From Mariprofundus sp. NF (GTDB lineage: Bacteria > Pseudomonadota > Zetaproteobacteria > Mariprofundales > Mariprofundaceae), in the NCBI RefSeq assembly GCF_013387455.1, contig NZ_VWNC01000002.1, forward strand, positions 124,001 through 188,000: a DNA stretch of 64,000 nucleotides, read 5' to 3'. Shown here one piece after another: positions 1-64,000 of this stretch (within the stretch, counting starts at the first letter, position 1; every line of letters begins with the position of its first letter). The notes beneath the pieces were generated by a model. That model did no database searches. It was given only the letters and a program-made list of their open reading frames with translations, and was not told the DNA's origin. The translations under genes were made by a program, and so were the position numbers.

Positions 1-815
1 TGGCGGCGGGCAGAGATCTTCTGCCAGCCATGACCAGTAAAACGTGAGAGCACAGCGCCGCGCCAGTAGCGACCCATCGTCCATCTGCGAAATTGTTTGA
101 TGCCATCAGCTGAGTCATCAAGCGGTTCAACCCGCATGATGACCCTGCTATCAAGTGTGCGGGCAAAATCTCCCAACTGCACCAGATCGGAGAAACCACT
201 GGTCTGCAGTCGTGGCTGTGTAGCCTTGAGTAGCGAATGAAATTCAAAGCGTGGCAGTGTTATAAACAACAGCGCGGTGACTGCCACCATCAGCACCATC
301 CACCTCCCCTCCTGACGCATCGGCACTGCTGGCAGATCACCTCCCGGCCAGTTAAGGCTGTAGAGGCAGGCTGCTGCCCGCCACAGAAACCACATCATCA
401 ACAGCAGTGGAATCACATAGAGAACAGAGTCAGTCAACACAGCTGCCGCCAGCACCAGAAACAGTCCCACCAGCATGCGGTGCAGGTGATTACGTGGTGT
501 GGCCGCTTCAACAACAATGGCAAAGGAGAGAATCAACAGAAAATCGGTAAACGCGACAATCAGCTCACGACCGAAAACAAGTTCAACAATCACCCAGCAG
601 AAACCGAGCCAACCGACAATACTCGCCTGCAATTCACTCAGGTGCAGCGATGGCCCACGCCAGAGACGCAGGGTTGCAGCCACTGCCGAGAGCAGCCAGT
701 AGAAGGGGGATACAAAATCAGAGAGTGCAAGGGCGGCAACACCGCACAACAGCACCGCCAGTGTCAGTCGCTCGGCACGCAGTAGTGCTGCGTCGTGGCG
801 CAGATCAGCGATCAT
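1..815 (-). CDS. Transglutaminase TgpA-like protein (DUF3488), N-terminal part, cut by window edge
   Basis: Reading the minus strand from the ATG at 815 gives an open frame to the window edge (about 271 codons, no stop). It encodes a strongly hydrophobic N-terminal half with several membrane segments, then a soluble stretch containing RPRLQTSGFSDLV-like residues followed by RVMRVE-type strand residues. This is the DUF3488/TgpA N-terminal architecture; the periplasmic transglutaminase domain of the family would lie beyond the left edge. The start overlaps the end of the DUF58 gene by 11 bases. The order MoxR-DUF58-transglutaminase is a well-known conserved cluster, which supports the call. The catalytic Cys-His-Asp triad cannot be seen here, so activity is unknown. 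Confidence 0.85.
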   Translation of the reverse strand, partial: MIADLRHDAALLRAERLTLAVLLCGVAALALSDFVSPFYWLLSAVAATLRLWRGPSLHLSELQASIVGWLGFCWVIVELVFGRELIVAFTDFLLILSFAIVVEAATPRNHLHRMLVGLFLVLAAAVLTDSVLYVIPLLLMMWFLWRAAACLYSLNWPGGDLPAVPMRQEGRWMVLMVAVTALLFITLPRFEFHSLLKATQPRLQTSGFSDLVQLGDFARTLDSRVIMRVEPLDDSADGIKQFRRWTMGRYWRGAVLSRFTGHGWQKISARR

Positions 816-1821
816 CGCTGACCGCCAGCAGCAGACCATCAACACCGGCTGCCGGATCTGTTTCAGCAGTGGCACCGGCAATAGCCCGCTGCAGAGCCCC
901 AGATCGCATCGCCTCAGCCAGCTCAAAACGCTGCTGCCCCAGAATCAGGGTGCCGTTTTCACCCTGTGCCAACACCCAGAACCAGACCCGGCCAAGCAGA
1001 GCCTCAAAGGCCGCATCATCAGCATGAGCTGGCATGCGAAGATCAACGCGCAGCATTGATTCAGGTGCCTCCTGAGCATCCAGAGCAAAGCGTTTTACCC
1101 GCCAGTCAGAGATATCCCCTGATGCCTTGCGCCAGTGCACCTGCGCCAGTGCATCTCCCGGCGTATAGAGACGCAGATCATGCCACTCATCTCCACCGAT
1201 ACGCTGCTGACCGGAGTCAGCATGAACACTCTGCCCATCCATCTGCCAGCTGAGAGGTTCAGGCATGACCACCACCTCACCACGATCACCACGTTGCAGT
1301 TCAAGCTGAAACAGCCCCAGCGGTGCGGCACTGGCCAGCGTGAGAGATTGGCAACGGTAGAGACCCCGCCGCTCTGCTTTTATCCGCCCCTGCAGGCGAA
1401 GTCGGCCTGCTTCACAGCGGCCAGACAGAGCAAAGACACCATCACCATAGTGCCAATTGATATCTACAACGGCTGCAGCCGGAATGAGAAGTTCAGCCTC
1501 CCTGCGTACAACCGTGACACTGTTTTGCTGCAACAGCGGTAATAGCGCTGCCGGATCGGGAAAATATTTTAATATGCGTCGGGTCTGCACGATAGCGGCC
1601 AGGCTCATGGCAGTGATCATCGCACCACTGAGATAGAGCAGGTTGTTGCCGGAATAGAGTGCGGCCGCCCACAGCCCGATAAGTGCAGAGAACAAGATGA
1701 TGCCCGGTCGCGTAAAGCCAAGCCTCCACCCCCAGCCAAGCGGTATGCGAATGGCAATCAGCAGATCAAGAAAGCGTAAGAGCCAGCTTGGAAGTTTCAG
1801 GTCAGCCGGATCGTAGGCCAC
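805..1821 (-). CDS. DUF58 domain protein
   Basis: 338 residues starting at GTG (1821), with AGGAG placed six bases upstream. Two membrane segments lie near the N-terminus (about residues 38-58 and 60-80), followed by a mostly beta soluble region. The DUF58 signature is visible as LRLYTPGDALAQVHWRKAS, followed by the conserved WRVKRF element. Proteins of this family accompany MoxR AAA ATPases and transglutaminase-like proteins; the exact biochemical role is not settled, though they are often proposed to act with MoxR in assembling or activating envelope or metal-dependent proteins. It sits 21 bases after moxR and overlaps the tgpA-like gene, so one transcript is likely. Confidence 0.9.
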   Translation of the reverse strand: MAYDPADLKLPSWLLRFLDLLIAIRIPLGWGWRLGFTRPGIILFSALIGLWAAALYSGNNLLYLSGAMITAMSLAAIVQTRRILKYFPDPAALLPLLQQNSVTVVRREAELLIPAAAVVDINWHYGDGVFALSGRCEAGRLRLQGRIKAERRGLYRCQSLTLASAAPLGLFQLELQRGDRGEVVVMPEPLSWQMDGQSVHADSGQQRIGGDEWHDLRLYTPGDALAQVHWRKASGDISDWRVKRFALDAQEAPESMLRVDLRMPAHADDAAFEALLGRVWFWVLAQGENGTLILGQQRFELAEAMRSGALQRAIAGATAETDPAAGVDGLLLAVSDDR

Positions 1822-1842
1822 TAAATCTCCTGTTTAGGTCGT

Positions 1843-2757
1843 TCAGGCCGGAACAGCTACACTTTCCAGCAGCGCGGTTAACGCCTCGCTGCTATCACCG
1901 ACAGCTACAACACGATGGGCAAGACAGGGTAACCAGACAGTCTGAATATCTGCCGCAGTGACATAGGATTGACCTGCCAGCCAGGCCTGAACACGTGCTG
2001 CATTGATCAGGTCATGGCCTGCGCGAGGGCTGATCCCCTGCTTCAGCCATTCACCGTTGCGACTCTCCTGCAACAGCTTCAACAGATAATCGAGCAGCAG
2101 ATCAGAAACATTGAGTTCTGCAATGGCCTGACGTGCTGCCATGATATCATCCCAGCCAGCAACCGGCTGCAAACCTGAGAGACGCCCCTGCCCCGCCTCA
2201 TCCAGCAGCACTTTGCGCTCGGCTTCACTATCCGGATAACCGATGGAGATGCGCATAAAAAAGCGATCAAGCTGTGACTCGGGCAGTGGGAATGTGCCCA
2301 TATGCTCACGGGGATTCTGTGTGGCGATAACAAAGAAGGGTTGCGGCAGCTGGCGGGTCTGCCGCTCAATGGTCACCTGCCCCTCTGCCATCGCCTCAAG
2401 CAGTGCCGACTGCGCCTTGGGCGTAGCACGATTAATCTCATCCGCCAGCACGATATGATTGAACACCGCGCCCGGATGAAAGACAAACTGCTGCTTGGCC
2501 GGATCAAAAATCTCCACGCCTACAATATCTGCAGGCAGCAGATCAGCAGTAAACTGGATGCGTCCAAAATCACTCTGCAGACTATTGGCCAGTGCATGCG
2601 CCAAGGTTGTTTTACCCACACCGGGAACATCTTCAATGAGCAGATGACCGCCTGCCAGCAGTGTAATCAGCAGCTGCCTGATAACATCATCCTTGCCAGC
2701 CAGTACCGATGCCAGCTGATCTTGAAGTGCTCTTATCTTCTCATCTTCAGCTTTCAC
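1843..2757 (-). CDS. MoxR-family AAA+ ATPase
   Basis: 304 residues. The Walker A is EDVPGVGKTTLAHAL near residue 42, the Walker B region is LADEINRATPKAQSALLEAM near residue 105, and the sensor region TQNPREHMGTFPLPESQLDR follows. The C-terminal lid domain contains the SPRAGHDLINAARVQAWL element typical of MoxR. Members are chaperone-like ATPases that act with DUF58/VWA partners. The start is GTG at 2757 in a GTGA overlap with the preceding metallopeptidase stop, which indicates translational coupling. It is the second gene of a four-gene minus-strand run. Confidence 0.95.
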   Translation of the reverse strand: MKAEDEKIRALQDQLASVLAGKDDVIRQLLITLLAGGHLLIEDVPGVGKTTLAHALANSLQSDFGRIQFTADLLPADIVGVEIFDPAKQQFVFHPGAVFNHIVLADEINRATPKAQSALLEAMAEGQVTIERQTRQLPQPFFVIATQNPREHMGTFPLPESQLDRFFMRISIGYPDSEAERKVLLDEAGQGRLSGLQPVAGWDDIMAARQAIAELNVSDLLLDYLLKLLQESRNGEWLKQGISPRAGHDLINAARVQAWLAGQSYVTAADIQTVWLPCLAHRVVAVGDSSEALTALLESVAVPA

Positions 2758-3146
2758 ATCTTCCTCCCGCCAAACTGCTCAGCTTCAATCAGTTCCATCT
2801 GCGCATCGCTGAAGCCAAAATAGTGGCCAATCTCATGAATCAGCACATCACCGATACAGACCTCAATCGACTGCCCCGTCCTCTGCTGCATAGCCAGAAT
2901 AGGTGCCCGGTAGAGGTGAATAAAATCGGGCAACATGCCTGAATCAACCGCCTCACGCTCGGTGATCGGGCGCCCCTCATACAGGCCCAGAAGATGGTAG
3001 GGGGAGCTTATATCCATCGCGACAAGCTGATGTTCGGGTGCAAAATCCTCAATCACAATCACCACATTCTGCATCAGCTTGAGAAAGCTGGCTGGCAGTG
3101 CGTTGAATATATCCTCAGCCATGACTCGAAACGCTTCTTCATCCAT
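2754..3146 (-). CDS. Small zincin-type metallopeptidase family protein
   Basis: About 130 residues from the ATG at 3146; an upstream in-frame start at 3206 adds 20 residues with no family-like sequence, so I prefer 3146. The C-terminal part carries HEIGHYFGFSD (about residues 104-114), an HExxHxxGxxD zinc motif of minimal matrixin-like proteins (the 'metallopeptidase family protein', DUF1025 type). The preceding PDFIHLYR and DVLIHE segments also fit that family. The substrate is unknown. It overlaps moxR by four bases. No signal peptide is visible, so it should be cytoplasmic. Confidence 0.82.
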   Translation of the reverse strand: MDEEAFRVMAEDIFNALPASFLKLMQNVVIVIEDFAPEHQLVAMDISSPYHLLGLYEGRPITEREAVDSGMLPDFIHLYRAPILAMQQRTGQSIEVCIGDVLIHEIGHYFGFSDAQMELIEAEQFGGRKM

Positions 3147-3265
3147 ACAGGAACTGTAGCAGAAAAGTCTATTCGCTGGCTCCACCATATTCGTGTGCCC
3201 AGTCACATCTTCAAAATAGCGCCTTCGTCAGATTAACCCCTATCTCAAGCTACCAAGGAGGAGAT

Positions 3266-3394
3266 ATGCCACATTCAACGTTTTTTGGAAAACAGGATCA
3301 CTTTGAAACAAGCTCCGGTGCTATGGTCTGGTTTCTCTCCGGCATTGCCATTCTACTGTTTGTGATGTTGATCAGCCTGATCTTTATGAAGTAG
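3266..3394 (+). CDS. 42-residue single-pass membrane peptide, unknown function
   Basis: A short ORF with a strong ribosome binding site (AAGGAGGAGAT, about 5 bases before ATG). The product starts MPHSTFFGKQDHFETSSGAM and continues into one hydrophobic helix (about residues 21-41) ending in MK. It is followed 20 bases later by a symmetric terminator, so it has the parts of an independent small gene. I do not recognise a family. The soluble N-terminus and single helix resemble small accessory subunits or regulators of membrane proteins, but that is inference. Confidence 0.65.
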   Translation: MPHSTFFGKQDHFETSSGAMVWFLSGIAILLFVMLISLIFMK

Positions 3395-3414
3395 AAGCAT
3401 AGTTTGCCAGTTAC

Positions 3415-3448
3415 AAAAAAAGAGGCCGGAAAACCGCCCTCTTTTTTT
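3415..3448. terminator. Bidirectional intrinsic terminator
   Basis: Nine-base arms AGAGGCCGG and CCGCCCTCT (one C-C mismatch) around an AAAA loop, flanked by seven A on the left and seven T on the right. It therefore works on both strands, for the small plus-strand gene and for the minus-strand rhodanese gene. Confidence 0.85.
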
Positions 3449-3490
3449 GTTTTCGACAGGACAACATAACCCATCACTCATTTTGCTGCT

Positions 3491-3880
3491 TCACCACGAT
3501 TCGCCGGCAATCTCACGACCTTCGGCCTTCCAGGCTGCAAAACCACCTGTCATCGATTGTACGTTGCTAAAGCCCATCTCCTGCATGGTTGCCGCAGCAA
3601 GCAGACTACGCACGCCACTGGCGCAGTAGACGATCACTGCCTGATCCCTATCCTGCAACTGCTCTTCACGATGCGGAAAATTCAGATCGGCTTTGGCCTC
3701 CAGCAGTCCCCGCGGCACATTAATCGCGCCGGGCAGATGCCCTTCCCGTACTTCGCCCGGTTCACGCACATCCAGCAGTAGCACACTGCCTGCAGCGATA
3801 CCTGCTTCAGTCTCAGCTGCCGTAATCTCTTTGACCGAAAGTCTCGCTTCGGCAGCAAAATCCATTAATCCCTTGGCCAT
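3491..3880 (-). CDS. Single-domain rhodanese-like protein
   Basis: 129 residues, one rhodanese domain. DVREPGEVREGHLPGAINVP covers residues 37-56 and the active-site loop is C86-ASGVR91, so the catalytic cysteine needed for persulfide (sulfane sulfur) transfer is present. No signal peptide, hence cytoplasmic. The ribosome binding site AGGAG precedes the ATG at 3880. A 6-bp perfect hairpin (AGGGCC / GGCCCT, 3896-3915) lies just upstream in the leader. Single-domain rhodaneses serve many sulfur-relay roles; the physiological acceptor cannot be told from context. Confidence 0.93.
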   Translation of the reverse strand: MAKGLMDFAAEARLSVKEITAAETEAGIAAGSVLLLDVREPGEVREGHLPGAINVPRGLLEAKADLNFPHREEQLQDRDQAVIVYCASGVRSLLAAATMQEMGFSNVQSMTGGFAAWKAEGREIAGESW

Positions 3881-3932
3881 GATTCATCTCCTGATAGGGC
3901 CTGTGAACCGGCCCTGATAAATTTAGGACAGC

Positions 3933-4808
3933 TTAGCAAAGCAGATCAGCCACCGCATCCCTGAATGATGGGTATTTCAATTGCGGCAACAGTTCAGCAT
4001 GTAATAAGTGATTGGATACACGCTTGTTGTCGCGAAAAAATTCCAACACCATGGGCGAGAGCTGACCCTCCCCCTCCTGCTCACTTAACAGCAGAGGTGC
4101 TGGTGCGCCGATCAGTCCAGCTAACGCAGTGACATAATCGGCATGTGGCAGCGGCTCATCATCGGCCAGATTAACAATGCGCCCGGCTCTGGGTTTCTGC
4201 ATCGCCACCATCACTGCTGCCACAATATCATCGACATGGATGCGACTGGAGTAGTGTGGTGGCTGCCAGGTCACAGCTTTGTAATCGCCAGCCTGCAGGC
4301 GGGCAAAGATATTGCGCTCAGGCCCGTAGATACCGGCAATTCTGAACACCTCGGCAGGTAACCCTGACTGCAGCCAGCACTGCTCGGCGACCAATCGCTG
4401 TGTGCCTCGTGCACTGGTGGGATGACACACATATTCCTCATCCACCCAGGCGCCACCTGCATCACCATAAACGCCCGTAGTCGAGAGGTAAGCCGCCCAC
4501 TTCACGTTCAGCAGTTTTGCAGATGTCGCAGGCAACCACTGGGTTTGGGATGCGCTCATGCCCTGCTCACTGCGACTTAAAGGAATCGAGTCGATGACGC
4601 CATCAACCGATGCCAGCAAGTTATCAGGTAGATCTGCAGGCGTTTCAGCCACCACGGCCTTAATGCCTGAATTCTCAAGCTGGGCTGCACGATCGGCACA
4701 ACGAGTCGTAGCGATCACCGCTATACCCTGCTGCAGGCAGTGCTGAGCCAGTCGCTCACCCACATAACCACAACCCAGAATCAGGAGATTTTTCACCGGT
4801 TTAATCAT
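3933..4808 (-). CDS. SDR/NAD(P)-dependent epimerase-type protein (YeeZ-like)
   Basis: 291 residues from the ATG at 4808. The open frame reaches further upstream but those residues do not look like protein, and the Rossmann motif GCGYVG falls at residues 12-17 with this start. The atypical SDR features GVYGDAGGAWVDE and RIAGIYGPERN, with a later RIHVDDIVAA segment, match the YeeZ-like extended/atypical SDR group. The usual YxxxK pair is not evident, so oxidoreductase activity is uncertain; a nucleotide-binding enzyme or sensor is possible. It follows nothing closely, with its own leader. Confidence 0.82.
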   Translation of the reverse strand: MIKPVKNLLILGCGYVGERLAQHCLQQGIAVIATTRCADRAAQLENSGIKAVVAETPADLPDNLLASVDGVIDSIPLSRSEQGMSASQTQWLPATSAKLLNVKWAAYLSTTGVYGDAGGAWVDEEYVCHPTSARGTQRLVAEQCWLQSGLPAEVFRIAGIYGPERNIFARLQAGDYKAVTWQPPHYSSRIHVDDIVAAVMVAMQKPRAGRIVNLADDEPLPHADYVTALAGLIGAPAPLLLSEQEGEGQLSPMVLEFFRDNKRVSNHLLHAELLPQLKYPSFRDAVADLLC

Positions 4809-4964
4809 GGCAACCAGCTTACATCGCGACCCGTTCAGAGGCCACAGCCATAACTTGTCCGGACTAGAACTGTTTGCCAGATCACAGAAACAGTTGTGTT
4901 GAGCACCCAGCATCCACTTATGTCCTTCGCTGCAGAGCGCTAATAGGGGCAAAAGGAGTGACCC

Positions 4965-5372
4965 ATGAATAGATTCATCCAAAAAGGCGTGATCTCACTG
5001 ATGGTAATGGTGATGATCAGTTTAAACCTGCAAATCCCTCTGGCCCATGCTGCCATGGTTAGTACAGATCAGATGCTTGAGCAGCAGCAGAGCAGCCAAC
5101 AGCGTGAAAAGGTCGTAGCCTTTCTTAATCGTGCCGAGGTGCAGCAGGAGCTTCAGCAGCAGGGTATTGCAGCTGAAGATGCGGTAACACGCGTGGCTCA
5201 CCTGAGTGATCAGGAGGTGGAACTACTGGCCGGAAAGATTGATCAGCTACCTGCAGGTGGCATTGTCGGCGCACTGATCGGCGCAGCCCTGTTTATTTTT
5301 GTGGTACTGCTGGTTACCGATATTCTTGGATTTACAGATGTCTATCCGTTCGTGCACAGTCATGGCCATTAA
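4965..5372 (+). CDS. PA2779-type small membrane protein (DUF6627-like)
   Basis: 135 residues with an AAAGGAGTGACCC ribosome binding site. It has an N-terminal signal or anchor (about residues 8-29, ending AHAAM), a Q-rich helical middle with a REKVVAFLNRAEVQQELQ segment, and a C-terminal membrane helix GALIGAALFIFVVLLVTDIL. This matches the PA2779 family, which is regularly encoded beside PA2778-type C39 proteins, as here: the next gene starts 11 bases before this stop. Function is unknown; the coupling suggests the two act together at the membrane. Confidence 0.82.
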   Translation: MNRFIQKGVISLMVMVMISLNLQIPLAHAAMVSTDQMLEQQQSSQQREKVVAFLNRAEVQQELQQQGIAAEDAVTRVAHLSDQEVELLAGKIDQLPAGGIVGALIGAALFIFVVLLVTDILGFTDVYPFVHSHGH

Positions 5373-6396
5373 TAGAGCTGCTTTCGGCCGCCTGCTGGCG
5401 GCCGCTGCTTTTATCACCCTGCTGCTTGGTGGCTGCACAGCTAAACAGAGTGCAGCACTGATCGAGGAAAAACCGGCTGCGATCACTGCCACCTCCCAGC
5501 TGAACGATGTGCCGTTTTTTCCACAGCTTGATTACCAGTGTGGCCCGGCATCACTGGCCATGGTCATGAACTTCGTCGGTGTAGAGGTCGCACCTGATGC
5601 GCTGAGGCGTCAACTGTTTATTCCCGGCAGGCAGGGCTCCCTGCAGGTAGAGATGCAGGCGCTTCCGCGTCGATTCGGACTTCTCGCCTACCCCCTTGCG
5701 CCACGGCTGATCGATATTTTCAAAGAGATCAAAGCTGGCCACCCTGTGATCGTATTACAGAATCTTGGCCTGAAGGTAGCACCTCAGTGGCACTATGCTG
5801 TGGTAACCGGATATGATCTGAATCTGCAGCAGGTCACCCTGCACTCGGGCGATACCCAGAACTACCGGATGCCGCTATCCACCTTTGAACGCACCTGGGT
5901 AAGAGGCGGTTCATGGGCTATCGTCGTATCGATGGCGGGCAGTGTGCCTGCCGGTGCCCGGGAGCAATCCTACCTGCGCTCTGCCGTAAACCTTGAGCAG
6001 GAGGGTCAGGCAGATGCTGCTCTCAAAGCCTATGAGGCAGCCAGCAAACGTTGGCCGAACTCTCTGGCGGCATGGATGGGACTGGGCAATATGCGTTATG
6101 CAAAAATTGATCTGGATGGCGCCGCGGCTGCTTTTGATCAAGCTGCCAAAACACACCCTGATGCTGCCGAACCTCTGAATAACCTTGCTCAGGTGCGCCT
6201 GGAGCAGAAGCAATATGATGCTGCCATGCAGGCCATTGAGCAGGCTGTGCAACTTGATGGCAACAGCCAGCTTTACCAGCAGACCCGATCAGAGGTAATT
6301 CGCATACGTGCAGCAGTTACAGAGAGGCCGCTCTCTTCACCTGCAAATGTCACTGTCGACAATGAGAGGGTTAATCAGGATAATGCGCTATTATAA
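5362..6396 (+). CDS. PA2778-type lipoprotein: C39-like cysteine peptidase with TPR repeats
   Basis: 344 residues from the ATG at 5362, overlapping the preceding gene by 11 bases. A lipobox LLGGC puts the lipidated cysteine at residue 25. The C39-type papain-like fold follows, with catalytic C60 in YQCGPASLAMVMN, H144 in QWHYAVVTGYD and D164 in HSGD. From about residue 215 a helical region with TPR units appears (NLEQEGQADAALKAYEAA and a WMGLGNMRYAK-type repeat). The protein is likely a membrane-attached peptidase or peptide-binding protein facing the periplasm. The substrate is unknown. Confidence 0.88.
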   Translation: MAINRAAFGRLLAAAAFITLLLGGCTAKQSAALIEEKPAAITATSQLNDVPFFPQLDYQCGPASLAMVMNFVGVEVAPDALRRQLFIPGRQGSLQVEMQALPRRFGLLAYPLAPRLIDIFKEIKAGHPVIVLQNLGLKVAPQWHYAVVTGYDLNLQQVTLHSGDTQNYRMPLSTFERTWVRGGSWAIVVSMAGSVPAGAREQSYLRSAVNLEQEGQADAALKAYEAASKRWPNSLAAWMGLGNMRYAKIDLDGAAAAFDQAAKTHPDAAEPLNNLAQVRLEQKQYDAAMQAIEQAVQLDGNSQLYQQTRSEVIRIRAAVTERPLSSPANVTVDNERVNQDNALL

Positions 6397-6418
6397 TTCT
6401 GAACTACCGGAGTAACAC

Positions 6419-6586
6419 ATGAGCATCCTGAACCTGATTCTCTCTATTATCCTGCCACCAGTCGGCGCTTTTTTGCAGGTTGGCGCGACTAAACATTTTT
6501 TCATTAACATTATCCTGACCCTGCTCGGTTTCCTGCCCGGTGTAGCTCACGCTATCTGGCTGGTTGCAACCAACCAGAAGGGATAA
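6419..6586 (+). CDS. YqaE/Pmp3-family proteolipid
   Basis: 55 residues starting MSILNLILSIILPPVGAFL, followed by VGATKHFFINIILTLLGFLP and ending HAIWLVATNQKG. The two hydrophobic helices with PPVG and LPG...HA turns are the UPF0057/Pmp3 signature. Yeast and plant relatives influence membrane potential and salt tolerance; the bacterial role is poorly known. CCGGAG lies just upstream of the ATG. It begins 22 bases after the C39 gene, so it is probably in the same transcript. Confidence 0.92.
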   Translation: MSILNLILSIILPPVGAFLQVGATKHFFINIILTLLGFLPGVAHAIWLVATNQKG

Positions 6587-6620
6587 GTATTCCCTTTCTC
6601 CACCCTTCGGCGCTAAAGCC

Positions 6621-7508
6621 ATGAATGGTTCCAGCCAGAAACTGAGAACCGCGCTGCTTCTGCTTCTGGCCAGCGCCCTGTTTTACGGCTTCTCATTCGT
6701 AAAACTTCCCGGCATTGACCGCATTGCTGATGATTATTTCAGCGAATCGATTAAAGCCGCCACTATCGCCTATGCCACCACACGCGGTGTGAATGCCGTG
6801 GTTTCAGTGGTCAAAGAGTCACATCTGGAGCTTGCCCCGGCAGGAGTCGGCGTCACCATCGCCGCAGGCCAGATCCTTGACCCCATTGATGATATGACCG
6901 AGCGCCTCTCATCGGTGCTGGTTGCAGCGATCGCCTCGCTCGGCATCCAGAAGCTCGGCTTTGAGATCAGTGAAGCGATCTCGTTTAAAACCATCGCTAT
7001 TCTGTTACTGCTGAGCATCCCACTGCTCTGGATAGGCAGCGCCAGCATGACACCCCTACTGCAGCTGGCGATAAAGTTCAGTCTAATCCTGCTGTTGCTC
7101 CGTTTTATGCTGCCCGCATCAGCCATGATAAGTGATTCGCTGTATAGCAACTGGTTACAGCCGGGCATGGATGAATCGATGCAGAAACTCTCTGTCGTTT
7201 CGCAAAACTATGATGATATGAGCAGCATGGCGCCTGAACAGAACCAGAGTTTTCTCTCTTCGATGACGGCCGGTGCCACAGATAAAGTAGAGAAAACCCG
7301 GCAGGCATTTCTGAATATGGTAGAGAATGCTGAAAACATCGTCGCTTCCCTGCTCAGTCTGATGACTGCCTATCTAACCATCTTTATCGTACAGATTCTA
7401 TTGTTACCCCTGTTTATGCTCTGGCTGCTTATCGCCCTGTTTAAAAGCAGAACAGTGGATGAGATGACAATATCCCTGAGCAACAGGCTCAGACCCGTTC
7501 TACAATAG
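6621..7508 (+). CDS. Unrecognised polytopic membrane protein
   Basis: 295 residues from the ATG at 6621 (the frame is open back to 6564, overlapping the Pmp3-type gene). Hydrophobic segments lie at about residues 9-29, 120-140, 143-168 and 245-280. The first is followed by a conserved-looking soluble part (IDRIADDYFSESIKAATIAY, then TRGVNAVVSVVKESHLEL) and the last two are separated by a hydrophilic stretch with KVEKTRQAFLNMVENAEN that may form a coiled coil. I cannot assign a family. It is the last gene of the plus-strand run from 4965 and faces the response-regulator gene convergently. Confidence 0.75.
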   Translation: MNGSSQKLRTALLLLLASALFYGFSFVKLPGIDRIADDYFSESIKAATIAYATTRGVNAVVSVVKESHLELAPAGVGVTIAAGQILDPIDDMTERLSSVLVAAIASLGIQKLGFEISEAISFKTIAILLLLSIPLLWIGSASMTPLLQLAIKFSLILLLLRFMLPASAMISDSLYSNWLQPGMDESMQKLSVVSQNYDDMSSMAPEQNQSFLSSMTAGATDKVEKTRQAFLNMVENAENIVASLLSLMTAYLTIFIVQILLLPLFMLWLLIALFKSRTVDEMTISLSNRLRPVLQ

Positions 7509-7529
7509 TCTTTGAATAAATTAGCGGTG

Positions 7530-8147
7530 TTATTTCTTATCCAGTAACTGCGTACGCGATGAAACACCCTGTGATCTCAAAACCATAGTAACATGAGCTT
7601 TGACCGTTGCCTCTGAGATTTCCAGCTCTCTGGCTATCTCTTTATTGGAATATCCGATACGCAACAATGCCAGCACTTCAAGTTGTCGTTGCGTCAGATG
7701 ACTTCCCCCTGCTGTGGATGAAGAGGTATATCGGCCCTTTGGCATATGCTCTAACAGGTGTGGTGGAATGTAGGTGCCGCCAGCCAGAACCAGTTGGATC
7801 GCACCCACCATCACTGCAGGCGTTGTGCTTTTGGGAATATAACCCGATGCGCCCAGCTCCAGCGACTGCTGCATAAGCTCATGATCTTCCCAGGAAGATA
7901 ACATGGCGACATTGAGATGAGGGTACTGCGACCCCACCTCCTCCAGCAGCATAAGCCCCTCTCCGTCGGGAAGCTCATGATCGAGAAGTACGAGATCAAA
8001 AGTGTTGTGAAACTCATGGATAAGCCTGCCTGCACTCTCCAGAGAATCAGCCTCGACAATGGTTGTCTTCACTTGCAGAAAATCTTGCAGCAAATACACC
8101 AACATTTGCCTGAATATGTCATTATCATCCACTACGAGAAGGTGCAT
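7530..8147 (-). CDS. NarL/FixJ-family response regulator with LuxR-type HTH
   Basis: 205 residues. The receiver domain has acidic pair D7/D8, phospho-acceptor D56 (LLDHELPDG) and K106 (YIPKS). A LuxR-type helix-turn-helix follows at about residues 148-200 (LTQRQLEVLALLRIGYSNKEIARELEISEATVKAHV, split here as LTQRQLEVLALL and NKEIARELEISEATVKAHV). It is a DNA-binding transcription factor. No histidine kinase is encoded nearby, so its partner is elsewhere. It is divergent from a second response regulator across a 140-bp region with two palindromes, which could be its own target. Confidence 0.95.
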   Translation of the reverse strand: MHLLVVDDNDIFRQMLVYLLQDFLQVKTTIVEADSLESAGRLIHEFHNTFDLVLLDHELPDGEGLMLLEEVGSQYPHLNVAMLSSWEDHELMQQSLELGASGYIPKSTTPAVMVGAIQLVLAGGTYIPPHLLEHMPKGRYTSSSTAGGSHLTQRQLEVLALLRIGYSNKEIARELEISEATVKAHVTMVLRSQGVSSRTQLLDKK

Positions 8148-8190
8148 TATCCAATTTCACATCGTAGAGAGTCTCAATGCAATACATCAT

Positions 8191-8204
8191 AGGTCGTACG
8201 ACCT
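8191..8204. promoter_or_regulatory. Perfect 14-bp palindrome between divergent response regulators
   Basis: AGGTCGTACGACCT reads the same on both strands. It lies 44 bases upstream of the minus-strand LuxR-type regulator start (8147) and 84 bases before the plus-strand regulator (8288). A dimeric regulator site is a reasonable reading; the bound protein is unknown. Confidence 0.5.
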
Positions 8205-8231
8205 GACGCGCATTTATCAATTCAATCAATT

Positions 8232-8253
8232 CCCCTAAGCTGCAGCTAAGGGG
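8232..8253. promoter_or_regulatory. Near-perfect 22-bp palindrome in response-regulator leader
   Basis: Arms CCCCTAAGCTG and CAGCTAAGGGG pair at 10 of 11 positions. The element is 35 bases upstream of the ATG at 8288. It could be a DNA operator or an RNA hairpin in the leader; it is not followed by a T tract, so it is not a simple terminator. Confidence 0.45.
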
Positions 8254-8287
8254 CAAGGAAAGCCCTTTAAGAATAAAGGATATAAAA

Positions 8288-8701
8288 ATGCCGATACATA
8301 TTGTCGATGATGAAGCGCTCATCACTGAATTTCTATCCAAAGCTCTCAGACAGCACAGCAACCAAATCTCCTGCTTTCAGAGTGGGATCGACTACCTCTC
8401 ACATCTCCATTCAGACGACTATGTTGAACCGCGATTAATCATCACGGATGTCAGAATGCCCGGCATAGATGGCTTTGAGCTGATAAAAAGAATTCGCGCC
8501 AGCCAATCAAACGTGAAGATTATCGTCATGAGTGGCTACCACAATCTTCCTGAAAGTCCGCAGGAAACCACCTGCCATACGTTCGAAAAACCGCTGAATG
8601 TAAAAAACCTTCTTGCGATCGTATCTCAAACTCTCTCCTGTGACCGCTGCCCTCTCGTGTGTGAGAAGCAGTGCAACTCGGCCAGCGCTATACAAGGCTG
8701 A
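8288..8701 (+). CDS. Stand-alone response regulator receiver with four-cysteine C-terminal tail
   Basis: 137 residues. The receiver domain has D7/D8, phospho-acceptor D54 (IITDVRMPG), S82 and K101 (FEKP). There is no output domain; instead, after the last helix, the tail has C118-x2-C121-x3-C125-x3-C129 (CDRCPLVCEKQC). The spacing would allow a zinc or iron-sulfur site or disulfide chemistry, which is inference. Ribosome binding sequence AAAGGA lies about 8 bases before ATG. Together with the divergent NarL-type regulator it suggests a two-component circuit whose kinase lies elsewhere. Confidence 0.88.
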   Translation: MPIHIVDDEALITEFLSKALRQHSNQISCFQSGIDYLSHLHSDDYVEPRLIITDVRMPGIDGFELIKRIRASQSNVKIIVMSGYHNLPESPQETTCHTFEKPLNVKNLLAIVSQTLSCDRCPLVCEKQCNSASAIQG

Positions 8702-8799
8702 GCGACAGGTTTTCAGCCGCAAAAGAATTAACTTCCCAGCCACTGCCATGAACAGTCAGGATTGCAGACTTGAAAGTTTTGCAGCCATCGTGAGGAACC

Positions 8800-9111
8800 A
8801 TGAAAAAAGTATTCAAACTGACACACCCGAAAATTAAATATGCCCGGCTCATCGACAATGTCAGGCGCGATATCAAAAAATACATCAAACGGGAACGCTT
8901 CAAAGAGCTGCCTGAAGGTTTTGATCAGTGGGATTTCGACTGCAAATTCGGCCCAACACCAGAAGCCGCAGAGGCCATTCAACTGGCAGATATTGGTCAA
9001 TGCATCACCAGCGCTGAGACCGATCAGCTGGAGTCATTCTACATAGAGATTCTAGCCAAACCCACTCACAGAACTGATGGCCTCTACTCCGCATCAACGG
9101 ATAACAACTAA
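8800..9111 (+). CDS. DUF6172-type conserved small protein
   Basis: 103 residues beginning MKKVFKLTHPKIKYARLIDN, with KKYIKRERFKELPEGFDQWD and FDCKFGPTPEAAE in the centre and YIEILAKPTHRTDG near the end. I recall this pattern as DUF6172, a family of about 100-residue cytoplasmic proteins with no assigned function. The basic KYIKRER segment could contact nucleic acid, but this is guesswork. GAGGAA precedes the ATG. It stands alone between the response regulator and the Fic gene. Confidence 0.78.
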   Translation: MKKVFKLTHPKIKYARLIDNVRRDIKKYIKRERFKELPEGFDQWDFDCKFGPTPEAAEAIQLADIGQCITSAETDQLESFYIEILAKPTHRTDGLYSASTDNN

Positions 9112-9186
9112 AACCCGTCCCAACCGGTAGACTCATTCAAGTAAAACACTCTAAGAGAGAAGAGCAAGAGAGGGTCTTGTGTCTTA

Positions 9187-9241
9187 GTGATTAATAAATC
9201 CGCCATTTATTAATCACCAATCATTGCATCAATGATTAATA
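9187..9241. promoter_or_regulatory. Operator-like cluster of inverted repeats upstream of the Fic gene
   Basis: A perfect 13-bp inverted repeat (GTGATTAATAAAT, 5-base spacer, ATTTATTAATCAC; 9187-9217) is followed at once by AATCATTG-CAT-CAATGATT (8-bp arms, 9219-9237). The half-site TGATTAAT occurs at 9188 and 9233 on the plus strand and at 9209-9216 on the minus strand. The cluster ends 19 bases before the fic ATG and would cover or abut its promoter, as expected for a repressor site. Confidence 0.7.
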
Positions 9242-9260
9242 CCGGTACTATTTACTCATC

Positions 9261-10382
9261 ATGACCTGGAACTGGCAGAAAAAAAACTGGCCTGAATTCA
9301 TCTACTCCTCTTCAGCTCTCAATGCATATGAGGAGCTGTTTATGTTTGAAGCCGGAAAGCTTCTGGGTGCATTTTCACATGTCGATGAAAACAATCAGAA
9401 AGAACTTGTTGTAGAATTCATCAGTGAAGAAGCGATAAAAACCTCGAAAATCGAGGGTGAGCTTCTTGACCGTGAAAGCCTTGCTATCTCCTTGCGGAGA
9501 AACTTCGGCCTGATAGCAGATGGTCAGAGGATTCCGCCTAGAGAAAGAGGAATAACTGAAATGATGGTGGATGCATACCATCACTTCGACACCCCGCTTA
9601 CCCATGAAACGATGTTTAACTGGCATAGCAGCCTCATGCAGAGCCACACCCACTTAAAGGATATCGGCAATTACAGAACCCACGAAGATCCTATGCAGGT
9701 TGTTTCCGGTCGGCCTGGAAAATGGAAGATTCATTATGAGGCACCACCATCGTCTTCAGTGCCTAAAGAGATGTCCGCTTTTGTCGATTGGTTTAATGAC
9801 TCCTCTCCAGCAGGAAGCAACCCACTTCCAGCGCTTACACGTGCAGGGATCGCCCATCTTTACTTTGTCTCGATCCATCCATTTGAAGACGGCAATGGCC
9901 GCATTGGTCGGGCGCTCAGTGAAAAAGCGCTCTCACAGAGTTTAAATCAGCCTGCTTTAGTCGCGCTTTCGCATGTAATCGAAGGCACCAAAAAAGAGTA
10001 CTACAATCAGCTTGAGGCCAATCAGAGCGGCCTGGCAATCAATCCCTGGCTTCATTACTTTTCCAGGACCACGTTGGAAGCCGTCAACCACTCGCAGAGA
10101 TTGACAGCTTTTCTGATCAAAAAGACAAAACTTTATGACCGGATCCATGGTCAGATCAACGCGCGTCAGGCAAAGGTTTTAGATTGCATGTTGAAGAAGG
10201 GCATTGAAGGTTGGGATGGCGGCATGAGTGCCAAGAAGTATATGTCGATAAGTGGAGCCCCGATTGCAACAACGACAAGGGATCTGAAGCAGCTTGTCGA
10301 ACTTGGCGTGTTCACCAAAACCGGCAAGCTCAAAACCACGCGTTACTGGATCCCTTTCCAGAATCCGGATTATGAATCCTGA
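9261..10382 (+). CDS. Fic-domain AMP-transferase-type protein with DUF4172 N-terminus
   Basis: 373 residues. The Fic core motif is H206-PFEDGNGRIGR-217, complete with the catalytic histidine and both arginines, so nucleotide transfer (usually AMPylation of a protein) is expected. T61-SKIE65-G66 matches the [S/T]xxxE[G/N] inhibitory helix, making this a class II, self-inhibited Fic. The N-terminus (MTWNWQKKNWPEFIYSS) is DUF4172-like. The C-terminus (about residues 295-370, with MSAKKYMSISGAPIATTTRDL) looks like a winged helix that binds DNA. No antitoxin gene is adjacent. The operator-like repeats immediately upstream suggest autoregulation through that domain. The target protein is unknown. 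Confidence 0.92.
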   Translation: MTWNWQKKNWPEFIYSSSALNAYEELFMFEAGKLLGAFSHVDENNQKELVVEFISEEAIKTSKIEGELLDRESLAISLRRNFGLIADGQRIPPRERGITEMMVDAYHHFDTPLTHETMFNWHSSLMQSHTHLKDIGNYRTHEDPMQVVSGRPGKWKIHYEAPPSSSVPKEMSAFVDWFNDSSPAGSNPLPALTRAGIAHLYFVSIHPFEDGNGRIGRALSEKALSQSLNQPALVALSHVIEGTKKEYYNQLEANQSGLAINPWLHYFSRTTLEAVNHSQRLTAFLIKKTKLYDRIHGQINARQAKVLDCMLKKGIEGWDGGMSAKKYMSISGAPIATTTRDLKQLVELGVFTKTGKLKTTRYWIPFQNPDYES

Positions 10383-10510
10383 ACACAAAGTTAAATGGAC
10401 TGGCCAAGCTGAATTCATCTAATCATTCGTAAGTCTGAAAAAGAAAGATCATCAAACCGTTCCTGGATTCTTGTTAGGTGAACTTATCCCGTAACTGATA
10501 GCATGCAGAC

Positions 10511-11137
10511 ATGCCATTCGACTTAGCTGTAATTGACCTCGATAACACATTATATGCCGCTGATAGCGGGGTGTTTGCGCGCATGGACAAACGCATGACC
10601 GCCTTTGTGGCAAAAGAGCTTGAGGTTGATCCCCAAGAGGCTGATCGCTTGCGGGTAAAATACTGGAAAGAGTACGGCACCACGCTGCGTGGCATGATGT
10701 TACATCACGGCATGGAGGCCGAAGCTTTCCTGCACGATGTACATGACATTGATGCCCATGAAATACTTAAAGCCGATGATGAGTTGGATGATGCGCTGGC
10801 GAGACTTCCTGGACGCAAGGTGATCCACACCAACGGCATCCTTGAACATGCTGAGCGTATTCTGGGAGTCTTAGGTATCGCCCACCATTTTGAGGCGATC
10901 TACGATATCCGCTTTAACAACTACATCCCCAAACCCTGCAAAGAGACACTGGCCATGCTAATCAATGCTGAAGGGGCTTCACCTGAGCGCACGCTGGTGG
11001 TGGATGATATGGCGGATAATCTCAAGGTCGCCCGCGCACTGGGCTGCAAAACCGTCTGGATCACCCACGAACCCGATGGTCACTGGGATTTTCATATTCC
11101 CAGGTTCCACCATCTTCCTGATTCCCTCGGTCTATAA
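10511..11137 (+). CDS. HAD-family pyrimidine 5'-nucleotidase-type phosphatase
   Basis: 208 residues, HAD subfamily IA. Motif I is AVIDLDNTLYAADSG (nucleophile D in DLDNT), motif II is VIHTNG, and the motif III/IV region is YIPKPCKETLAMLI followed by TLVVDDMADNLKVARALGCK. The general plan matches the bacterial and fungal SDT1-like pyrimidine 5'-nucleotidase group (TIGR01993), which dephosphorylates UMP/CMP-type nucleotides. Related HADs act on other small phosphates, so the substrate is uncertain. It is a single gene facing rho. Confidence 0.88.
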   Translation: MPFDLAVIDLDNTLYAADSGVFARMDKRMTAFVAKELEVDPQEADRLRVKYWKEYGTTLRGMMLHHGMEAEAFLHDVHDIDAHEILKADDELDDALARLPGRKVIHTNGILEHAERILGVLGIAHHFEAIYDIRFNNYIPKPCKETLAMLINAEGASPERTLVVDDMADNLKVARALGCKTVWITHEPDGHWDFHIPRFHHLPDSLGL

Positions 11138-11139
11138 AT

Positions 11140-11167
11140 AAAAAAATCCCCCGGCGCGAACCGGAGG
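11140..11167 (-). terminator. Intrinsic terminator downstream of rho
   Basis: On the minus strand, CCTCCGG-TTCGCG-CCGGGGG (one mismatch) is followed by A and seven T. It lies 100 bases after the rho stop. In the plus direction it follows the nucleotidase stop closely but has no T tract. Confidence 0.7.
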
Positions 11168-11187
11168 CTTTAGAAATGCAAGTCGTT

Positions 11188-11257
11188 AGGAGTGAGATGA
11201 AAAGAGTAACGGGTTAGGCGTGAGGATACTATACCTTACCCCTCTCGCCTCACTCCT
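11188..11257. repeat. Nested imperfect inverted repeat between nucleotidase and rho
   Basis: Outer arms AGGAGTGAG (11188-11196) and CTCACTCCT (11249-11257) are perfect. Inner arms AGGCGTGAGG (11216-11225) and CCTCTCGCCT (11241-11250) pair except at one position. The two structures share bases and cannot both form fully. It may fold in the rho 3' region; its role is unknown. Confidence 0.45.
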
Positions 11258-11266
11258 CACAATTCC

Positions 11267-13054
11267 CTACTGATTCATGCGATCGAAGAACTCAGCATTG
11301 TTTTTCGTGGTACCCAATTTATCGAGCAGGAACTCCATCGCATCGATTGAACCCATGGGCGAGAGAATCTTGCGCAGGATCCATACCTTCTGAAGATCTT
11401 CACGCGGTGTAAGCAGCTCCTCTTTACGGGTACCGGATGGGGCAATATCAATCGATGGGAATACACGCTTATCGGTAAGCTTGCGCTCCAGCTTGATCTC
11501 CATATTACCGGTGCCTTTGAACTCCTCAAAGATCACTTCATCCATCTTCGAGCCGGTATCAACCAGCGCAGTTGCGATAATGGTCAGAGAACCACCACCT
11601 TCGATATTTCGTGCTGCACCGAAGAAACGTTTCGGCCTGTGCAGTGCATTGGCGTCCACACCACCGGTAAGAATCTTACCTGAGGATGGAACCACTGTAT
11701 TATAAGCACGTGCCAGACGGGTAATTGAGTCGAGCAGGATCACCACATCCTTACCGGTTTCAACCAGTCGTTTGGCTTTCTCAATCACCATCTCGGAGAC
11801 CTGAACATGGCGCTGAGCCGGTTCATCGAAGGTAGAGGATACAACCTCACCCTTCACCGAGCGTTTCATATCGGTCACCTCTTCAGGGCGCTCATCAATG
11901 AGCAGAACAATCAGCTCCACGTCAGGATGGTTGGCGGCGATAGAGTGAGCAATCGACTGCATCATCACTGTTTTACCGGTACGTGGTGGTGCTACCAGCA
12001 GGGCACGCTGGCCTTTACCAATCGGTGATACGATATCGATAATACGACCGGTAATATCCTTACGCGTCGGATTCTCGACCTCCATGGTCAGACGCTCTTC
12101 CGGATAGAGCGGGGTCAGGTTATCAAACAGCACCTTGGTACGAGCCTGTTCAGGTGACTGGCCGTTGGTGGTATCGACAGTTTTCAGCGCAAAGTATTTC
12201 TCACCACGGCGCGGGGCACGGATTTCACCGGCAACGGTATCACCCTTGCGCAGGAAGAAGCGGCGAATCTGATGGGTGGATACATACACATCATCAGGGC
12301 CTGAAAGGTAGTTAGCATCAGGTGAACGCAGGAAGCCAAAACCGTCCGGCAGAATCTCCAGTACACCCTCACTGTAAATGGTGCCCGAACGCAGGCCGTG
12401 AGCACGCAGAATGGCAGAGACCTGCTCCTGTTTACGCATACCTGCGGCATTATCGATATCATACTGGTCGGCAAGCTCCAGCAGCTCAGTCGGCGATTTG
12501 GCTGAAACCTCTTTCAGATTAATTGTAACGCCATCCATCTCATCGGAGATCTTCTCTTCAGCCTCATCACGACGGGGACGTTTGTTGCTATTGTTACTGT
12601 TGTTATTGCGGTCGCCCTTCTTCCAGCGCGGGCGTTTGCCATGATCATTCTGCTGCTGCTCTTCTCTGGGGTTCTCTGCCGGTTTGGCTGCCGATGACTC
12701 TTCTGCCTTCGCTTCAGCAGGTTTGCCTTCAACTTTGCGCGGCCTGCCACGACGGTGAGATTTCACTTCCGGTGCAGCTTCACTCTTTGCAGGTGCGGCC
12801 TCAGTTTTGGCCGGTTCAGCTTTTACTGGCGCGGACTCAGCAGGTGCTGCTTCAGCTTTTACCACTGCAGCCTTCGCTTTAGCAGGTTTTGCTTTAGCAG
12901 GTTTCGCTTTGGCCACTTTAGGTTCAGGAGCATTCGCTTGATCGGCGACCTCAACTACAACCTTGCGTGGTCTGCCACGACGGCGAGGTTTCTCCTCTGA
13001 GGCTTTTACCTCAGAAGTTACCACTTCCTGTGGTGTATCGATTTCATTAGACAT
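11267..13054 (-). CDS. rho: Transcription termination factor Rho with long N-terminal extension
   Basis: 595 residues against about 420 in the usual protein. Residues 180-595 are a full Rho: Rho_N helices ([20 protein letters not shown]), cold-shock RNA-binding fold ([12 protein letters not shown]), Walker A APPRTGKT near residue 355, Walker [16 protein letters not shown] and the Q/R-loop region [20 protein letters not shown]. Rho is a ring helicase that ends transcription. The extra 180 residues are low-complexity Ala/Lys/Pro/Glu and carry two RGRPRK AT-hook cores (residues 26-31 and 102-107) plus an Arg/Asn stretch (140-162). Such disordered basic extensions in other Rho proteins bind RNA; a DNA contact is possible here. 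ATG at 13054; long leader. Confidence 0.97.
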
Positions 13055-13174
13055 GAGTTACTCCAGATGAAGAGACGGGTCAAACACTGGGCTGAGACGT
13101 CTTCATTGAATTGCTGATTGGTGACAAATCGTTTCAGATAACCGGAACGCCGGAGAAGACCGGCAACGGATGCA

Positions 13175-13203
13175 TTGCTAAATGCGCATGCTTCCTGTGT
13201 CAA
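13175..13203 (-). promoter_or_regulatory. Candidate rho promoter
   Basis: TTGACA (13198-13203), 17-base spacer, TAGCAA (13175-13180) on the minus strand. This leaves a leader of about 115 bases before the rho ATG, containing a GCCGG/CCGGC hairpin. E. coli rho is also autoregulated in a long leader. The -10 is weak, but the same TAGCAA with 17-bp spacing appears upstream of nuoA. Confidence 0.45.
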
Positions 13204-13319
13204 CCCTGAGAGCCTACCTTATATAAACAAACTGCAACAGCCCCTTTTAAGGCAGAAGTTGTAAACAACGGTTTCGCTGTGGGCGCCGCTGCTACAAAGA
13301 AGCGCTATCGTTTTAGTTC

Positions 13320-13685
13320 CTAATAGCTTTTGTACTCAGCCAGTCCTTCCAGTACCAGTTGATCATTGATGTTCTTCCACGAGCCATCTTCTGTGGCAAG
13401 CCAGATCTCGGCCAGGTAGCGACCATATTTGCCTTTTTTATCTTTTACAGTTTCAAGCAGGATCACTTTGCCATCAATCAGTTCACGCAGGCGGTCTCTG
13501 GAGATCAAACCTTCTGCCCGTTCATCACCGCGCAACTCCGGCGTGTTGATGCGATACAGGCGCACCTTCTCACCATATTTCCAGACACCAAGCCCAAGAT
13601 CGATATCGACTGTGCAGGTATCACCGTCATATACGGAGCTTACTCTGGCATGGTAGTGAAAGGGTGTGGGTCTGATCTGTGACAT
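13320..13685 (-). CDS. Staphylococcal-nuclease-like (SNase) domain protein
   Basis: 121 residues from the ATG at 13685, preferred because AGGAGA lies at the correct distance; the upstream start at 13700 would overlap that site. The core is VYDGDTCTVDIDLG, RLYRINTPELRGDERAEG and GKYGRYLAEIWL. Residues equivalent to nuclease R35, E43 and R87 are present. The D40 equivalent, a calcium ligand in the staphylococcal enzyme, is N, as in many bacterial homologs. No signal peptide is seen, so it would be cytoplasmic. It may cleave nucleic acid or only bind it. Confidence 0.85.
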   Translation of the reverse strand: MSQIRPTPFHYHARVSSVYDGDTCTVDIDLGLGVWKYGEKVRLYRINTPELRGDERAEGLISRDRLRELIDGKVILLETVKDKKGKYGRYLAEIWLATEDGSWKNINDQLVLEGLAEYKSY

Positions 13686-13708
13686 GGCAATCTCCTGCAC
13701 GGCTTTGT

Positions 13709-14308
13709 TTACAGTGTAGCAGATATCTCTCGGTGCAGTACGGTCACCTGCTGCTGTAGCGCTTCAATAGAGCCGTTATTGTCGATCAGCCAGTTCGCCT
13801 CTGCTCTACGCGTCTCGTCACTGCACTGGCGCGCCACAATCGCGGCAAAAGCCTTCGCATCGCGATCACCCCGAGCCAGCACCCGCTGCAGACGAAGGGA
13901 CTCATCAGCAAGCAGAACAATCACACCATACATGCGCCCGGCGCCTCCCGACTCAAGCAGCACCGAAGCCTCGATTATCACATAAGGAGTCTGCTGTTTC
14001 TCCAGCCAGAGTGCCTCCGCCTGCCAGATCAGCGGGTGCATCAATGCGTTCAATCGCGCTGTCTCCTCAGCACTACCAAAGCAGTGGGCGGCGAGTGCGC
14101 CGCGATTCAGAGAGCCATCACTATTGAGCATGCTTTGACCAAAGGTCTGAATAAGCTGGTTCAGCCCATCAGAACCGGGGGCAACCACCTCATGCCCAAC
14201 CCGATCCAGATCCAGCACAGGCACACCAAGGCTCTGGAACATCGTTGCAGCACTGCTTTTACCGCTACCGATGCCACCGGTGAGTCCAATAGGCAGAGGC
14301 CCTGTCAC
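13709..14308 (-). CDS. coaE: Dephospho-CoA kinase
   Basis: 199 residues. The P-loop GLTGGIGSGKSSAATMF is at the N-terminus, followed by VLDLDRVGHEV and the lid region LMHPLIWQ. It phosphorylates dephospho-CoA, the last step of coenzyme A synthesis. The start is GTG at 14308 in a GTGA overlap with the pilD stop. pilD-coaE is a common gammaproteobacterial pair, often joined by yacG, which is absent here. It is the last gene of the pil run. Confidence 0.96.
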   Translation of the reverse strand: MTGPLPIGLTGGIGSGKSSAATMFQSLGVPVLDLDRVGHEVVAPGSDGLNQLIQTFGQSMLNSDGSLNRGALAAHCFGSAEETARLNALMHPLIWQAEALWLEKQQTPYVIIEASVLLESGGAGRMYGVIVLLADESLRLQRVLARGDRDAKAFAAIVARQCSDETRRAEANWLIDNNGSIEALQQQVTVLHREISATL

Positions 14309-15075
14309 AGGCTCATACCAATCAGATCCGCATACCAGTTAAGAATATCGGAACCGGCAACAAACCAGATCATGCCCGCTACAGCCAGATAGGGGCCGAA
14401 AGGAATCTCAGCGCGCATGCCACGCCTGGAGAGCAGTAGAAAGATCGAACCGATCACTACTCCGGTCACTGATGATGTGAGAATAATAAATGGCAGTGCC
14501 TGCCAACCCATAAAAGCCCCCAGCATAGCCAACAGCTTGAAATCACCATAACCCATGCCCTCGCGCCCGGTGATCAGCAGAAACAGGCGCGCCACCAGCC
14601 AGAACACCGCGTAACCGGCCACAGTTCCAATCAGAGCCGCCTGCCAGTCACCGATCCACCATGAAAAAATAAGCCCAAGTGCGATACCGGGAAAGGTGAG
14701 TGCATTGGGCAAAAGCCCTGTCTCCATATCTATGAGGGTCAGAATCCAGAGCAGGAAAAACAGCGTGATGGCTACGAGCAGTATGGGCGTGGGGCCATAG
14801 AGCCATGCCAGGCCACCCCAGCTGAGCCCCATCAGCAACTCCAACAGCGGATAGCGCCATGAGATGGGTGAAGCGCAGTGGCGACAGGCACCTTTGAGCA
14901 GAAGCCATGAGAGCAGTGGAACATTATCGCTTAAAGCGATGGCATGACTGCAGGTTGGGCAGTGGCTACCCGGAAATGCAATCGACTCCCGGCGCGGAAT
15001 CCGATGTACGCAGACATTGGCAAAGCTGCCAAAGATCAGTCCTAATAGAGAAGCAGTAACAACAAACAGCGTCAC
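14305..15075 (-). CDS. pilD: Type IV prepilin peptidase/N-methyltransferase PilD
   Basis: 256 residues, polytopic. The N-terminal methyltransferase region has the two CxxC pairs (CPTC near residue 39, CRHC near residue 64). The catalytic aspartates are in LIDMETGLLPNALTFPG and GMGYGDFKLLAMLGAF. It removes the leader peptide of prepilins and methylates the new N-terminus at the inner membrane. GTG start at 15075, sharing GTGA with the pilR stop. Both halves of the bifunctional enzyme look intact. Confidence 0.96.
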   Translation of the reverse strand: MTLFVVTASLLGLIFGSFANVCVHRIPRRESIAFPGSHCPTCSHAIALSDNVPLLSWLLLKGACRHCASPISWRYPLLELLMGLSWGGLAWLYGPTPILLVAITLFFLLWILTLIDMETGLLPNALTFPGIALGLIFSWWIGDWQAALIGTVAGYAVFWLVARLFLLITGREGMGYGDFKLLAMLGAFMGWQALPFIILTSSVTGVVIGSIFLLLSRRGMRAEIPFGPYLAVAGMIWFVAGSDILNWYADLIGMSL

Positions 15076-16442
15076 TCATCGGCTCCGGAGAGACCCAGCT
15101 TTTTCAACCTGTAACGCATCGAGCGGAAGCTGATGCCAAGTTGCTCGGCTGCGCGGGTAATATTACCACCGGTTTTGCTCAGCGCCTCATCAATCAACTG
15201 CCGCTCTATCTGCTCCAGCCAGCTATCGAGATCTTTTTCCTGCTCCTGAAGGCGCGACAGTGAGACCTCGGCTTCAGGCTGTTTAACGGCATAAAGTTCA
15301 TTGAGCAGGGCTGTGTCCAGCTCCCCACTTTCAGAGAGGGCGAGCATGCGCTGCAGCAGATTCTCCAGCTCGCGCACATTGCCCATAAAGGGGAGCTCAC
15401 AGAGTCTGCTCAGGCAACTCTTACTCAGTCTGGAGCGGCCACCACTCCACTGACGCACAATAGCTGTTGCCAGTTCAGGGATATCCTCACTGCGCTGGCG
15501 CAGTGGCGGCATATGCACCGGCACCACATTCAGGCGGAAGAAGAGATCCTCCCGGAACGCGCCCTTGCGTACCTCGGCTTCCAGATCGCGATTGGTCGCT
15601 GCAATGATACGAAGATCAACGTCGTGCTCATGATCATCACCAACGCGGCGTACAGAGCGCTCCTGCAGAACACGCAGCAGTTTAACCTGCACCGCAAGCG
15701 GCATCTCACCCACCTCATCGAGAAACAGCGTACCACCATTGGCAGCTTCAATGAGTCCATTGCGATCATAATCGGCACCGGTAAATGCACCTTTACGGTG
15801 GCCGAACAGCTCAGACTCAAATAGTCCTTCAGGAATAGCACCGCAATGCACAGGAACAAAAGCCTCTCTGGCCCGCTTTGATGAAGCATGTACATACCTT
15901 GCGGCAAGCTCTTTACCTGTCCCTGACTCCCCGCTGATCAGCACCGTGAAATCCGACTGTGCAGCCCGCCCAAGCCTTGAGCGCACCCTCTTCATCGCCT
16001 CAGAGACACCTATCAGCATCTCATGCTTGCTGCTGGAGCTTTCATCTTTCTGCTCAGCAGTCACAGTTTCAGCTGCAGCGCTATCAGCCAGTGCCCTCTC
16101 TACAGCCGCTGCCAGCTCTTCCGCTGAGACCGGTTTGGTCAGATAATCGAATGCACCCTCTTTCATCGCAGCAACAGCGGTGTCGGCACTGGCATAAGCG
16201 GTAAGCAGCAAAATGCGGGCATCCGGCTGCAGCTCTCGCCCCATACGAATCACCTCAAGCCCTGCATCACGCCCGTCCATGCGCAGATCCGTCAGCACCA
16301 CATCAAACTCCTGACTCTGCATCAGGTTTTGTGCCTCTTCCGCAGAGCCACAGCCACTCACCTGATGACCCTGAAGATTCAACCCCAGCGTAAGTATCTG
16401 TCTGGCGTTGGCTTCATCTTCAACCAGCAGAATATCAGCCAT
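15072..16442 (-). CDS. pilR: Sigma-54-dependent response regulator PilR
   Basis: 456 residues from the ATG at 16442, which has GGAGGAGA before it. The receiver domain has phospho-acceptor D52 (LTDLRMDG). The AAA+ central domain has [15 protein letters not shown], the sigma-54 contact loop [12 protein letters not shown] and [18 protein letters not shown] Fis-type HTH ends the protein ([24 protein letters not shown]). PilR activates pilin transcription with RpoN in pseudomonads. The gene overlaps pilS by 8 bases. pilA is not in this window, so its target promoter lies elsewhere. Confidence 0.95.
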
Positions 16443-17997
16443 CACTCTCCTCCACACTTATCTGCTTCTGAGCTTCACTATCTCCGGATTCACGCTCTGG
16501 CACAACAAAATCACTACTTAAACAGGTGACATTAAAACAGGTAATCCCATCTCTGCAAATTACATCAATCAGCCAGCCATTGGCCCGGCACACCTGCTGA
16601 ACCGTTGCTAATCCCAAACCAACACCGCGAGAACGACCACTGACAAACGGCTCGAAAAGCCTGCTTTTCAGCTCATCGGCAACCAACCCGGGGTTGCAGA
16701 CCTTCAGGTTCCATCTCAAACCACTGGCATGCATCTCTATGCGAACCTCACCATTCTCATCCCTGTTGGCCAGCGCGTTGGATAGCAGGTTATCCAGCAG
16801 CAATCGAAAATGGTCAGGGTCCAGATGCAGACGATCAGCATCACACTGCCACTGCACATGCTTTGCCCCGCCCATCTCAACCTGCTTCACAGCAGCATCT
16901 ATCAACTCGGCAACAGCAGCTGAAACAGGCCGAGGCCGCAGCGGTTTGGAGTACTCCAGCATCGTAGAGACCAGCCTGTTCAGACGCAGCATCTCATCGT
17001 GCATGATTCCTTTAATGTTGATATCCCTCTCTGCATCCATACCGATAAATTCAAGCCCCTGCGCCATGGTCTGAATCGGATTACGAATCTCATGTGCCAG
17101 CATCGCCGCCATCTGACCCAGTGCCGCCATCTTCTCCTGCTGCAGCAGCTCTCCCTCCAGCTTGCGCACCTCACTGATATCAACCAACGTCAACAGCCAT
17201 GTCGCATCCTCTCCCGCCTCCAGACGGGTGACCCGCACCAGCAGCACTTTATCATCAAAGACATAGTCACACTGAAATGAACTATGCCTTGGTTGCTCAA
17301 AATAGGCCTGCAGTTCAGGCGCAGATAACAGGGCATCCAGTTTCAGGGAACCGAGCAACCTGCCTGCCGCACCATTCATATCTGAGAGTTGCAGGTTCTC
17401 ATCAAGCACCACCATACCCTCATGCATCGACTGCATCACTCGATCATAGAGGTCCTTAAGTTGTCTGTGCCGGCGCACCGCATGATCACTGGTTGCACTG
17501 AGTGCGGCATGGCGTCGAGAGATATAAGCCATCACACCACCAACCAGTAGCAGGGCGGAGACCTGCAGCAGTGCGTGTAGCGCCTGCTGAACATCAAGCA
17601 ACTGCTGGTTCCGCAGCCAGAGATCACCATTGGCTGCCGCCAGATAGAAGATACAGGCAAACACAGCAATCAACTGCGGCAGCAGCCGCATGGCATGCAG
17701 GCCGGAGGCGATAATGATCAGCCCCAGCAGAAAGGCGAACGGGCTGGTCACACCACCAGTGACAAAGATCAGCAGCCCTGCAAGCAGGGCATCAGAGCCA
17801 TAACCGATCAGATACTGACTGCGTAGCGCCACCTTGCTGTAGGTAAGAACTGTCTGAACGACCAGCAGAAACAGAAACAGCACACCGCTGAACAGCAGCA
17901 TCTGTTTGTGAAAGGCACCGGCATCACCATAAAACCAGGTGGCGATAATCAGCGAGATGATGGCACCTGCCAACACTCTGAAATAGATCAGTGACAT
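16435..17997 (-). CDS. pilS: Sensor histidine kinase PilS
   Basis: 520 residues. Five to six membrane helices occupy about residues 1-160, a PAS-like domain about 185-280, and the HisKA box AMLAHEIRNPIQTMAQG has H302 as phospho-acceptor. The HATPase_c domain follows, with LLDNLLSNAL (N box) and RGVGLGLATVQQV (G box). This is the PilS plan: a membrane kinase that controls PilR. About 75 bases separate its start from the pilC stop, with no clear terminator, so it is probably still in the aroE-pilBC transcript. Confidence 0.94.
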   Translation of the reverse strand: MSLIYFRVLAGAIISLIIATWFYGDAGAFHKQMLLFSGVLFLFLLVVQTVLTYSKVALRSQYLIGYGSDALLAGLLIFVTGGVTSPFAFLLGLIIIASGLHAMRLLPQLIAVFACIFYLAAANGDLWLRNQQLLDVQQALHALLQVSALLLVGGVMAYISRRHAALSATSDHAVRRHRQLKDLYDRVMQSMHEGMVVLDENLQLSDMNGAAGRLLGSLKLDALLSAPELQAYFEQPRHSSFQCDYVFDDKVLLVRVTRLEAGEDATWLLTLVDISEVRKLEGELLQQEKMAALGQMAAMLAHEIRNPIQTMAQGLEFIGMDAERDINIKGIMHDEMLRLNRLVSTMLEYSKPLRPRPVSAAVAELIDAAVKQVEMGGAKHVQWQCDADRLHLDPDHFRLLLDNLLSNALANRDENGEVRIEMHASGLRWNLKVCNPGLVADELKSRLFEPFVSGRSRGVGLGLATVQQVCRANGWLIDVICRDGITCFNVTCLSSDFVVPERESGDSEAQKQISVEESDG

Positions 17998-18072
17998 AGA
18001 AAGATCAGCAGCCGTTTCTCATGCTGCCAGATTATTGTGGGATGGATGAAACCAGCGCATGGCCTTAATGGG

Positions 18073-19266
18073 TTAGACGATGGAGGCCATCTGGAAGATG
18101 GGCAGATACATCGCAATCACCAGTCCACCAATCACTACACCGAGGAAGGCCATAATCAGGGGCTCCATCAACTGCTGCATATTCTCTACAGCAACATCAA
18201 CCTCCTCCTCATAGAAATCAGCAATCTTGCCCAGCATCTCTTCAAGGCTACCGGTCTGCTCACCAATCGATATCATCTGAGTCACCATGACGGGAAATAC
18301 ACCACTGGCTTCCAGCGGTGCGGTAAGCGTTTGCCCCTGTGAAATCGACTCTTTGGAGGCGAGAATCACCTCTTCGATCACCACGTTACCGGAGGTCTCG
18401 GCCACCGTGTCCAGTGCATCAAGAATAGGTACACCGGCAGCAGCCAGCGTAGAAAATGTGCGACAGAAACGCGCTACAGATGCCTTGCGCAATACATCGC
18501 CCAAAATGGGCAGTGAGAGCAGAAGCTTGTCCATCTGATAATGGCCTGCCGGCGTTTTATATATCGATTTAATGACAAACAACAGCACAAATGGCGCGAA
18601 CAGAATCACATACCAGAACTCGACAAAGATATCTGATATCGCCATGGCAATCTGTGTCGGTGCCGGCAGCTCCGCACCAAAGTCGGCAAACATCTCACTA
18701 AAAATCGGGATCACAAAGATCATCAGAATCGAAGTTACAATAAACGAAACAACCAGAATGGCGACAGGATAAACCATCGCCGACTTGATTTTTCTTTTCA
18801 GACTCAGTGCCTTCTCTTTGTAGCTGCAGAGCCTGAGCAGGATAGAGTCGAGAATACCGCCCTGCTCACCCGCTTCAATCAAAGCGCAGGTCAGGCGATC
18901 AAACTCCTTGGGGAATTTACGCATCGTTTCACCGAGAGGGTTACCACCCTCAAGGTTCTGACGCACATCTCTAAGCAGTTTGTTCAGAGCCTTTTTTTCA
19001 GAACCCTTCTCAGCCATCTCAAAACACTGCACCAGTGGCAAGCCTGCATTGATCATAGTGGAGAGCTGGCGAAAGAAGATGGAGATATCCTTCTCATCCA
19101 CCTTCTCGGGAAACAGGTTGATCTCAATCGGTTTTTTCTTGACCTTGATAGCACTCAAGCCCTGCCGTCGCAGCGTTGCTGAGACGATTTCACGGTTGTT
19201 CGCCTCCATCTCACCACTCTGAGGAGTGCCCTGCCTGTTTTTTCCCTGCCAAACAAATACCGCCAT
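18073..19266 (-). CDS. pilC: Type IV pilus inner-membrane platform protein PilC
   Basis: 397 residues from the ATG at 19266; the A of this ATG is the last base of the pilB TGA. It holds two GspF domains, each ending in hydrophobic helices, with FFRQLSTMINAGLPLVQCFE and FCRTFSTLAAAGVPILDALD as the matching repeat starts. The C-terminus ends FLGVVIGGLVIAMYLPIFQM. It forms the membrane platform on which the PilB motor assembles the pilus. Full length, nothing missing. Confidence 0.96.
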   Translation of the reverse strand: MAVFVWQGKNRQGTPQSGEMEANNREIVSATLRRQGLSAIKVKKKPIEINLFPEKVDEKDISIFFRQLSTMINAGLPLVQCFEMAEKGSEKKALNKLLRDVRQNLEGGNPLGETMRKFPKEFDRLTCALIEAGEQGGILDSILLRLCSYKEKALSLKRKIKSAMVYPVAILVVSFIVTSILMIFVIPIFSEMFADFGAELPAPTQIAMAISDIFVEFWYVILFAPFVLLFVIKSIYKTPAGHYQMDKLLLSLPILGDVLRKASVARFCRTFSTLAAAGVPILDALDTVAETSGNVVIEEVILASKESISQGQTLTAPLEASGVFPVMVTQMISIGEQTGSLEEMLGKIADFYEEEVDVAVENMQQLMEPLIMAFLGVVIGGLVIAMYLPIFQMASIV

Positions 19267-20963
19267 CAGTCTGCCACCGTCACCCTGAGACACTCCTCAA
19301 GGGAGATCTCTCCGGCCTTCACTTTGTCCAGTGCCTCCATACGCAACGTTTTCACGCCTTTGGCCACTGCAATCTCATTAATCTGGTTCGAATTCTGACC
19401 AGCATACACCGCCTCGCGAATTTCATCAAAAATCGGCATCACCTGATAGATACCGGTTCGCCCTTTGTAGCCGGTACCACTACAGGTCGGACAGCCTGCA
19501 CCATGCATCGGATGGAAGGATGCGACATCCGCCTGGCTCACACCTGCTTCCAGCAAGGCTGATGCCGGAATAATCTCTTCGGTTTTGCAATCGGGACAGA
19601 TGCGACGGGCAAGTCGTTGCGCGGATACCAGATTCACAGCAGAGCCAACCAGAAATGACTCCACCCCCATATTCACCAGTCGTGTCATGGTCGAGGGAGC
19701 ATCATTGGTATGCAGTGTGGCCAGTACCAGATGGCCGGTCAGTGCCGCTTTGATACCAATAGCAGCGGTCTCGTAATCACGGATCTCACCAATAAGAATA
19801 ATATCGGGATCCTGACGCAGAAACGAGCGCAGGGCCGCCGGAAAGTCGAGGCCGATATCGGCATTCACATTCACCTGATTGATACCCATGAAGTTGAACT
19901 CCACCGGATCTTCAGCCGTGGAGATATTGACACCCGGCTGATTCAGTTCGGCAACCGCAGAATAGAGGCTCACTGTTTTACCTGAACCGGTTGGCCCGGT
20001 CACCAGCACCATGCCGTAGGGACGGCCGATGGTCTCTTTCAGCCAGCCCAGCGCCTGTGCTCCATAACCCAGCTTGGTCATATCCAGCTGCAAACTGGAA
20101 GGGTCGAGCAGACGCAGCACCACCTTCTCACCAAACAGGGTGGGTAGAACAGAGACACGGAAATCGACTGTTTTGGCGCGTGAGAGGCGTAATTTAATAC
20201 GCCCGTCCTGCGGCAGACGACGTTCGGAGATATCGAGCCGGGCAAGAATCTTCAGGCGTGAAATCATTGCATCGCGCATATTCATGCGTGGGCGCATTAT
20301 CTCGTGCAGCACACCATCAATGCGATAGCGCACCCGCAGTACCTTCTCATAAGGCTCCAGATGAATATCCGATGCACCACGTTTAATTGCGTCTAGCAGC
20401 ACCAGATTAATCAGTCGTACAACGGGTGCTGCCTCTGTCTGAGCAGAGAGGCTCAGCGTATCGACATCCTCATCAATGGCCTCGACAACCTCGACATCCA
20501 TGGCGCCCAGATCAGCCATGACATCCTGAAGATGAGAATCAGAATCACCCATCTCATCGAGTTTCTTGATCAGATCACTTTCGGCAGCAATAACCAGATC
20601 AATCTGTTTACCACTGACAAAGGCGATCTCATCCAGGGCATTGATATCGTAGGGATCAGCCACGGCCAGCCTGAGCATATTGCCCTCATGTTTGAGCGGC
20701 AGAGCCATATTTTTACGCAGAATATCCAGCGGAACTTTGGAAGCCTCGGGATCAAGTTCCACCTTGCTCAGATCAACCACCGGACAGCCGAATGAACGGG
20801 CCACGAAAGCGACCAGCTCCTCTTCAGTGAATATCTCCTGTTTCACCAGCTGCAGGGTAAGCGTATCACCGTTGAGCTTAGCCTCACGCAGCACCTGATC
20901 AAGCTGATCACGCGTGATACGCTGCTGGCGCAGCAGAATATCGCCTAGACGGGAGCGACTCAT
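19266..20963 (-). CDS. pilB: Type IV pilus extension ATPase PilB
   Basis: 565 residues. An MshEN-type N-terminal domain leads into the motor: VRYRIDGVLHEI, Walker A VTGPTGSGKTVSLYSA, Asp box STAEDPVEFNFMGINQV, Walker B PDIILIGEIRDYETA and His box GHLVLATLHTNDAP. A zinc site CPDC...CPTC lies near residue 465-495. It is the cytoplasmic hexameric motor for pilus extension. It overlaps the aroE stop by one base. No pilT retraction ATPase is in the window. Confidence 0.97.
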   Translation of the reverse strand: MSRSRLGDILLRQQRITRDQLDQVLREAKLNGDTLTLQLVKQEIFTEEELVAFVARSFGCPVVDLSKVELDPEASKVPLDILRKNMALPLKHEGNMLRLAVADPYDINALDEIAFVSGKQIDLVIAAESDLIKKLDEMGDSDSHLQDVMADLGAMDVEVVEAIDEDVDTLSLSAQTEAAPVVRLINLVLLDAIKRGASDIHLEPYEKVLRVRYRIDGVLHEIMRPRMNMRDAMISRLKILARLDISERRLPQDGRIKLRLSRAKTVDFRVSVLPTLFGEKVVLRLLDPSSLQLDMTKLGYGAQALGWLKETIGRPYGMVLVTGPTGSGKTVSLYSAVAELNQPGVNISTAEDPVEFNFMGINQVNVNADIGLDFPAALRSFLRQDPDIILIGEIRDYETAAIGIKAALTGHLVLATLHTNDAPSTMTRLVNMGVESFLVGSAVNLVSAQRLARRICPDCKTEEIIPASALLEAGVSQADVASFHPMHGAGCPTCSGTGYKGRTGIYQVMPIFDEIREAVYAGQNSNQINEIAVAKGVKTLRMEALDKVKAGEISLEECLRVTVAD

Positions 20964-21844
20964 CAGTGACCTTGCCAGCCGGGCAGATGCACGGCACTTC
21001 TGCCAAGCTGCTGCTCGATATTTTTCAGTGCACTACTACAATCAGGGCGTGCGCAGCCATGCCACCAGGCAAAGGATTCAGCCCCCTGCGCAATCAGCAT
21101 CGGCAGGCCATCAACAGCACTTCGGGTTGCCGCTGCAGCCCTGCAGAAGGCGGTATTTCCATCGGGTTTGTAGACAGCATCGATAGCTGCTCCTGCTCCG
21201 GAGAGTTCAAATGGGAATGGCTGATCTGACGCCAGGCCTACCGTCGTGGTATTCACCAGGAGAGCCGCCTCTGCACAGGCATCAGATACTTCATCCTGCT
21301 GCCAGCTCACTGACTCACAATTCAGCGACGGATAACTGGAGCGGGCAAAAGCAACAAAAGCTGCCCGCCGTTCAGGGTTTCGATTACAGATATAAACAGT
21401 CTCCAGCCCAAGTGCTGACAAGGCATGCAGAACAGCACGTGCGGTACCACCGGCACCAAACAGCAGCGCCTTTTTTCCTGCCACAGCAATTGCAAGCCCT
21501 TCAACCACCGCTTTAAAGCCGCGCCAGTCGGTATTGGTCGCTTGCCAACCCTCACTGCTACGACGCACCGTATTCACCGCACCAATCAGCCTGGCATCAT
21601 CATCAGCCGATACCATCTGAAACACCGACTCTTTATGCGGAACTGTCACATTAAAGCCCTCAACACCCAGAGCCAACATGCCCTGCATCGCCTGCTGGAG
21701 CTGTTCAGGTGCCACTGCAAAAGGGAGGTATGCCGCATTGATCTGCTGCTGCTCAAGAAAAGTGGACTGAAAAACCGGTGAAAGCGAATGTTTCACTGGC
21801 CAGCCGATGATGCCATAAATCTTTGTCATTGCGTCAGTTTTCAT
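20963..21844 (-). CDS. aroE: Shikimate dehydrogenase
   Basis: 293 residues from the ATG at 21844; a second ATG at 21829 is equally possible. The shikimate-binding part is GWPVKHSLSPVFQ and NVTVPHKESVF (catalytic K); the Rossmann part is LLFGAGGTARAVLHAL followed by ICNRNPERR. It reduces 3-dehydroshikimate with NADPH in the aromatic amino-acid pathway. Its stop overlaps the pilB start, so an aromatic-pathway gene leads the pilus run. aroE beside pil genes is not the usual order in pseudomonads as I know it. Confidence 0.96.
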   Translation of the reverse strand: MKTDAMTKIYGIIGWPVKHSLSPVFQSTFLEQQQINAAYLPFAVAPEQLQQAMQGMLALGVEGFNVTVPHKESVFQMVSADDDARLIGAVNTVRRSSEGWQATNTDWRGFKAVVEGLAIAVAGKKALLFGAGGTARAVLHALSALGLETVYICNRNPERRAAFVAFARSSYPSLNCESVSWQQDEVSDACAEAALLVNTTTVGLASDQPFPFELSGAGAAIDAVYKPDGNTAFCRAAAATRSAVDGLPMLIAQGAESFAWWHGCARPDCSSALKNIEQQLGRSAVHLPGWQGH

Positions 21845-21960
21845 GCTTCGTCAGCTTATGAATAGTAACCGAGTGTGTCAAAGGGAACCTGCGAGTTGCT
21901 GTGGCCTTCACCCTCTAATTTCTGGCGCTTTGTTCCCCGCTTTTGCATGATTCACCTCTT

Positions 21961-22863
21961 ATGTCCGACAACAATCAGCAGAGCACCTCACCCACGCCAT
22001 CATTTGTCACGCTTCCGAAAATAGCTGAGCCACTCCCCTGCCTGCTCGATTTTTTTGATCAACGTTTCCCGCGTGTTGGCCGGGATGTCTGGCGGCATCG
22101 ACTGCAGAACGGAAAAATATGCGATGATTCCGGGCAACCTGTCAACGAAACCACCCCATACAGGGTCAACACACGACTACGTTATTTTCGCGAAGTGGCC
22201 TCTGAACACCCGATCCCGTTCCACGAATCGATACTGTTTCGCAATGAACACATTCTGGTTGCTGACAAACCTCACTTCCTGCCAGTCACCCCTGGTGGAT
22301 CATACGTCAATGAATGCCTGCTGCACCGACTTAAGCGCAGCACCGGTCTGCAACACCTTGTGCCTGTGCACCGCTTGGATCGCGAAACTGCCGGAGTGGT
22401 TCTATTTACTGTCGATGAGAAACAGCGTGGCCCCTACTTTGATCTCTTCCGCCTCGGCAACATAGATAAATCCTACGAGGCGATTGCCACCATGCCCGAT
22501 CACCCTGAGCAGGGTCCCTGGCAGATAAAGAGCCGCATTGAACGGGGAGAGCCGTGGTTACGTTTCAAAAATGTGGAGGGCGAGATCAATGCCCGCTCTG
22601 AGATTCGACTGCTGGAGAGAAGAGATAAACTGGCTCGTTTCGAACTCAAACCAATCACTGGCAAAACCCATCAGCTGCGACTGCATCTGGGGCTGATCGG
22701 TTCAGTTATTGTCGGTGACCGTCTCTATCCGGAATTTCACCCGCCCTCTGACCCGCCCTGTTACGACAATCCACTGCAACTACTGGCCAAAAGGCTCTCA
22801 TTCACCGATCCATTAAGCGGCAAAGAACTCAGCTTCGAAAGCAAATTTGAATTACAGTGGTAG
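21961..22863 (+). CDS. RluA-family pseudouridine synthase
   Basis: About 300 residues from the ATG at 21961; a TTG 18 bases upstream extends the frame but has no better site. The catalytic motif is VHRLDRETAGVVLF (Asp is the nucleophile). HILVADKPHFLPVTPGG and the C-terminal GKTHQLRLHLGLIGSVIVGD complete the fold. The N-terminal VWRHRLQNGKICDDSG stretch resembles a degenerate S4-like segment. It should convert uridine to pseudouridine in rRNA or tRNA; the site cannot be told. It is divergent from aroE. Confidence 0.92.
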   Translation: MSDNNQQSTSPTPSFVTLPKIAEPLPCLLDFFDQRFPRVGRDVWRHRLQNGKICDDSGQPVNETTPYRVNTRLRYFREVASEHPIPFHESILFRNEHILVADKPHFLPVTPGGSYVNECLLHRLKRSTGLQHLVPVHRLDRETAGVVLFTVDEKQRGPYFDLFRLGNIDKSYEAIATMPDHPEQGPWQIKSRIERGEPWLRFKNVEGEINARSEIRLLERRDKLARFELKPITGKTHQLRLHLGLIGSVIVGDRLYPEFHPPSDPPCYDNPLQLLAKRLSFTDPLSGKELSFESKFELQW

Positions 22864-22907
22864 AGAGAGCGGTTAGTCTTGAATCAACCGAAATCAGAGG
22901 TGATGCC

Positions 22908-23567
22908 ATGAGTGAACAGGAAGAGACCATGTTGAACGCTTTACAGGCTCGCGTGCTGGGCAGTCTGATGGAAAAACAGATGACCACGCCCGATTACTAT
23001 CCACTCACCCTTAATGCACTGGTTGCAGCATGCAATCAGAAAAGCAGCCGCAACCCGGTGATGAACCTGACGCAGCAGCAAGTCGGTAGCGTGATCAGCG
23101 AACTGCGCCATGAAGGGCTGATTACTGCCAACACACTGGCCCGCGCCGATCGCTACGAGCAATTTCTCTCCCGCAAACTACAGCTCTCATCAAAAGAGCG
23201 CGCCATTATCTGTGTGATGCTGCTACGTGGTTCACACACCCTCAACGAGATCAAGGTCAACACCAATCGCATGACCGAATTCGCCGATCACGAAGATATT
23301 CAACATGCCCTACTTGCATTGATGGCTAGAGATGAGCCCCTTGTCATTAAAATCCCCAAAGCCCCGGGTCAGCGCGAGGATCGTTATACACATCTGCTCT
23401 GCGGCACCCCTGATATCGAAACCCAACCTGTCCGATCAGCCGCTCCGGCATCACCCTCACTTTCCGATGATACCCTGGCACGCATCTCCCGCCTCGAAGA
23501 GACCGTCGCCCGCTTAGAGGAGGAGATTAGAGCACTGAAAGGGGACAACAGATCCGCTTTTTTGTAA
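22908..23567 (+). CDS. YceH-family protein (DUF480)
   Basis: 219 residues from the ATG at 22908, which has AGAGGTG upstream; the frame is open back into the preceding gene. The DUF480 core is RVLGSLMEKQMTTPDYYPLT followed by NALVAACNQKSSRNPV and SVISELRHEGLI, a pair of winged-helix-like repeats. The C-terminus is a predicted coiled coil (LARISRLEETVARLEEEIRA). Function is unknown in E. coli YceH as well; a DNA-binding or dimeric regulatory role is plausible. Probably co-transcribed with the upstream RluA-type gene, 44 bases away. Confidence 0.93.
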   Translation: MSEQEETMLNALQARVLGSLMEKQMTTPDYYPLTLNALVAACNQKSSRNPVMNLTQQQVGSVISELRHEGLITANTLARADRYEQFLSRKLQLSSKERAIICVMLLRGSHTLNEIKVNTNRMTEFADHEDIQHALLALMARDEPLVIKIPKAPGQREDRYTHLLCGTPDIETQPVRSAAPASPSLSDDTLARISRLEETVARLEEEIRALKGDNRSAFL

Positions 23568-23638
23568 GCTGGCAACCATAGAGCAGCATTAAAAGAGGTC
23601 GTCACTTATTCCGATCCGGAATTAATCCGGCTGATATC

Positions 23639-23673
23639 AAAAAAAAGCCGCTACCCTGTTTGGGGCGACGGCT
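23639..23673 (-). terminator. Intrinsic terminator downstream of outer-membrane barrel gene
   Basis: On the minus strand AGCCG...CGGCT arms enclose an inner CCC/GGG pair, followed by eight T. It lies 22 bases past the stop of the minus-strand barrel gene. Confidence 0.75.
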
Positions 23674-23695
23674 GATTCAGTTCAACTTTTACTAA

Positions 23696-24265
23696 TTAGA
23701 AATGGTAGGCAAAGGTACCAGTAAAACCGTTCACATCCAGACCGTTAAAGTTCGCACCATTCTTTGTCGCAGCATCGGCATTGGATGAGTAGCGCACCCA
23801 CTCAGCTCCAACACTCATGTTATCCGTAATAAAGTAGGTGCCGCCCAGGCCAAAGGTGAGAGCTGTTTTGGTTACTGATCTCTCAATGACGGAGTTAAGC
23901 GGTGTAATGCTGGTACTGATACTGGTGACGCCCAGCAGCCCGTAAAATTCCAGACCATCAGCAACCTCAATCTTCGGTTTGGCGAGGGCTGAAACAAACC
24001 AGTTCACCTGAAAGGTTTCTGTCAAAGGCCCTACCTCTTCACGCTCATGAGGCCCGGTAAGACCGGCACGGAACTCGGCAGCAAAGTATTCATGGAAGCT
24101 TGCACCAGCATAACCAAAACCACCAAAAACGGCTTTCTTGTTCTGACCCGGATCAAGCTCAAACAGCCCCAGTCCAACACCTGCGTATGGTTTTATGTCT
24201 GCTGCAGTAGCCGTTGCTACCTGCATCGAGAGTAGTGCTGCAGCTATCAAAACAATCTTCTTCAT
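23696..24265 (-). CDS. Outer-membrane beta-barrel protein (OMP_b-brl type)
   Basis: 189 residues from the ATG at 24265, preceded by GGAGGTG. The signal peptide MKKIVLIAAALLSMQVATAT ends in AADIKPYAG with a typical cleavage site. Alternating hydrophobic and glycine-rich strands follow (GVGLGLFELD, GGFGYAGASF, GAEWVRYSS) and the C-terminal residue is F in GTFAYHF, the usual barrel-insertion signal. It looks like an eight-stranded OmpA/OmpX-type pore-less barrel. The ligand or role is unknown. Confidence 0.88.
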   Translation of the reverse strand: MKKIVLIAAALLSMQVATATAADIKPYAGVGLGLFELDPGQNKKAVFGGFGYAGASFHEYFAAEFRAGLTGPHEREEVGPLTETFQVNWFVSALAKPKIEVADGLEFYGLLGVTSISTSITPLNSVIERSVTKTALTFGLGGTYFITDNMSVGAEWVRYSSNADAATKNGANFNGLDVNGFTGTFAYHF

Positions 24266-24341
24266 GATTACACCTCCAAAATTTGAAGCGCACTCTATGG
24301 GCAAAAAGATGTTTGTATAGCTTAAGAAAGAAGGGTTATAA

Positions 24342-26168
24342 CTACTCGACTGTTACCGATTTAGCGAGATTGCGGGGCTGATCTACATCGGTGCCTTTAA
24401 GGACAGCAACGTGATAGGCTAATAGCTGCAGTGGAATACTGTAGACAATCGGTGCAGTACCGGGGTAGATGTCTGAGAGTGTGAGATTCTGGTAGTGATC
24501 CAGCCCAATATCGACTTTATGATCAGAGAAGAGGAACAGCTCACCACCACGAGCACGCACCTCCTGCAGATTTGAGAGCACCTTCTCCAGTAGCGGATCA
24601 TCAGGCAGTGCACAGACGACAGGCATACTCTCATCAACAAGTGCGAGCGGACCATGCTTCAGCTCTCCGGCAGGATAGGCCTCGGCATGGATGTAGGAGA
24701 TCTCTTTAAGCTTAAGCGCCCCCTCCATGGCGACCGGATAGAAGGCACCACGCCCAAGAAACAGTGCGTTATGCTTATCGGCAAAACCCTCTGCCATCGC
24801 TTTAATCGCGTCGCCCAACTGCAGAACCACCTCAATCTGCCTAGGCAAGGAGTGAAGCTCATTGACCATCACCTCTTCAGCATCAGGTGACAACCCCTTG
24901 CGACGGGCAAGCGCTATCATCAGCAGGCGCAGTGCTACCAGCTGAGTGGTAAAGGCTTTGGTTGAGGCGACACCAATCTCAGTGCCGGCACGGGTCATAA
25001 AACAGACATCTGATTCACGCACCAGCGAGCTTTCCGGCACATTGCAGACAGTAAGACTGCCGATATATCCCTTTGAACGACTGTCGCGAAGAGCCGCAAG
25101 CGTGTCGGCCGTTTCGCCTGATTGGGAGATGGTGATTAAAAGAGAGTTCTCGGGCACGACCACCTTGCGATAGCGGTATTCACTGGCCACCTCAACACTG
25201 CAGGGAATACCAGCCTCTTCGAGCCAGTAACGTGCAACCAGCCCAGCGTGATAACTGGTACCACAGGCAACAATCTGAACATGTTTGGTTCTGTCGAGTA
25301 GAGCAGTGGTTTCATGTCCGAAACTCGCCTCAAGCAGACGGCCCTTATGAATTCTGCCCTCCAGCGTCTCAGAGACCACGCCGGGCTGCTCATAGATCTC
25401 CTTGAGCATATAATGCGCATACGGCCCCTTATCCACGCTCTCGCTGGAAAGTTCAGACACTTTCACCGGACGGGTTACCTGCTCACCATCTGCATTAAAG
25501 ATGGTAACACCATCGCGACGCACCTCAGCCACATCACCCTCTTCAAGAAAGATAAAACTGCGCGTCACCGGCAGCAGTGCCGCAACATCAGAGGCGATGA
25601 AATGCTCGCCATCGCCGACACCAATCACCAAGGGGCTTCCTTCGCGGGCCACAACAATGCGATCACCATCCTCTGGACTGGCTACTGCAAGGGCATAAGC
25701 ACCATCCAGTTCTGCTGTAGCCTCTACAACCGCTGCAAACAGATCTCTGCCCGAGTCAAGTTTATCGGCCATCAGATGGGCAATAACTTCAGTATCGGTT
25801 TCGGATGTGAAGCTGTAACCTTTGCTTACAAGAGCGTCACGCAAGGCTGCGTGGTTTTCAATAATGCCATTGTGAACGACTGCCACCCTGACACCACTCA
25901 TATGCGGATGAGCATTTCTCTCTGCCGGTGCACCATGGGTCGCCCAGCGGGTATGGGCAATACCGAGATCGCCGGTGATATCTGACCGGTCAACCAGCGT
26001 TTTAAGCTCTTTTACCTTGCCAAGCGATCGGAATCGCTTCAGCTCTCCAGTATCATCCCTGACAGCAACACCGGCGGAGTCATAACCACGATACTCCAGC
26101 CTTTGCAATCCATCCATGAGGATGGGAAGAACATCTCTCTCAGCAATAGCGCCAACAATGCCGCACAT
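24342..26168 (-). CDS. glmS: Glutamine-fructose-6-phosphate aminotransferase (isomerizing)
   Basis: 608 residues. The glutaminase domain begins [15 protein letters not shown], so the catalytic Cys is residue 2 after Met removal. Two SIS sugar-isomerase domains follow ([40 protein letters not shown]) and the end is the conserved [13 protein letters not shown]. It makes glucosamine-6-phosphate for peptidoglycan and lipid A. Its start shares a base with the glmU stop. No glmS ribozyme is seen upstream, as expected outside Firmicutes. Confidence 0.98.
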
Positions 26169-27565
26169 CAGCTACGATCTTTCTGCGGACGTTTCCAGCC
26201 AGCGGCATATTTCTGGGTATTACGTTCAGAGAGGGTAAGACCACCGGCAGCCACATTGCGTGTGATCGTGCTGCCAGCACCAATCGTGGCATCATCAGCA
26301 ACCTTAACCGGTGCAACAAGCTGGGTATCTGAACCAATAAAGACATTATCACCAATCTCAGTGGTAAATTTATTGGCACCATCATAGTTGCAGGTAATTG
26401 TGCCGGCTCCGACATTACACGCCGAACCCATCACTGTATCACCAATATAGCTGAGATGGTTGACCTTACTGCCACGGCCAATCACAGATTTTTTCACTTC
26501 CACAAAATTGCCAATGTGTACCTCTTCATCAAGCTGCGCTTCTGGCCGCAAACGAGCATAAGGACCGATAAAAGAATCAGCACCAACACTGGCACCATGG
26601 ATATGACTGAAGGCAAAAACATTCACCCGGTCATCGAGCCATGCATTCACCAGAACAGCATTAGGGCCAACCCGACACTCGTCACCAACATGAGTGGTGC
26701 CGATCAGATAGCAACCAGCCTGAATCACTGTATCCAAACCAATCTTCACACCCGCCTCAATACGCACGGTATCGGGCTTCTCGATCGTCACACCTCTACG
26801 CTGCCACTCTTCAATAATCTGCTTCTGCATCAGCCCTTCAACATGAGCCAGATCAACGCGATCATTCACACCAACCATCTCATCAGAATCGTTCATAGCA
26901 ATCGCAGCAACAGACTGTCCCGCATTAAGTGCCAGCGGCACGATATCAGGAAGGTAGTACTCCTCCTGAGCATTACTGTTGCCAATGGCATGAAGGAGAT
27001 CAAACAGCACTTCATGGCGAACGCAGTAGATGCCACTACTTACCTCACCGATCAACAACTGCTCATCAGAAGCATCCTTCTGCTCGACAATACTGGTCAC
27101 ACTGCCATCACCATCACGCACAATACGCCCATAACCAAATGGATTCTCAGGTTTAGCAGTTAACACAGTCACATCGGTATTGGCTGCTCTGTGCTCATCG
27201 ACCAGTCGGGCCAGTGTATCCACACTCAACAGTGGTGTATCACCACAGACAATAAGCACATCACGCACATCGCGGATCACCTTTTCACACTGCTTGACTG
27301 CATGGCCGGTACCCAACTGCTTGTCCTGAATCACCCAATCAAGGTTGATCGGCTGACCAACATGCTCACGCACCTTTTCTGAGGCATGGCCGGTAACCAT
27401 AGCGATGGCTTTAGGACGCAGTGCTTCAACCGTATGCAGCACATGATCAATCATCGCCCTGCCCAGCACCTTGTGCAGCACCTTAGGCAGATTGGAGCGC
27501 ATGCGCTTGCCTTTACCTGCAGCCAGTACACAAACCTGCAAATCCGGGTAGTGGAGTTTGCTCAT
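26168..27565 (-). CDS. glmU: Bifunctional UDP-N-acetylglucosamine pyrophosphorylase/GlcN-1-P acetyltransferase
   Basis: 465 residues. The uridylyltransferase half starts with [20 protein letters not shown]. The second half is a left-handed beta-helix of hexapeptide repeats ([20 protein letters not shown] and [14 protein letters not shown]) with the acetyl-CoA site near the C-terminus. It makes UDP-GlcNAc, the shared precursor of peptidoglycan and lipid A. glmU-glmS downstream of the ATP synthase operon is a widespread proteobacterial order; a terminator at 27655 separates it from atpC, so it needs its own promoter. Confidence 0.98.
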
Positions 27566-27654
27566 AGATATCCTCCGATGAAATAGTGGCAGCTAACGAT
27601 AAGCCAGCAGCGATTATAGATCAAAATAAAAGGTGTAAGGTTAATCGGTTGAAC

Positions 27655-27685
27655 AAAAAAAGGGCCGCACATCGTGCAGCCCTTT
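27655..27685 (-). terminator. ATP synthase operon terminator
   Basis: On the minus strand, 12-base arms starting AAAGGGCTGCAC pair across a 3-base loop with one mismatch and run into a T tract, 20 bases after the atpC stop. Confidence 0.9.
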
Positions 27686-27704
27686 CAAATTAATCAATGT
27701 ACTA

Positions 27705-28114
27705 TTATTTCTTTTTCTTTCTCAGCCAGATCAGACGTGCAGTCATCATAGAAAGTTCAGCTTCAGCGGCAGCATAATCGATATCATCTTTCTGCATATC
27801 GAGAATCTCTTTCGCCTTGCGCTCTGCTTCAATTGCACCTGCTTCATCAATATCTGAAGCACGCTCTGCAGAGTCAGAAAGGATAGTAATCATATCAGGC
27901 TGCACTTCCATGTAGCCGCCTGAAACGAACACCTCATCAACATGATCACCATTGGTGATGCGGAGTTCACCGGTGGTCAGAGCACTGAGCAGCGGGCTAT
28001 GCTTTGGCAAAATACCGAGTTCACCAGCTGCACCGGGTGCAACAAGAAACTCAGCTTCGCCGCGATAAACCTCACGCTCGGCCGTAGCGACCAGCACTTG
28101 CATGGTAGAAGCCA

Positions 28115-28115
<1 letters not shown>
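27705..28115 (-). CDS. atpC: ATP synthase epsilon subunit
   Basis: 136 residues. The N-terminal beta sandwich (VLVATAEREVYRGEAEFL; GELGILPKHSPLLSAL) is followed by a two-helix C-terminal domain ending MMTARLIWLRKKKK. It is part of the F1 central stalk and regulates ATP hydrolysis. The start shares one base with the atpD stop (TAATG). Last gene of the operon. Confidence 0.97.
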
Positions 28116-29527
<1,412 letters not shown>

Positions 29528-29535
29528 CTAAACTG

Positions 29536-30393
29536 TTAACCAGCAGCAGCAGCACCGGCACAAATCTCAGCCAGTTCCTGTGTAATGGCGGCCTGACGGG
29601 CCTTGTTGTATGTGATTTTAAGATCACTAACAATATCTTTCGAGTTATCTGTTGCAGCTTTCATAGCCACCATACGTGCAGATTGCTCACATGCTTTGTT
29701 TTCCAGCACAGCGTGATAAACCAGAGACTCTACGTAGCGACGCAGAACGCCTTCGAGAACATCTTTAGCCTCAGGCTCATAGAGATAATCCCAGTAACCT
29801 GATTTCTCTTCACTTTCCGGAAGCGGGCAAGGCATCAAACGCATTGAAGTCGGGCTCTGAGTCATCGTATTAACGAACTCACTGTAAACCAGATGAATTT
29901 CATCAAGTTCGCCAGAGATATACTTCTCGATAGCCAGTGTTACCACACCGAGAATATCGGCAAGCTCAGGGGTATCTGAAATGTTTTCAGCCACACCATG
30001 AATCTTGGCACCGATGCGACGCATAAACAGACCAGCGCGTTTACCGATAGTGAATACTTCGACTTCAGCTTCCTGTGCCTTCATCAGGCCAAGCGCTTCT
30101 TTCAGAGCATTGGTATTGAGACCACCACAGAGACCTTTGTCGGTGGTAACAACAATGATACCCACCTTCTTGATCTGTTCACGCTCAACCAGAAACGGAT
30201 GCTGGTACTCAGCATGCGCGCTCATCATGTTAGCTACCACGCGCCTGACACCTTCAGCGTAAGAACGAGCAGCAACTACGCGATCCTGTGCCTTACGCAT
30301 CTTGGATGCGGCAACCATCTCCATAGCCTTGGTAATTTTACCAGTGTTCTGGATCGCACCAATCTGAGTCCGAATTTCCTTAGCTGAAGCCAC
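29536..30393 (-). CDS. atpG: ATP synthase gamma subunit
   Basis: 285 residues, GTG start at 30393 with AGGAGACGACT upstream. N-terminal helix MASAKEIRTQIGAIQNTGKI TKAMEMVAASKM-type sequence and C-terminal helix MKAATDNSKDIVSDLKITYN form the coiled coil that rotates in the F1 core; TTDKGLCGGLN is the conserved middle signature. Its length is normal. Confidence 0.98.
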   Translation of the reverse strand: MASAKEIRTQIGAIQNTGKITKAMEMVAASKMRKAQDRVVAARSYAEGVRRVVANMMSAHAEYQHPFLVEREQIKKVGIIVVTTDKGLCGGLNTNALKEALGLMKAQEAEVEVFTIGKRAGLFMRRIGAKIHGVAENISDTPELADILGVVTLAIEKYISGELDEIHLVYSEFVNTMTQSPTSMRLMPCPLPESEEKSGYWDYLYEPEAKDVLEGVLRRYVESLVYHAVLENKACEQSARMVAMKAATDNSKDIVSDLKITYNKARQAAITQELAEICAGAAAAG

Positions 30394-30405
30394 AGTCGTC
30401 TCCTA

Positions 30406-31947
30406 TCAGTATGTGCCGGTTGACTTAAAGTCAGCGACAGCTTTCTGCAGGCCTTCTTCAACCTGTTCATTCAGTGCAGGTGTAGCATTCAACCCTTCAA
30501 CAAGAGATGTACACTGAGAATTCAGGTAAGCAAGGTATGCTTTCTGGAATGCGACAACCTTGGTTACTTCAACATCATCCAGATCGCCGTTGTTAAGTGC
30601 GTACAATACTGCAGTCATCTCTGCTACAGATTGCGGGTTATTTTCATCCTGCTTGAGGATTTCCATACCGCGTTTACCACGCTCAATCTGCTGACGTGTT
30701 GCTTCATCCAGATCAGATGCAAACTGTGCAAATGCAGCCAACTCACGATACTGAGCCAGATCCAGTCGCAGACCGCCACCAACTTTCTTCATCGCTTTGG
30801 TCTGAGCAGCACCGCCAACACGTGATACAGAGAGACCTGCGTTGATCGCCGGACGCTGACCTGCGTTAAACAGGCTGGTTTCCAGGAAGATCTGGCCATC
30901 AGTAATAGAGATCACGTTGGTAGGGATGAATGCAGATACATCGCCTTCCTGAGTCTCAATGATCGGCAGTGCAGTCAGCGAACCAGTCTTGCCAGTCACT
31001 TCACCATTGGTGAATTTCTCAACATAGTTGTGATCAACACGGGAAGCACGCTCCAACAGACGGGAGTGTAGATAGAATACATCACCAGGATAAGCTTCAC
31101 GACCCGGAGGACGACGCAGGATCAGAGAAACCTGACGGTAGGCCCAGGCCTGCTTGGTCAGATCATCATATACGATCAGTGCATCTTCACCGCGATCACG
31201 GAAGTACTCACCCATGGTGCAACCTGAGTAAGGTGCGATAAACTGCAGTGCTGCAGACTCGGAAGCCGATGCTGCAACGATAATGGTGTTATCAAGAGCG
31301 CCATGCTCTTTCAAGGTGCGAACTACAGATGCAACCGTAGATGCCTTCTGGCCAATCGCAACATATACACATGTAACGCCTTCATGCTTCTGATTGATAA
31401 TGGTATCGATTGCGATCGCAGTCTTACCAGTCTGACGGTCACCAATGATAAGCTCACGCTGGCCACGACCTACAGGAACCATGGAGTCGATTGCTTTAAT
31501 ACCGGTCTGAAGCGGCTGATCTACAGATTTACGTTCGATAACGCCGGGTGCGATCTTCTCAACAGCATCATAGCCAGTTGGGTTGATCGGGCCCTTACCA
31601 TCAATGGGCTGACCAAGTGCGTTAACAACGCGACCTTTCAGCTCAGGGCCAACCGGAACCTCAAAGATCTTGCCAGTACATTTAACTTCGTCGCCTTCAC
31701 CAAGTGTAGTGAACTCACCGAAGATCACAGCACCAACACTGTCCTCTTCAAGGTTGAGCACCATTCCCATGATGCCACCCGGGAATTCCAGCATTTCGCC
31801 AGCCATGGCTCCGGAGAGACCATGAATAAGCGCAACGCCATCACCAACGGAGATGATCTGACCAACATTGGCATCAGCAGCAGCTGCTTCAAAACCCTTG
31901 ATCTGTTCTTTAATGATCGAACTAATTTCTGCGGTATCGAGCTTCAT
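30406..31947 (-). CDS. atpA: ATP synthase alpha subunit
   Basis: 513 residues. P-loop [17 protein letters not shown], then the ATP-synthase alpha/beta signature region [18 protein letters not shown]. It is the non-catalytic nucleotide-binding F1 subunit that alternates with beta and carries the delta attachment at its N-terminus ([13 protein letters not shown]). Normal length; 12 bases before atpG. Confidence 0.99.
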
Positions 31948-31979
31948 ACGTATATTCCTCTAATACTCAATCTGTTTGC

Positions 31980-32501
31980 TTACGATGCCAGTTCACGGCG
32001 CAGGCCGCTCAACTTCGTACGCAACGAATAATCAATTTTACGGTCGCCAATTCGAACAACCAGGCCGCCAAGAATAGACTTATCCTCGGAGACTTTAATG
32101 CGAACTTTCTTACCAGTAGATGCTGTCAGAGCAGCAGTCAGCTTCTCCTGCAGAGCAGGATCAATGGAAGTCGCAACAACCACATCAGCTTCGAGTTCAC
32201 TCTCAGCCAGATGCAGCATCTCTTCTACCAATGCGTGAATCTCAGGAAGCAGAGACTCCTTGCCGCGTGCGGTAAGCATGCCAACAAGAGAATCAATTTC
32301 GCCAGAGATGTCACCGGCTACTTTCACAATAACCTGCTTCTTAAGATCAGCAGGATATTCCGGTGAAGCCAGAAGCACTGCTACCTCGTCAGCAGAGGCA
32401 GCTGCAGCAACCTTCTCCAGGTCACCACGGAGGTCCGTGCCCTCCTGAATCAGATCGAACAGTGCGCGTGCGTATCGACGAGATATCTGTGATGTGCTCA
32501 T
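31980..32501 (-). CDS. atpH: ATP synthase delta subunit
   Basis: 173 residues. The N-terminal helical bundle SRRYARALFDLIQEG and the C-terminal conserved strand-helix KVSEDKSILGGLVVRIGDRK IDYSLRTKL-type sequence are typical of delta/OSCP. It holds alpha at the top of the peripheral stalk. ATGA overlap with atpF. Confidence 0.98.
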   Translation of the reverse strand: MSTSQISRRYARALFDLIQEGTDLRGDLEKVAAAASADEVAVLLASPEYPADLKKQVIVKVAGDISGEIDSLVGMLTARGKESLLPEIHALVEEMLHLAESELEADVVVATSIDPALQEKLTAALTASTGKKVRIKVSEDKSILGGLVVRIGDRKIDYSLRTKLSGLRRELAS

Positions 32502-32980
32502 GCGTTACCAAACCCGCGGCTTACAATGCCTTCTACCAGAGTAGCGTGACGACTTGCATCCAACTCGGATTCTACAACACGCTCTGCAGCCAGCATGGCA
32601 ATGTCGGCAACTTCAGCACGTAGTGTCTGACGGGCACGATTCAACTCGGCGCCGACTTCGTCACGTGCTGAGTCAACAATCTGCCCAGCCTCTTCACGAG
32701 CCTTAACGACAGCTTCTTCGTTGATTTCAGCAGAGCGCTTCTCTGCAGAAGCAATGATCTCAACTGCTTTAGTGCGAGCCTCTTTCAGTTGCTCAGCAAT
32801 TTCAGCTTCGGCCTTGGCCTTGGCTTCGTTACCAGCATCTGCTGCGGCAAGACCATCAGCGATCTTCTGGGAGCGAGCTTCCATCAGATCAATCATTGGT
32901 CCGTACAGGTACTTCCTCATCAGGAATACCAGCGTCAGGAAAATAACAATCTGACCGATAAATGTCAGGTCTAAACTCAT
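32498..32980 (-). CDS. atpF: ATP synthase b subunit
   Basis: 160 residues. One N-terminal membrane helix (FIGQIVIFLTLVFLMRKYLY) is followed by a long charged Ala/Glu/Lys helix to the end, the peripheral stalk dimer. Only one b-type gene is present, so the stalk should be a homodimer, unlike the b/b' pair of alphaproteobacteria and cyanobacteria. Confidence 0.97.
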   Translation of the reverse strand: MSLDLTFIGQIVIFLTLVFLMRKYLYGPMIDLMEARSQKIADGLAAADAGNEAKAKAEAEIAEQLKEARTKAVEIIASAEKRSAEINEEAVVKAREEAGQIVDSARDEVGAELNRARQTLRAEVADIAMLAAERVVESELDASRHATLVEGIVSRGFGNA

Positions 32981-33014
32981 ACGACCTCCTTTTTAAATTC
33001 CAATGTTCTTTCTA

Positions 33015-33269
33015 TTAACCCAGGAATGGGTTTGCGAACAGGAACCACAGTGCGAAAGCCATGACGATGAATGGGAAAGACTCCATCAAACCTGCAAAGA
33101 TGAACATGTTGAACATCAACTGTGGGCGCATTTCTGGCTGACGAGAGATTCCTTCGAGAGCCTTCGAGCAGATGAGACCCCAGCCAATTGCAGAACCCAT
33201 GCCTGCAGCAGCTAAGATAATGCCGACCGAAATTGCGGTTGCAGCTGTGATGATTGTTGTTGCGTCCAT
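33015..33269 (-). CDS. atpE: ATP synthase c subunit
   Basis: 84 residues, two membrane helices joined by the polar loop SRQPEMRPQ. The ion-binding carboxylate is E63 (GLMESFPFIV). The position equivalent to the sodium-binding Gln of Ilyobacter c is W30, so I infer proton rather than sodium specificity although E63-S64 resembles part of the sodium motif. The ring is the rotor of F0. Strong spacing, full length. Confidence 0.98.
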   Translation of the reverse strand: MDATTIITAATAISVGIILAAAGMGSAIGWGLICSKALEGISRQPEMRPQLMFNMFIFAGLMESFPFIVMAFALWFLFANPFLG

Positions 33270-33297
33270 ATTTATATACTCCTATCGTTATAAATAA

Positions 33298-34122
33298 TTA
33301 GTGCTCTACCGGTTGGTGCGCAATAGACAGATACACCACCGTAAGAATCATGAAGATAAATGCCTGCAGAAGACCGATAAACAGATGGAATATCGTCCAT
33401 GCCAGACCAACGAAGAAACCTGCCGCCATGCCTACAGCGCCGCCACCCAGTAGCAGGAACGCGATCAGCAGGAAGATAACCTCTCCGGCAAACATATTAC
33501 CAAAGAGTCGGAAGGAGAGTGACAATGGCTTAGCCAGCTCTTCAACAAGTTTCAAAATAAGATTAATTGGCATCACAACAGGCTTCAGGAATCCGGGAAC
33601 CAGATTTGTGAATGGCTCCATAAGAAGCTCTTTGCAGAAGTGAACAGGCTTGAGCTTAAACTCATAGTAGAGAACCAGCGCAAAGACAGAGACAGCCATA
33701 GCAGCAGGCAAGTTCAAATCATTGGTTGGAACCGGACGGAAGTGCTCAACACCGAAGAGATGCGCGATATTTCCCAGCAGGAACGCTGGTAGGATATCAA
33801 GGGTATTGATCAGCGCGATAAAGACAAACACGGTAAATGCCAGCGGCGCAATCAATGGATTATGTACAGGGAAGTTGTCTTTTACAGTCTGATCAACAAA
33901 ACCGACAACAGATTCAACAGCATTCTGAGCACCAGTCGGCGCCCCGCTCACAAGCTTGCCCTTCAACCAGAGCGCGAAACCAAACATAAGTCCGGCAACA
34001 ACCAGTGAAACAAGCATAGTATCTAAATGGATCTGCATGAATGGATTGGATTCATCAATCTTTAGCGTCCAATACTGCAGATGGCCGGCAATTCCGCCGT
34101 CACCGTGACTCTGATCAGCCAA
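33298..34122 (-). CDS. atpB: ATP synthase a subunit
   Basis: 274 residues. The essential arginine is in LSLSFRLFGNMFAGEVIFLL; the C-terminal helices and N-terminal HGDGGIAGHLQYWT are family-typical. It forms the proton channels next to the c-ring. The in-frame start is TTG at 34122 with a strong AGGAGGGGG ribosome binding site; the next ATG would drop 28 conserved residues, so I keep TTG. It overlaps atpI by 8 bases, which may help set its translation rate. Confidence 0.97.
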   Translation of the reverse strand: MADQSHGDGGIAGHLQYWTLKIDESNPFMQIHLDTMLVSLVVAGLMFGFALWLKGKLVSGAPTGAQNAVESVVGFVDQTVKDNFPVHNPLIAPLAFTVFVFIALINTLDILPAFLLGNIAHLFGVEHFRPVPTNDLNLPAAMAVSVFALVLYYEFKLKPVHFCKELLMEPFTNLVPGFLKPVVMPINLILKLVEELAKPLSLSFRLFGNMFAGEVIFLLIAFLLLGGGAVGMAAGFFVGLAWTIFHLFIGLLQAFIFMILTVVYLSIAHQPVEH

Positions 34123-34504
34123 GTCCCCCTCCTTTGTACTCTTTTCTTATTCCTATCAGCGCAGAGATAAAAACAACCACCTGCGCCAAAAAAACTCCAG
34201 CAGCCACCACCAAAAGGTGAAGCCCCAACTGATAAGCCAGCATCAACCCGGCAATCAGCGCGATAAACCTAAGCACAGCCCCAACATAGAGCGAGCGCTT
34301 GCCAGCATCAGCATCCAACCCTTGAGTCCTGTCCAGTCGCCTGGCAAGCCAGATTGAATTCACAACCATCATGGCTACGCCATACAGAAGTGATAGTGCC
34401 GAACCAGCTTGATCATACAGCATCAAACCAGCAAAACCAAGAATCCCGACCACGATCTGCAAGCGAACCATTAGGCCAATTGCAGATTCTTTTAACAAAG
34501 ACAT
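34115..34504 (-). CDS. atpI: ATP synthase subunit I
   Basis: 129 residues with four membrane helices (IVVGILGFAGLMLYDQAGSA, LSLLYGVAMMVVNSIWLARR, then two in the C-terminal half) separated by the polar LDRTQGLDADAGKRS loop. AtpI proteins help assemble the c-ring and may import magnesium. First gene of the operon. Confidence 0.9.
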   Translation of the reverse strand: MSLLKESAIGLMVRLQIVVGILGFAGLMLYDQAGSALSLLYGVAMMVVNSIWLARRLDRTQGLDADAGKRSLYVGAVLRFIALIAGLMLAYQLGLHLLVVAAGVFLAQVVVFISALIGIRKEYKGGGLG

Positions 34505-34573
34505 GGATGCCTCATTTGATCAGTCGAGTACAGAGAACGTGCAAACCCTCTCCCTCGATTCGTGCGGTGGCGC

Positions 34574-34602
34574 ATTGTAGCTAAATGGCCACCTCTGATC
34601 AA
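34574..34602 (-). promoter_or_regulatory. Promoter of the ATP synthase operon
   Basis: On the minus strand TTGATC (34597-34602), a 17-base spacer and TACAAT (34574-34579). It lies 70 bases before the atpI start in the 187-base gap after nuoN. The match to sigma-70 consensus is good. No clear nuo terminator is seen in this gap. Confidence 0.7.
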
Positions 34603-34691
34603 GTTAAAAATCCGTACAGGGAAGTTGTTACCTATAACCCTTACGCAAACTAAAATGATACAACAACCTACCACTGCAGAAGTTTGCAGGC

Positions 34692-36152
34692 TTAAACTAA
34701 ACCACCAAGCGCCTGTCGGCAAAGCTCAAATAGCGCATCCGGAAACAGCCCTAAAAACACAATGGTTACAGCAGTGACAAACACAGTTGCCTGCATTGGT
34801 TTGCTCTCAATAAAATTAAATGCCACACGCTCTTCATCAAAGTAGATATATTTCACGACACGCAGGTAGTAGAACGCACCTACAGCCGAGAATAGCAGCG
34901 CATAGAGAACCAGATAGAGATGCCCGGCCTCAACTGCGGCCATAAACACTGCATACTTGGCCCAGAAGCCGCCCAAAAATGGAATGCCGGCCATGGAGAA
35001 CATAAATAGCCCCATTGCCAGCGCATAACCCGGCCTCACCTTGGAGAGCCCTGCAAAATCATCCAGCAACTCACCCTGGATACCTTCACGGCGCATCAGG
35101 ATAATAACCGCAAACACACCCATGGTCATTACCAGATAGATCGAGAGATAGACCAGGATTGCTGAGAATCCTTCCGGTGTACCTGCAATGAGGCCCATCA
35201 TGATGAAACCAACATGGCCAACCGTTGAGTAGGCAAGCATACGTTTAATATTGCGCTGAGCGATCGCCGCCAGATTACCGATAGCGATGGTCAGCACTGC
35301 CATACCGATCAGAATTGATTGATACTCGCTCTGAAGCGACGGCAGAAGATCGGCAACGATGCGCATAAAGATCACAAAACCTGCCACCTTAGGCGCTACA
35401 GACATAAATGCGGTGACCGGTGTTGGCGCACCTTCGTAGGCATCAGGTGTCCACATATGAAACGGTGCCATAGAGACCTTAAAGCCAAGACCGGCAATCA
35501 GGAACACCATACCAAGCAGCACAGCCGCTGTCGCATTGCCCTCACTATGAGCAAGTTTCTCACCCATAACCGCGAAATCGAAACTACCGGTTACACCGTA
35601 GAGGAAGGTGATGCCATACAGCAGCATACCTGAAGAGAGCGCGCCGAGAATGAAATATTTAAGCGCCGCTTCGTTAGCTCGCAGCACGTCACGCTGATAA
35701 GCAACCAGCACATAGATCGATAGCGCCATCAGCTCCAAACCAAGATACATGGTGACGAAGTTGTTAGAGGAGACCATCAGCATCATACCGAGCATGGCAA
35801 ACAGCATCAGCACATAATATTCACCGATATGTCGCTCATCTTTCATATATTCAAGTGAGAGAATCATACCCAGACCGGTTGCGATATAGATAAGGATTTT
35901 ACTGAACACCGCAAATGAGTCGAAAACAAAGAAGCCGTAGAAGGCAACCAGAGGATCGGGCCCTTGCAACATCCAGGTAGCAACAGCGGCAACCGCAGTG
36001 GTAAGGATAGCCAGATAAGCCGTTGTCTTGCTGCCCTTGGCAATAAAGACATCAAACAGCAGCAGGAACATCGCCATGATCGCAACGATCATTTCAGGCA
36101 GCAGCGTGATCAGATGATCAGGAAACGGGAACGGGAAAGTCACATTAGCCAT
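34692..36152 (-). CDS. nuoN: NADH-quinone oxidoreductase subunit N
   Basis: 486 residues, about 14 membrane helices of the antiporter-like Mrp type. The conserved lysine helix is near GLGFKVSMAPFHMWTPDAYE and a second in NIKRMLAYSTVGHVGFIMMG. It is one of three proton-pumping antiporter subunits of Complex I. Last nuo gene; 12 bases after nuoM. Confidence 0.98.
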   Translation of the reverse strand: MANVTFPFPFPDHLITLLPEMIVAIMAMFLLLFDVFIAKGSKTTAYLAILTTAVAAVATWMLQGPDPLVAFYGFFVFDSFAVFSKILIYIATGLGMILSLEYMKDERHIGEYYVLMLFAMLGMMLMVSSNNFVTMYLGLELMALSIYVLVAYQRDVLRANEAALKYFILGALSSGMLLYGITFLYGVTGSFDFAVMGEKLAHSEGNATAAVLLGMVFLIAGLGFKVSMAPFHMWTPDAYEGAPTPVTAFMSVAPKVAGFVIFMRIVADLLPSLQSEYQSILIGMAVLTIAIGNLAAIAQRNIKRMLAYSTVGHVGFIMMGLIAGTPEGFSAILVYLSIYLVMTMGVFAVIILMRREGIQGELLDDFAGLSKVRPGYALAMGLFMFSMAGIPFLGGFWAKYAVFMAAVEAGHLYLVLYALLFSAVGAFYYLRVVKYIYFDEERVAFNFIESKPMQATVFVTAVTIVFLGLFPDALFELCRQALGGLV

Positions 36153-36164
36153 GATTTAAATTCC

Positions 36165-37733
36165 TCAATGATGCACAGCATCTAGCGCAGGCATCGCCTG
36201 AACCAGTGCGGCAGCTGCATCCAGCTTGCTTGTTGTGGCTTGAGCAATCAGATGCTCAACTGACACATGTAAAATATCCAGGAACGGCAGAGGATAGAAA
36301 CCCATCCAGAGGGTCAGCAGCATCAGCGGTACAAAGTAACCGAACTCACGTGCTGTCATATCCTTCATCGATTTAACCGAATCCTTAACCAGTGAACCCA
36401 TCACGACGCGCTTGTACATCCAGAGCGTATAACAGGCTGAGAGCACCACGCTACTGGTTGCAGCAATAGCAACCCACTTGGTTGATACATCCATATAGAC
36501 CGGGTTGGCTTCAAAGGTACCGATCAGAACCATGATCTCACCAACGAATGCAGATGCACCGGGCAGAGCCACATTGGCCATACAGAAGAAGAGCATGACT
36601 GCAGCAAATACCGGCATCACATTGACCACACCACCATAATCACCAATCTCTCGCGTATGCAGTCGATCATACATCACACCGACACAGAGGAAGAGTGCAG
36701 CAGCTACAAAGCCATGACTGATCATGCCGATCACCGCGCCTTCAACAGCTGCCTGCGTAAACATGAAGGTACCCAGCGTTACAAAGCCCATATGAGCAAT
36801 CGATGAGTAGGCAATCAGACGCTTCATATCTGTCTGCATCATCGCTACCAACGAGATATAGACGATGGCCACCAGACTCAATGCCACCATAAACGGTACA
36901 AAATATTGTGAGGCATCGGGCAGCATCGGCAGTGAGAAGCGCAGGAAGCCGTAGGCACCCATCTTCAGCAGAATACCCGCCAGAATTACCGAACCGGCTG
37001 TTGGTGCTTCAGTATGGGCATCAGGCAGCCATGTATGTACTGGCCACATTGGCACCTTCACAGCAAAGGCGATAAAGAAGGCGATAAAGATCCATATCTG
37101 CCACTCAAGATTGAACGGGTAATCCATAAAGGCCAGCAGACTGAAAGTTTTACCTGCCTCAAAATACATGGCCAATAGCGCAATCAGCATCAGAACCGAA
37201 CCAGCCAGCGTATAGAGGAAGAATTTAAGTGTGGCATACACACGGTTTTTGCCACCCCAGATACCGATAATCAGGTACATCGGAATCAGCAGTGCCTCCC
37301 AGAAGAAGTAGAACAGCACCGCATCCATGGAAGCGAACACACCAATCAGCGTGGTCTCCAATACCAGGAAAGCGATCATATACTCTTTAACACGACTCTG
37401 AATGCAGCGCCATGCCGAGATGATACATATAACCGTCAGGAAGCTGGTCAGTACAATGAACGGCATGGAGATACCATCCACGCCCAACTGGTAGTTGATA
37501 TTAAATGTTGATATCCACGGAGCAAACTCCTCAAACTGCATGTGAGATGTAGTCTCATCAAACATAAATGCCAGAGGCAGCGTGACGATAAAGGCAGCGA
37601 TCGATACAGCCAGGCTGGCCCAGCGTACAGCATCATCACCTTTAACGAATAGCCAGATCACCAGTGCACCTGCAAGCGGTAGGAAGATGCTCAGTGAGAG
37701 AATCGGAAAGTCCAGAACGTTATGCAACTCCAT
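36165..37733 (-). CDS. nuoM: NADH-quinone oxidoreductase subunit M
   Basis: 522 residues, polytopic. Family motifs are FAVKVPMWPVHTWLPDAHTE and QTDMKRLIAYSSIAHMGFV, containing the conserved channel lysines and histidines. Antiporter-like pump of Complex I. It lies 10 bases after nuoL. Confidence 0.98.
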   Translation of the reverse strand: MELHNVLDFPILSLSIFLPLAGALVIWLFVKGDDAVRWASLAVSIAAFIVTLPLAFMFDETTSHMQFEEFAPWISTFNINYQLGVDGISMPFIVLTSFLTVICIISAWRCIQSRVKEYMIAFLVLETTLIGVFASMDAVLFYFFWEALLIPMYLIIGIWGGKNRVYATLKFFLYTLAGSVLMLIALLAMYFEAGKTFSLLAFMDYPFNLEWQIWIFIAFFIAFAVKVPMWPVHTWLPDAHTEAPTAGSVILAGILLKMGAYGFLRFSLPMLPDASQYFVPFMVALSLVAIVYISLVAMMQTDMKRLIAYSSIAHMGFVTLGTFMFTQAAVEGAVIGMISHGFVAAALFLCVGVMYDRLHTREIGDYGGVVNVMPVFAAVMLFFCMANVALPGASAFVGEIMVLIGTFEANPVYMDVSTKWVAIAATSSVVLSACYTLWMYKRVVMGSLVKDSVKSMKDMTAREFGYFVPLMLLTLWMGFYPLPFLDILHVSVEHLIAQATTSKLDAAAALVQAMPALDAVHH

Positions 37734-37743
37734 TTCTCTCCCC

Positions 37744-39759
37744 TTAAGCCTTCAGCAACAGATAGGTCAGCAGCACAAACACGCCACTCACCATCGCAAA
37801 TGCGTAGTGATATACAAATCCGGTCTGCATGGCCCGCATACGTGCCGCACCAGCGATAATGTTATCAATAATACCTTTGTGAATCGCACCCTTGTCGATC
37901 ACTCCAAGGTCACCCTTCTGCCACAGGAAGGTACCAAGTGCGCGAGCTGGTCGAATAAAGATCTTCTCGTAGAGCTCATCCCAGTACCATTTGTTAAGCA
38001 GGAAGGTGTAAATCGGACCGGAAGCTGCAGCAATCTTGGCAGGCATCGTGGTCTCTTTGAAATACATAAAGTAAGCCAGCCCTATGCCACTCAGTGCAAG
38101 CCAGAATGGCATCGTAAATGGCGCATGCAGCATCATGCCCAGAGCGCCGTGAGCGCCCCCCTCTGCGGCCATGGTCATCAGCGGATTATGTGCATCCATA
38201 ACAAAAATCGCATCGCCGAAGTAACCATTGAGCACTTCAGGGTTGGCAATATCCAATACAGCCACACCCCAGAGACCGGAACCGACTGCACCAACTGCGA
38301 GAATAATCAGCGGAATCGTAATCACCTTAGGCGACTCGTGCAGATGGCTTTTGGTCTGAGGATCAACACGATCCGAGTTATGGAAGGTGAGGAAGAACAT
38401 ACGGAAGGTGTAGAAGGCAGTCATAAACACACCGGTCAGCACGGCGAAGGTTGCAAAGCTGCCAACCCAACCATACTCGGTGAATTCACGTGCCATCGTT
38501 GCTTCAATAATCAGATCCTTGGAGAAGAAACCTGCAAATGGCGGCACTCCGGCCAGGGCGAGTGCTGCCAGGAACATGGTGATATAGGTAACCGGCATAT
38601 ATTTGCGCAGCTGTCCCATCTTGCGAATGTCCTGTTCAGCCATAACAGCATGGATCACAGAACCTGCCGCCAGAAAGAGCAGTGCTTTAAAATAGGCGTG
38701 TGTCATCAGATGAAAGATCGACGCTGAGTATGCAGAGACACCCAGACCAACAAACATATAACCGAGCTGAGAACAGGTGGAGTATGCAATCACACGTTTA
38801 ATATCATTCTGCACCAGACCGATGGTTGCACACATCCAGGCGGTAATCGCACCCACCAGTGTTACGACAACCAAGGCAGTCTCTGAGAACTCAAACATTG
38901 GTGACAGGCGTGCCACCATAAATACACCGGCAGTTACCATCGTTGCCGCATGGATCAGTGCGGAGATCGGGGTTGGACCTTCCATGGAGTCAGGCAGCCA
39001 TACATGCAGCGGCACCTGACCCGATTTACCCATGGCACCGACAAACAGCGCTAGGCAGATAAAGGTGATAGCAGCGATATCCCAACCCATAAAGCCGAGT
39101 GTAATATTCTGCGCCACAAAATCAGGTGTCATGGCAAATACAGTCTTATATTCAACCGAACCGTAGTAGTACCAGACAGCCAGGATACCGACAGCAAAGC
39201 CGAAGTCGCCGACACGGTTAACGATAAAGGCCTTCATGGCAGCGTAGTTGGCACTCTCACGCTTGAACCAGAAACCGATCAGCAGGTAGGAGAAGAGACC
39301 TACAGCCTCCCAACCGAAGAACAGTGTGAAGAAGTTATTACCCATCACCAGCACCAGCATCGAGAAGGTAAAGGCTGAGATGTAGGCGAAGAAACGCGGA
39401 TAACCGGGATCTCCGTGCATATAACCGATGGTGTAGATATGCACACAAGCTGAAACAACGGTCACAGTGACCATCATGATGGTTGTCAGGCGATCAATAA
39501 GTAGCCCGACAGGCACCACGAAATCACCTGCAATCATCCAGGTCCAGAGGTTGCCGTGGAATGAGGCGCCAGCCATAACCTGTGTAAAGACATGGATTGA
39601 GAGCAGCGCGGATAGAATAACAAAGCCGGATGTGATCGTGTGAGCCATTCTCTCTTTCATGGCCCAGCCGAACAGGCCGGCAATCAGCGCACCGATCAGC
39701 GGCAGCGCGGGAATAGCGAGCAGCTCAGTCGTACTCAGTGTTAATGCGGTCTCTTGCAC
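37744..39759 (-). CDS. nuoL: NADH-quinone oxidoreductase subunit L
   Basis: 671 residues. GKSGQVPLHVWLPDSMEGPT and NDIKRVIAYSTCSQLGYMFV carry the pump residues; the long C-terminal part contains the lateral helix that runs along the membrane arm. GTG start at 39759 with GGGGGAG upstream. It is the largest antiporter-like subunit and sits at the distal end of Complex I. Confidence 0.98.
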   Translation of the reverse strand: MQETALTLSTTELLAIPALPLIGALIAGLFGWAMKERMAHTITSGFVILSALLSIHVFTQVMAGASFHGNLWTWMIAGDFVVPVGLLIDRLTTIMMVTVTVVSACVHIYTIGYMHGDPGYPRFFAYISAFTFSMLVLVMGNNFFTLFFGWEAVGLFSYLLIGFWFKRESANYAAMKAFIVNRVGDFGFAVGILAVWYYYGSVEYKTVFAMTPDFVAQNITLGFMGWDIAAITFICLALFVGAMGKSGQVPLHVWLPDSMEGPTPISALIHAATMVTAGVFMVARLSPMFEFSETALVVVTLVGAITAWMCATIGLVQNDIKRVIAYSTCSQLGYMFVGLGVSAYSASIFHLMTHAYFKALLFLAAGSVIHAVMAEQDIRKMGQLRKYMPVTYITMFLAALALAGVPPFAGFFSKDLIIEATMAREFTEYGWVGSFATFAVLTGVFMTAFYTFRMFFLTFHNSDRVDPQTKSHLHESPKVITIPLIILAVGAVGSGLWGVAVLDIANPEVLNGYFGDAIFVMDAHNPLMTMAAEGGAHGALGMMLHAPFTMPFWLALSGIGLAYFMYFKETTMPAKIAAASGPIYTFLLNKWYWDELYEKIFIRPARALGTFLWQKGDLGVIDKGAIHKGIIDNIIAGAARMRAMQTGFVYHYAFAMVSGVFVLLTYLLLKA

Positions 39760-39771
39760 TGGAACTCCCCC

Positions 39772-40077
39772 TTATCCCTGCAACGTGTTGATATCTTCGA
39801 TATCGATCGAACGACGCAGTCGATAGAACGAAACGAGAATCGCAAGGCCCACTGCCACTTCACAGGCAGCAACTGTCAACACGAAAAATACAAATATCTG
39901 ACCCGAGAGGTCATTCAGGTAGTGTGAAAATGCTACGAAATTGATATTCACAGCCAACAACATCAGTTCGATACACATCAGAATCGTAATCACATTCTTC
40001 CGATTCAGAAACAGGCCGATAATGCCGAGCGAAAACAGTGCGGCACTTACTATTAGGTATTGAGATAGTCCAATCAT
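39772..40077 (-). CDS. nuoK: NADH-quinone oxidoreductase subunit K
   Basis: 101 residues from the ATG at 40077 (a GTG one codon earlier is also possible). Three membrane helices; conserved glutamates lie in [19 protein letters not shown] and [14 protein letters not shown]. Membrane subunit in the proton path. The start overlaps the nuoJ stop. Confidence 0.97.
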
Positions 40078-40661
40078 CACATACTCACCTTACGCACACG
40101 ATCTTCTCTGCGCACCTTCACCTGTGCAGTCATATTCTGATACTTGGCATCCTTACGCTCACGAATGGTCAATACGACCGCACCGATCAGCGCCACCAGT
40201 AGAATAATCGCAGCAATTTCGAAACCGAGCAGATACCGGGTATAGAGAATCTGACCAATCTCTTTGGTATTGTTCACTTCCTGACCCATATGTGTCACGG
40301 TAGCCATAGCACCATCAGTAAACACACCGGAACTTGAGGCTGCGATAAACTCCACCATCAGAATCACAGCGATCATGCCACCCAATGGCAGATACTGCAG
40401 GAAACCTTCACGCAGCTTTGCAGCATTCACTTCCAGCATCATGATCACGAACATAAACAGCACCATCACCGCACCAACGTAGATCAGGATCAGAATGATA
40501 CCGAGGAACTCCGCATCAAGCAGGAAGAACAGGCCTGAAGCGTTGAAGAAGCAGAAAATAAGGAACATCACCGAATGCATGGTGTTGCGCGCCAGCACCA
40601 CCCCCATACCGGAGAGCACAGACATGCCGCCAAACATGTAAAAAAACGCGGTTTCGAGCAT
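40077..40661 (-). CDS. nuoJ: NADH-quinone oxidoreductase subunit J
   Basis: 194 residues with five membrane helices, including [20 protein letters not shown], the helix with the pi-bulge seen in Complex I structures. The basic C-terminus ([14 protein letters not shown]) faces the cytoplasm. GGAGGAAAG ribosome binding site. Confidence 0.97.
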
Positions 40662-40682
40662 CTTTCCTCCTAATTCCCGCGC

Positions 40683-41165
40683 TTAACTGTAGCGCGCATC
40701 AGCAGCGAGATTCGCTGCGATCTGTTTCTCATAACGGTCACCATTGGCAAGGAGCATCTTCTTATCGTAGTAGAGCTCTGCACGTGTTTCACATGCATAC
40801 TCAAACTCCTGCGTTTCAACAATTGCATCCACCGGGCACGCTTCCTGACAGAAACCGCAGTAGATGCATTTTGAAAAATCGATGTCGTAACGGGTGGTTC
40901 GGCGTGAACCATCATCCCGCTCTTCGGATTCAATCCAGATTGCAGTTGCAGGACATACCACTTCACACAATTTACATGCGATACAGCGCTCTTCACCGGA
41001 CTCATAACGACGCAGCGCATGCAGACCACGGAAACGTGGAGAGAGTGGCGTTTTCTGCTCCGGATACTCGATCGTAATCTTCTTCTTGAACAGGTAGCGA
41101 CCCGTAACAGAGAGACCAATCAGAAGCTCCCAAAGGAACCATGTCTTAAAAGCTCGTTTCAGCAT
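40683..41165 (-). CDS. nuoI: NADH-quinone oxidoreductase subunit I
   Basis: 160 residues from the ATG at 41165 (GTGGAGGTAATGGC before it). Two 4Fe-4S motifs, [16 protein letters not shown] and [16 protein letters not shown], bind clusters N6a and N6b in the electron wire to quinone. The N-terminal helix [18 protein letters not shown] lies on the membrane. Five bases after nuoH. Confidence 0.98.
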
Positions 41166-41169
41166 GCCA

Positions 41170-42231
41170 TTACCTCCACGCCAGCCAGAAGTCGATAATA
41201 CCATCCAGACCCGGAGTATAGATGAACATACCCATTACAAAGATCCAGCCCAGTGTCCATGGCAGGAAGATTTTCCAGCCCAGACGCATCATCTGATCAT
41301 AGCGGTAGCGCGGGAAGGTTGCGCGGAACCAGATGAAGACAAAGATCAGGAATGCGGATTTACCCAGCAGCCAAACTGTGCCCGGAATAACATCCAGCGC
41401 AGGGATCGGCGCATACCAGCCACCCAGGAACAAAATCGAGGTCATCAGGCTAATCAGAATCATGGCGCCATACTCAGCCAGTGAGAATGTGGCGAACCAC
41501 ATGCCTGAATACTCGGTGTGATAACCGGAAACCAGCTCTTCGGTTTCAGTCAGATCAAACGGGGTACGTCCAACTTCTGCACAGCCTGAGATAAAGTAAA
41601 CAATCAGCATCGGGAAGAGAGGAATCATATACCAGTGTAGGATACCGCCAGCCTGAGCATGTACGATATCAGAGAGATTCAGAGAGCCGGCCAGCATCAT
41701 CACTGTTACAAGGCCGAAACCCATAGAGATTTCGTAGGAGATCATCTGACAAGTCGAGCGGATCGAGCCGATAATCGGATACTTGGAGTTCGAGGCCCAG
41801 CCCGCCATCAGTATGCCATAGATAGAGAGCGAAGAGATCGCCATCACATAGAGTAGCCCCATATTGAGATTAGAGATCGCCATCACATGAGGTGTATCCC
41901 AGATGCCAAACAGCGAAGTCTCACCAAAGGGAACAACCGCAAAAGCGATCAGTGCAGGAACCAGTGACATCAGCGGCGCACCGACAAACAGTAGCTTATT
42001 GGCACGAGCTGGAATAATCGTCTCTTTCAGGAACAGCTTCAGACCATCAGCAAGCGGCTGCAGCAATCCTGCAGGACCTACGCGGTTACAGCCCTGACGA
42101 ACCTGTACCCAGCCGATAATGCGGCGTTCAAAATAGGTAATATAGGCAACGGAGAGCGCAACAGGAGCTGCGATCGCCAGAATTTCCAGCGCCCAGATAC
42201 CGGCCTGAATGGCCATATCAACTACACTCAT
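41170..42231 (-). CDS. nuoH: NADH-quinone oxidoreductase subunit H
   Basis: 353 residues, eight membrane helices. [24 protein letters not shown]-type sequence and [20 protein letters not shown] are the family signatures and contribute to the quinone chamber and its acidic entry path. ATGA overlap with nuoG. Confidence 0.98.
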
Positions 42232-44582
42232 TCGGCACCCCCACCAATAGAAGCCGCCGTGACATCAGAGAGATCACCGGCAACGCCACGCTTGGCTATA
42301 AACAGTACGCCCGGTGCCACATCTTCACGAACACCCACGTTAAAGTTCTGCTCACCCAGGAAAGAGCTGACCTTAAGATCACCGGCACTCAAACCCCTGG
42401 CCGCCAATGTATCCGGATGTACCAGCACATCATCCAGAGCATTACGTACACCCGCCTCAGAGAGAAGCGCGGAAGCGCGGGCCCACATGCCTTCGCGGTA
42501 CATCGAATAACGGCTGACCACATCCAGCTCGAAACTATCTGTTCTTGCCGCTGGCAACGCAGCTGCATCACGATTACGGGCCGGAGCAATCAACTCACCA
42601 TCACCACTATCGCACCAGGCATCAGAGAGTGATGACATACGTGCACAAACTTCTTTACGCAGCTCATCCAGACTCACAACAGGAACTTCGCCACCCATCA
42701 CCTGAATAAGGCGCATCATCACCTTCCAGAGCGGACGCTCCTGACCCAGTGATTTAATGGGATTGGTTGCCACACGAACGCGGCCTTCCATATTTACAAA
42801 GGTACCTTCAATTTCGGAGTAAGCGGCAGCAGGAAGCTGAACTTCCGCATATTCACCCATCTCACCAGAAATCGCACCCACCTGAACCAGTGGCACATTC
42901 TTCAACGCTGCCTTGGCAGCTGATGGGAACAGCCCGTCACCAACCGGATCACTTCCAACAAGAATCAGTGCATCAAGTTCACCTGCAGTTGCTGCAGCAA
43001 AAATCTCACCGGCACTCACACGTGCATCACCAAACACAGCAGATAACGTCTGCGCATTCACACCCTCAGGAATAAGGTTGCGACCATCATTACCAGCCTC
43101 GGCATGACCACAGGCGCGCATCAGAAGATCAAGACCGTGAATCAGAGCCGCTGCATCTTCATGGGAGCGAATCTCTTCACCCACCAGCAGTGCACAGCTT
43201 TCAGACATCAACGCATCAGCAAGAATTTTACCTGCTTCGTGACGATCAGAGACCGCACCCAGCCAGGCATCAAAACCGGCCGCTGATTTACCCAGTTCGG
43301 CAACCTGTTCCATGGCGCGTGCAATTACAGCATGCCAGTCACGAGGACGAATCAATGCATCGCTGCTGATATCCATATTGGTACGATAATTCATAGCGCC
43401 TATGCGTGATACAGGCTTGCCTGCACGGCCACGCTTATTCAGTCGCTGCTTAAGAAGCGGCAGACGCTGACGCAGATCTGAACCGAGAATAACAACCTGA
43501 TCGGCATCTTCGATCTGGCTGGTCGTCATGGCCAGCCCCTCTTCAAATGCAAACGGGCGCATATCGCGGCGATGCAGATCAAAAGCAACCTTGGCATCAG
43601 GGAAAAGTGCCTCACGCATCAGCCTGATCGCCACATGCCCTTCAACACTCCACTGCGATGAGAAGAGAATGCCCACTTTCTTATCTTTAAGCAGATCAAT
43701 AGTACGATCAAATGCATCATTCCAGTCAACCGATTGCAGCACGCCTTCCTGACGAACCATAGGTGAGAGGATGCGGTTGTCGGAACGGAAGGCGTCATAA
43801 ACATAACGACCACGATCACAGATCCACGGCTCAGGACTGCCATCGACAGAACGAATCCGCATCACTTCATCGCCACGCGACTCAATAGAGATATCACAAC
43901 CATTTGGGCACTCGGTACAGGTACTTTTATGACGGGTCATCTCCCATGGACGGGAAACATCATGCGATGGTTTATCCAGCAGTGCTCCAACAGGACAGAG
44001 ATCCGGCAGGTTGCCGGAGAGTTCTGAGGTGAGCGCACCTTCAACAATACCGTTAATGGTCATATGATCGGAACGATTCAGGACTCCGATATCGCCAGTG
44101 CCAGCCACTTCATCGGCAAAACGGACGCAACGGGTACAGTGAATGCAGCGGGTCATGCAGGTATTAACAAACGGACCCAACTCATAATTGACGGCAGCAC
44201 GCTTGGGCTCTGTGTAACGCCCCTTGGAAGAACCATGCTCAACAGCATAATCCTGCAGCTTGCAGCTACCACCCTGATCACAGACAGGACAATCAAGTGG
44301 ATGATGAATGAGCAGATACTCCATCATCATCTCACGATCTTTTTCCAGAGACTCACTCTCGGTTTTTACTTTCATGCCTTCGGAAACAGGTGTGCAGCAG
44401 GAAGCGGTAGGTTTACCCCAGCCCTCAACCTCAACCAGACACATGCGGCAGTTGGCTGCTACGGAAAGTTCCGGGTGGTAACAGAAGTATGGAACATCAA
44501 CATCATTCTCGCGGCACGCTTCCAGAATACTGGTGCCCGGTGTTACTTCGACTTCTTTGTCATTAATAAATAGCGCAGTCAT
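42228..44582 (-). CDS. nuoG: NADH-quinone oxidoreductase subunit G
   Basis: 784 residues. The N-terminal 2Fe-2S domain (YFCYHPELSVAANCRMCLVE) is followed by the HxxxCxxCxxxxxC 4Fe-4S site (HHPLDCPVCDQGGSCKLQD) and CIHCTRCVRFADEVAGTGD. The molybdopterin-oxidoreductase-like part begins CTECPNGCDISIESRGDEVM; that CxxC...C set may hold the extra N7-type cluster, although no molybdopterin is expected. It carries electrons from NuoF/E to NuoI. Overlaps nuoF by four bases. Confidence 0.97.
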   Translation of the reverse strand: MTALFINDKEVEVTPGTSILEACRENDVDVPYFCYHPELSVAANCRMCLVEVEGWGKPTASCCTPVSEGMKVKTESESLEKDREMMMEYLLIHHPLDCPVCDQGGSCKLQDYAVEHGSSKGRYTEPKRAAVNYELGPFVNTCMTRCIHCTRCVRFADEVAGTGDIGVLNRSDHMTINGIVEGALTSELSGNLPDLCPVGALLDKPSHDVSRPWEMTRHKSTCTECPNGCDISIESRGDEVMRIRSVDGSPEPWICDRGRYVYDAFRSDNRILSPMVRQEGVLQSVDWNDAFDRTIDLLKDKKVGILFSSQWSVEGHVAIRLMREALFPDAKVAFDLHRRDMRPFAFEEGLAMTTSQIEDADQVVILGSDLRQRLPLLKQRLNKRGRAGKPVSRIGAMNYRTNMDISSDALIRPRDWHAVIARAMEQVAELGKSAAGFDAWLGAVSDRHEAGKILADALMSESCALLVGEEIRSHEDAAALIHGLDLLMRACGHAEAGNDGRNLIPEGVNAQTLSAVFGDARVSAGEIFAAATAGELDALILVGSDPVGDGLFPSAAKAALKNVPLVQVGAISGEMGEYAEVQLPAAAYSEIEGTFVNMEGRVRVATNPIKSLGQERPLWKVMMRLIQVMGGEVPVVSLDELRKEVCARMSSLSDAWCDSGDGELIAPARNRDAAALPAARTDSFELDVVSRYSMYREGMWARASALLSEAGVRNALDDVLVHPDTLAARGLSAGDLKVSSFLGEQNFNVGVREDVAPGVLFIAKRGVAGDLSDVTAASIGGGAE

Positions 44583-45856
44583 TCTGCATTCTCCGCCAGT
44601 CGGGATTGCACATCTTCAGGAAAAAACTTGAGCAGGGAGAGAACAGGTGCAGCAGCGCCCTCTGCCAGTGCACAGATCGTGCGTCCGGACATATGCACGG
44701 AAGCATCATTCAATACGGTGACATCATCTGCACAGCCTTTACCATTCTCAACACGCGTCATAATACGCTCAAGCCAGCCTGTACCTTCACGGCACGGCGT
44801 ACACTGACCGCAGGACTCATGCGCATAGAAATGGGTCAACCGACGGGTAACGGCAACAAGATCAGCCGTCTCATCCATCACGATGATGGCTCCGGAACCA
44901 AGGAACGAACCCGCTTCCATCATGGCATCATAGGTCAATGGTGTGTCGTAGTGCTCAGCAGTCAGCCACGGCGTGGATGAACCACCCGGAATAATCACCT
45001 TAGGTACCGTACCGTGCTGCAGACCACCGCACTGCTCTTCAATCAAGCTCTTCAGTGATGTGCCCATGGGTACTTCGTAGTTGCCCGGTTTGTTAACATG
45101 GCCGGAAACCGAGAAAATCTTGCAGCCGGTATTGTTAGGAATACCGATCGATGCATGCCACTCGCCACCAAACTTCAAAATGGCAGGGATCGTAGCCAGT
45201 GTTTCCACATTGTTCACTACGGTCGGACAACGGTAGAAGCCTTCAACAGCAGGAAATGGAGGCTTGAAACGCGGACGACCGGGCTTGCCTTCCAGAGACT
45301 CAATCAGTGCGGTCTCTTCACCACAGACATAGGCACCGGCACCGCGATGAACTGTCAGGTTCATGGAATAACCGCTACCGAGAATATTCTCGCCCAGCAG
45401 GTTGGCCGCATACGCCTCAGCAATCGCCTCATTGAGCACATTCGCTTCGTGCAGGAACTCACCACGGATATAGATATAGGCATCGTGCACATCAAGTGCA
45501 AAGCCGGCCATGATCATGCCCTCAATCAGCAGATGCGGATCAAAACGCATAATATCGCGATCTTTATATGTGCCCGGCTCACCCTCATCAGCATTGCAGA
45601 GCAGATAGGTTGGTTTGCCTGTATTGCGCGGCACAAAGGACCATTTCAGACCAGTTGGGAATCCGGCACCACCACGGCCACGGATACCTGAAGTTTTTAC
45701 TTCACCGATAATTTTCGCCGAGTCGAACTCTTTGAAGACTGTCGGCAGGAACTCATAAGCGCCGTTCTCGCGCGCCACTGAAAGTTTGTTCTGGTTGGGA
45801 ATATTAATGCGGTCAAAGCAGATCTGGGTGACCTGTTTAGGATCGGAGGAGATCAT
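44579..45856 (-). CDS. nuoF: NADH-quinone oxidoreductase subunit F
   Basis: 425 residues. IRGRGGAGFPTGLKWSFVP is the NADH/FMN site and AHESCGQCTPCREGTGWLE binds cluster N3. It oxidises NADH at the tip of the hydrophilic arm. Overlaps nuoE and nuoG by four bases each. Confidence 0.98.
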   Translation of the reverse strand: MISSDPKQVTQICFDRINIPNQNKLSVARENGAYEFLPTVFKEFDSAKIIGEVKTSGIRGRGGAGFPTGLKWSFVPRNTGKPTYLLCNADEGEPGTYKDRDIMRFDPHLLIEGMIMAGFALDVHDAYIYIRGEFLHEANVLNEAIAEAYAANLLGENILGSGYSMNLTVHRGAGAYVCGEETALIESLEGKPGRPRFKPPFPAVEGFYRCPTVVNNVETLATIPAILKFGGEWHASIGIPNNTGCKIFSVSGHVNKPGNYEVPMGTSLKSLIEEQCGGLQHGTVPKVIIPGGSSTPWLTAEHYDTPLTYDAMMEAGSFLGSGAIIVMDETADLVAVTRRLTHFYAHESCGQCTPCREGTGWLERIMTRVENGKGCADDVTVLNDASVHMSGRTICALAEGAAAPVLSLLKFFPEDVQSRLAENAE

Positions 45857-46350
45857 GCGTCACCTCCTGCGCGAACCTGAGTAATCAGGGCATCCATCGA
45901 TTCAGGTGTAGCCTTCTCATGATAGATATTATTCACCTGCACCACAGGCGCACCACCACAAGCTCCGGCGCACTCCACCTCAGCGATGGTAAACAGTCCG
46001 TCTGGCGTAGTTTCACCCATTTTGATGCCGAGACTGTCACACATGTGATCAGCCAACTCATAAGCACCATTGAGCATGCAGCCTGCATTGGTACAGACCT
46101 CAAGCAGATATTTACCGGTAGGCTGCTCTTTGAACATGGTATAAAAGGTCACCACTTCACGCACCTGCATCAGACGTACGCCCAACACTTCGGCGATCAT
46201 CTTCTGCGCATCCATCGAGATATAACCAAAATCTTCCTGCGCCATATACAGCACAGGCATCAGAGCAGAGAGCGGCCCCGGATAACGTTTCACCAACTCG
46301 GCGATTTCGGCCAGACGGTCGTCACTGAAGCGAACTGTATCCGCACTCAT
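45853..46350 (-). CDS. nuoE: NADH-quinone oxidoreductase subunit E
   Basis: 165 residues, thioredoxin-like. The 2Fe-2S cysteines (cluster N1a) are in [14 protein letters not shown] and [15 protein letters not shown]. It forms the NADH-dehydrogenase tip with NuoF. ATGA-type overlap on both sides. Confidence 0.97.
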
Positions 46351-47525
46351 CGGTCAACCTCCCCAAATACAATATCCTGTGTACCAAGGATCGCCACCAC
46401 ATCGGCAATCATGTGGCCACGACACATGTAATCCAGCGCTTCAAGATGGGCAAAGCCCGGCGCGCGAACCTTCATTCTGTACGGCTTATTGGAACCATCG
46501 GAAACAATATAGACCGCGAACTCACCCTTCGGATGCTCAACGGCCTGATAGACATCACCAGCAGGCACATGGAAACCCTCCTGGAAATATTTAAAGTGAT
46601 GAATCAGCGCTTCCATATCACTCTTCATCTCAGCACGCTTCGGATTGGTCAGCTTATAATCATCAATTTTCACAGGACCCGGGTTATTGGCCAGCCACTC
46701 AACACACTGTGCGATGATGCGATTGGATTCGCGCATCTCTTCAACACGCACAAGATAACGGTCATAACAGTCACCGGTCGCACCAATCGGAATATCAAAA
46801 TCCATCTTGTCGTAGACATCATACGGCTGCGTCTTACGCAGATCCCATTCGATGCCGGAGCCTCGGATCATCGGGCCGGTAAAACCCATGCCCAGCGCGG
46901 TCTCCTGATCAACAACTGCAATATCAACATTGCGCTGCTTCCAGATACGGTTTTCAGTCAGCAGGGTCTCATACTCATCAACATAGGTCGGGAAGCGTTC
47001 AGTGAAACCTTTGATCTTCTCCAGTAACCCTTCAGGAAGATCCTTGGATACACCACCGGGACGGAAGTAGGCCGCGTGCATGCGCGCGCCACTCACCTCT
47101 TCGTAATAATCGAACAGATCTTCACGTTCACGGAAGCAGTAGAGGAACACGGTCATCGCACCGATATCAAGTGCAACCGCGCCCAGCCACATGCAGTGAT
47201 TAAGAATACGGGTGATCTCGGCATACATCACACGGATATACTGGGCACGCTCAGGCGCCTCAATACCAAGCATCTTCTCAACAGCCAGTGCATAGGCATG
47301 CTCATTGGCCATCATCGAGACGTAATCAAAACGGTCAAAATAGGGAACATTCTGCAGATAGGTTTTGTATTCGAACAACTTCTCGGTACCGCGATGCAGC
47401 AATCCGACATGCGGATCAGCCTTCTCGACCACCTCGCCATCAAGCTCAAGCACCAGACGCAACACGCCATGTGCAGCAGGATGCTGGGGACCAAAGTTAA
47501 GGGTATAGTTTTTAATCTCAGCCAC
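46347..47525 (-). CDS. nuoD: NADH-quinone oxidoreductase subunit D
   Basis: 392 residues from a GTG at 47525, giving the canonical beginning [20 protein letters not shown]; a TTG nine codons earlier adds only non-conserved residues. [13 protein letters not shown] and the C-terminal DIVFGEVDR are typical. It lines the quinone cavity with NuoB. The start overlaps the nuoC stop by 8 bases, with GGGGG upstream. Confidence 0.97.
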
Positions 47526-48135
47526 GATCAACCCCCGGCCATGTCCGCTCAATCAGCACACGTTCCTCAAGCTGATTCGGACGATAGACACAGCGCCACT
47601 GCGCATCATCAAAGAACATCTCAACACGCCCCATCATCGGGAAATCCTTACGCAGCGGATAACCTTCAAAACCGTAGTCGGTCAGCAGACGACGCAGATC
47701 CGGATGATTGTTAAAGATAATGCCGTACATATCGAACGCTTCACGCTCGAACCAGTTGGCGGTCGGCCAAACTTCAGTCACAGAATCCACCAGATCGCGC
47801 TCATTAGCACCAACCTTCAGGCGGATACGACAATTTCTGGAGATTGAAAGCAGATTATAGACCACTTCAAAACGAGGGTTCGCATCACTCCAGCCCGGAA
47901 GCTCACTATTATCCACACCACAGAGATCCATCATCTGCTCATAACCCTGTTCATTTTTCAGGTAGTGACAGGCATCTACAATTGACTCACGCGCCAGTGT
48001 CACCACTTCGCAATCAAGGGCTGCAACAACGCTGAGCACCTGATCGCCAAACTTCTCGCGCAGGCCTTTGACCTCTTGCGAAACATCGGTGGCCGCTGCC
48101 ACCCCGATATCATCCTGTAACTTTTCGTCTGTCAT
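47518..48135 (-). CDS. nuoC: NADH-quinone oxidoreductase subunit C
   Basis: 205 residues, separate from nuoD (fused in enteric bacteria). The conserved 30-kDa signature is [20 protein letters not shown] followed by [19 protein letters not shown]. Structural subunit of the connecting arm. Six bases after nuoB. Confidence 0.97.
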
Positions 48136-48141
48136 CTTAAC

Positions 48142-48618
48142 CTACCGCGCAATCGTGTTGGTACGTTTGATTTTTTCCTGCAGCTGAATGAAGCCGTAGA
48201 GAAGCGCCTCGGCAGTCGGAGGACAGCCCGGCACATAAATATCCACCGGCACGATGCGGTCACAGCCCCGCGTTACCGAATAGGAGTAGTGGTAATAGCC
48301 GCCACCATTGGCACAGGTGCCCATCGAGATCACCCAGCGAGGCTCGGACATCTGATCGTAAACTTTACGCAGCGCAGGTGCCATCTTGTTGCAGAGCGTG
48401 CCTGCCACCACCATCACATCAGCCTGACGTGGGCTTGGGCGGAACACGATACCAAAACGGTCAAGGTCATAACGGGATGCGCCAGCGTGCATCATCTCCA
48501 CCGCGCAGCAGGCCAGGCCAAAGGTCATGGGCCAAAGTGATCCACAACGGGCACCGTTGATGAGTTTATCAGCCGTAGTGGTGATAAAACCCTTTTCGAG
48601 AATGCCTTCTATTCCCAT
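48142..48618 (-). CDS. nuoB: NADH-quinone oxidoreductase subunit B
   Basis: 158 residues from the ATG at 48618 (AAAGGAG upstream); the frame is open further upstream only because it overlaps nuoA. The N2-cluster cysteines are in [23 protein letters not shown] and [12 protein letters not shown]. It delivers electrons from N2 to ubiquinone. It overlaps the end of nuoA by 10 bases. Confidence 0.98.
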
Positions 48619-48980
48619 TGCAAGGCTCCTTTCTTCCACGCATAGATATATCCAACCAGAAGCACCAGCAGGAACAGAACCATTTCGACAAAGCCGAACA
48701 GGCCAATCTGATCCAGCACGATGGCCCACGGAAAGAGGAATGCGCATTCAAGGTCAAACACAACAAAAAGAATTGCTAACAGATAGAAACGAACATCAAA
48801 CTGAAGCCGCGCATCTTCGAATGCTTCAAAGCCACACTCATAAGCCGAGAGCTTCTCGGCATTTGGCTTCTGCTCCGCCAGGAAAAGCGTAAGCACAAGC
48901 GGAGCTGCCCCCATAGCAATGGCGACCAAAATAAAAATAAAGATCGGTGCGTATTCGTTCGCGAGATAAGCCGCGCCCAT
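48609..48980 (-). CDS. nuoA: NADH-quinone oxidoreductase subunit A
   Basis: 123 residues with three membrane helices; [20 protein letters not shown] and [15 protein letters not shown] are the family motifs. First gene of the operon, ribosome binding site GGAGGGG. Together nuoA to nuoN give all fourteen subunits in canonical order. Confidence 0.98.
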
Positions 48981-49038
48981 GGAATCCCCTCCTCTCTAAA
49001 CTAAAACCCCTGCCTCTACCCTCGAAAGCAGGGTGTGC

Positions 49039-49067
49039 TTGCTACCACTAGGGCGCCATTTGGTCAA
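49039..49067 (-). promoter_or_regulatory. Candidate promoter of the nuo operon
   Basis: On the minus strand TTGACC (49062-49067), 17-base spacer, TAGCAA (49039-49044), about 55 bases before nuoA. The -10 equals the one proposed for rho. An AT-rich block (49110-49145) just upstream could serve as an UP element. Confidence 0.5.
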
Positions 49068-49438
49068 GCATATTGGAGCGCTTTAACCCCATGAAAACTA
49101 CGGAGAAATTAGCAGGTTATAAATATATTTTTACTATTTTTTGTTGCTAATACTGGTGATAACAACCTGAATTTGTTCGCCTGCAAGATCGGGCCTCTCT
49201 TCCCGCAACCAAAGGGCCAACATTCTTACACAATGAGAACCGCAAGATTGTGGCCGCAGGAAATTCAGACCATCACAGCAGGCGTTGTCCGGGGCTCTAT
49301 ATTTGCAGAGCTGTGGGCTGGCGGTCCATTCAGGGAGCAGGGAGAGACTCATAATATAATTATATAGACGAGAAATTTGGGGAGTGCAATTTTTTTGGTT
49401 GGTGGGATGAGGGTAATTTGGGCCATTAGTGGGACTAC
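49068..49438. other. Non-coding stretch upstream of the nuo promoter
   Basis: No convincing gene. Two short frames (72 codons minus, 64 codons plus) overlap each other, lack ribosome binding sites and resemble nothing I know. The left part is AT-rich; the rest shows no strong repeat. Confidence 0.4.
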
Positions 49439-49633
49439 TCGGGGCTCCTGCCCCTCGCCCTTCGGGCCGTCGCTAATGCGACGTTCAATCCTACGATCCT
49501 GCTGAATTGTACCTCGAGGATCCTGCCCCTCGCCCTCCTGTCGCAGGCGGCGGGACGGACTGCGGGCATCCTGCCCTTGCCCTTCGGGCGCGGTTTGCGC
49601 GTCTAAATCGACAATCCTGTCGATTTATCGAAC
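49439..49633 (-). repeat. Tandem GC-rich repeat units downstream of tmRNA
   Basis: Three related units read in the tmRNA direction. The fullest (49563-49633) has GTTCGATAAATCG, a GTCGATTT arm, ACGCGC, then CGCGCCCGAAGGGC and GGCAGGATGCC. A second (49439-49498) keeps GCGACGGCCCGAAGGGCGAG and GGCAGGAGCCCCGAG. A shortened third lies at 49513-49550. A single copy of the same element follows tRNA-Ser at 59311-59382, in the same orientation relative to the RNA gene. Confidence 0.7.
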
Positions 49634-49668
49634 CGGGCTTCGCAGGCAACTCAGCCCTGACACATCAT

Positions 49669-49715
49669 CCATAAACAAGAAGGGCCTCCCGATGGGAAGC
49701 CCTTCTTGTTTATGG
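49669..49715 (-). terminator. tmRNA 3' hairpin, terminator-like
   Basis: Perfect 17-base arms (CCATAAACAAGAAGGGC and its complement) with a 13-base loop. One arm includes the CCA end of tmRNA itself. In the tmRNA direction the second arm contains CTTCTTGTTTAT but no long T tract. Confidence 0.6.
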
Positions 49716-50062
49716 TGGAGGCGGCGGGACTCGAACCCGCGTCCGAAAACCATCAGCTCATGGTTCTACATGTGTAGTCCGTTCGAGTAGCACCCTTTGA
49801 GAACCAAACGGACAAAATGCCCAAAGGGTCGATTCGTAGCTATTTAACCCTACAGACCACGAGTCTCCGTTCTGTAGTAGCGATTCCATCTAAATGACCC
49901 TGGATTCCCAATGGATGGACACCTCAAGAGCAGGGTAACTTACGCAGCGTAAGCTAGTTCTACGTCGTCGTTTGCAATTATTGCAAGTAGCCTTTTTAAC
50001 GAGAGTGCCATCCCGACATGCCCCACAAGGTTCAGTATCTTCGTCGATACCAAGTCGCCCCC
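49713..50062 (-). ncRNA. ssrA: Transfer-messenger RNA (tmRNA)
   Basis: 350 bases with encoded CCA. The 5' GGGGGCG pairs over 7 bp with the 3' CGCCTCC, and the T-arm region contains GGGTTCGAGTCCC. The tag reading frame (49940-49975) starts at a GCA resume codon and encodes ANDDVELAYAA before TAA, ending in the AA degron. With SmpB and EF-Tu it frees stalled ribosomes and tags the nascent chain for proteolysis. It lies 30 bases after the ubiA stop on the same strand. Confidence 0.97.
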
Positions 50063-50075
50063 GTGTGAAGCGCGC

Positions 50076-50104
50076 ACTTTATGCCTATTGAATCAGCCAA
50101 ACAA
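50076..50104 (-). promoter_or_regulatory. Candidate ssrA promoter
   Basis: On the minus strand TTGTTT (50099-50104), 17-base spacer, TAAAGT (50076-50081). Transcription from here would give a leader of about 7 bases before mature tmRNA, to be removed by RNase P. It overlaps the end of ubiA. Confidence 0.45.
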
Positions 50105-50965
50105 CCCCTGCAACAGCAGGCCCAGTGCAAACAGTGCGCCAACCCAGTGCGCCTTGAGGAAAAATGAGAAGCCCCAGGCTTCACCTTCGCGCAACAGGCG
50201 CAGAGAGAGCATCACCTGCAACGCCATGCCAGCCACCCAGCCCACCATCACCCAGAAGCCTCCGGATAGAGAGGTAACCAGCGCCAGCAATACCATCACA
50301 GCAAGCCCCAACACCACCACTACCGGCACAGCGCGCTCCCCCAGCCAGATAGCTGTTGATTTCACACCAATCTTCAGATCATCAGCCCGATCCCCGAAGG
50401 CATAAGCGGTATCATAGGAGAGCGACCAGCAGACATTGGCCACAAACAGCAACCACGGAATCGGCGAATCAAAGGCTGAACCGGTCTCGGCAGCCCAGGC
50501 CATCACCGCACCCCAACCAAAGGCCATACCAAGCCAAGCCTGTGGAAAATGAGTGTAACGCTTCAGGAAAGGGTAGAGAGCAGCCAGCACGGCGCCAACA
50601 ACGGAGAGAGCCACCACATAGAGCGAGGTCATTGCCACCAGCAGCAGCGCCGCCAGCAGCATTACTACGAAGCCAATCAGTGCCGCACCCGGCGCAATCC
50701 GGCCTGCAGCAATCGGACGCGTCTTGGTGCGCTCAACATGTGGATCAAAATTGCGATCGGCATAATCATTTATCACACAACCGGCAGAGCGCATCAGCAA
50801 CACACCGAGAATAAAAATAACTGAGTTTTTCAGGGAGGGCTGACCACCCGATGCGGCCAGCAGCCCCCACAATGTGGGCCAGAGAAGCAACCAGTAACCC
50901 ACAGGCCGATCAATGCGCAGCAGCCTGTACCAGTCACCAGCTGAACCAAGCGGCGAAAACTTCAT
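50093..50965 (-). CDS. ubiA: 4-Hydroxybenzoate polyprenyltransferase
   Basis: 290 residues, about nine membrane helices. The two Asp-rich prenyl-diphosphate motifs are GCVINDYADRNFD and SYDTAYAFGDRADD. It attaches the polyprenyl tail to 4-hydroxybenzoate in ubiquinone synthesis, consistent with the ubiquinone-linked Complex I in this window. Ten bases after ubiC. Confidence 0.96.
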   Translation of the reverse strand: MKFSPLGSAGDWYRLLRIDRPVGYWLLLWPTLWGLLAASGGQPSLKNSVIFILGVLLMRSAGCVINDYADRNFDPHVERTKTRPIAAGRIAPGAALIGFVVMLLAALLLVAMTSLYVVALSVVGAVLAALYPFLKRYTHFPQAWLGMAFGWGAVMAWAAETGSAFDSPIPWLLFVANVCWSLSYDTAYAFGDRADDLKIGVKSTAIWLGERAVPVVVVLGLAVMVLLALVTSLSGGFWVMVGWVAGMALQVMLSLRLLREGEAWGFSFFLKAHWVGALFALGLLLQGLFG

Positions 50966-50974
50966 GTCAGGCGA

Positions 50975-51565
50975 TTAACTTTCCCGAACGTTGTAACGAC
51001 GGGCAGATGATTCCAGACGATTCCACATCTCGGGATGAAACACCTCAACCACAAGTGCGCGCGTTCCGGATGGCGAACGCAATACTGAGCGCCGGGCCCA
51101 GCAACCATTAATGCCTCGCTCACTCTCAATCTGTGTCACACAGAGATCTGAACGGGAGAGGGAGAGGCCACGATCCAGCAGCAGGTTACCCAGAGGGCGC
51201 TTGCCCTCCTCCAGGTCAGAGATCAGATCGGCAGGCAGGTCTTCCAGTGGCAGTACCGATTCAGCATCAAACAGCACAGAACCACGATGCATCAGAGAGA
51301 CCTGACGGCGCAGTGATGGCGCATCATTCTCGCAACCCAGCAGAGCCGCCTCTTCTGGTTGCGCCTTATCAACAAACTGATCGTGCAGACGCACCTCCAG
51401 TTTGATGCCGAAGTGGCGCTCAAGAAAACGTGTCAATGAACCCGCCGTAGTCAGAACAGCAGCGGGATTACGGCTGAGACCCGCCTCTTCCGCCTTCCAG
51501 TAGCGAACAGGTTGCCAGTTTTGTGATTCAAGGGAGCCGAAGAACATATGCGCATCCTGTGGCAT
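50975..51565 (-). CDS. ubiC: Chorismate lyase
   Basis: 196 residues with GGAGG before the ATG. The N-terminal LTTAGSLTRFLERHFG matches the substrate-cap segment and CWARRSVLRSPSGTRALVVEVF contains the W-x-R-R-S pattern of the UbiC active-site strand, ending FHPEMW. It splits chorismate into 4-hydroxybenzoate and pyruvate, the first committed step to ubiquinone. It forms a pair with ubiA. Confidence 0.9.
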   Translation of the reverse strand: MPQDAHMFFGSLESQNWQPVRYWKAEEAGLSRNPAAVLTTAGSLTRFLERHFGIKLEVRLHDQFVDKAQPEEAALLGCENDAPSLRRQVSLMHRGSVLFDAESVLPLEDLPADLISDLEEGKRPLGNLLLDRGLSLSRSDLCVTQIESERGINGCWARRSVLRSPSGTRALVVEVFHPEMWNRLESSARRYNVRES

Positions 51566-51649
51566 GCAGCCTCCGGGTCAAGATGATTCGCACCATCACG
51601 TCATGCAACCGACTTGCACATTGCAGACAAATCAGGCCGAATTCCAGCT

Positions 51650-52372
51650 ATGACATGCCGCCTCTATATTGAAGATGAATTAATCCCCGGCAGCAGCATC
51701 GAGCTGCCGGCCGATCAGGAACACTACCTGCGCAGTGTCATGCGCCTGGGTGCAGGTGATCCGGTGATTCTGTTTAATGGCTCAGGCGGTGAATACCATG
51801 CCGTTGTTAAATCCCTCGCCAGAGGAGAGACCACGCTTGCTATTGAATCTTTTTCAGAGGTGAGCCGCGAAATGGCTTGTCGCATTCATATTGTACAGGC
51901 CGCCTGCCGCAGTGAGAAGATCGACTCCATTCTTCAGAAAGGCACGGAGCTGGGTGCGGCCAGCTTTCATATCATGCGCAGTGAGCGCACAGCACTCAAG
52001 CTTGATGGCATCAAGCTGAACAGACGCATGGATCGCTGGCAGAAGATTATTATTGAAGCAGCAGAGCAGAGCCAGCGCACCATCGTTCCCGCAATCACCT
52101 GGCATGAGAAACTGAGCGACACGCCGGCCCATGGTCTCTGTTATACATTGCATCCTGCAACTGAAACAAGCTGGGCCAATGAGAAGCCAAACATGCTTGC
52201 CGCCGATGAGATTACACTGGCCATCGGCCCTGAAGGCGGCTGGAGCGATCGCGACATTGAAACATTGAAGGCAAGCGGCTTTGCCAACCTCACCTTCGGC
52301 CCGCGCATCATGCGCACAGAGACAGCCGCCCCCGCCCTGCTGGCTGCAATCGGCTCACTGATCGACAGTTAA
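51650..52372 (+). CDS. rsmE: 16S rRNA m3U1498 methyltransferase
   Basis: 240 residues from the ATG at 51650; an upstream TTG (51614) is less likely. It has an N-terminal PUA-like domain (SIELPADQEHYLRSVMRLG) and a SPOUT methyltransferase knot with LAIGPEGGWSDRDIETLKAS and FGPRIMRTETAAPALLAAI for SAM binding. It methylates U1498 of 16S rRNA. Divergent from ubiC. Confidence 0.96.
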   Translation: MTCRLYIEDELIPGSSIELPADQEHYLRSVMRLGAGDPVILFNGSGGEYHAVVKSLARGETTLAIESFSEVSREMACRIHIVQAACRSEKIDSILQKGTELGAASFHIMRSERTALKLDGIKLNRRMDRWQKIIIEAAEQSQRTIVPAITWHEKLSDTPAHGLCYTLHPATETSWANEKPNMLAADEITLAIGPEGGWSDRDIETLKASGFANLTFGPRIMRTETAAPALLAAIGSLIDS

Positions 52373-52394
52373 GGGTTCAATCTCCTGCAGCGCG

Positions 52395-52970
52395 TTATTT
52401 GATAACAACACCCTTGATCACAACCGGCGTTACAGGCACATCATTGTGACCTCGTGCTGAACTGGTTGGCACCATGGCAATTGCATCAACGACATCCATG
52501 CCTGCAGTCACCTTGCCAAATACGGTATAACCCCAACCATTGATATTGCGGGAGCGGAAATTGAGAAAGGCATTATCCTTCAGATTGATGAAAAACTGGG
52601 ATGTGGCTGAGTGCGGATCTGAGGTGCGCGCCATGGCAACTGTACCACGAAGGTTTTTCAAGCCGTTATCAGCTTCACTATTGATCGGCGCAAGCGTTGT
52701 CCTCTCCCTGAAACTGGCTTCGTAACCTCCACCCTGAATCATAAAACCGGGAATAACTCGATGGAAAATGGTGTCATCATATGCAGCAGCCAGCGCATAC
52801 CTGAGAAAGTTCTTCACACTCTCCGGCGCTTTCTCTGCATAGAGCTCAATCTCGATATTGCCTTTGCTCGTCTGGATTTCAACATGCCTGTTGCCCTCAG
52901 CAGCGCCAGCCTGCATAGCCGAAACAGCCAGCAGCGAACAGAAAGCAGCAACCTTAATCAATCGTTTCAT
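52395..52970 (-). CDS. Periplasmic cyclophilin-type peptidyl-prolyl isomerase
   Basis: 191 residues from the ATG at 52970 (AAGGAGATGT upstream). Signal peptide MKRLIKVAAFCSLLAVSAMQ ending AGAAEGNR. Cyclophilin core: FHRVIPGFMIQGGG, ARTSDPHSATSQFFINLKDN and GYTVFGKVTAGMDVVDAI, with the catalytic arginine in FHRV. It should speed proline isomerisation during folding in the periplasm (PpiA-like). It faces the tiny-ORF cluster divergently. Confidence 0.94.
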   Translation of the reverse strand: MKRLIKVAAFCSLLAVSAMQAGAAEGNRHVEIQTSKGNIEIELYAEKAPESVKNFLRYALAAAYDDTIFHRVIPGFMIQGGGYEASFRERTTLAPINSEADNGLKNLRGTVAMARTSDPHSATSQFFINLKDNAFLNFRSRNINGWGYTVFGKVTAGMDVVDAIAMVPTSSARGHNDVPVTPVVIKGVVIK

Positions 52971-53068
52971 ACTTACATCTCCTTGTCTGCCAGCCAGCAG
53001 AACAGCAAACCTATGGATTAGAGAGAGTCCCATCAATCAGACAAAAAATCTCAAACATCTTGAAAAAG

Positions 53069-53084
53069 CGTGATCTGGATCACG
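53069..53084. promoter_or_regulatory. Crp-like palindrome 1
   Basis: CGTGATCTGGATCACG is a perfect 7-2-7 palindrome. Its core GTGATCT-x-GATCAC matches the known E. coli CRP consensus at nearly every position, and it is flanked by AAAG and GTTT as in that consensus. It lies between ppiA-like and the first tiny ORF and could serve either. A TTGACA follows at 53087. Confidence 0.65.
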
Positions 53085-53154
53085 GTTTGACACCTTTCAC
53101 TGAGCAGTGTTCCGCGCCCCTTGCCAAGAGGGCAGTAAAATAAAGGAGTAGATC

Positions 53155-53223
53155 ATGATCAAGTTCGACATTGCATACGCAACGCTGACACTCGCCTGTT
53201 TTTTCGTAGCCGCCTCAATTTAA
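53155..53223 (+). CDS. Tiny membrane peptide 1 (22 residues), new family
   Basis: ATG with TAAAGGAGTAGATC just upstream. The product begins MIKFDIAYATL and ends ACFFVAASI: a short polar start and a hydrophobic helix of about 15 residues. It shares 13 of 22 residues with the ORF at 53313 and the same M-x-[KE]-F-D-I-A start with that at 53489. Codons for KFDIAY differ from those in the second copy at every third base yet encode the same residues, which argues strongly that the peptide is translated. Function unknown; a membrane-complex accessory peptide is one guess. Confidence 0.72.
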   Translation: MIKFDIAYATLTLACFFVAASI

Positions 53224-53238
53224 TAACCTGAAGAGAGG

Positions 53239-53254
53239 TGTGACCCTGAACACA
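53239..53254. promoter_or_regulatory. Crp-like motif 2
   Basis: TGTGA-CCCTGA-ACACA, matching TGTGA-N6-TCACA with one mismatch in the second half. It sits between tiny ORFs 1 and 2, 59 bases before the second start. Confidence 0.4.
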
Positions 53255-53282
53255 GCCACACACAACCGATTCATCCGACACT

Positions 53283-53312
53283 ACCTCCATCAACACGACT
53301 GGAGGTTTTTTT
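53283..53312 (+). terminator. Terminator-like hairpin that contains the ribosome binding site of tiny ORF 2
   Basis: ACCTCCA (53283-53289) pairs perfectly with TGGAGGT (53300-53306), with a 10-base loop, and seven T run from 53306 to 53312. The GGAGG in the right arm is also the ribosome binding site of the ATG at 53313. The hairpin could end transcription after ORF 1, block translation of ORF 2, or both. Confidence 0.65.
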
Positions 53313-53381
53313 ATGCTTAAATTTGATATCGCCTATACGGCTCTGGCACTAAGCTGCATTTTCATCGGCACATCGATCTGA
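53313..53381 (+). CDS. Tiny membrane peptide 2 (22 residues), new family
   Basis: ATG seven bases after GGAGG. The product begins MLKFDIAYTAL and ends SCIFIGTSI. Conserved positions with copy 1 include M1, K3-F4-D5-I6-A7-Y8, L11, L13, C15, F17, S21 and I22. A single cysteine sits mid-helix in copies 1 and 2 only. Its ribosome binding site lies in a hairpin arm, so expression may be conditional. Confidence 0.72.
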   Translation: MLKFDIAYTALALSCIFIGTSI

Positions 53382-53413
53382 TTTTTCAGAGCACGCTTAA
53401 CTATTTAACATAG

Positions 53414-53429
53414 TGTGACATCTGCCACA
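53414..53429. promoter_or_regulatory. Crp-like motif 3
   Basis: TGTGA-CATCTG-CCACA, one mismatch from TGTGA-N6-TCACA, placed 60 bases before tiny ORF 3. The distance to the ATG is almost the same as for motif 2. Confidence 0.45.
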
Positions 53430-53488
53430 TTGCTGACACGCCAGCACTGCATACTTCCCCCCATCACACGGCTCTGGAGGGAGACATT

Positions 53489-53560
53489 ATGTTTGAATTC
53501 GATATTGCTATTTCACTGATTACACTGACCGGTTTTTACGTTGGCGGCGCACTGATCTAA
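53489..53560 (+). CDS. Tiny membrane peptide 3 (23 residues), new family
   Basis: ATG with GGAGGGAGACATT upstream. The product begins MFEFDIAISLI and ends GFYVGGALI. It keeps M1, F4-D5-I6-A7 and L13 of the family, with K3 changed to E and the mid-helix cysteine replaced by G. It is the most divergent copy and is separated from copy 2 by 107 bases containing a Crp-like motif, so it may be expressed on its own. Confidence 0.7.
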   Translation: MFEFDIAISLITLTGFYVGGALI

Positions 53561-53659
53561 GATGAATGTGGTTAGCTACTGCTAATCATCACAAGGATTC
53601 ACAACGAGCGCTTGAGGTGGATCGTTAGCTTCCCATCAACAGCAAAAACACGCATGCGA

Positions 53660-54427
53660 TCAGGCACTTAGATGTTGATAACGCGAAGCAAGCGTCTGCA
53701 GATCCATCCAGCTTTTCTGTTTCTGGGCTGGTGAGCGCAACAGGTAGGCAGGATGATAGGTCACCCAGACCGGTATGCCCTGATAATCATGCCAGTGGCC
53801 ACGCAGTGAGCCCAGCGGAGCATCCGTCTCCAGTACAGTCTGTGCTGCCACACGCCCCAACAGACAGATTATCTTCGGCTGCAACAGCTCAAGCTGCTGC
53901 TCAAACCATAAATTACAGGATTGCACCTCATCGATACGCGGGTCGCGATTGTTCGGCGGCCTGCATTTGATGGTATTCATAATATAGACCCGGTCCCGAT
54001 CCAGATCGATTGCAGCCAGCATACGATCAAGCAGCTGACCGGCACGCCCGACAAACGGCTCACCCTTCAGATCCTCATCACGCCCCGGCGCCTCGCCGAC
54101 AAAGACGATGTCAGCAGTTTCACTACCGACACCAAACACCACCTGCGTACGCGTTTCAGCCAGCCCGCAAAGTCGGCATGTTGCCGCCTTCTCGGCCAGA
54201 GCAGAGAGACTGCCAAAGTTCAATTCAGAGGCTGCGGTCTCAGCCTGCGCAACAGGTATAATCGGAAGGTCAACAACCGGAGCTTGCTGTGGCGTTGATG
54301 CAGGCAGAGCAGATGCAGCCGCAGACTCCGGCGCTGGAATTTCCGGCCAGGATGTAAAAAGGGAAACCGGTGTCTGCACACCGATTTCCCTCAAATACGT
54401 TTTTAGAAATAGCTCGTTTTCGGCCAA
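53660..54427 (-). CDS. Family 4-type uracil-DNA glycosylase
   Basis: 255 residues. Motif A is VGEAPGRDEDLKGEPFVGRA and motif B is TYHPAYLLRSP. Cysteines in CRLCGL, TIKCRPPNNRDP and EVQSCNLWF are placed to bind the 4Fe-4S cluster of family 4 enzymes. It removes uracil from DNA as the first step of base-excision repair. The only start ahead of the conserved FLKTYLREIG helix is TTG at 54427. A Pro/Ala-rich linker (about residues 28-60) joins that helix to the core, common in proteobacterial members. 22 bases after fbp. Confidence 0.92.
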   Translation of the reverse strand: MAENELFLKTYLREIGVQTPVSLFTSWPEIPAPESAAASALPASTPQQAPVVDLPIIPVAQAETAASELNFGSLSALAEKAATCRLCGLAETRTQVVFGVGSETADIVFVGEAPGRDEDLKGEPFVGRAGQLLDRMLAAIDLDRDRVYIMNTIKCRPPNNRDPRIDEVQSCNLWFEQQLELLQPKIICLLGRVAAQTVLETDAPLGSLRGHWHDYQGIPVWVTYHPAYLLRSPAQKQKSWMDLQTLASRYQHLSA

Positions 54428-54449
54428 AGCCGGAAAACTCTCTTCAGAC

Positions 54450-55397
54450 TTAACCGAGCAGAGCGTCTACATTGGTATTGGAACCAAGATAGACAGGCAC
54501 ACGCTGATGCAGTGCTTCCGGCTCAATGTCGAGCACGTTAATGCCGCAACTCATCGCCTTGCCACCCGCCTGCTCCATCACAAAGCCCATTGGGATCGCT
54601 TCATAAAGCAGACGCAGCTTACCAGTCGTGTTTTTCTCATCCGCAGGATAGAGGAATACGCCACCCTTAAGCAGAGTGCGGTGCATATCAGCCACCATAG
54701 CGCCAACATAACGCATGCCAAGACCAGTCTCGGATTTCATGTTATCGAGCTTATCACCCATGCCATCCAGCCACTTGTCCTTGTTGGACTCATTGACTGA
54801 GTAGTAACCGCCGGTTTCAGGAATACGAATATCCGCATGGCTGAGTTCGAAACGGGCATTGTTAGGGTTAAAGGTGTAACCGTGAACACCTTCACCTACT
54901 GAAGCAACCAGCATCAGCGATGGGCCATAAAGCACATAACCTGCTGCGATCACACCCTGACCCGACTGCAGTGTATCAGATACATGCGGACGCTCGGAGT
55001 TGGCTGTTTTACGTTTTACAACGGAGAAGATGGTGCCGACCGGACCATCGACATCCAGGTTGGATGAACCATCCAGTGGATCTACCAGCACCAGATAATC
55101 GGCGTGGCTATACTCTTCAATCACCAGCAGCTCTTCCTGCTCTTCAGAACCTACCGCACATACAAAACCTGTAGAACGCATCTCATCGAGAAAGATCTCA
55201 TCGGAGAGCACATCCAGCACCTGCTGCTGCTCACCCTGAATATTTTCGCTACCTGCACCACCGAGTGCGCCTCTGAAAACTGCGCCGCGTAGAACCGCTG
55301 CAATCTCAATTGCTGCGCGTCCGACACCTTGAATAATCGGCATCATCGCAGCGCCATTGGCACCCTGTTTGGCAATATTGTTCATTGTCGTTGGCAT
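54450..55397 (-). CDS. fbp: Class 1 fructose-1,6-bisphosphatase
   Basis: 315 residues from the ATG at 55397 (GGGAGGGGAT upstream). Metal site VLVDPLDGSSNLDVDGPVGT with VGSEEQEE before it; GKLRLLYEAIPMGFVMEQAG is the substrate-side signature. It hydrolyses fructose-1,6-bisphosphate in gluconeogenesis and, in autotrophs, in the Calvin cycle. Here it sits between mpl and the uracil glycosylase rather than in a cbb cluster. Confidence 0.96.
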   Translation of the reverse strand: MPTTMNNIAKQGANGAAMMPIIQGVGRAAIEIAAVLRGAVFRGALGGAGSENIQGEQQQVLDVLSDEIFLDEMRSTGFVCAVGSEEQEELLVIEEYSHADYLVLVDPLDGSSNLDVDGPVGTIFSVVKRKTANSERPHVSDTLQSGQGVIAAGYVLYGPSLMLVASVGEGVHGYTFNPNNARFELSHADIRIPETGGYYSVNESNKDKWLDGMGDKLDNMKSETGLGMRYVGAMVADMHRTLLKGGVFLYPADEKNTTGKLRLLYEAIPMGFVMEQAGGKAMSCGINVLDIEPEALHQRVPVYLGSNTNVDALLG

Positions 55398-55512
55398 ATC
55401 CCCTCCCAATCTTGGCTTTACCGGCCCCCTGTAAGCAGGGTGCCCTGAAGATAAAGCGCGGTCATACTATCCAATCAGAGGCAGAATTACAAAACCCGGA
55501 ACATCACTGCTG

Positions 55513-56922
55513 TCAGACCAGCGCCTTCAACAATTTTCCGTGAATCCCCTCGAAACCGCCGTTGGAGAGGACCAGCAGATGATCTCCGGATTCACTTGTT
55601 GCTGCGACACAGGCAACAATGGCCTCCACATCTGAGATCATCGATGCATGGCTGCCGATCTGCCGACACACCTCTGCCGCATCCAGCACCTCATCAGCTT
55701 GAAGGTTGCGATCTGAGGGGGCTGCAAAAATCACCTTGTCGGCCGCATCGAAACAGAGCGGCAGACGATCCTGATGAATGCGAGTACGCATGGTGTTGGA
55801 GCGTGGCTCAACAATCACCCAGAGCTTGCCTTCAGAACCCGCACGCCGCATCGCAGCCTTGGCTGCAGTAACCATATTGGTGATAGCTGTGGGGTGATGC
55901 GCAAAATCATCAAACACTTTCACGCCACCAGCCTCACCAACCAGTGTCATACGGCGACGGATACCGGAAAAGCTTGCGAATGCAGCGGCAATATCACTGC
56001 GTTCCACACCCATCAACGTGGCCGCAGCAGCAACTGCGCAGGCGTTAGCGGCATTGTGCAGCCCGATCATCTGCCACTCACACTCCAGCCAGGGCTCACC
56101 GTTGTGATAGATTCTGAACAGCGCGCCATCGTCACTGAGGGGCTGCCACTGCCACTGGGCGGAAGCATGGGGATAGCGGCCAAAGGTAGTGACCGGCGTC
56201 CAGCAACCACGATCCAAGACATCACTGACATCCGGCTCATCAGCGTTAGCAATAATATTGCCGTCAGCAGGCACGGTGCGCAGCAGATGGTGAAACTGTG
56301 TTTTGATCGCTTCCAGATCAGGAAATATATCGGCGTGATCATATTCAAGATTATTAAGAATCAATGTGCGGGCATGGTAGTGCAGAAATTTACTGCGTTT
56401 ATCGAAAAAGGCGGTGTCATACTCATCCCCTTCCAATACAAAGGTTTCGCCCGCACCAAGGCTTGCGCCACCACCGAAATTTTCAGGCACGCCGCCAATC
56501 AGGAAACCCGGCTGCCTGCCTGCGATCTGAAGCAGATGCGCCATAATCGAAGCGGTCGTTGTTTTACCATGTGTGCCGGCCACAACCACGGCATGGCGAC
56601 CCGGCAGAATATGATTACCGACAAACTCAGGTCCTGAGCAGTAGGCCAGACCACGATTGAGAATGGATTCCACCTCAACATTACCACGACTCATAGCATT
56701 GCCGATCACACAGAGATCAGGTGCCGGTTGCAGATTTTCGATAGCAAAGGGGGCGATATCAACACCGAGCTCAGCCAGATAATCGGACATCGGCGGGTAA
56801 ACTCCGGCATCAGAACCGGTGACGCGATAACCACTGGCTTTGGCCAGTGCGGCAATCGCAGCCATGGCGGTACCGCAAACGCCGAGAATATGAATATGTC
56901 CTTTTGTTATATCATCTGTCAT
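55513..56922 (-). CDS. mpl: UDP-N-acetylmuramate:L-alanyl-gamma-D-glutamyl-meso-diaminopimelate ligase
   Basis: 469 residues, Mur ligase family. HILGVCGTAMAAIAALAKAS opens the N-terminal Rossmann domain, the ATP site is VVAGTHGKTTTASIMAHLL, and LEGDEYDTAFFDKRSKFLHY distinguishes Mpl from MurC. It ligates recovered tripeptide to UDP-MurNAc in peptidoglycan recycling. Cytoplasmic. Confidence 0.95.
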   Translation of the reverse strand: MTDDITKGHIHILGVCGTAMAAIAALAKASGYRVTGSDAGVYPPMSDYLAELGVDIAPFAIENLQPAPDLCVIGNAMSRGNVEVESILNRGLAYCSGPEFVGNHILPGRHAVVVAGTHGKTTTASIMAHLLQIAGRQPGFLIGGVPENFGGGASLGAGETFVLEGDEYDTAFFDKRSKFLHYHARTLILNNLEYDHADIFPDLEAIKTQFHHLLRTVPADGNIIANADEPDVSDVLDRGCWTPVTTFGRYPHASAQWQWQPLSDDGALFRIYHNGEPWLECEWQMIGLHNAANACAVAAAATLMGVERSDIAAAFASFSGIRRRMTLVGEAGGVKVFDDFAHHPTAITNMVTAAKAAMRRAGSEGKLWVIVEPRSNTMRTRIHQDRLPLCFDAADKVIFAAPSDRNLQADEVLDAAEVCRQIGSHASMISDVEAIVACVAATSESGDHLLVLSNGGFEGIHGKLLKALV

Positions 56923-57000
56923 GAGCAGTGAATCATAGAGGTGTAAGGCAACAAATTAAATCAAAAAGACTTTTAATTTAAAATCGTACATTATTGGCCC

Positions 57001-57678
57001 ATGGTTCTACATACTTTACCGCACATCACAGTCGAAACCGGCCCCAATCCGACCGCCACGATCATCTGGCTGCATGGTCTGGGTGCTGATGGTCACGATT
57101 TTGAGCCGATTGTACCGCAACTTGGCCTGCCCTCCGGCCTTGCAGTACGTTTTATCTTTCCACATGCCCCCTCGATGCCGGTAACACTCAATGGCGGCTA
57201 TATCATGCCCGCCTGGTACGACATCAAACAGACCGATCTCGGCATTGAACATGATCGCAAAGGCATCAAAGAGTCAACTGCCGACATTCAGCTACTGATC
57301 GAGCAGGAGCAGATGCGCGGCATTAAAAGCAGTCGCATTATCCTTGCCGGTTTCTCTCAGGGTGCAGCGATGAGCCTGCATGTCGGCCTTAGCCAGAGCC
57401 CGCCACTGGCAGGCATCATGGCACTCTCCGGTTATCTGCTGCTGCCTGATCAGATAGAACGATTTAAACCGGCAGCGCTGAACACCCCAATCTTCATGGC
57501 TCACGGCATCAATGATCCGGTTGTCCCCTACGCTCTTGGTGACAGCTCACGAAGGAAGCTTATGGCTGCTGGCTGTGCCATTGAATGGCACAGCTATCCG
57601 ATGCAGCACAACGTCTGCCCAGAAGAGATTCGCCATATCGGCAAGTGGATTAACAGCATCCTGACAACAGAGGATTAA
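57001..57678 (+). CDS. Carboxylesterase/lysophospholipase-type alpha/beta hydrolase
   Basis: 225 residues. WLHGLGADGHDFEPIV gives the oxyanion region, the nucleophile Ser is in LAGFSQGAAMSLHVG, the acid is in AHGINDPVVPYA and the His in YPMQHNVCPEE. This matches the EstB/YpfH-like carboxylesterase family (phospholipase/carboxylesterase, PF02230). No signal peptide, so cytoplasmic. Preferred substrates are short-chain esters; the natural one is unknown. Divergent from mpl. Confidence 0.93.
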   Translation: MVLHTLPHITVETGPNPTATIIWLHGLGADGHDFEPIVPQLGLPSGLAVRFIFPHAPSMPVTLNGGYIMPAWYDIKQTDLGIEHDRKGIKESTADIQLLIEQEQMRGIKSSRIILAGFSQGAAMSLHVGLSQSPPLAGIMALSGYLLLPDQIERFKPAALNTPIFMAHGINDPVVPYALGDSSRRKLMAAGCAIEWHSYPMQHNVCPEEIRHIGKWINSILTTED

Positions 57679-57687
57679 CAGACACCG

Positions 57688-59040
57688 TTAATCCGGGGCT
57701 ACCTCGTCATGCATATGCCGCTCACCTCTGTAAAAACGGCAGAGCAGAGAGAAGAGAATCGCCGTGCCCAGCATCAGCAGGGTAAAGAAGATAAAGTAGT
57801 CGGCACCAGCCAGCAGTGACTCTCCCGTTTCATTGTGAATAAAGAAGTTCACAACACTGGTAAACAGATTACCGACAGAGATCGAGAGCATGAAAAAAGC
57901 CATAACAAAAGATTTCATCGATTTCGGTGCCTGCGTATAAGAGAACTCCAGACAGGCGATTGAGATCATCACCTCAGCACAGGTGATGAGAACATAGGCC
58001 AGCAGCTGCCAGAGAATGTGCGGACTCAAGCCTTGATCAATCTGCAACTGAATCCAGCAGGGAATAGCAAAAGCAATCACGGTCACAAACATACCAATGG
58101 CCATCTTGCCTAGCTCCGTCAGCGCAAAACGAGACTCGATTGCCGGATAAACAAGGTAGGAGAAGATTGGAATCAGCAGCATCACCAGCAGCGGATTGGC
58201 CGCCTGCATCTGTGAGGGCAGAATCTCAAAACCAAATAGCATCCGATCCATCTGCTGCGCCTGCAACACCCAACTGGAGCCTGTCTGATCAAACAGTGAC
58301 CAGAATACCGCCACAAAGAGATAGACCAGCGCCAGTCGCCCCAGTGTCTTAAGCCCAGCGCCACTAAAAGCCTCACGCAGAAAACCCAACCCTGCCGGTG
58401 GCAGATGCGCAAAGCGGTTGCGCCCGGACCAGAACAGCAGGGTTGCCACCAGCATCAGAACGCCCGGCACGGCAAAGGCCACCGCTGCACCGTAGTGCTG
58501 CAGCAACCACGGCGTGGCCAGCATAGAGAGAAATGCCCCGAGATTAATCGCGAAATAGAACCAGCCGAATACCCGCGAGAGCAGATGTGCATTGGATTTA
58601 CCAAACTGATCACCCACATGGGATGAGACACACGGCTTTATGCCCCCTGCCCCCAGTGCAATCAACCCCAGCCCAATGGCCAACCCCACTTTGGAGTGAT
58701 CCAGTGCCAGTGCCAAGTGGCCCAGACAGTAGATGATCGACAGCAGAATAATGGTGCGGTATTTGCCAAGCAGCCCATCGGAGATCAGTGCCCCTAGCAG
58801 TGGCGTGAAATAGACCGCCGAAACAAACAGATGAAACCACCCCTTGGCTTGATCCTCACTCATCATTGCAGCCGTTCCATCACCATTGAGCAGGTACTGC
58901 GTCATAAAGATAATCAGGATGGCACGCATGCCGTAATAGCTGAATCGCTCAGCCCCTTCATTACCGACAATGAAGCCGATACCCGGTGGCAAATGTTTGA
59001 TTGCCAGCGGTGCGGCGCGGTATTTATTGCCCTTTGCCAT
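57688..59040 (-). CDS. POT/PTR2-family proton-coupled peptide transporter
   Basis: About 450 residues from the ATG at 59040; a GTG at 59094 would add 18 residues of uncertain value. GNEGAERFSYYGMRAILIIF holds the PTR2 ExxxRFxYYG element, and LGAGGIKPCVSSHVGDQF is the second family signature. Around 12-14 membrane helices. It imports di- and tripeptides with protons. Convergent with the esterase gene, 9 bases apart. Confidence 0.93.
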   Translation of the reverse strand: MAKGNKYRAAPLAIKHLPPGIGFIVGNEGAERFSYYGMRAILIIFMTQYLLNGDGTAAMMSEDQAKGWFHLFVSAVYFTPLLGALISDGLLGKYRTIILLSIIYCLGHLALALDHSKVGLAIGLGLIALGAGGIKPCVSSHVGDQFGKSNAHLLSRVFGWFYFAINLGAFLSMLATPWLLQHYGAAVAFAVPGVLMLVATLLFWSGRNRFAHLPPAGLGFLREAFSGAGLKTLGRLALVYLFVAVFWSLFDQTGSSWVLQAQQMDRMLFGFEILPSQMQAANPLLVMLLIPIFSYLVYPAIESRFALTELGKMAIGMFVTVIAFAIPCWIQLQIDQGLSPHILWQLLAYVLITCAEVMISIACLEFSYTQAPKSMKSFVMAFFMLSISVGNLFTSVVNFFIHNETGESLLAGADYFIFFTLLMLGTAILFSLLCRFYRGERHMHDEVAPD

Positions 59041-59148
59041 GGCCAGAGAAGCTGCCACTGTAATCAGACATGGGAAGCCCTTGCGATTGCCCACCTTAAT
59101 CCCTAATATCCGCCGCCCTTGTGAAGCGCACCATTTTCACATGGAACT

Positions 59149-59238
59149 GGAGAGATGTCTGAGTGGTTGAAGGAGCACGCCTGGAAAGCGTGTGTACGTG
59201 AAAGCGTACCGAGGGTTCGAATCCCTCTCTCTCCGCCA
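59149..59238 (+). tRNA. tRNA-Ser (anticodon GGA)
   Basis: 90 bases including encoded CCA. Acceptor GGAGAGA pairs with TCTCTCC; the anticodon arm CGCCTGGAAAGCG shows GGA, reading UCC and UCU; a long class II variable arm (GTGTACGTGAAAGCGTAC) and T-arm GAGGGTTCGAATCCCTC follow. The long variable arm confirms serine. Confidence 0.97.
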
Positions 59239-59280
59239 TTTTATAAACGGATGGCTTTTTGCCATCCATTTATAAAATTT
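59239..59280 (+). terminator. tRNA-Ser terminator hairpin
   Basis: Arms TTTATAAA-C-GGATGGC and GCCATCC-A-TTTATAAA with a five-T loop, one mismatch, followed by ATTT. Confidence 0.7.
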
Positions 59281-59310
59281 CGGGATCGAGGTCTTGAAGA
59301 ACCCTCTTGG

Positions 59311-59382
59311 GTTCGACAAATCGGCACGACAGCCGATTTGAACGCGCATAGCGCGCCCGAAGGGTGGAAGGCATGGATGCCT
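59311..59382 (+). repeat. Second copy of the RNA-linked repeat
   Basis: GTTCGACAAATCGG, AGCCGATTT, ACGCGC, GCGCGCCCGAAGGG and GGCATGGATGCC follow the same order as the unit at 49563-49633 read in the tmRNA direction, at roughly 75% identity. A spurious reading frame runs through it. Confidence 0.7.
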
Positions 59383-59474
59383 GACATTAATCCCTCTCGG
59401 TGAATAGATCGCCTCTCCCGAGGTTTTAATTGAGACCCCGTCTCGATACCAATTTCCACACCCGTGGAACCCAG

Positions 59475-59588
59475 GTGTCGTCCGGGTCGGGCCCCGCACG
59501 GCGGACCCCTGTGAACCCCGTCAGATCCGGAAGGAAGCAGCGGCAGCAGGACGAAGCGCGTTGCGGATCTGTCCGGCTCGGGCGGCGC
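59475..59588 (+). ncRNA. ffs: Signal recognition particle RNA (4.5S type)
   Basis: Contains the conserved SRP core GTCAGATCCGGAAGGAAGCA followed by GGACGAAGC. The 5' GTGTCGTCCGGGTCGG pairs with the 3' CCGGCTCGGGCGGCGC to form one long hairpin of about 114 bases, and eight T follow. It pairs with Ffh to target membrane proteins. Confidence 0.95.
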
Positions 59589-59668
59589 ATTTTTTTTCAG
59601 CGCCCTCAGCCTAAAAAAACAATCCAGCCTGACCTTTTCTATTTGGTAATTTAATTAAGCATCACCAA

Positions 59669-59977
59669 TCAGAATAGCTTCTTCACAAATGCATCAACCT
59701 CTGCAGCACTACCCTTCACATAGATCATCTGCTGGTTATTACCCGGATTGATCACTGCTTCTGTCTTGACCTTAAACTTCGTTTCAGTCCTGACTAAACT
59801 TATGTCTGAGCGCTTTAAAGTGACTGTGATTTTACGCACGTCAGCGTTTCCTGTGCTGCAAACAAGCGTTGTCTTGGTGACTACACAATCGTTAACGTTG
59901 TGCTCTCCATTGGCGAACTCCGCATTAGCCTGCGTAGTCAAAGCAAGAAACATAGGAATAAAGATAATTTTTTTCAT
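59669..59977 (-). CDS. Small secreted protein, unknown function
   Basis: 102 residues, AGGAGGGCGTTC before the ATG. Signal peptide MKKIIFIPMFLALTTQANAE with AxA cleavage. The mature part of about 83 residues has two cysteines (C32 and C40 region: NDCVVTKTTLVCSTG) that may form a disulfide, then several beta-strand-like segments and the end VDAFVKKLF. I recognise no family. Its own ribosome binding site and signal make it a real gene. Confidence 0.7.
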   Translation of the reverse strand: MKKIIFIPMFLALTTQANAEFANGEHNVNDCVVTKTTLVCSTGNADVRKITVTLKRSDISLVRTETKFKVKTEAVINPGNNQQMIYVKGSAAEVDAFVKKLF

Positions 59978-60223
59978 GAACGCCCTCCTGGACAGATATG
60001 AACACTGTTTTCCAAATGGCGGATCTGGCCGAGAATAGATCCAATCTACGCCTTACTATGATTGTAGACGAGAACGGTGCATTAGCCAAAGTCGATTACC
60101 CTCACCTAATGAGTCGAATGCTACTTCCGACCAGACATGGCCATTAAAACCTCGAAAAGCATCAACCATATGAGAGCAACATTTCATTGGAACTAAAGCT
60201 TGTGTAGTCGTTATGATGGCTGA

Positions 60224-61327
60224 TTAAGGTGCCATTCTTACACAGTTTTTACCAGCCCGTTTAGCTTCGTAGACACCATTGTCTGCTGCTTTTATCAAGG
60301 CATCGCAGTCCACCATGCCTGAGGTTCGCACACCCAGCCCAACACTGATACTTCCACACCAAACACCATCACCCGTTGGCACACGAAGCTCGGACACTTT
60401 CAAACAAACTTCCTCTGCAATGCTCGTTGCGCTCTCTTGATCAGTATTCGGGCAAATAATAAAGAACTCATCTCCACCCAGACGACAAACTATATCCATA
60501 TCTCGCACAGCACGCTGGAGTGTCTTGGCCAACTCACACAGCACACTATCACCAGCATCGTGCCCATAAGTGTCGTTCACTTCTTTAAAGTGATCGGCAT
60601 CAATCATCATGCAGGCCATAGGAGTGCCATCATACGATGACTTGTCCCACAAAGATTCAAGCTGACGCATGCAGTGGCGCCTGTTAGGAAGCTTGGTTAG
60701 CACATCAGTAAGTGAAATCTCCTCCAGATGAATATTTGCTTCTGATAAGGCTTTAGTACGTTCTAAAACCTTCTCCTCCAGAGATTGATTCAATCTATTT
60801 AAATCAATGTTTTTTGCCGTTGAGCGACTCAGTAATTCATTAACTGTTTCAAGCAGAGGCTTCATCACGATATTGCTTTGTATCTCCTCCTGGTAAGCAT
60901 CTGCCGGAGTGACACCCGATTCAATGGATCTAATCTGTCGCGCCAAATTCTGGTCAGTACCAAGAATGTGAAAAGTGAGCCAATGGCACAAGAAGTCTAA
61001 CAAATAACTGATGGTTTCAGGTTTTTCCAGATCAACTTTTTCACGTATTGAGACTATGCCTTCAAGGAAATCAGTATGTGTTTTGTGATGAACCTCAAGG
61101 TATTGCGGATCTAAATTAGACTCACACATGAAATCTTCTTCGCATTGAAAGTGGTAAGCAGAATAGTCTGTCAGCTCTTTGAATATAGGTTCAACTTCTT
61201 CCAGTGTAGTAACACCTTCAGCGACCTTCTCCCCTAGCTGGTTAATAATATCCACTAATTTTTTATGCTGCTGGTCTACTTCAGGTAAGCCTGTGATGAA
61301 ATTTTCATTCCAATAAAATGTATCCAT
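60224..61327 (-). CDS. Bacteriohemerythrin-GGDEF diguanylate cyclase
   Basis: 367 residues. Hemerythrin domain with di-iron ligands H21, H59, E63, H80, H84, H115/H120 and D125 (DQQHKKL; YHFQCEEDF; HHKTH; HWLTFHILGTD). A helical linker (about 160-205) leads to a GGDEF domain with intact G284-GDEF-288 and the inhibitory I-site R275-DMD278 five residues before it. It should make c-di-GMP under control of oxygen or redox state bound at the di-iron site. Cytoplasmic; no membrane segment. Confidence 0.95.
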   Translation of the reverse strand: MDTFYWNENFITGLPEVDQQHKKLVDIINQLGEKVAEGVTTLEEVEPIFKELTDYSAYHFQCEEDFMCESNLDPQYLEVHHKTHTDFLEGIVSIREKVDLEKPETISYLLDFLCHWLTFHILGTDQNLARQIRSIESGVTPADAYQEEIQSNIVMKPLLETVNELLSRSTAKNIDLNRLNQSLEEKVLERTKALSEANIHLEEISLTDVLTKLPNRRHCMRQLESLWDKSSYDGTPMACMMIDADHFKEVNDTYGHDAGDSVLCELAKTLQRAVRDMDIVCRLGGDEFFIICPNTDQESATSIAEEVCLKVSELRVPTGDGVWCGSISVGLGVRTSGMVDCDALIKAADNGVYEAKRAGKNCVRMAP

Positions 61328-61487
61328 ACAGTTATAACCTCACATTGCTACCAATGATGTACTCAGGCAAATGACTGGTCAAAGAAAACCCACTAAGATG
61401 ATGGCAGATGAACAACGATTTCCCATCCCTTTTCTCCATCTGTTTGTAGCGGAAGTTGGCCGCCAGCAGTCCTTCATACAGCGTATG

Positions 61488-61517
61488 CAAAACAGGCCGA
61501 GTTTTCACCCGACCTGT
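61488..61517 (-). terminator. Intrinsic terminator of the mscS-type gene
   Basis: On the minus strand ACAGGTCGGGT and ACTCGGCCTGT pair fully (two G-U) around GAAA and are followed by TTTT, 36 bases after the stop. Confidence 0.8.
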
Positions 61518-61552
61518 CTCAATACTGCAATAAACTTTAAACGTTCGAAGCG

Positions 61553-62389
61553 TTATGCATTGGACATATGCACATCCCTCTGTGGGAACGGGATGGTGAT
61601 ATTGTTGGCATCCAGTGCCATTTTCATCGATTCATTCACTTCAAAGAAAACATCCCAATAATAATCAGGATGGCAGTGTGGTCTGACTGCGAGATTCACA
61701 GAGCTATCGGCCAGCTCCAGCACACCCACAAACGGGGCCGGCTCCTGCATCACTTTTTCATGTTTGGTCAGCACATCCATCAACACCGCTTTTGCTTTGC
61801 TAATATCTTCGTCATAAGCAATACCAACACTCAGGTCGACTCGAATCTTACCCTCAACGCTATAATTAATAATAGAACCGTTTGAGGTTGCACCATTGGG
61901 AATAATGATCTGCTTCATATGCGGGGAGGTAAGGATGGTGTTAAATATCTGCACCTCTTTCACCACACCGAGATGGCCTTGCGACTCAATCAGATCACCC
62001 ACCTTATAGGGTTTGAAAAACATAATTAACACGCCGCCTGCAAAGTTGGCCAGGCTGCCCTGCAACGCCAGGCCAATCGCCAAACCGGCTGCACCGAGCA
62101 CGGCCACAAATGAGGTGGTGGCGATACCGATCATCGAGGCAACAGAGATAAACAGCAGCACCTTCAGCACCCATGTCACCAGCCCTGTCATAAATGGAAT
62201 CAAGGTTGGCTCCACCTTGGACTTCTCCATTGAAAGCTTCATCAACCTGCCAATGCCGCCAATAACCCACAGGCCTACCATCAGCGTGATGATGGTTAAC
62301 ACCAGTTTAGGCGCATACTCCAATCCCAGCTCATAGGCTTTCAGGGTAAGTGCCTGCATCTGTTGCACTGCATTATCTATTTCGTTCAT
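61553..62389 (-). CDS. MscS-family mechanosensitive channel
   Basis: 278 residues, GAGGTGGCAA before the ATG. Three N-terminal membrane helices; the pore-lining helix is GAAGLAIGLALQGSLANFAG, followed by GVLIMFFKPYKVGDLIE and the cytoplasmic beta domain. It is the short MscS type that opens on membrane tension to release solutes after osmotic downshock. Confidence 0.95.
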   Translation of the reverse strand: MNEIDNAVQQMQALTLKAYELGLEYAPKLVLTIITLMVGLWVIGGIGRLMKLSMEKSKVEPTLIPFMTGLVTWVLKVLLFISVASMIGIATTSFVAVLGAAGLAIGLALQGSLANFAGGVLIMFFKPYKVGDLIESQGHLGVVKEVQIFNTILTSPHMKQIIIPNGATSNGSIINYSVEGKIRVDLSVGIAYDEDISKAKAVLMDVLTKHEKVMQEPAPFVGVLELADSSVNLAVRPHCHPDYYWDVFFEVNESMKMALDANNITIPFPQRDVHMSNA

Positions 62390-62677
62390 TTGCCACCTCT
62401 ATCAGTCTGTCATATCTCTTCATTGCTTGATGATTACAGCAACCTTCTGCCTTCACAAGCACCATGACCGAAAGAGTAATCACCCCCTATTTCAAACGCA
62501 TGTGAAAAAGTTCACACGACATATCCACCTCTCTCCGGCACAATAGCCATTAATTATATCTATTGAGACTGAGGAGCAAGGGGATTCAATGGGGCATCCG
62601 CTGATTATAAACTTGATCACCGCACTGCAAATTCCCGGAAACCATTTCCAAACAAACACTGTAACCGGTCTGTTTCG

Positions 62678-63142
62678 ATGAAAAAGGATCATATCAAACA
62701 CGAATTGATCGTAATATTTGCAATCGTTTCTGTCTCATTTCTTGTTTTTACTCAAATCGATGTTCTTGAAATGATCGTAGCCCTCTCTGCAAAATATGAG
62801 CATTATGAAATAGATGAGCTTGTCGCAAGCGCCATCGTTTTCGCAGGCTGCATGGTCTTTTTTTCCATCAGACGCTGGCGAGAGTCGCATCGATACAACA
62901 AGCTGCTCACCCTGAAAAACAGTGAACTCCAAACTGCTCTTAACGAGGTTAAAGTACTGCAGGGGATACTTCCTATCTGCTCATACTGCAAAAAAATCAG
63001 AGACACAGATGACTCATGGAAACAGCTGGAACATTACATCCACACCCATTCCGATGCCCAATTCAGCCACGGCATTTGCCCGGAATGTAGTGACATCGCC
63101 ATGAAAGAGTTAAATGAAATGTCCTCAAACAAAGACGAATAA
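62678..63142 (+). CDS. Membrane protein with C-terminal CxxC...CxxC sensor-type tail
   Basis: 154 residues. Two N-terminal membrane segments (about 9-27 and 49-65), a helical linker (70-95), then GILPICSYCKKIRDTDDSW and HTHSDAQFSHGICPECSD. C101/C104 and C134/C137 with H131 could bind zinc. The LPICxxCKKIRD...FSHGICPxC tail is known at the C-terminus of many PAS or receiver signalling proteins; here it is attached only to a membrane anchor, without kinase or cyclase. Function unknown. Confidence 0.85.
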   Translation: MKKDHIKHELIVIFAIVSVSFLVFTQIDVLEMIVALSAKYEHYEIDELVASAIVFAGCMVFFSIRRWRESHRYNKLLTLKNSELQTALNEVKVLQGILPICSYCKKIRDTDDSWKQLEHYIHTHSDAQFSHGICPECSDIAMKELNEMSSNKDE

Positions 63143-63277
63143 GCTTTCTGCAAAGAATAGTCGTCTCAGCCATGCGGCTTCAACACCTCCCAACCATCGA
63201 AATAAACTGTCTCTGACTCCATCGATTACTTGGGATAACAGTCCACGGTAGCGAGAAGAAGACCTTTTTATTCAGAC

Positions 63278-63309
63278 AAAAAAACAGGCCGGGAGGGAAG
63301 CCCGGCCTG
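63278..63309 (-). terminator. lpxC terminator
   Basis: On the minus strand CAGGCCGGG and CCCGGCCTG arms (perfect 9 bp) with a 7-base loop, then seven T; 39 bases after the stop. Confidence 0.92.
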
Positions 63310-63347
63310 CTTTATAAACAGAGAAAACAGATTGGAACGTTAAGGAG

Positions 63348-64000
63348 TTAAGCCTGTTGTACTTCGCCTAAGCCTTCTTCAGCGGTAACTTCATCTGCAA
63401 TCAACTCTTCGATACGGTAGCTCGAAGGATCGGCAAGCAGTGTGGTTACCAGTTTGTGGTTCATATCATGGCCGGTCAGCTCACCTTCAAAGGCTCCGAC
63501 AATCGGATAACCTGAAAGGGAGAGATCGCCCAGCGTGTCGAGAATCTTGTGACGAACACATTCATCATCATAACGCAGACCACCTTCGTTAACGACACGA
63601 TGGGTATCGAGTACGATGGCATTCTCTAATGAACCACCGAGTGCAAGTCCCGCCTTCTGCAGTGCTTCAACTTCATGCAGGAAGCCGAAGGTGCGGGCAC
63701 GGGAGATTTCACGGGTATAAGCCTGATGGGCAAAATTGATGGCGACTTTGCGTTTGCGCAGCAGCGGATGATCATAGTCCAGCAGATAGCTGATCTTGAA
63801 ACCTGCCGCAGGATAGAGAGCGCAACGCTTGTCACCCTCTTCAATCTCTACGCGCTTAAGGACACGAAGAACTTTCTTTGCTTTGGTCTGTTCGCGGATT
63901 CCGGCACATTGAATCAGAAACACAAACGGGGCGGATGATCCATCCATAATGGGAACTTCTGGACCACTGACTTCAATGCGAGCGTTATCCACGCCCAGAC
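63348..64000 (-). CDS. lpxC: UDP-3-O-acyl-N-acetylglucosamine deacetylase, C-terminal part cut by window edge
   Basis: 217 codons to the right edge; the frame is open through the border (LGVDNARIEVSGPEVPIMDG at the edge), so the start lies outside. SGPEVPIMDGSSAPFVFLIQ, FGFLHEVEALQKAGLALGGS and HKILDTLGDLSLSG are typical; the last contains zinc ligands, with the catalytic His in GHDMNH. LpxC carries out the committed deacetylation of lipid A synthesis, which marks this as an LPS-making bacterium. Confidence 0.96.
   Translation of the reverse strand, partial: LGVDNARIEVSGPEVPIMDGSSAPFVFLIQCAGIREQTKAKKVLRVLKRVEIEEGDKRCALYPAAGFKISYLLDYDHPLLRKRKVAINFAHQAYTREISRARTFGFLHEVEALQKAGLALGGSLENAIVLDTHRVVNEGGLRYDDECVRHKILDTLGDLSLSGYPIVGAFEGELTGHDMNHKLVTTLLADPSSYRIEELIADEVTAEEGLGEVQQA

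Follow-up and report, generated by a model that had tools for sequence, protein, structure and literature searches.

In Escherichia coli, YnhF (CydY) is a protein of ~3 kDa that is made at low oxygen from a gene outside the cyd operon and that, as a separately encoded subunit of the bd oxidase, blocks an oxygen channel (PMC6853902). CcoM is a 36-residue subunit of the cbb3 oxidase (PMC10433244), and YohP, of 27 residues, reduces both the potential and the fluidity of the membrane and brings about metabolic silencing (PMC12719787). Accessory helices of oxidases have so far been known singly. The Mariprofundus locus described here, in a stretch of 64,000 nucleotides (the window, to which positions refer), holds three peptide genes in tandem, and the operator signature in front of them appears to find many such proteins together.

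Results

The three ATG frames with strong ribosome-binding sites that the original prediction had reported were all present. Copy 1 (53155..53223, plus strand; MIKFDIAYATLTLACFFVAASI) and copy 2 (53313..53381, plus strand; MLKFDIAYTALALSCIFIGTSI) are of a KFDIAY type, while copy 3 (53489..53560, plus strand; MFEFDIAISLITLTGFYVGGALI) represents a second sequence type with EFDIAI and not KFDIAY. Each encodes a peptide of 22–23 residues and has a ribosome site of GGAG type shortly before the ATG; the Shine-Dalgarno sequences are AAGGAG at 53143..53148, GGAGG at 53301..53305 and GGAGGGAG at 53476..53483 (all plus strand). The reported identity of copies 1 and 2 at 13 of 22 residues was reproduced, as were the synonymous changes in their six KFDIAY codons, where the third base is different in every codon; over the entire frames the two copies have 8, 2 and 15 differences at codon positions 1, 2 and 3 respectively. 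As read from the sequence, the neighbours are a peptidyl-prolyl isomerase gene on the left (52395..52977, minus strand) and, on the right, a convergent gene for a family-4-type uracil-DNA glycosylase (53660..54427, minus strand); these serve as synteny markers, the isomerase gene not being regarded as a partner. No gene follows the three peptide genes on the same strand, and no partner gene was found at the locus, either beside them or co-transcribed. Sited between the isomerase and glycosylase genes, they are neither in nor next to an oxidase operon, ccoNOQP and coxBA lying elsewhere.

A profile built from the three window sequences was searched against the genomes of the genus, the wider class and a sample of the phylum. 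It recovered copies 1 to 3 in the genome of the window (E ~1e-12) and defined a family of 18 copies in 10 of 23 Mariprofundus genomes, three in the window's genome and 15 in nine others, so that the frames are conserved in relatives as anticipated; this recurrence, together with the E value in the home genome, excludes a chance origin. Carriers include Mariprofundus sp. KV, M. ferrooxydans PV-1, M. micogutta ET2, Mariprofundus sp. OFTM123, S139_64 and Zetaproteobacteria bacterium CG1_02_53_45. Positive genomes have 1 to 3 copies, and nearly all 18 copies occupy one shared locus; PV-1 has a single copy in the same neighbourhood, at a greater distance from the glycosylase gene. The EFDIAI type occurs in all ten positive genomes and the KFDIAY type in six, with orthologues of copy 1 in genomes G007, G011 and G015, an orthologue of copy 2 in G015 and KFDIAY-type relatives of copy 2 in G019 and G020. 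Where the glycosylase-adjacent interval could be read in peptide-less genomes, it contained no such frame. As 13 of the 23 genomes lack the family, its function must be dispensable or replaceable. There was no significant match in the 55 other genomes of the class (78 class genomes searched), nor any family member beyond the genus in the sample of 398 Pseudomonadota genomes.

Selection on the protein, first suspected from the KFDIAY codons, is strongly purifying, with pairwise dN/dS of 0.07 (KFDIAY copy 1), 0.14 (copy 2 set) and 0.15 (EFDIAI), and with all pN/pS bootstrap intervals below 0.45; the ratio near 1 that had been named as the contrary outcome was not seen. An alignment of 16 family sequences has D5 and I6 without exception, an aromatic residue (Phe or Tyr) throughout column 17 and a small one (Gly or Ala) throughout column 19; in column 15 there is Gly or Cys, with a single exception. 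A small-xxx-small face with a fixed aromatic residue is what packing of the helix on another helix would be expected to keep. The claim that the peptides belong to no known family held up, as neither Pfam (E ≤ 10) nor NCBIfam (E ≤ 1) gave a match, models for CydX-, CcoM- and CcoQ-type subunits included. Several resemblances were set aside: an Rfam hit to TCV_H4 was a chance hit under the cut-off, with no other Rfam match; a likeness to PetG of cytochrome b6f (E 1.2) was also put down to chance; a relation to DUF6486, seen for a single sequence out of the 11 in another tiny family (E 0.02), fails the cut-off and was judged fortuitous; and common descent of the FDIA and VTAVIGTLG families, which look alike by eye, gained no support from profile comparison. 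Taken together, the sequence evidence makes it close to certain that the three frames are protein-coding genes of an undescribed family.

Upstream of all 18 copies lies a CRP/FNR-type palindrome, approximately TGTGAY-N4-R-N-CACA, with its centre 59–78 bp (mostly 62–67 bp) before the ATG. In the window these sites, given without strand, are cGTGATCTGGATCACg for copy 1 (53069..53084; centre 78 bp before the ATG; kept in G007, G011 and G015), TGTGACCCTGAACACA for copy 2 (53239..53254; 66 bp; identical in G015) and TGTGACATCTGCCACA for copy 3 (53414..53429; 67 bp; with a counterpart at every EFDIAI-type copy). Copy 3 also has a candidate -10 element, CATACT (53450..53455, plus strand), with an A at ~+29.5 from the centre of the site, a class II-like spacing. 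When 35 distinct promoters were aligned on the operator, A was found at +29 in 21 and T at +34 in 20, a weak -10 consensus with predicted starts (one of the 35 frames being lipoprotein-like and not a tiny helix) that falls at about the position expected of the -10 element in a class II promoter and is consistent with assignment to that class. It is very probable from this arrangement that each copy is under CRP/FNR-type control, and the proposal that the three are separately controlled is thus well supported, each appearing to have its own class II site. The coding nature of the frames, the purifying selection, the family and the operator with its geometry can all be read from the DNA itself. 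We note that an AT-rich palindrome, TGTGAACTATTTCACA, and variants of it occur at 62501-62516 of the window and at G000:C1:13532, C1:351350 and C7:255; the copy in the window and the one at C1:13532 are near genes for MscS-like membrane proteins, and the palindrome looks like a different element.

The combination of operator, ribosome site and start codon was used as a search pattern (GTGAYNNNNRNCAC, 36–64 bases, GGAG, 4–12 bases, ATG), which gave 121 matches in 22 of the 23 genomes of the genus and 10 in a reversed control. Behind these matches, across the genus, are several other unannotated single-helix proteins of 24–52 residues that belong to no accepted family. They comprise a family of 31–39 residues ending in ...VTAVIGTLGVITSYL or ...MTVIVGVMGFTTSIL, which many genomes carry, some with as many as three paralogues; other short hydrophobic frames (...DRAVIIAIVVLVAFYGVVSSLI, ...KKSIAAIIILIGVALIATAYL and MEFIQAFIITLLVVGYINVRRAYH); and several frames of 43–52 residues, including one (MPTAMHMHYHNTHKHEALAFIPEKYRDTVKIALLVPTGLAALTIFLLLGQSM) from the genome to which the window belongs. 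Among GGAG-start frames of 18–59 residues, 38 of the 49 that have the operator were membrane-like, compared with 29 of the 239 that lack it, an odds ratio of 25 that is to be read in the light of related genomes that are not independent and of loci partly picked for having sites. Outside the genus, 28 loci with the same architecture were inspected and had ordinary genes or unlikely frames in place of tiny helices. The FDIA peptides would therefore seem, with high probability, to belong to a wider, co-controlled set of tiny membrane proteins; to call them duplicated, as was done originally, is right as regards paralogy and too narrow as a description, the copies being part of this larger set.

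Some further loci behind the operator may be recorded. In Mariprofundus sp. S139_64 (locus L065) a single intergenic interval holds three unrelated frames for tiny membrane proteins with operators, at 6800(-), 7035(+) and 7296(+), one of which is of the EFDIAI type. At G000:C3:293989 and 295679 (L152 and L153) there are tandem secreted paralogues with a ICHIPPGNPDNMHTIEVG motif, each behind an identical site, TGTGATTTATGGCACA. A 95-residue secreted family (MKKLVIVSLMIFGLMNAPQIAAAEE...) without a Pfam match stands behind the operator in five genomes (L305, L257, L260, L288 and L296), and many Mariprofundus genomes have a weaker site at the same distance from their RNase J genes (L278, L284, L306, L307 and others). 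A 253-residue member of the regulon looks like OmpW; having no Pfam match, it was not given that name.

The palindrome also occurs near respiratory genes. At ccoN, encoding a subunit of the cbb3 oxidase, it is 36–37 bp before the GTG start in G000, G015 and G020 (L221, G000:C3:14000-20500, at ~2318 on the minus strand; L240 at 3375; and L230), and in G000 and G015 it lies just 3' of a TTGACA...TATTAT-like promoter. This position suggests repression of ccoN where the peptides would be activated, and the response of the two may be opposite. At the iron oxidase gene cyc2 the palindrome is ~120–147 bp before the start in G000, G007, G011 and G020; these sites (L223, L227, L235 and L238) are inside a conserved block, TGTTGACYCAGTGA...RTCACG. 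The cyc2 genes were recognised by the motif AXPXFAR[Q/K][T/Y]...CXXCH, which defines Cyc2 (PMC8406198). The ccoN and cyc2 sites tie the operator to respiration; joint production of peptides and oxidase does not follow from them. As to the regulator, the genome has 17 matches to the cNMP-binding domain, and of those read three (L160, L170 and L171) carry a helix-turn-helix. L160 and L171 have an R-E-x-x-S-R recognition helix as in CRP, a helix expected to fit a GTGA half-site, and both match solved CRP/FNR structures; they are candidate regulators of the peptide operators. A four-cysteine FNR was not seen among the helix-turn-helix regulators read.

The distribution of the oxidases was compared with that of the peptides. 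CoxA of the aa3 oxidase is found in exactly seven genomes, and peptides are present in all seven (six of which have the KFDIAY type) as against three of the 16 genomes without CoxA. Striking as this count is, the seven aa3 genomes form one side of a single branch in the glycosylase tree, and because co-occurrence then reflects one phylogenetic event it is not evidence for a functional link; aa3 was not accepted as the partner on this ground. The cbb3 oxidase is ruled out as an obligatory partner, since G007, G011 and G019 keep their peptides and lack it. With three genomes that have EFDIAI peptides and no aa3, neither oxidase can be obligatory for the whole family. In published work the CP strains (CP-5 and CP-8) are reported to have aa3 instead of cbb3, and M. 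micogutta to have the two together (PMC5513912). The suggestion that the peptides are accessory to an inner-membrane complex thus stays plausible, although no partner gene is adjacent and the aa3 association amounts to one event on the tree.

Discussion

We propose that the three monocistronic genes encode single-helix microproteins of the inner membrane. In a class II mode of activation, an activator of the CRP/FNR family would bind the palindrome near -41.5 and touch RNA polymerase, and the resulting transcript would begin with a short leader that carries a strong ribosome site. Peptide synthesis would probably respond to oxygen or energy state, because the operator of this regulon is also near the genes for the cbb3 oxidase and the iron oxidase. 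The helix, with its small-xxx-small face, conserved aromatic residue and Asp at the N-terminal edge, may then, much as YnhF/CydY does on bd oxidase, dock on a membrane complex of the respiratory chain and serve there as an orphan subunit with an accessory or modulating role. Docking on a respiratory complex is the leading mechanism, with a probability that we would put at roughly 0.4; the identity of the regulator, the signal and the docking itself are the steps that we infer.

The main rival to docking is that the peptides act on the membrane itself as part of a stress or energy-state response, lowering membrane potential, for which YohP provides a precedent (PMC12719787), or altering lipid packing. 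A bulk role of this kind would fit the finding that one operator precedes several tiny helices with no relation to each other, and a copy number that varies from 1 to 3, but the conserved D5, I6, aromatic 17 and small residue 19, together with the low dN/dS, point to a specific contact, and we consider this explanation unlikely. Another possibility, to which we give a little less weight, is that they regulate a non-respiratory membrane protein such as a transporter, sensor kinase or protease, like KdpF, AcrZ and MgtS. Monocistronic regulator peptides of that manner are common and fall in the same size class; the locus has no linked gene for a transporter or sensor, however, and an operator held in common with respiratory genes weakly favours respiration. 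Type I toxins of 18–29 residues exist, and short hydrophobic peptides in tandem could suggest an Ibs/TisB-like system under antisense RNA control. This is very improbable, as the strong ribosome sites are exposed, the leaders are less stably folded than shuffled sequences (z-scores of +1.4 to +2.4), a consensus scan of 52900-53750, itself weak evidence, found no promoter-like site on either strand and hence none opposite the genes, and the conserved activator sites, stable syntenic inheritance and activator-driven, short-leader design differ from that class. That the frames are untranslated and a small RNA or leader is the conserved entity is the least credible reading of all, given that substitutions are mostly at synonymous sites, that there is no stable structure and only the one chance Rfam hit under the cut-off, and that a leader would have no gene to serve 3' of it on that strand.

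Returning to docking on a respiratory complex, a broader picture can be drawn tentatively, which as a whole is possible although doubtful. Mariprofundus may have a hidden regulon of single-helix microproteins that turns over fast. It would consist of the 22–23-residue FDIA type and the further families of 24–52 residues, each with its own CRP/FNR class II promoter; their docking on membrane complexes would tune the iron-oxidising respiratory chain to oxygen, with species swapping one helix family for another. In microaerophilic iron oxidisers the peptides are candidate agents for adjusting a respiratory chain that has cbb3 and aa3, and if they do dock on these oxidases, the genus would be a natural experiment in the swapping of oxidase subunits. 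Ordinary gene calling is expected to miss such frames in the genomes concerned, and an operator followed by a Shine-Dalgarno sequence and a short hydrophobic frame offers a practical way to list microproteins without ribosome profiling.

Among known systems, the Ibs/Sib type I toxin-antitoxin repeats share with this locus short hydrophobic peptides in tandem; they differ in that no antisense promoter was found here and the peptides have an unstructured leader and activator sites. YohP, which is stress-induced in E. coli, resembles the peptides in size, in its single helix and in the condition-dependent expression that would be expected of them. CydX and CcoM are likewise tiny single-helix accessory proteins of respiration that gene callers usually overlook; however, the peptides match none of their models in Pfam or NCBIfam, and CydX is encoded in its oxidase operon whereas the peptides are not. 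With YnhF (CydY/CydH), the fourth subunit of cytochrome bd, there is no detectable sequence relation in the libraries searched, and the peptides are tandem paralogues of two types. Both are small single helices from a separate gene, and when the locus was compared with the low-oxygen control of YnhF, separate genes with CRP/FNR-type class II sites were what we observed.
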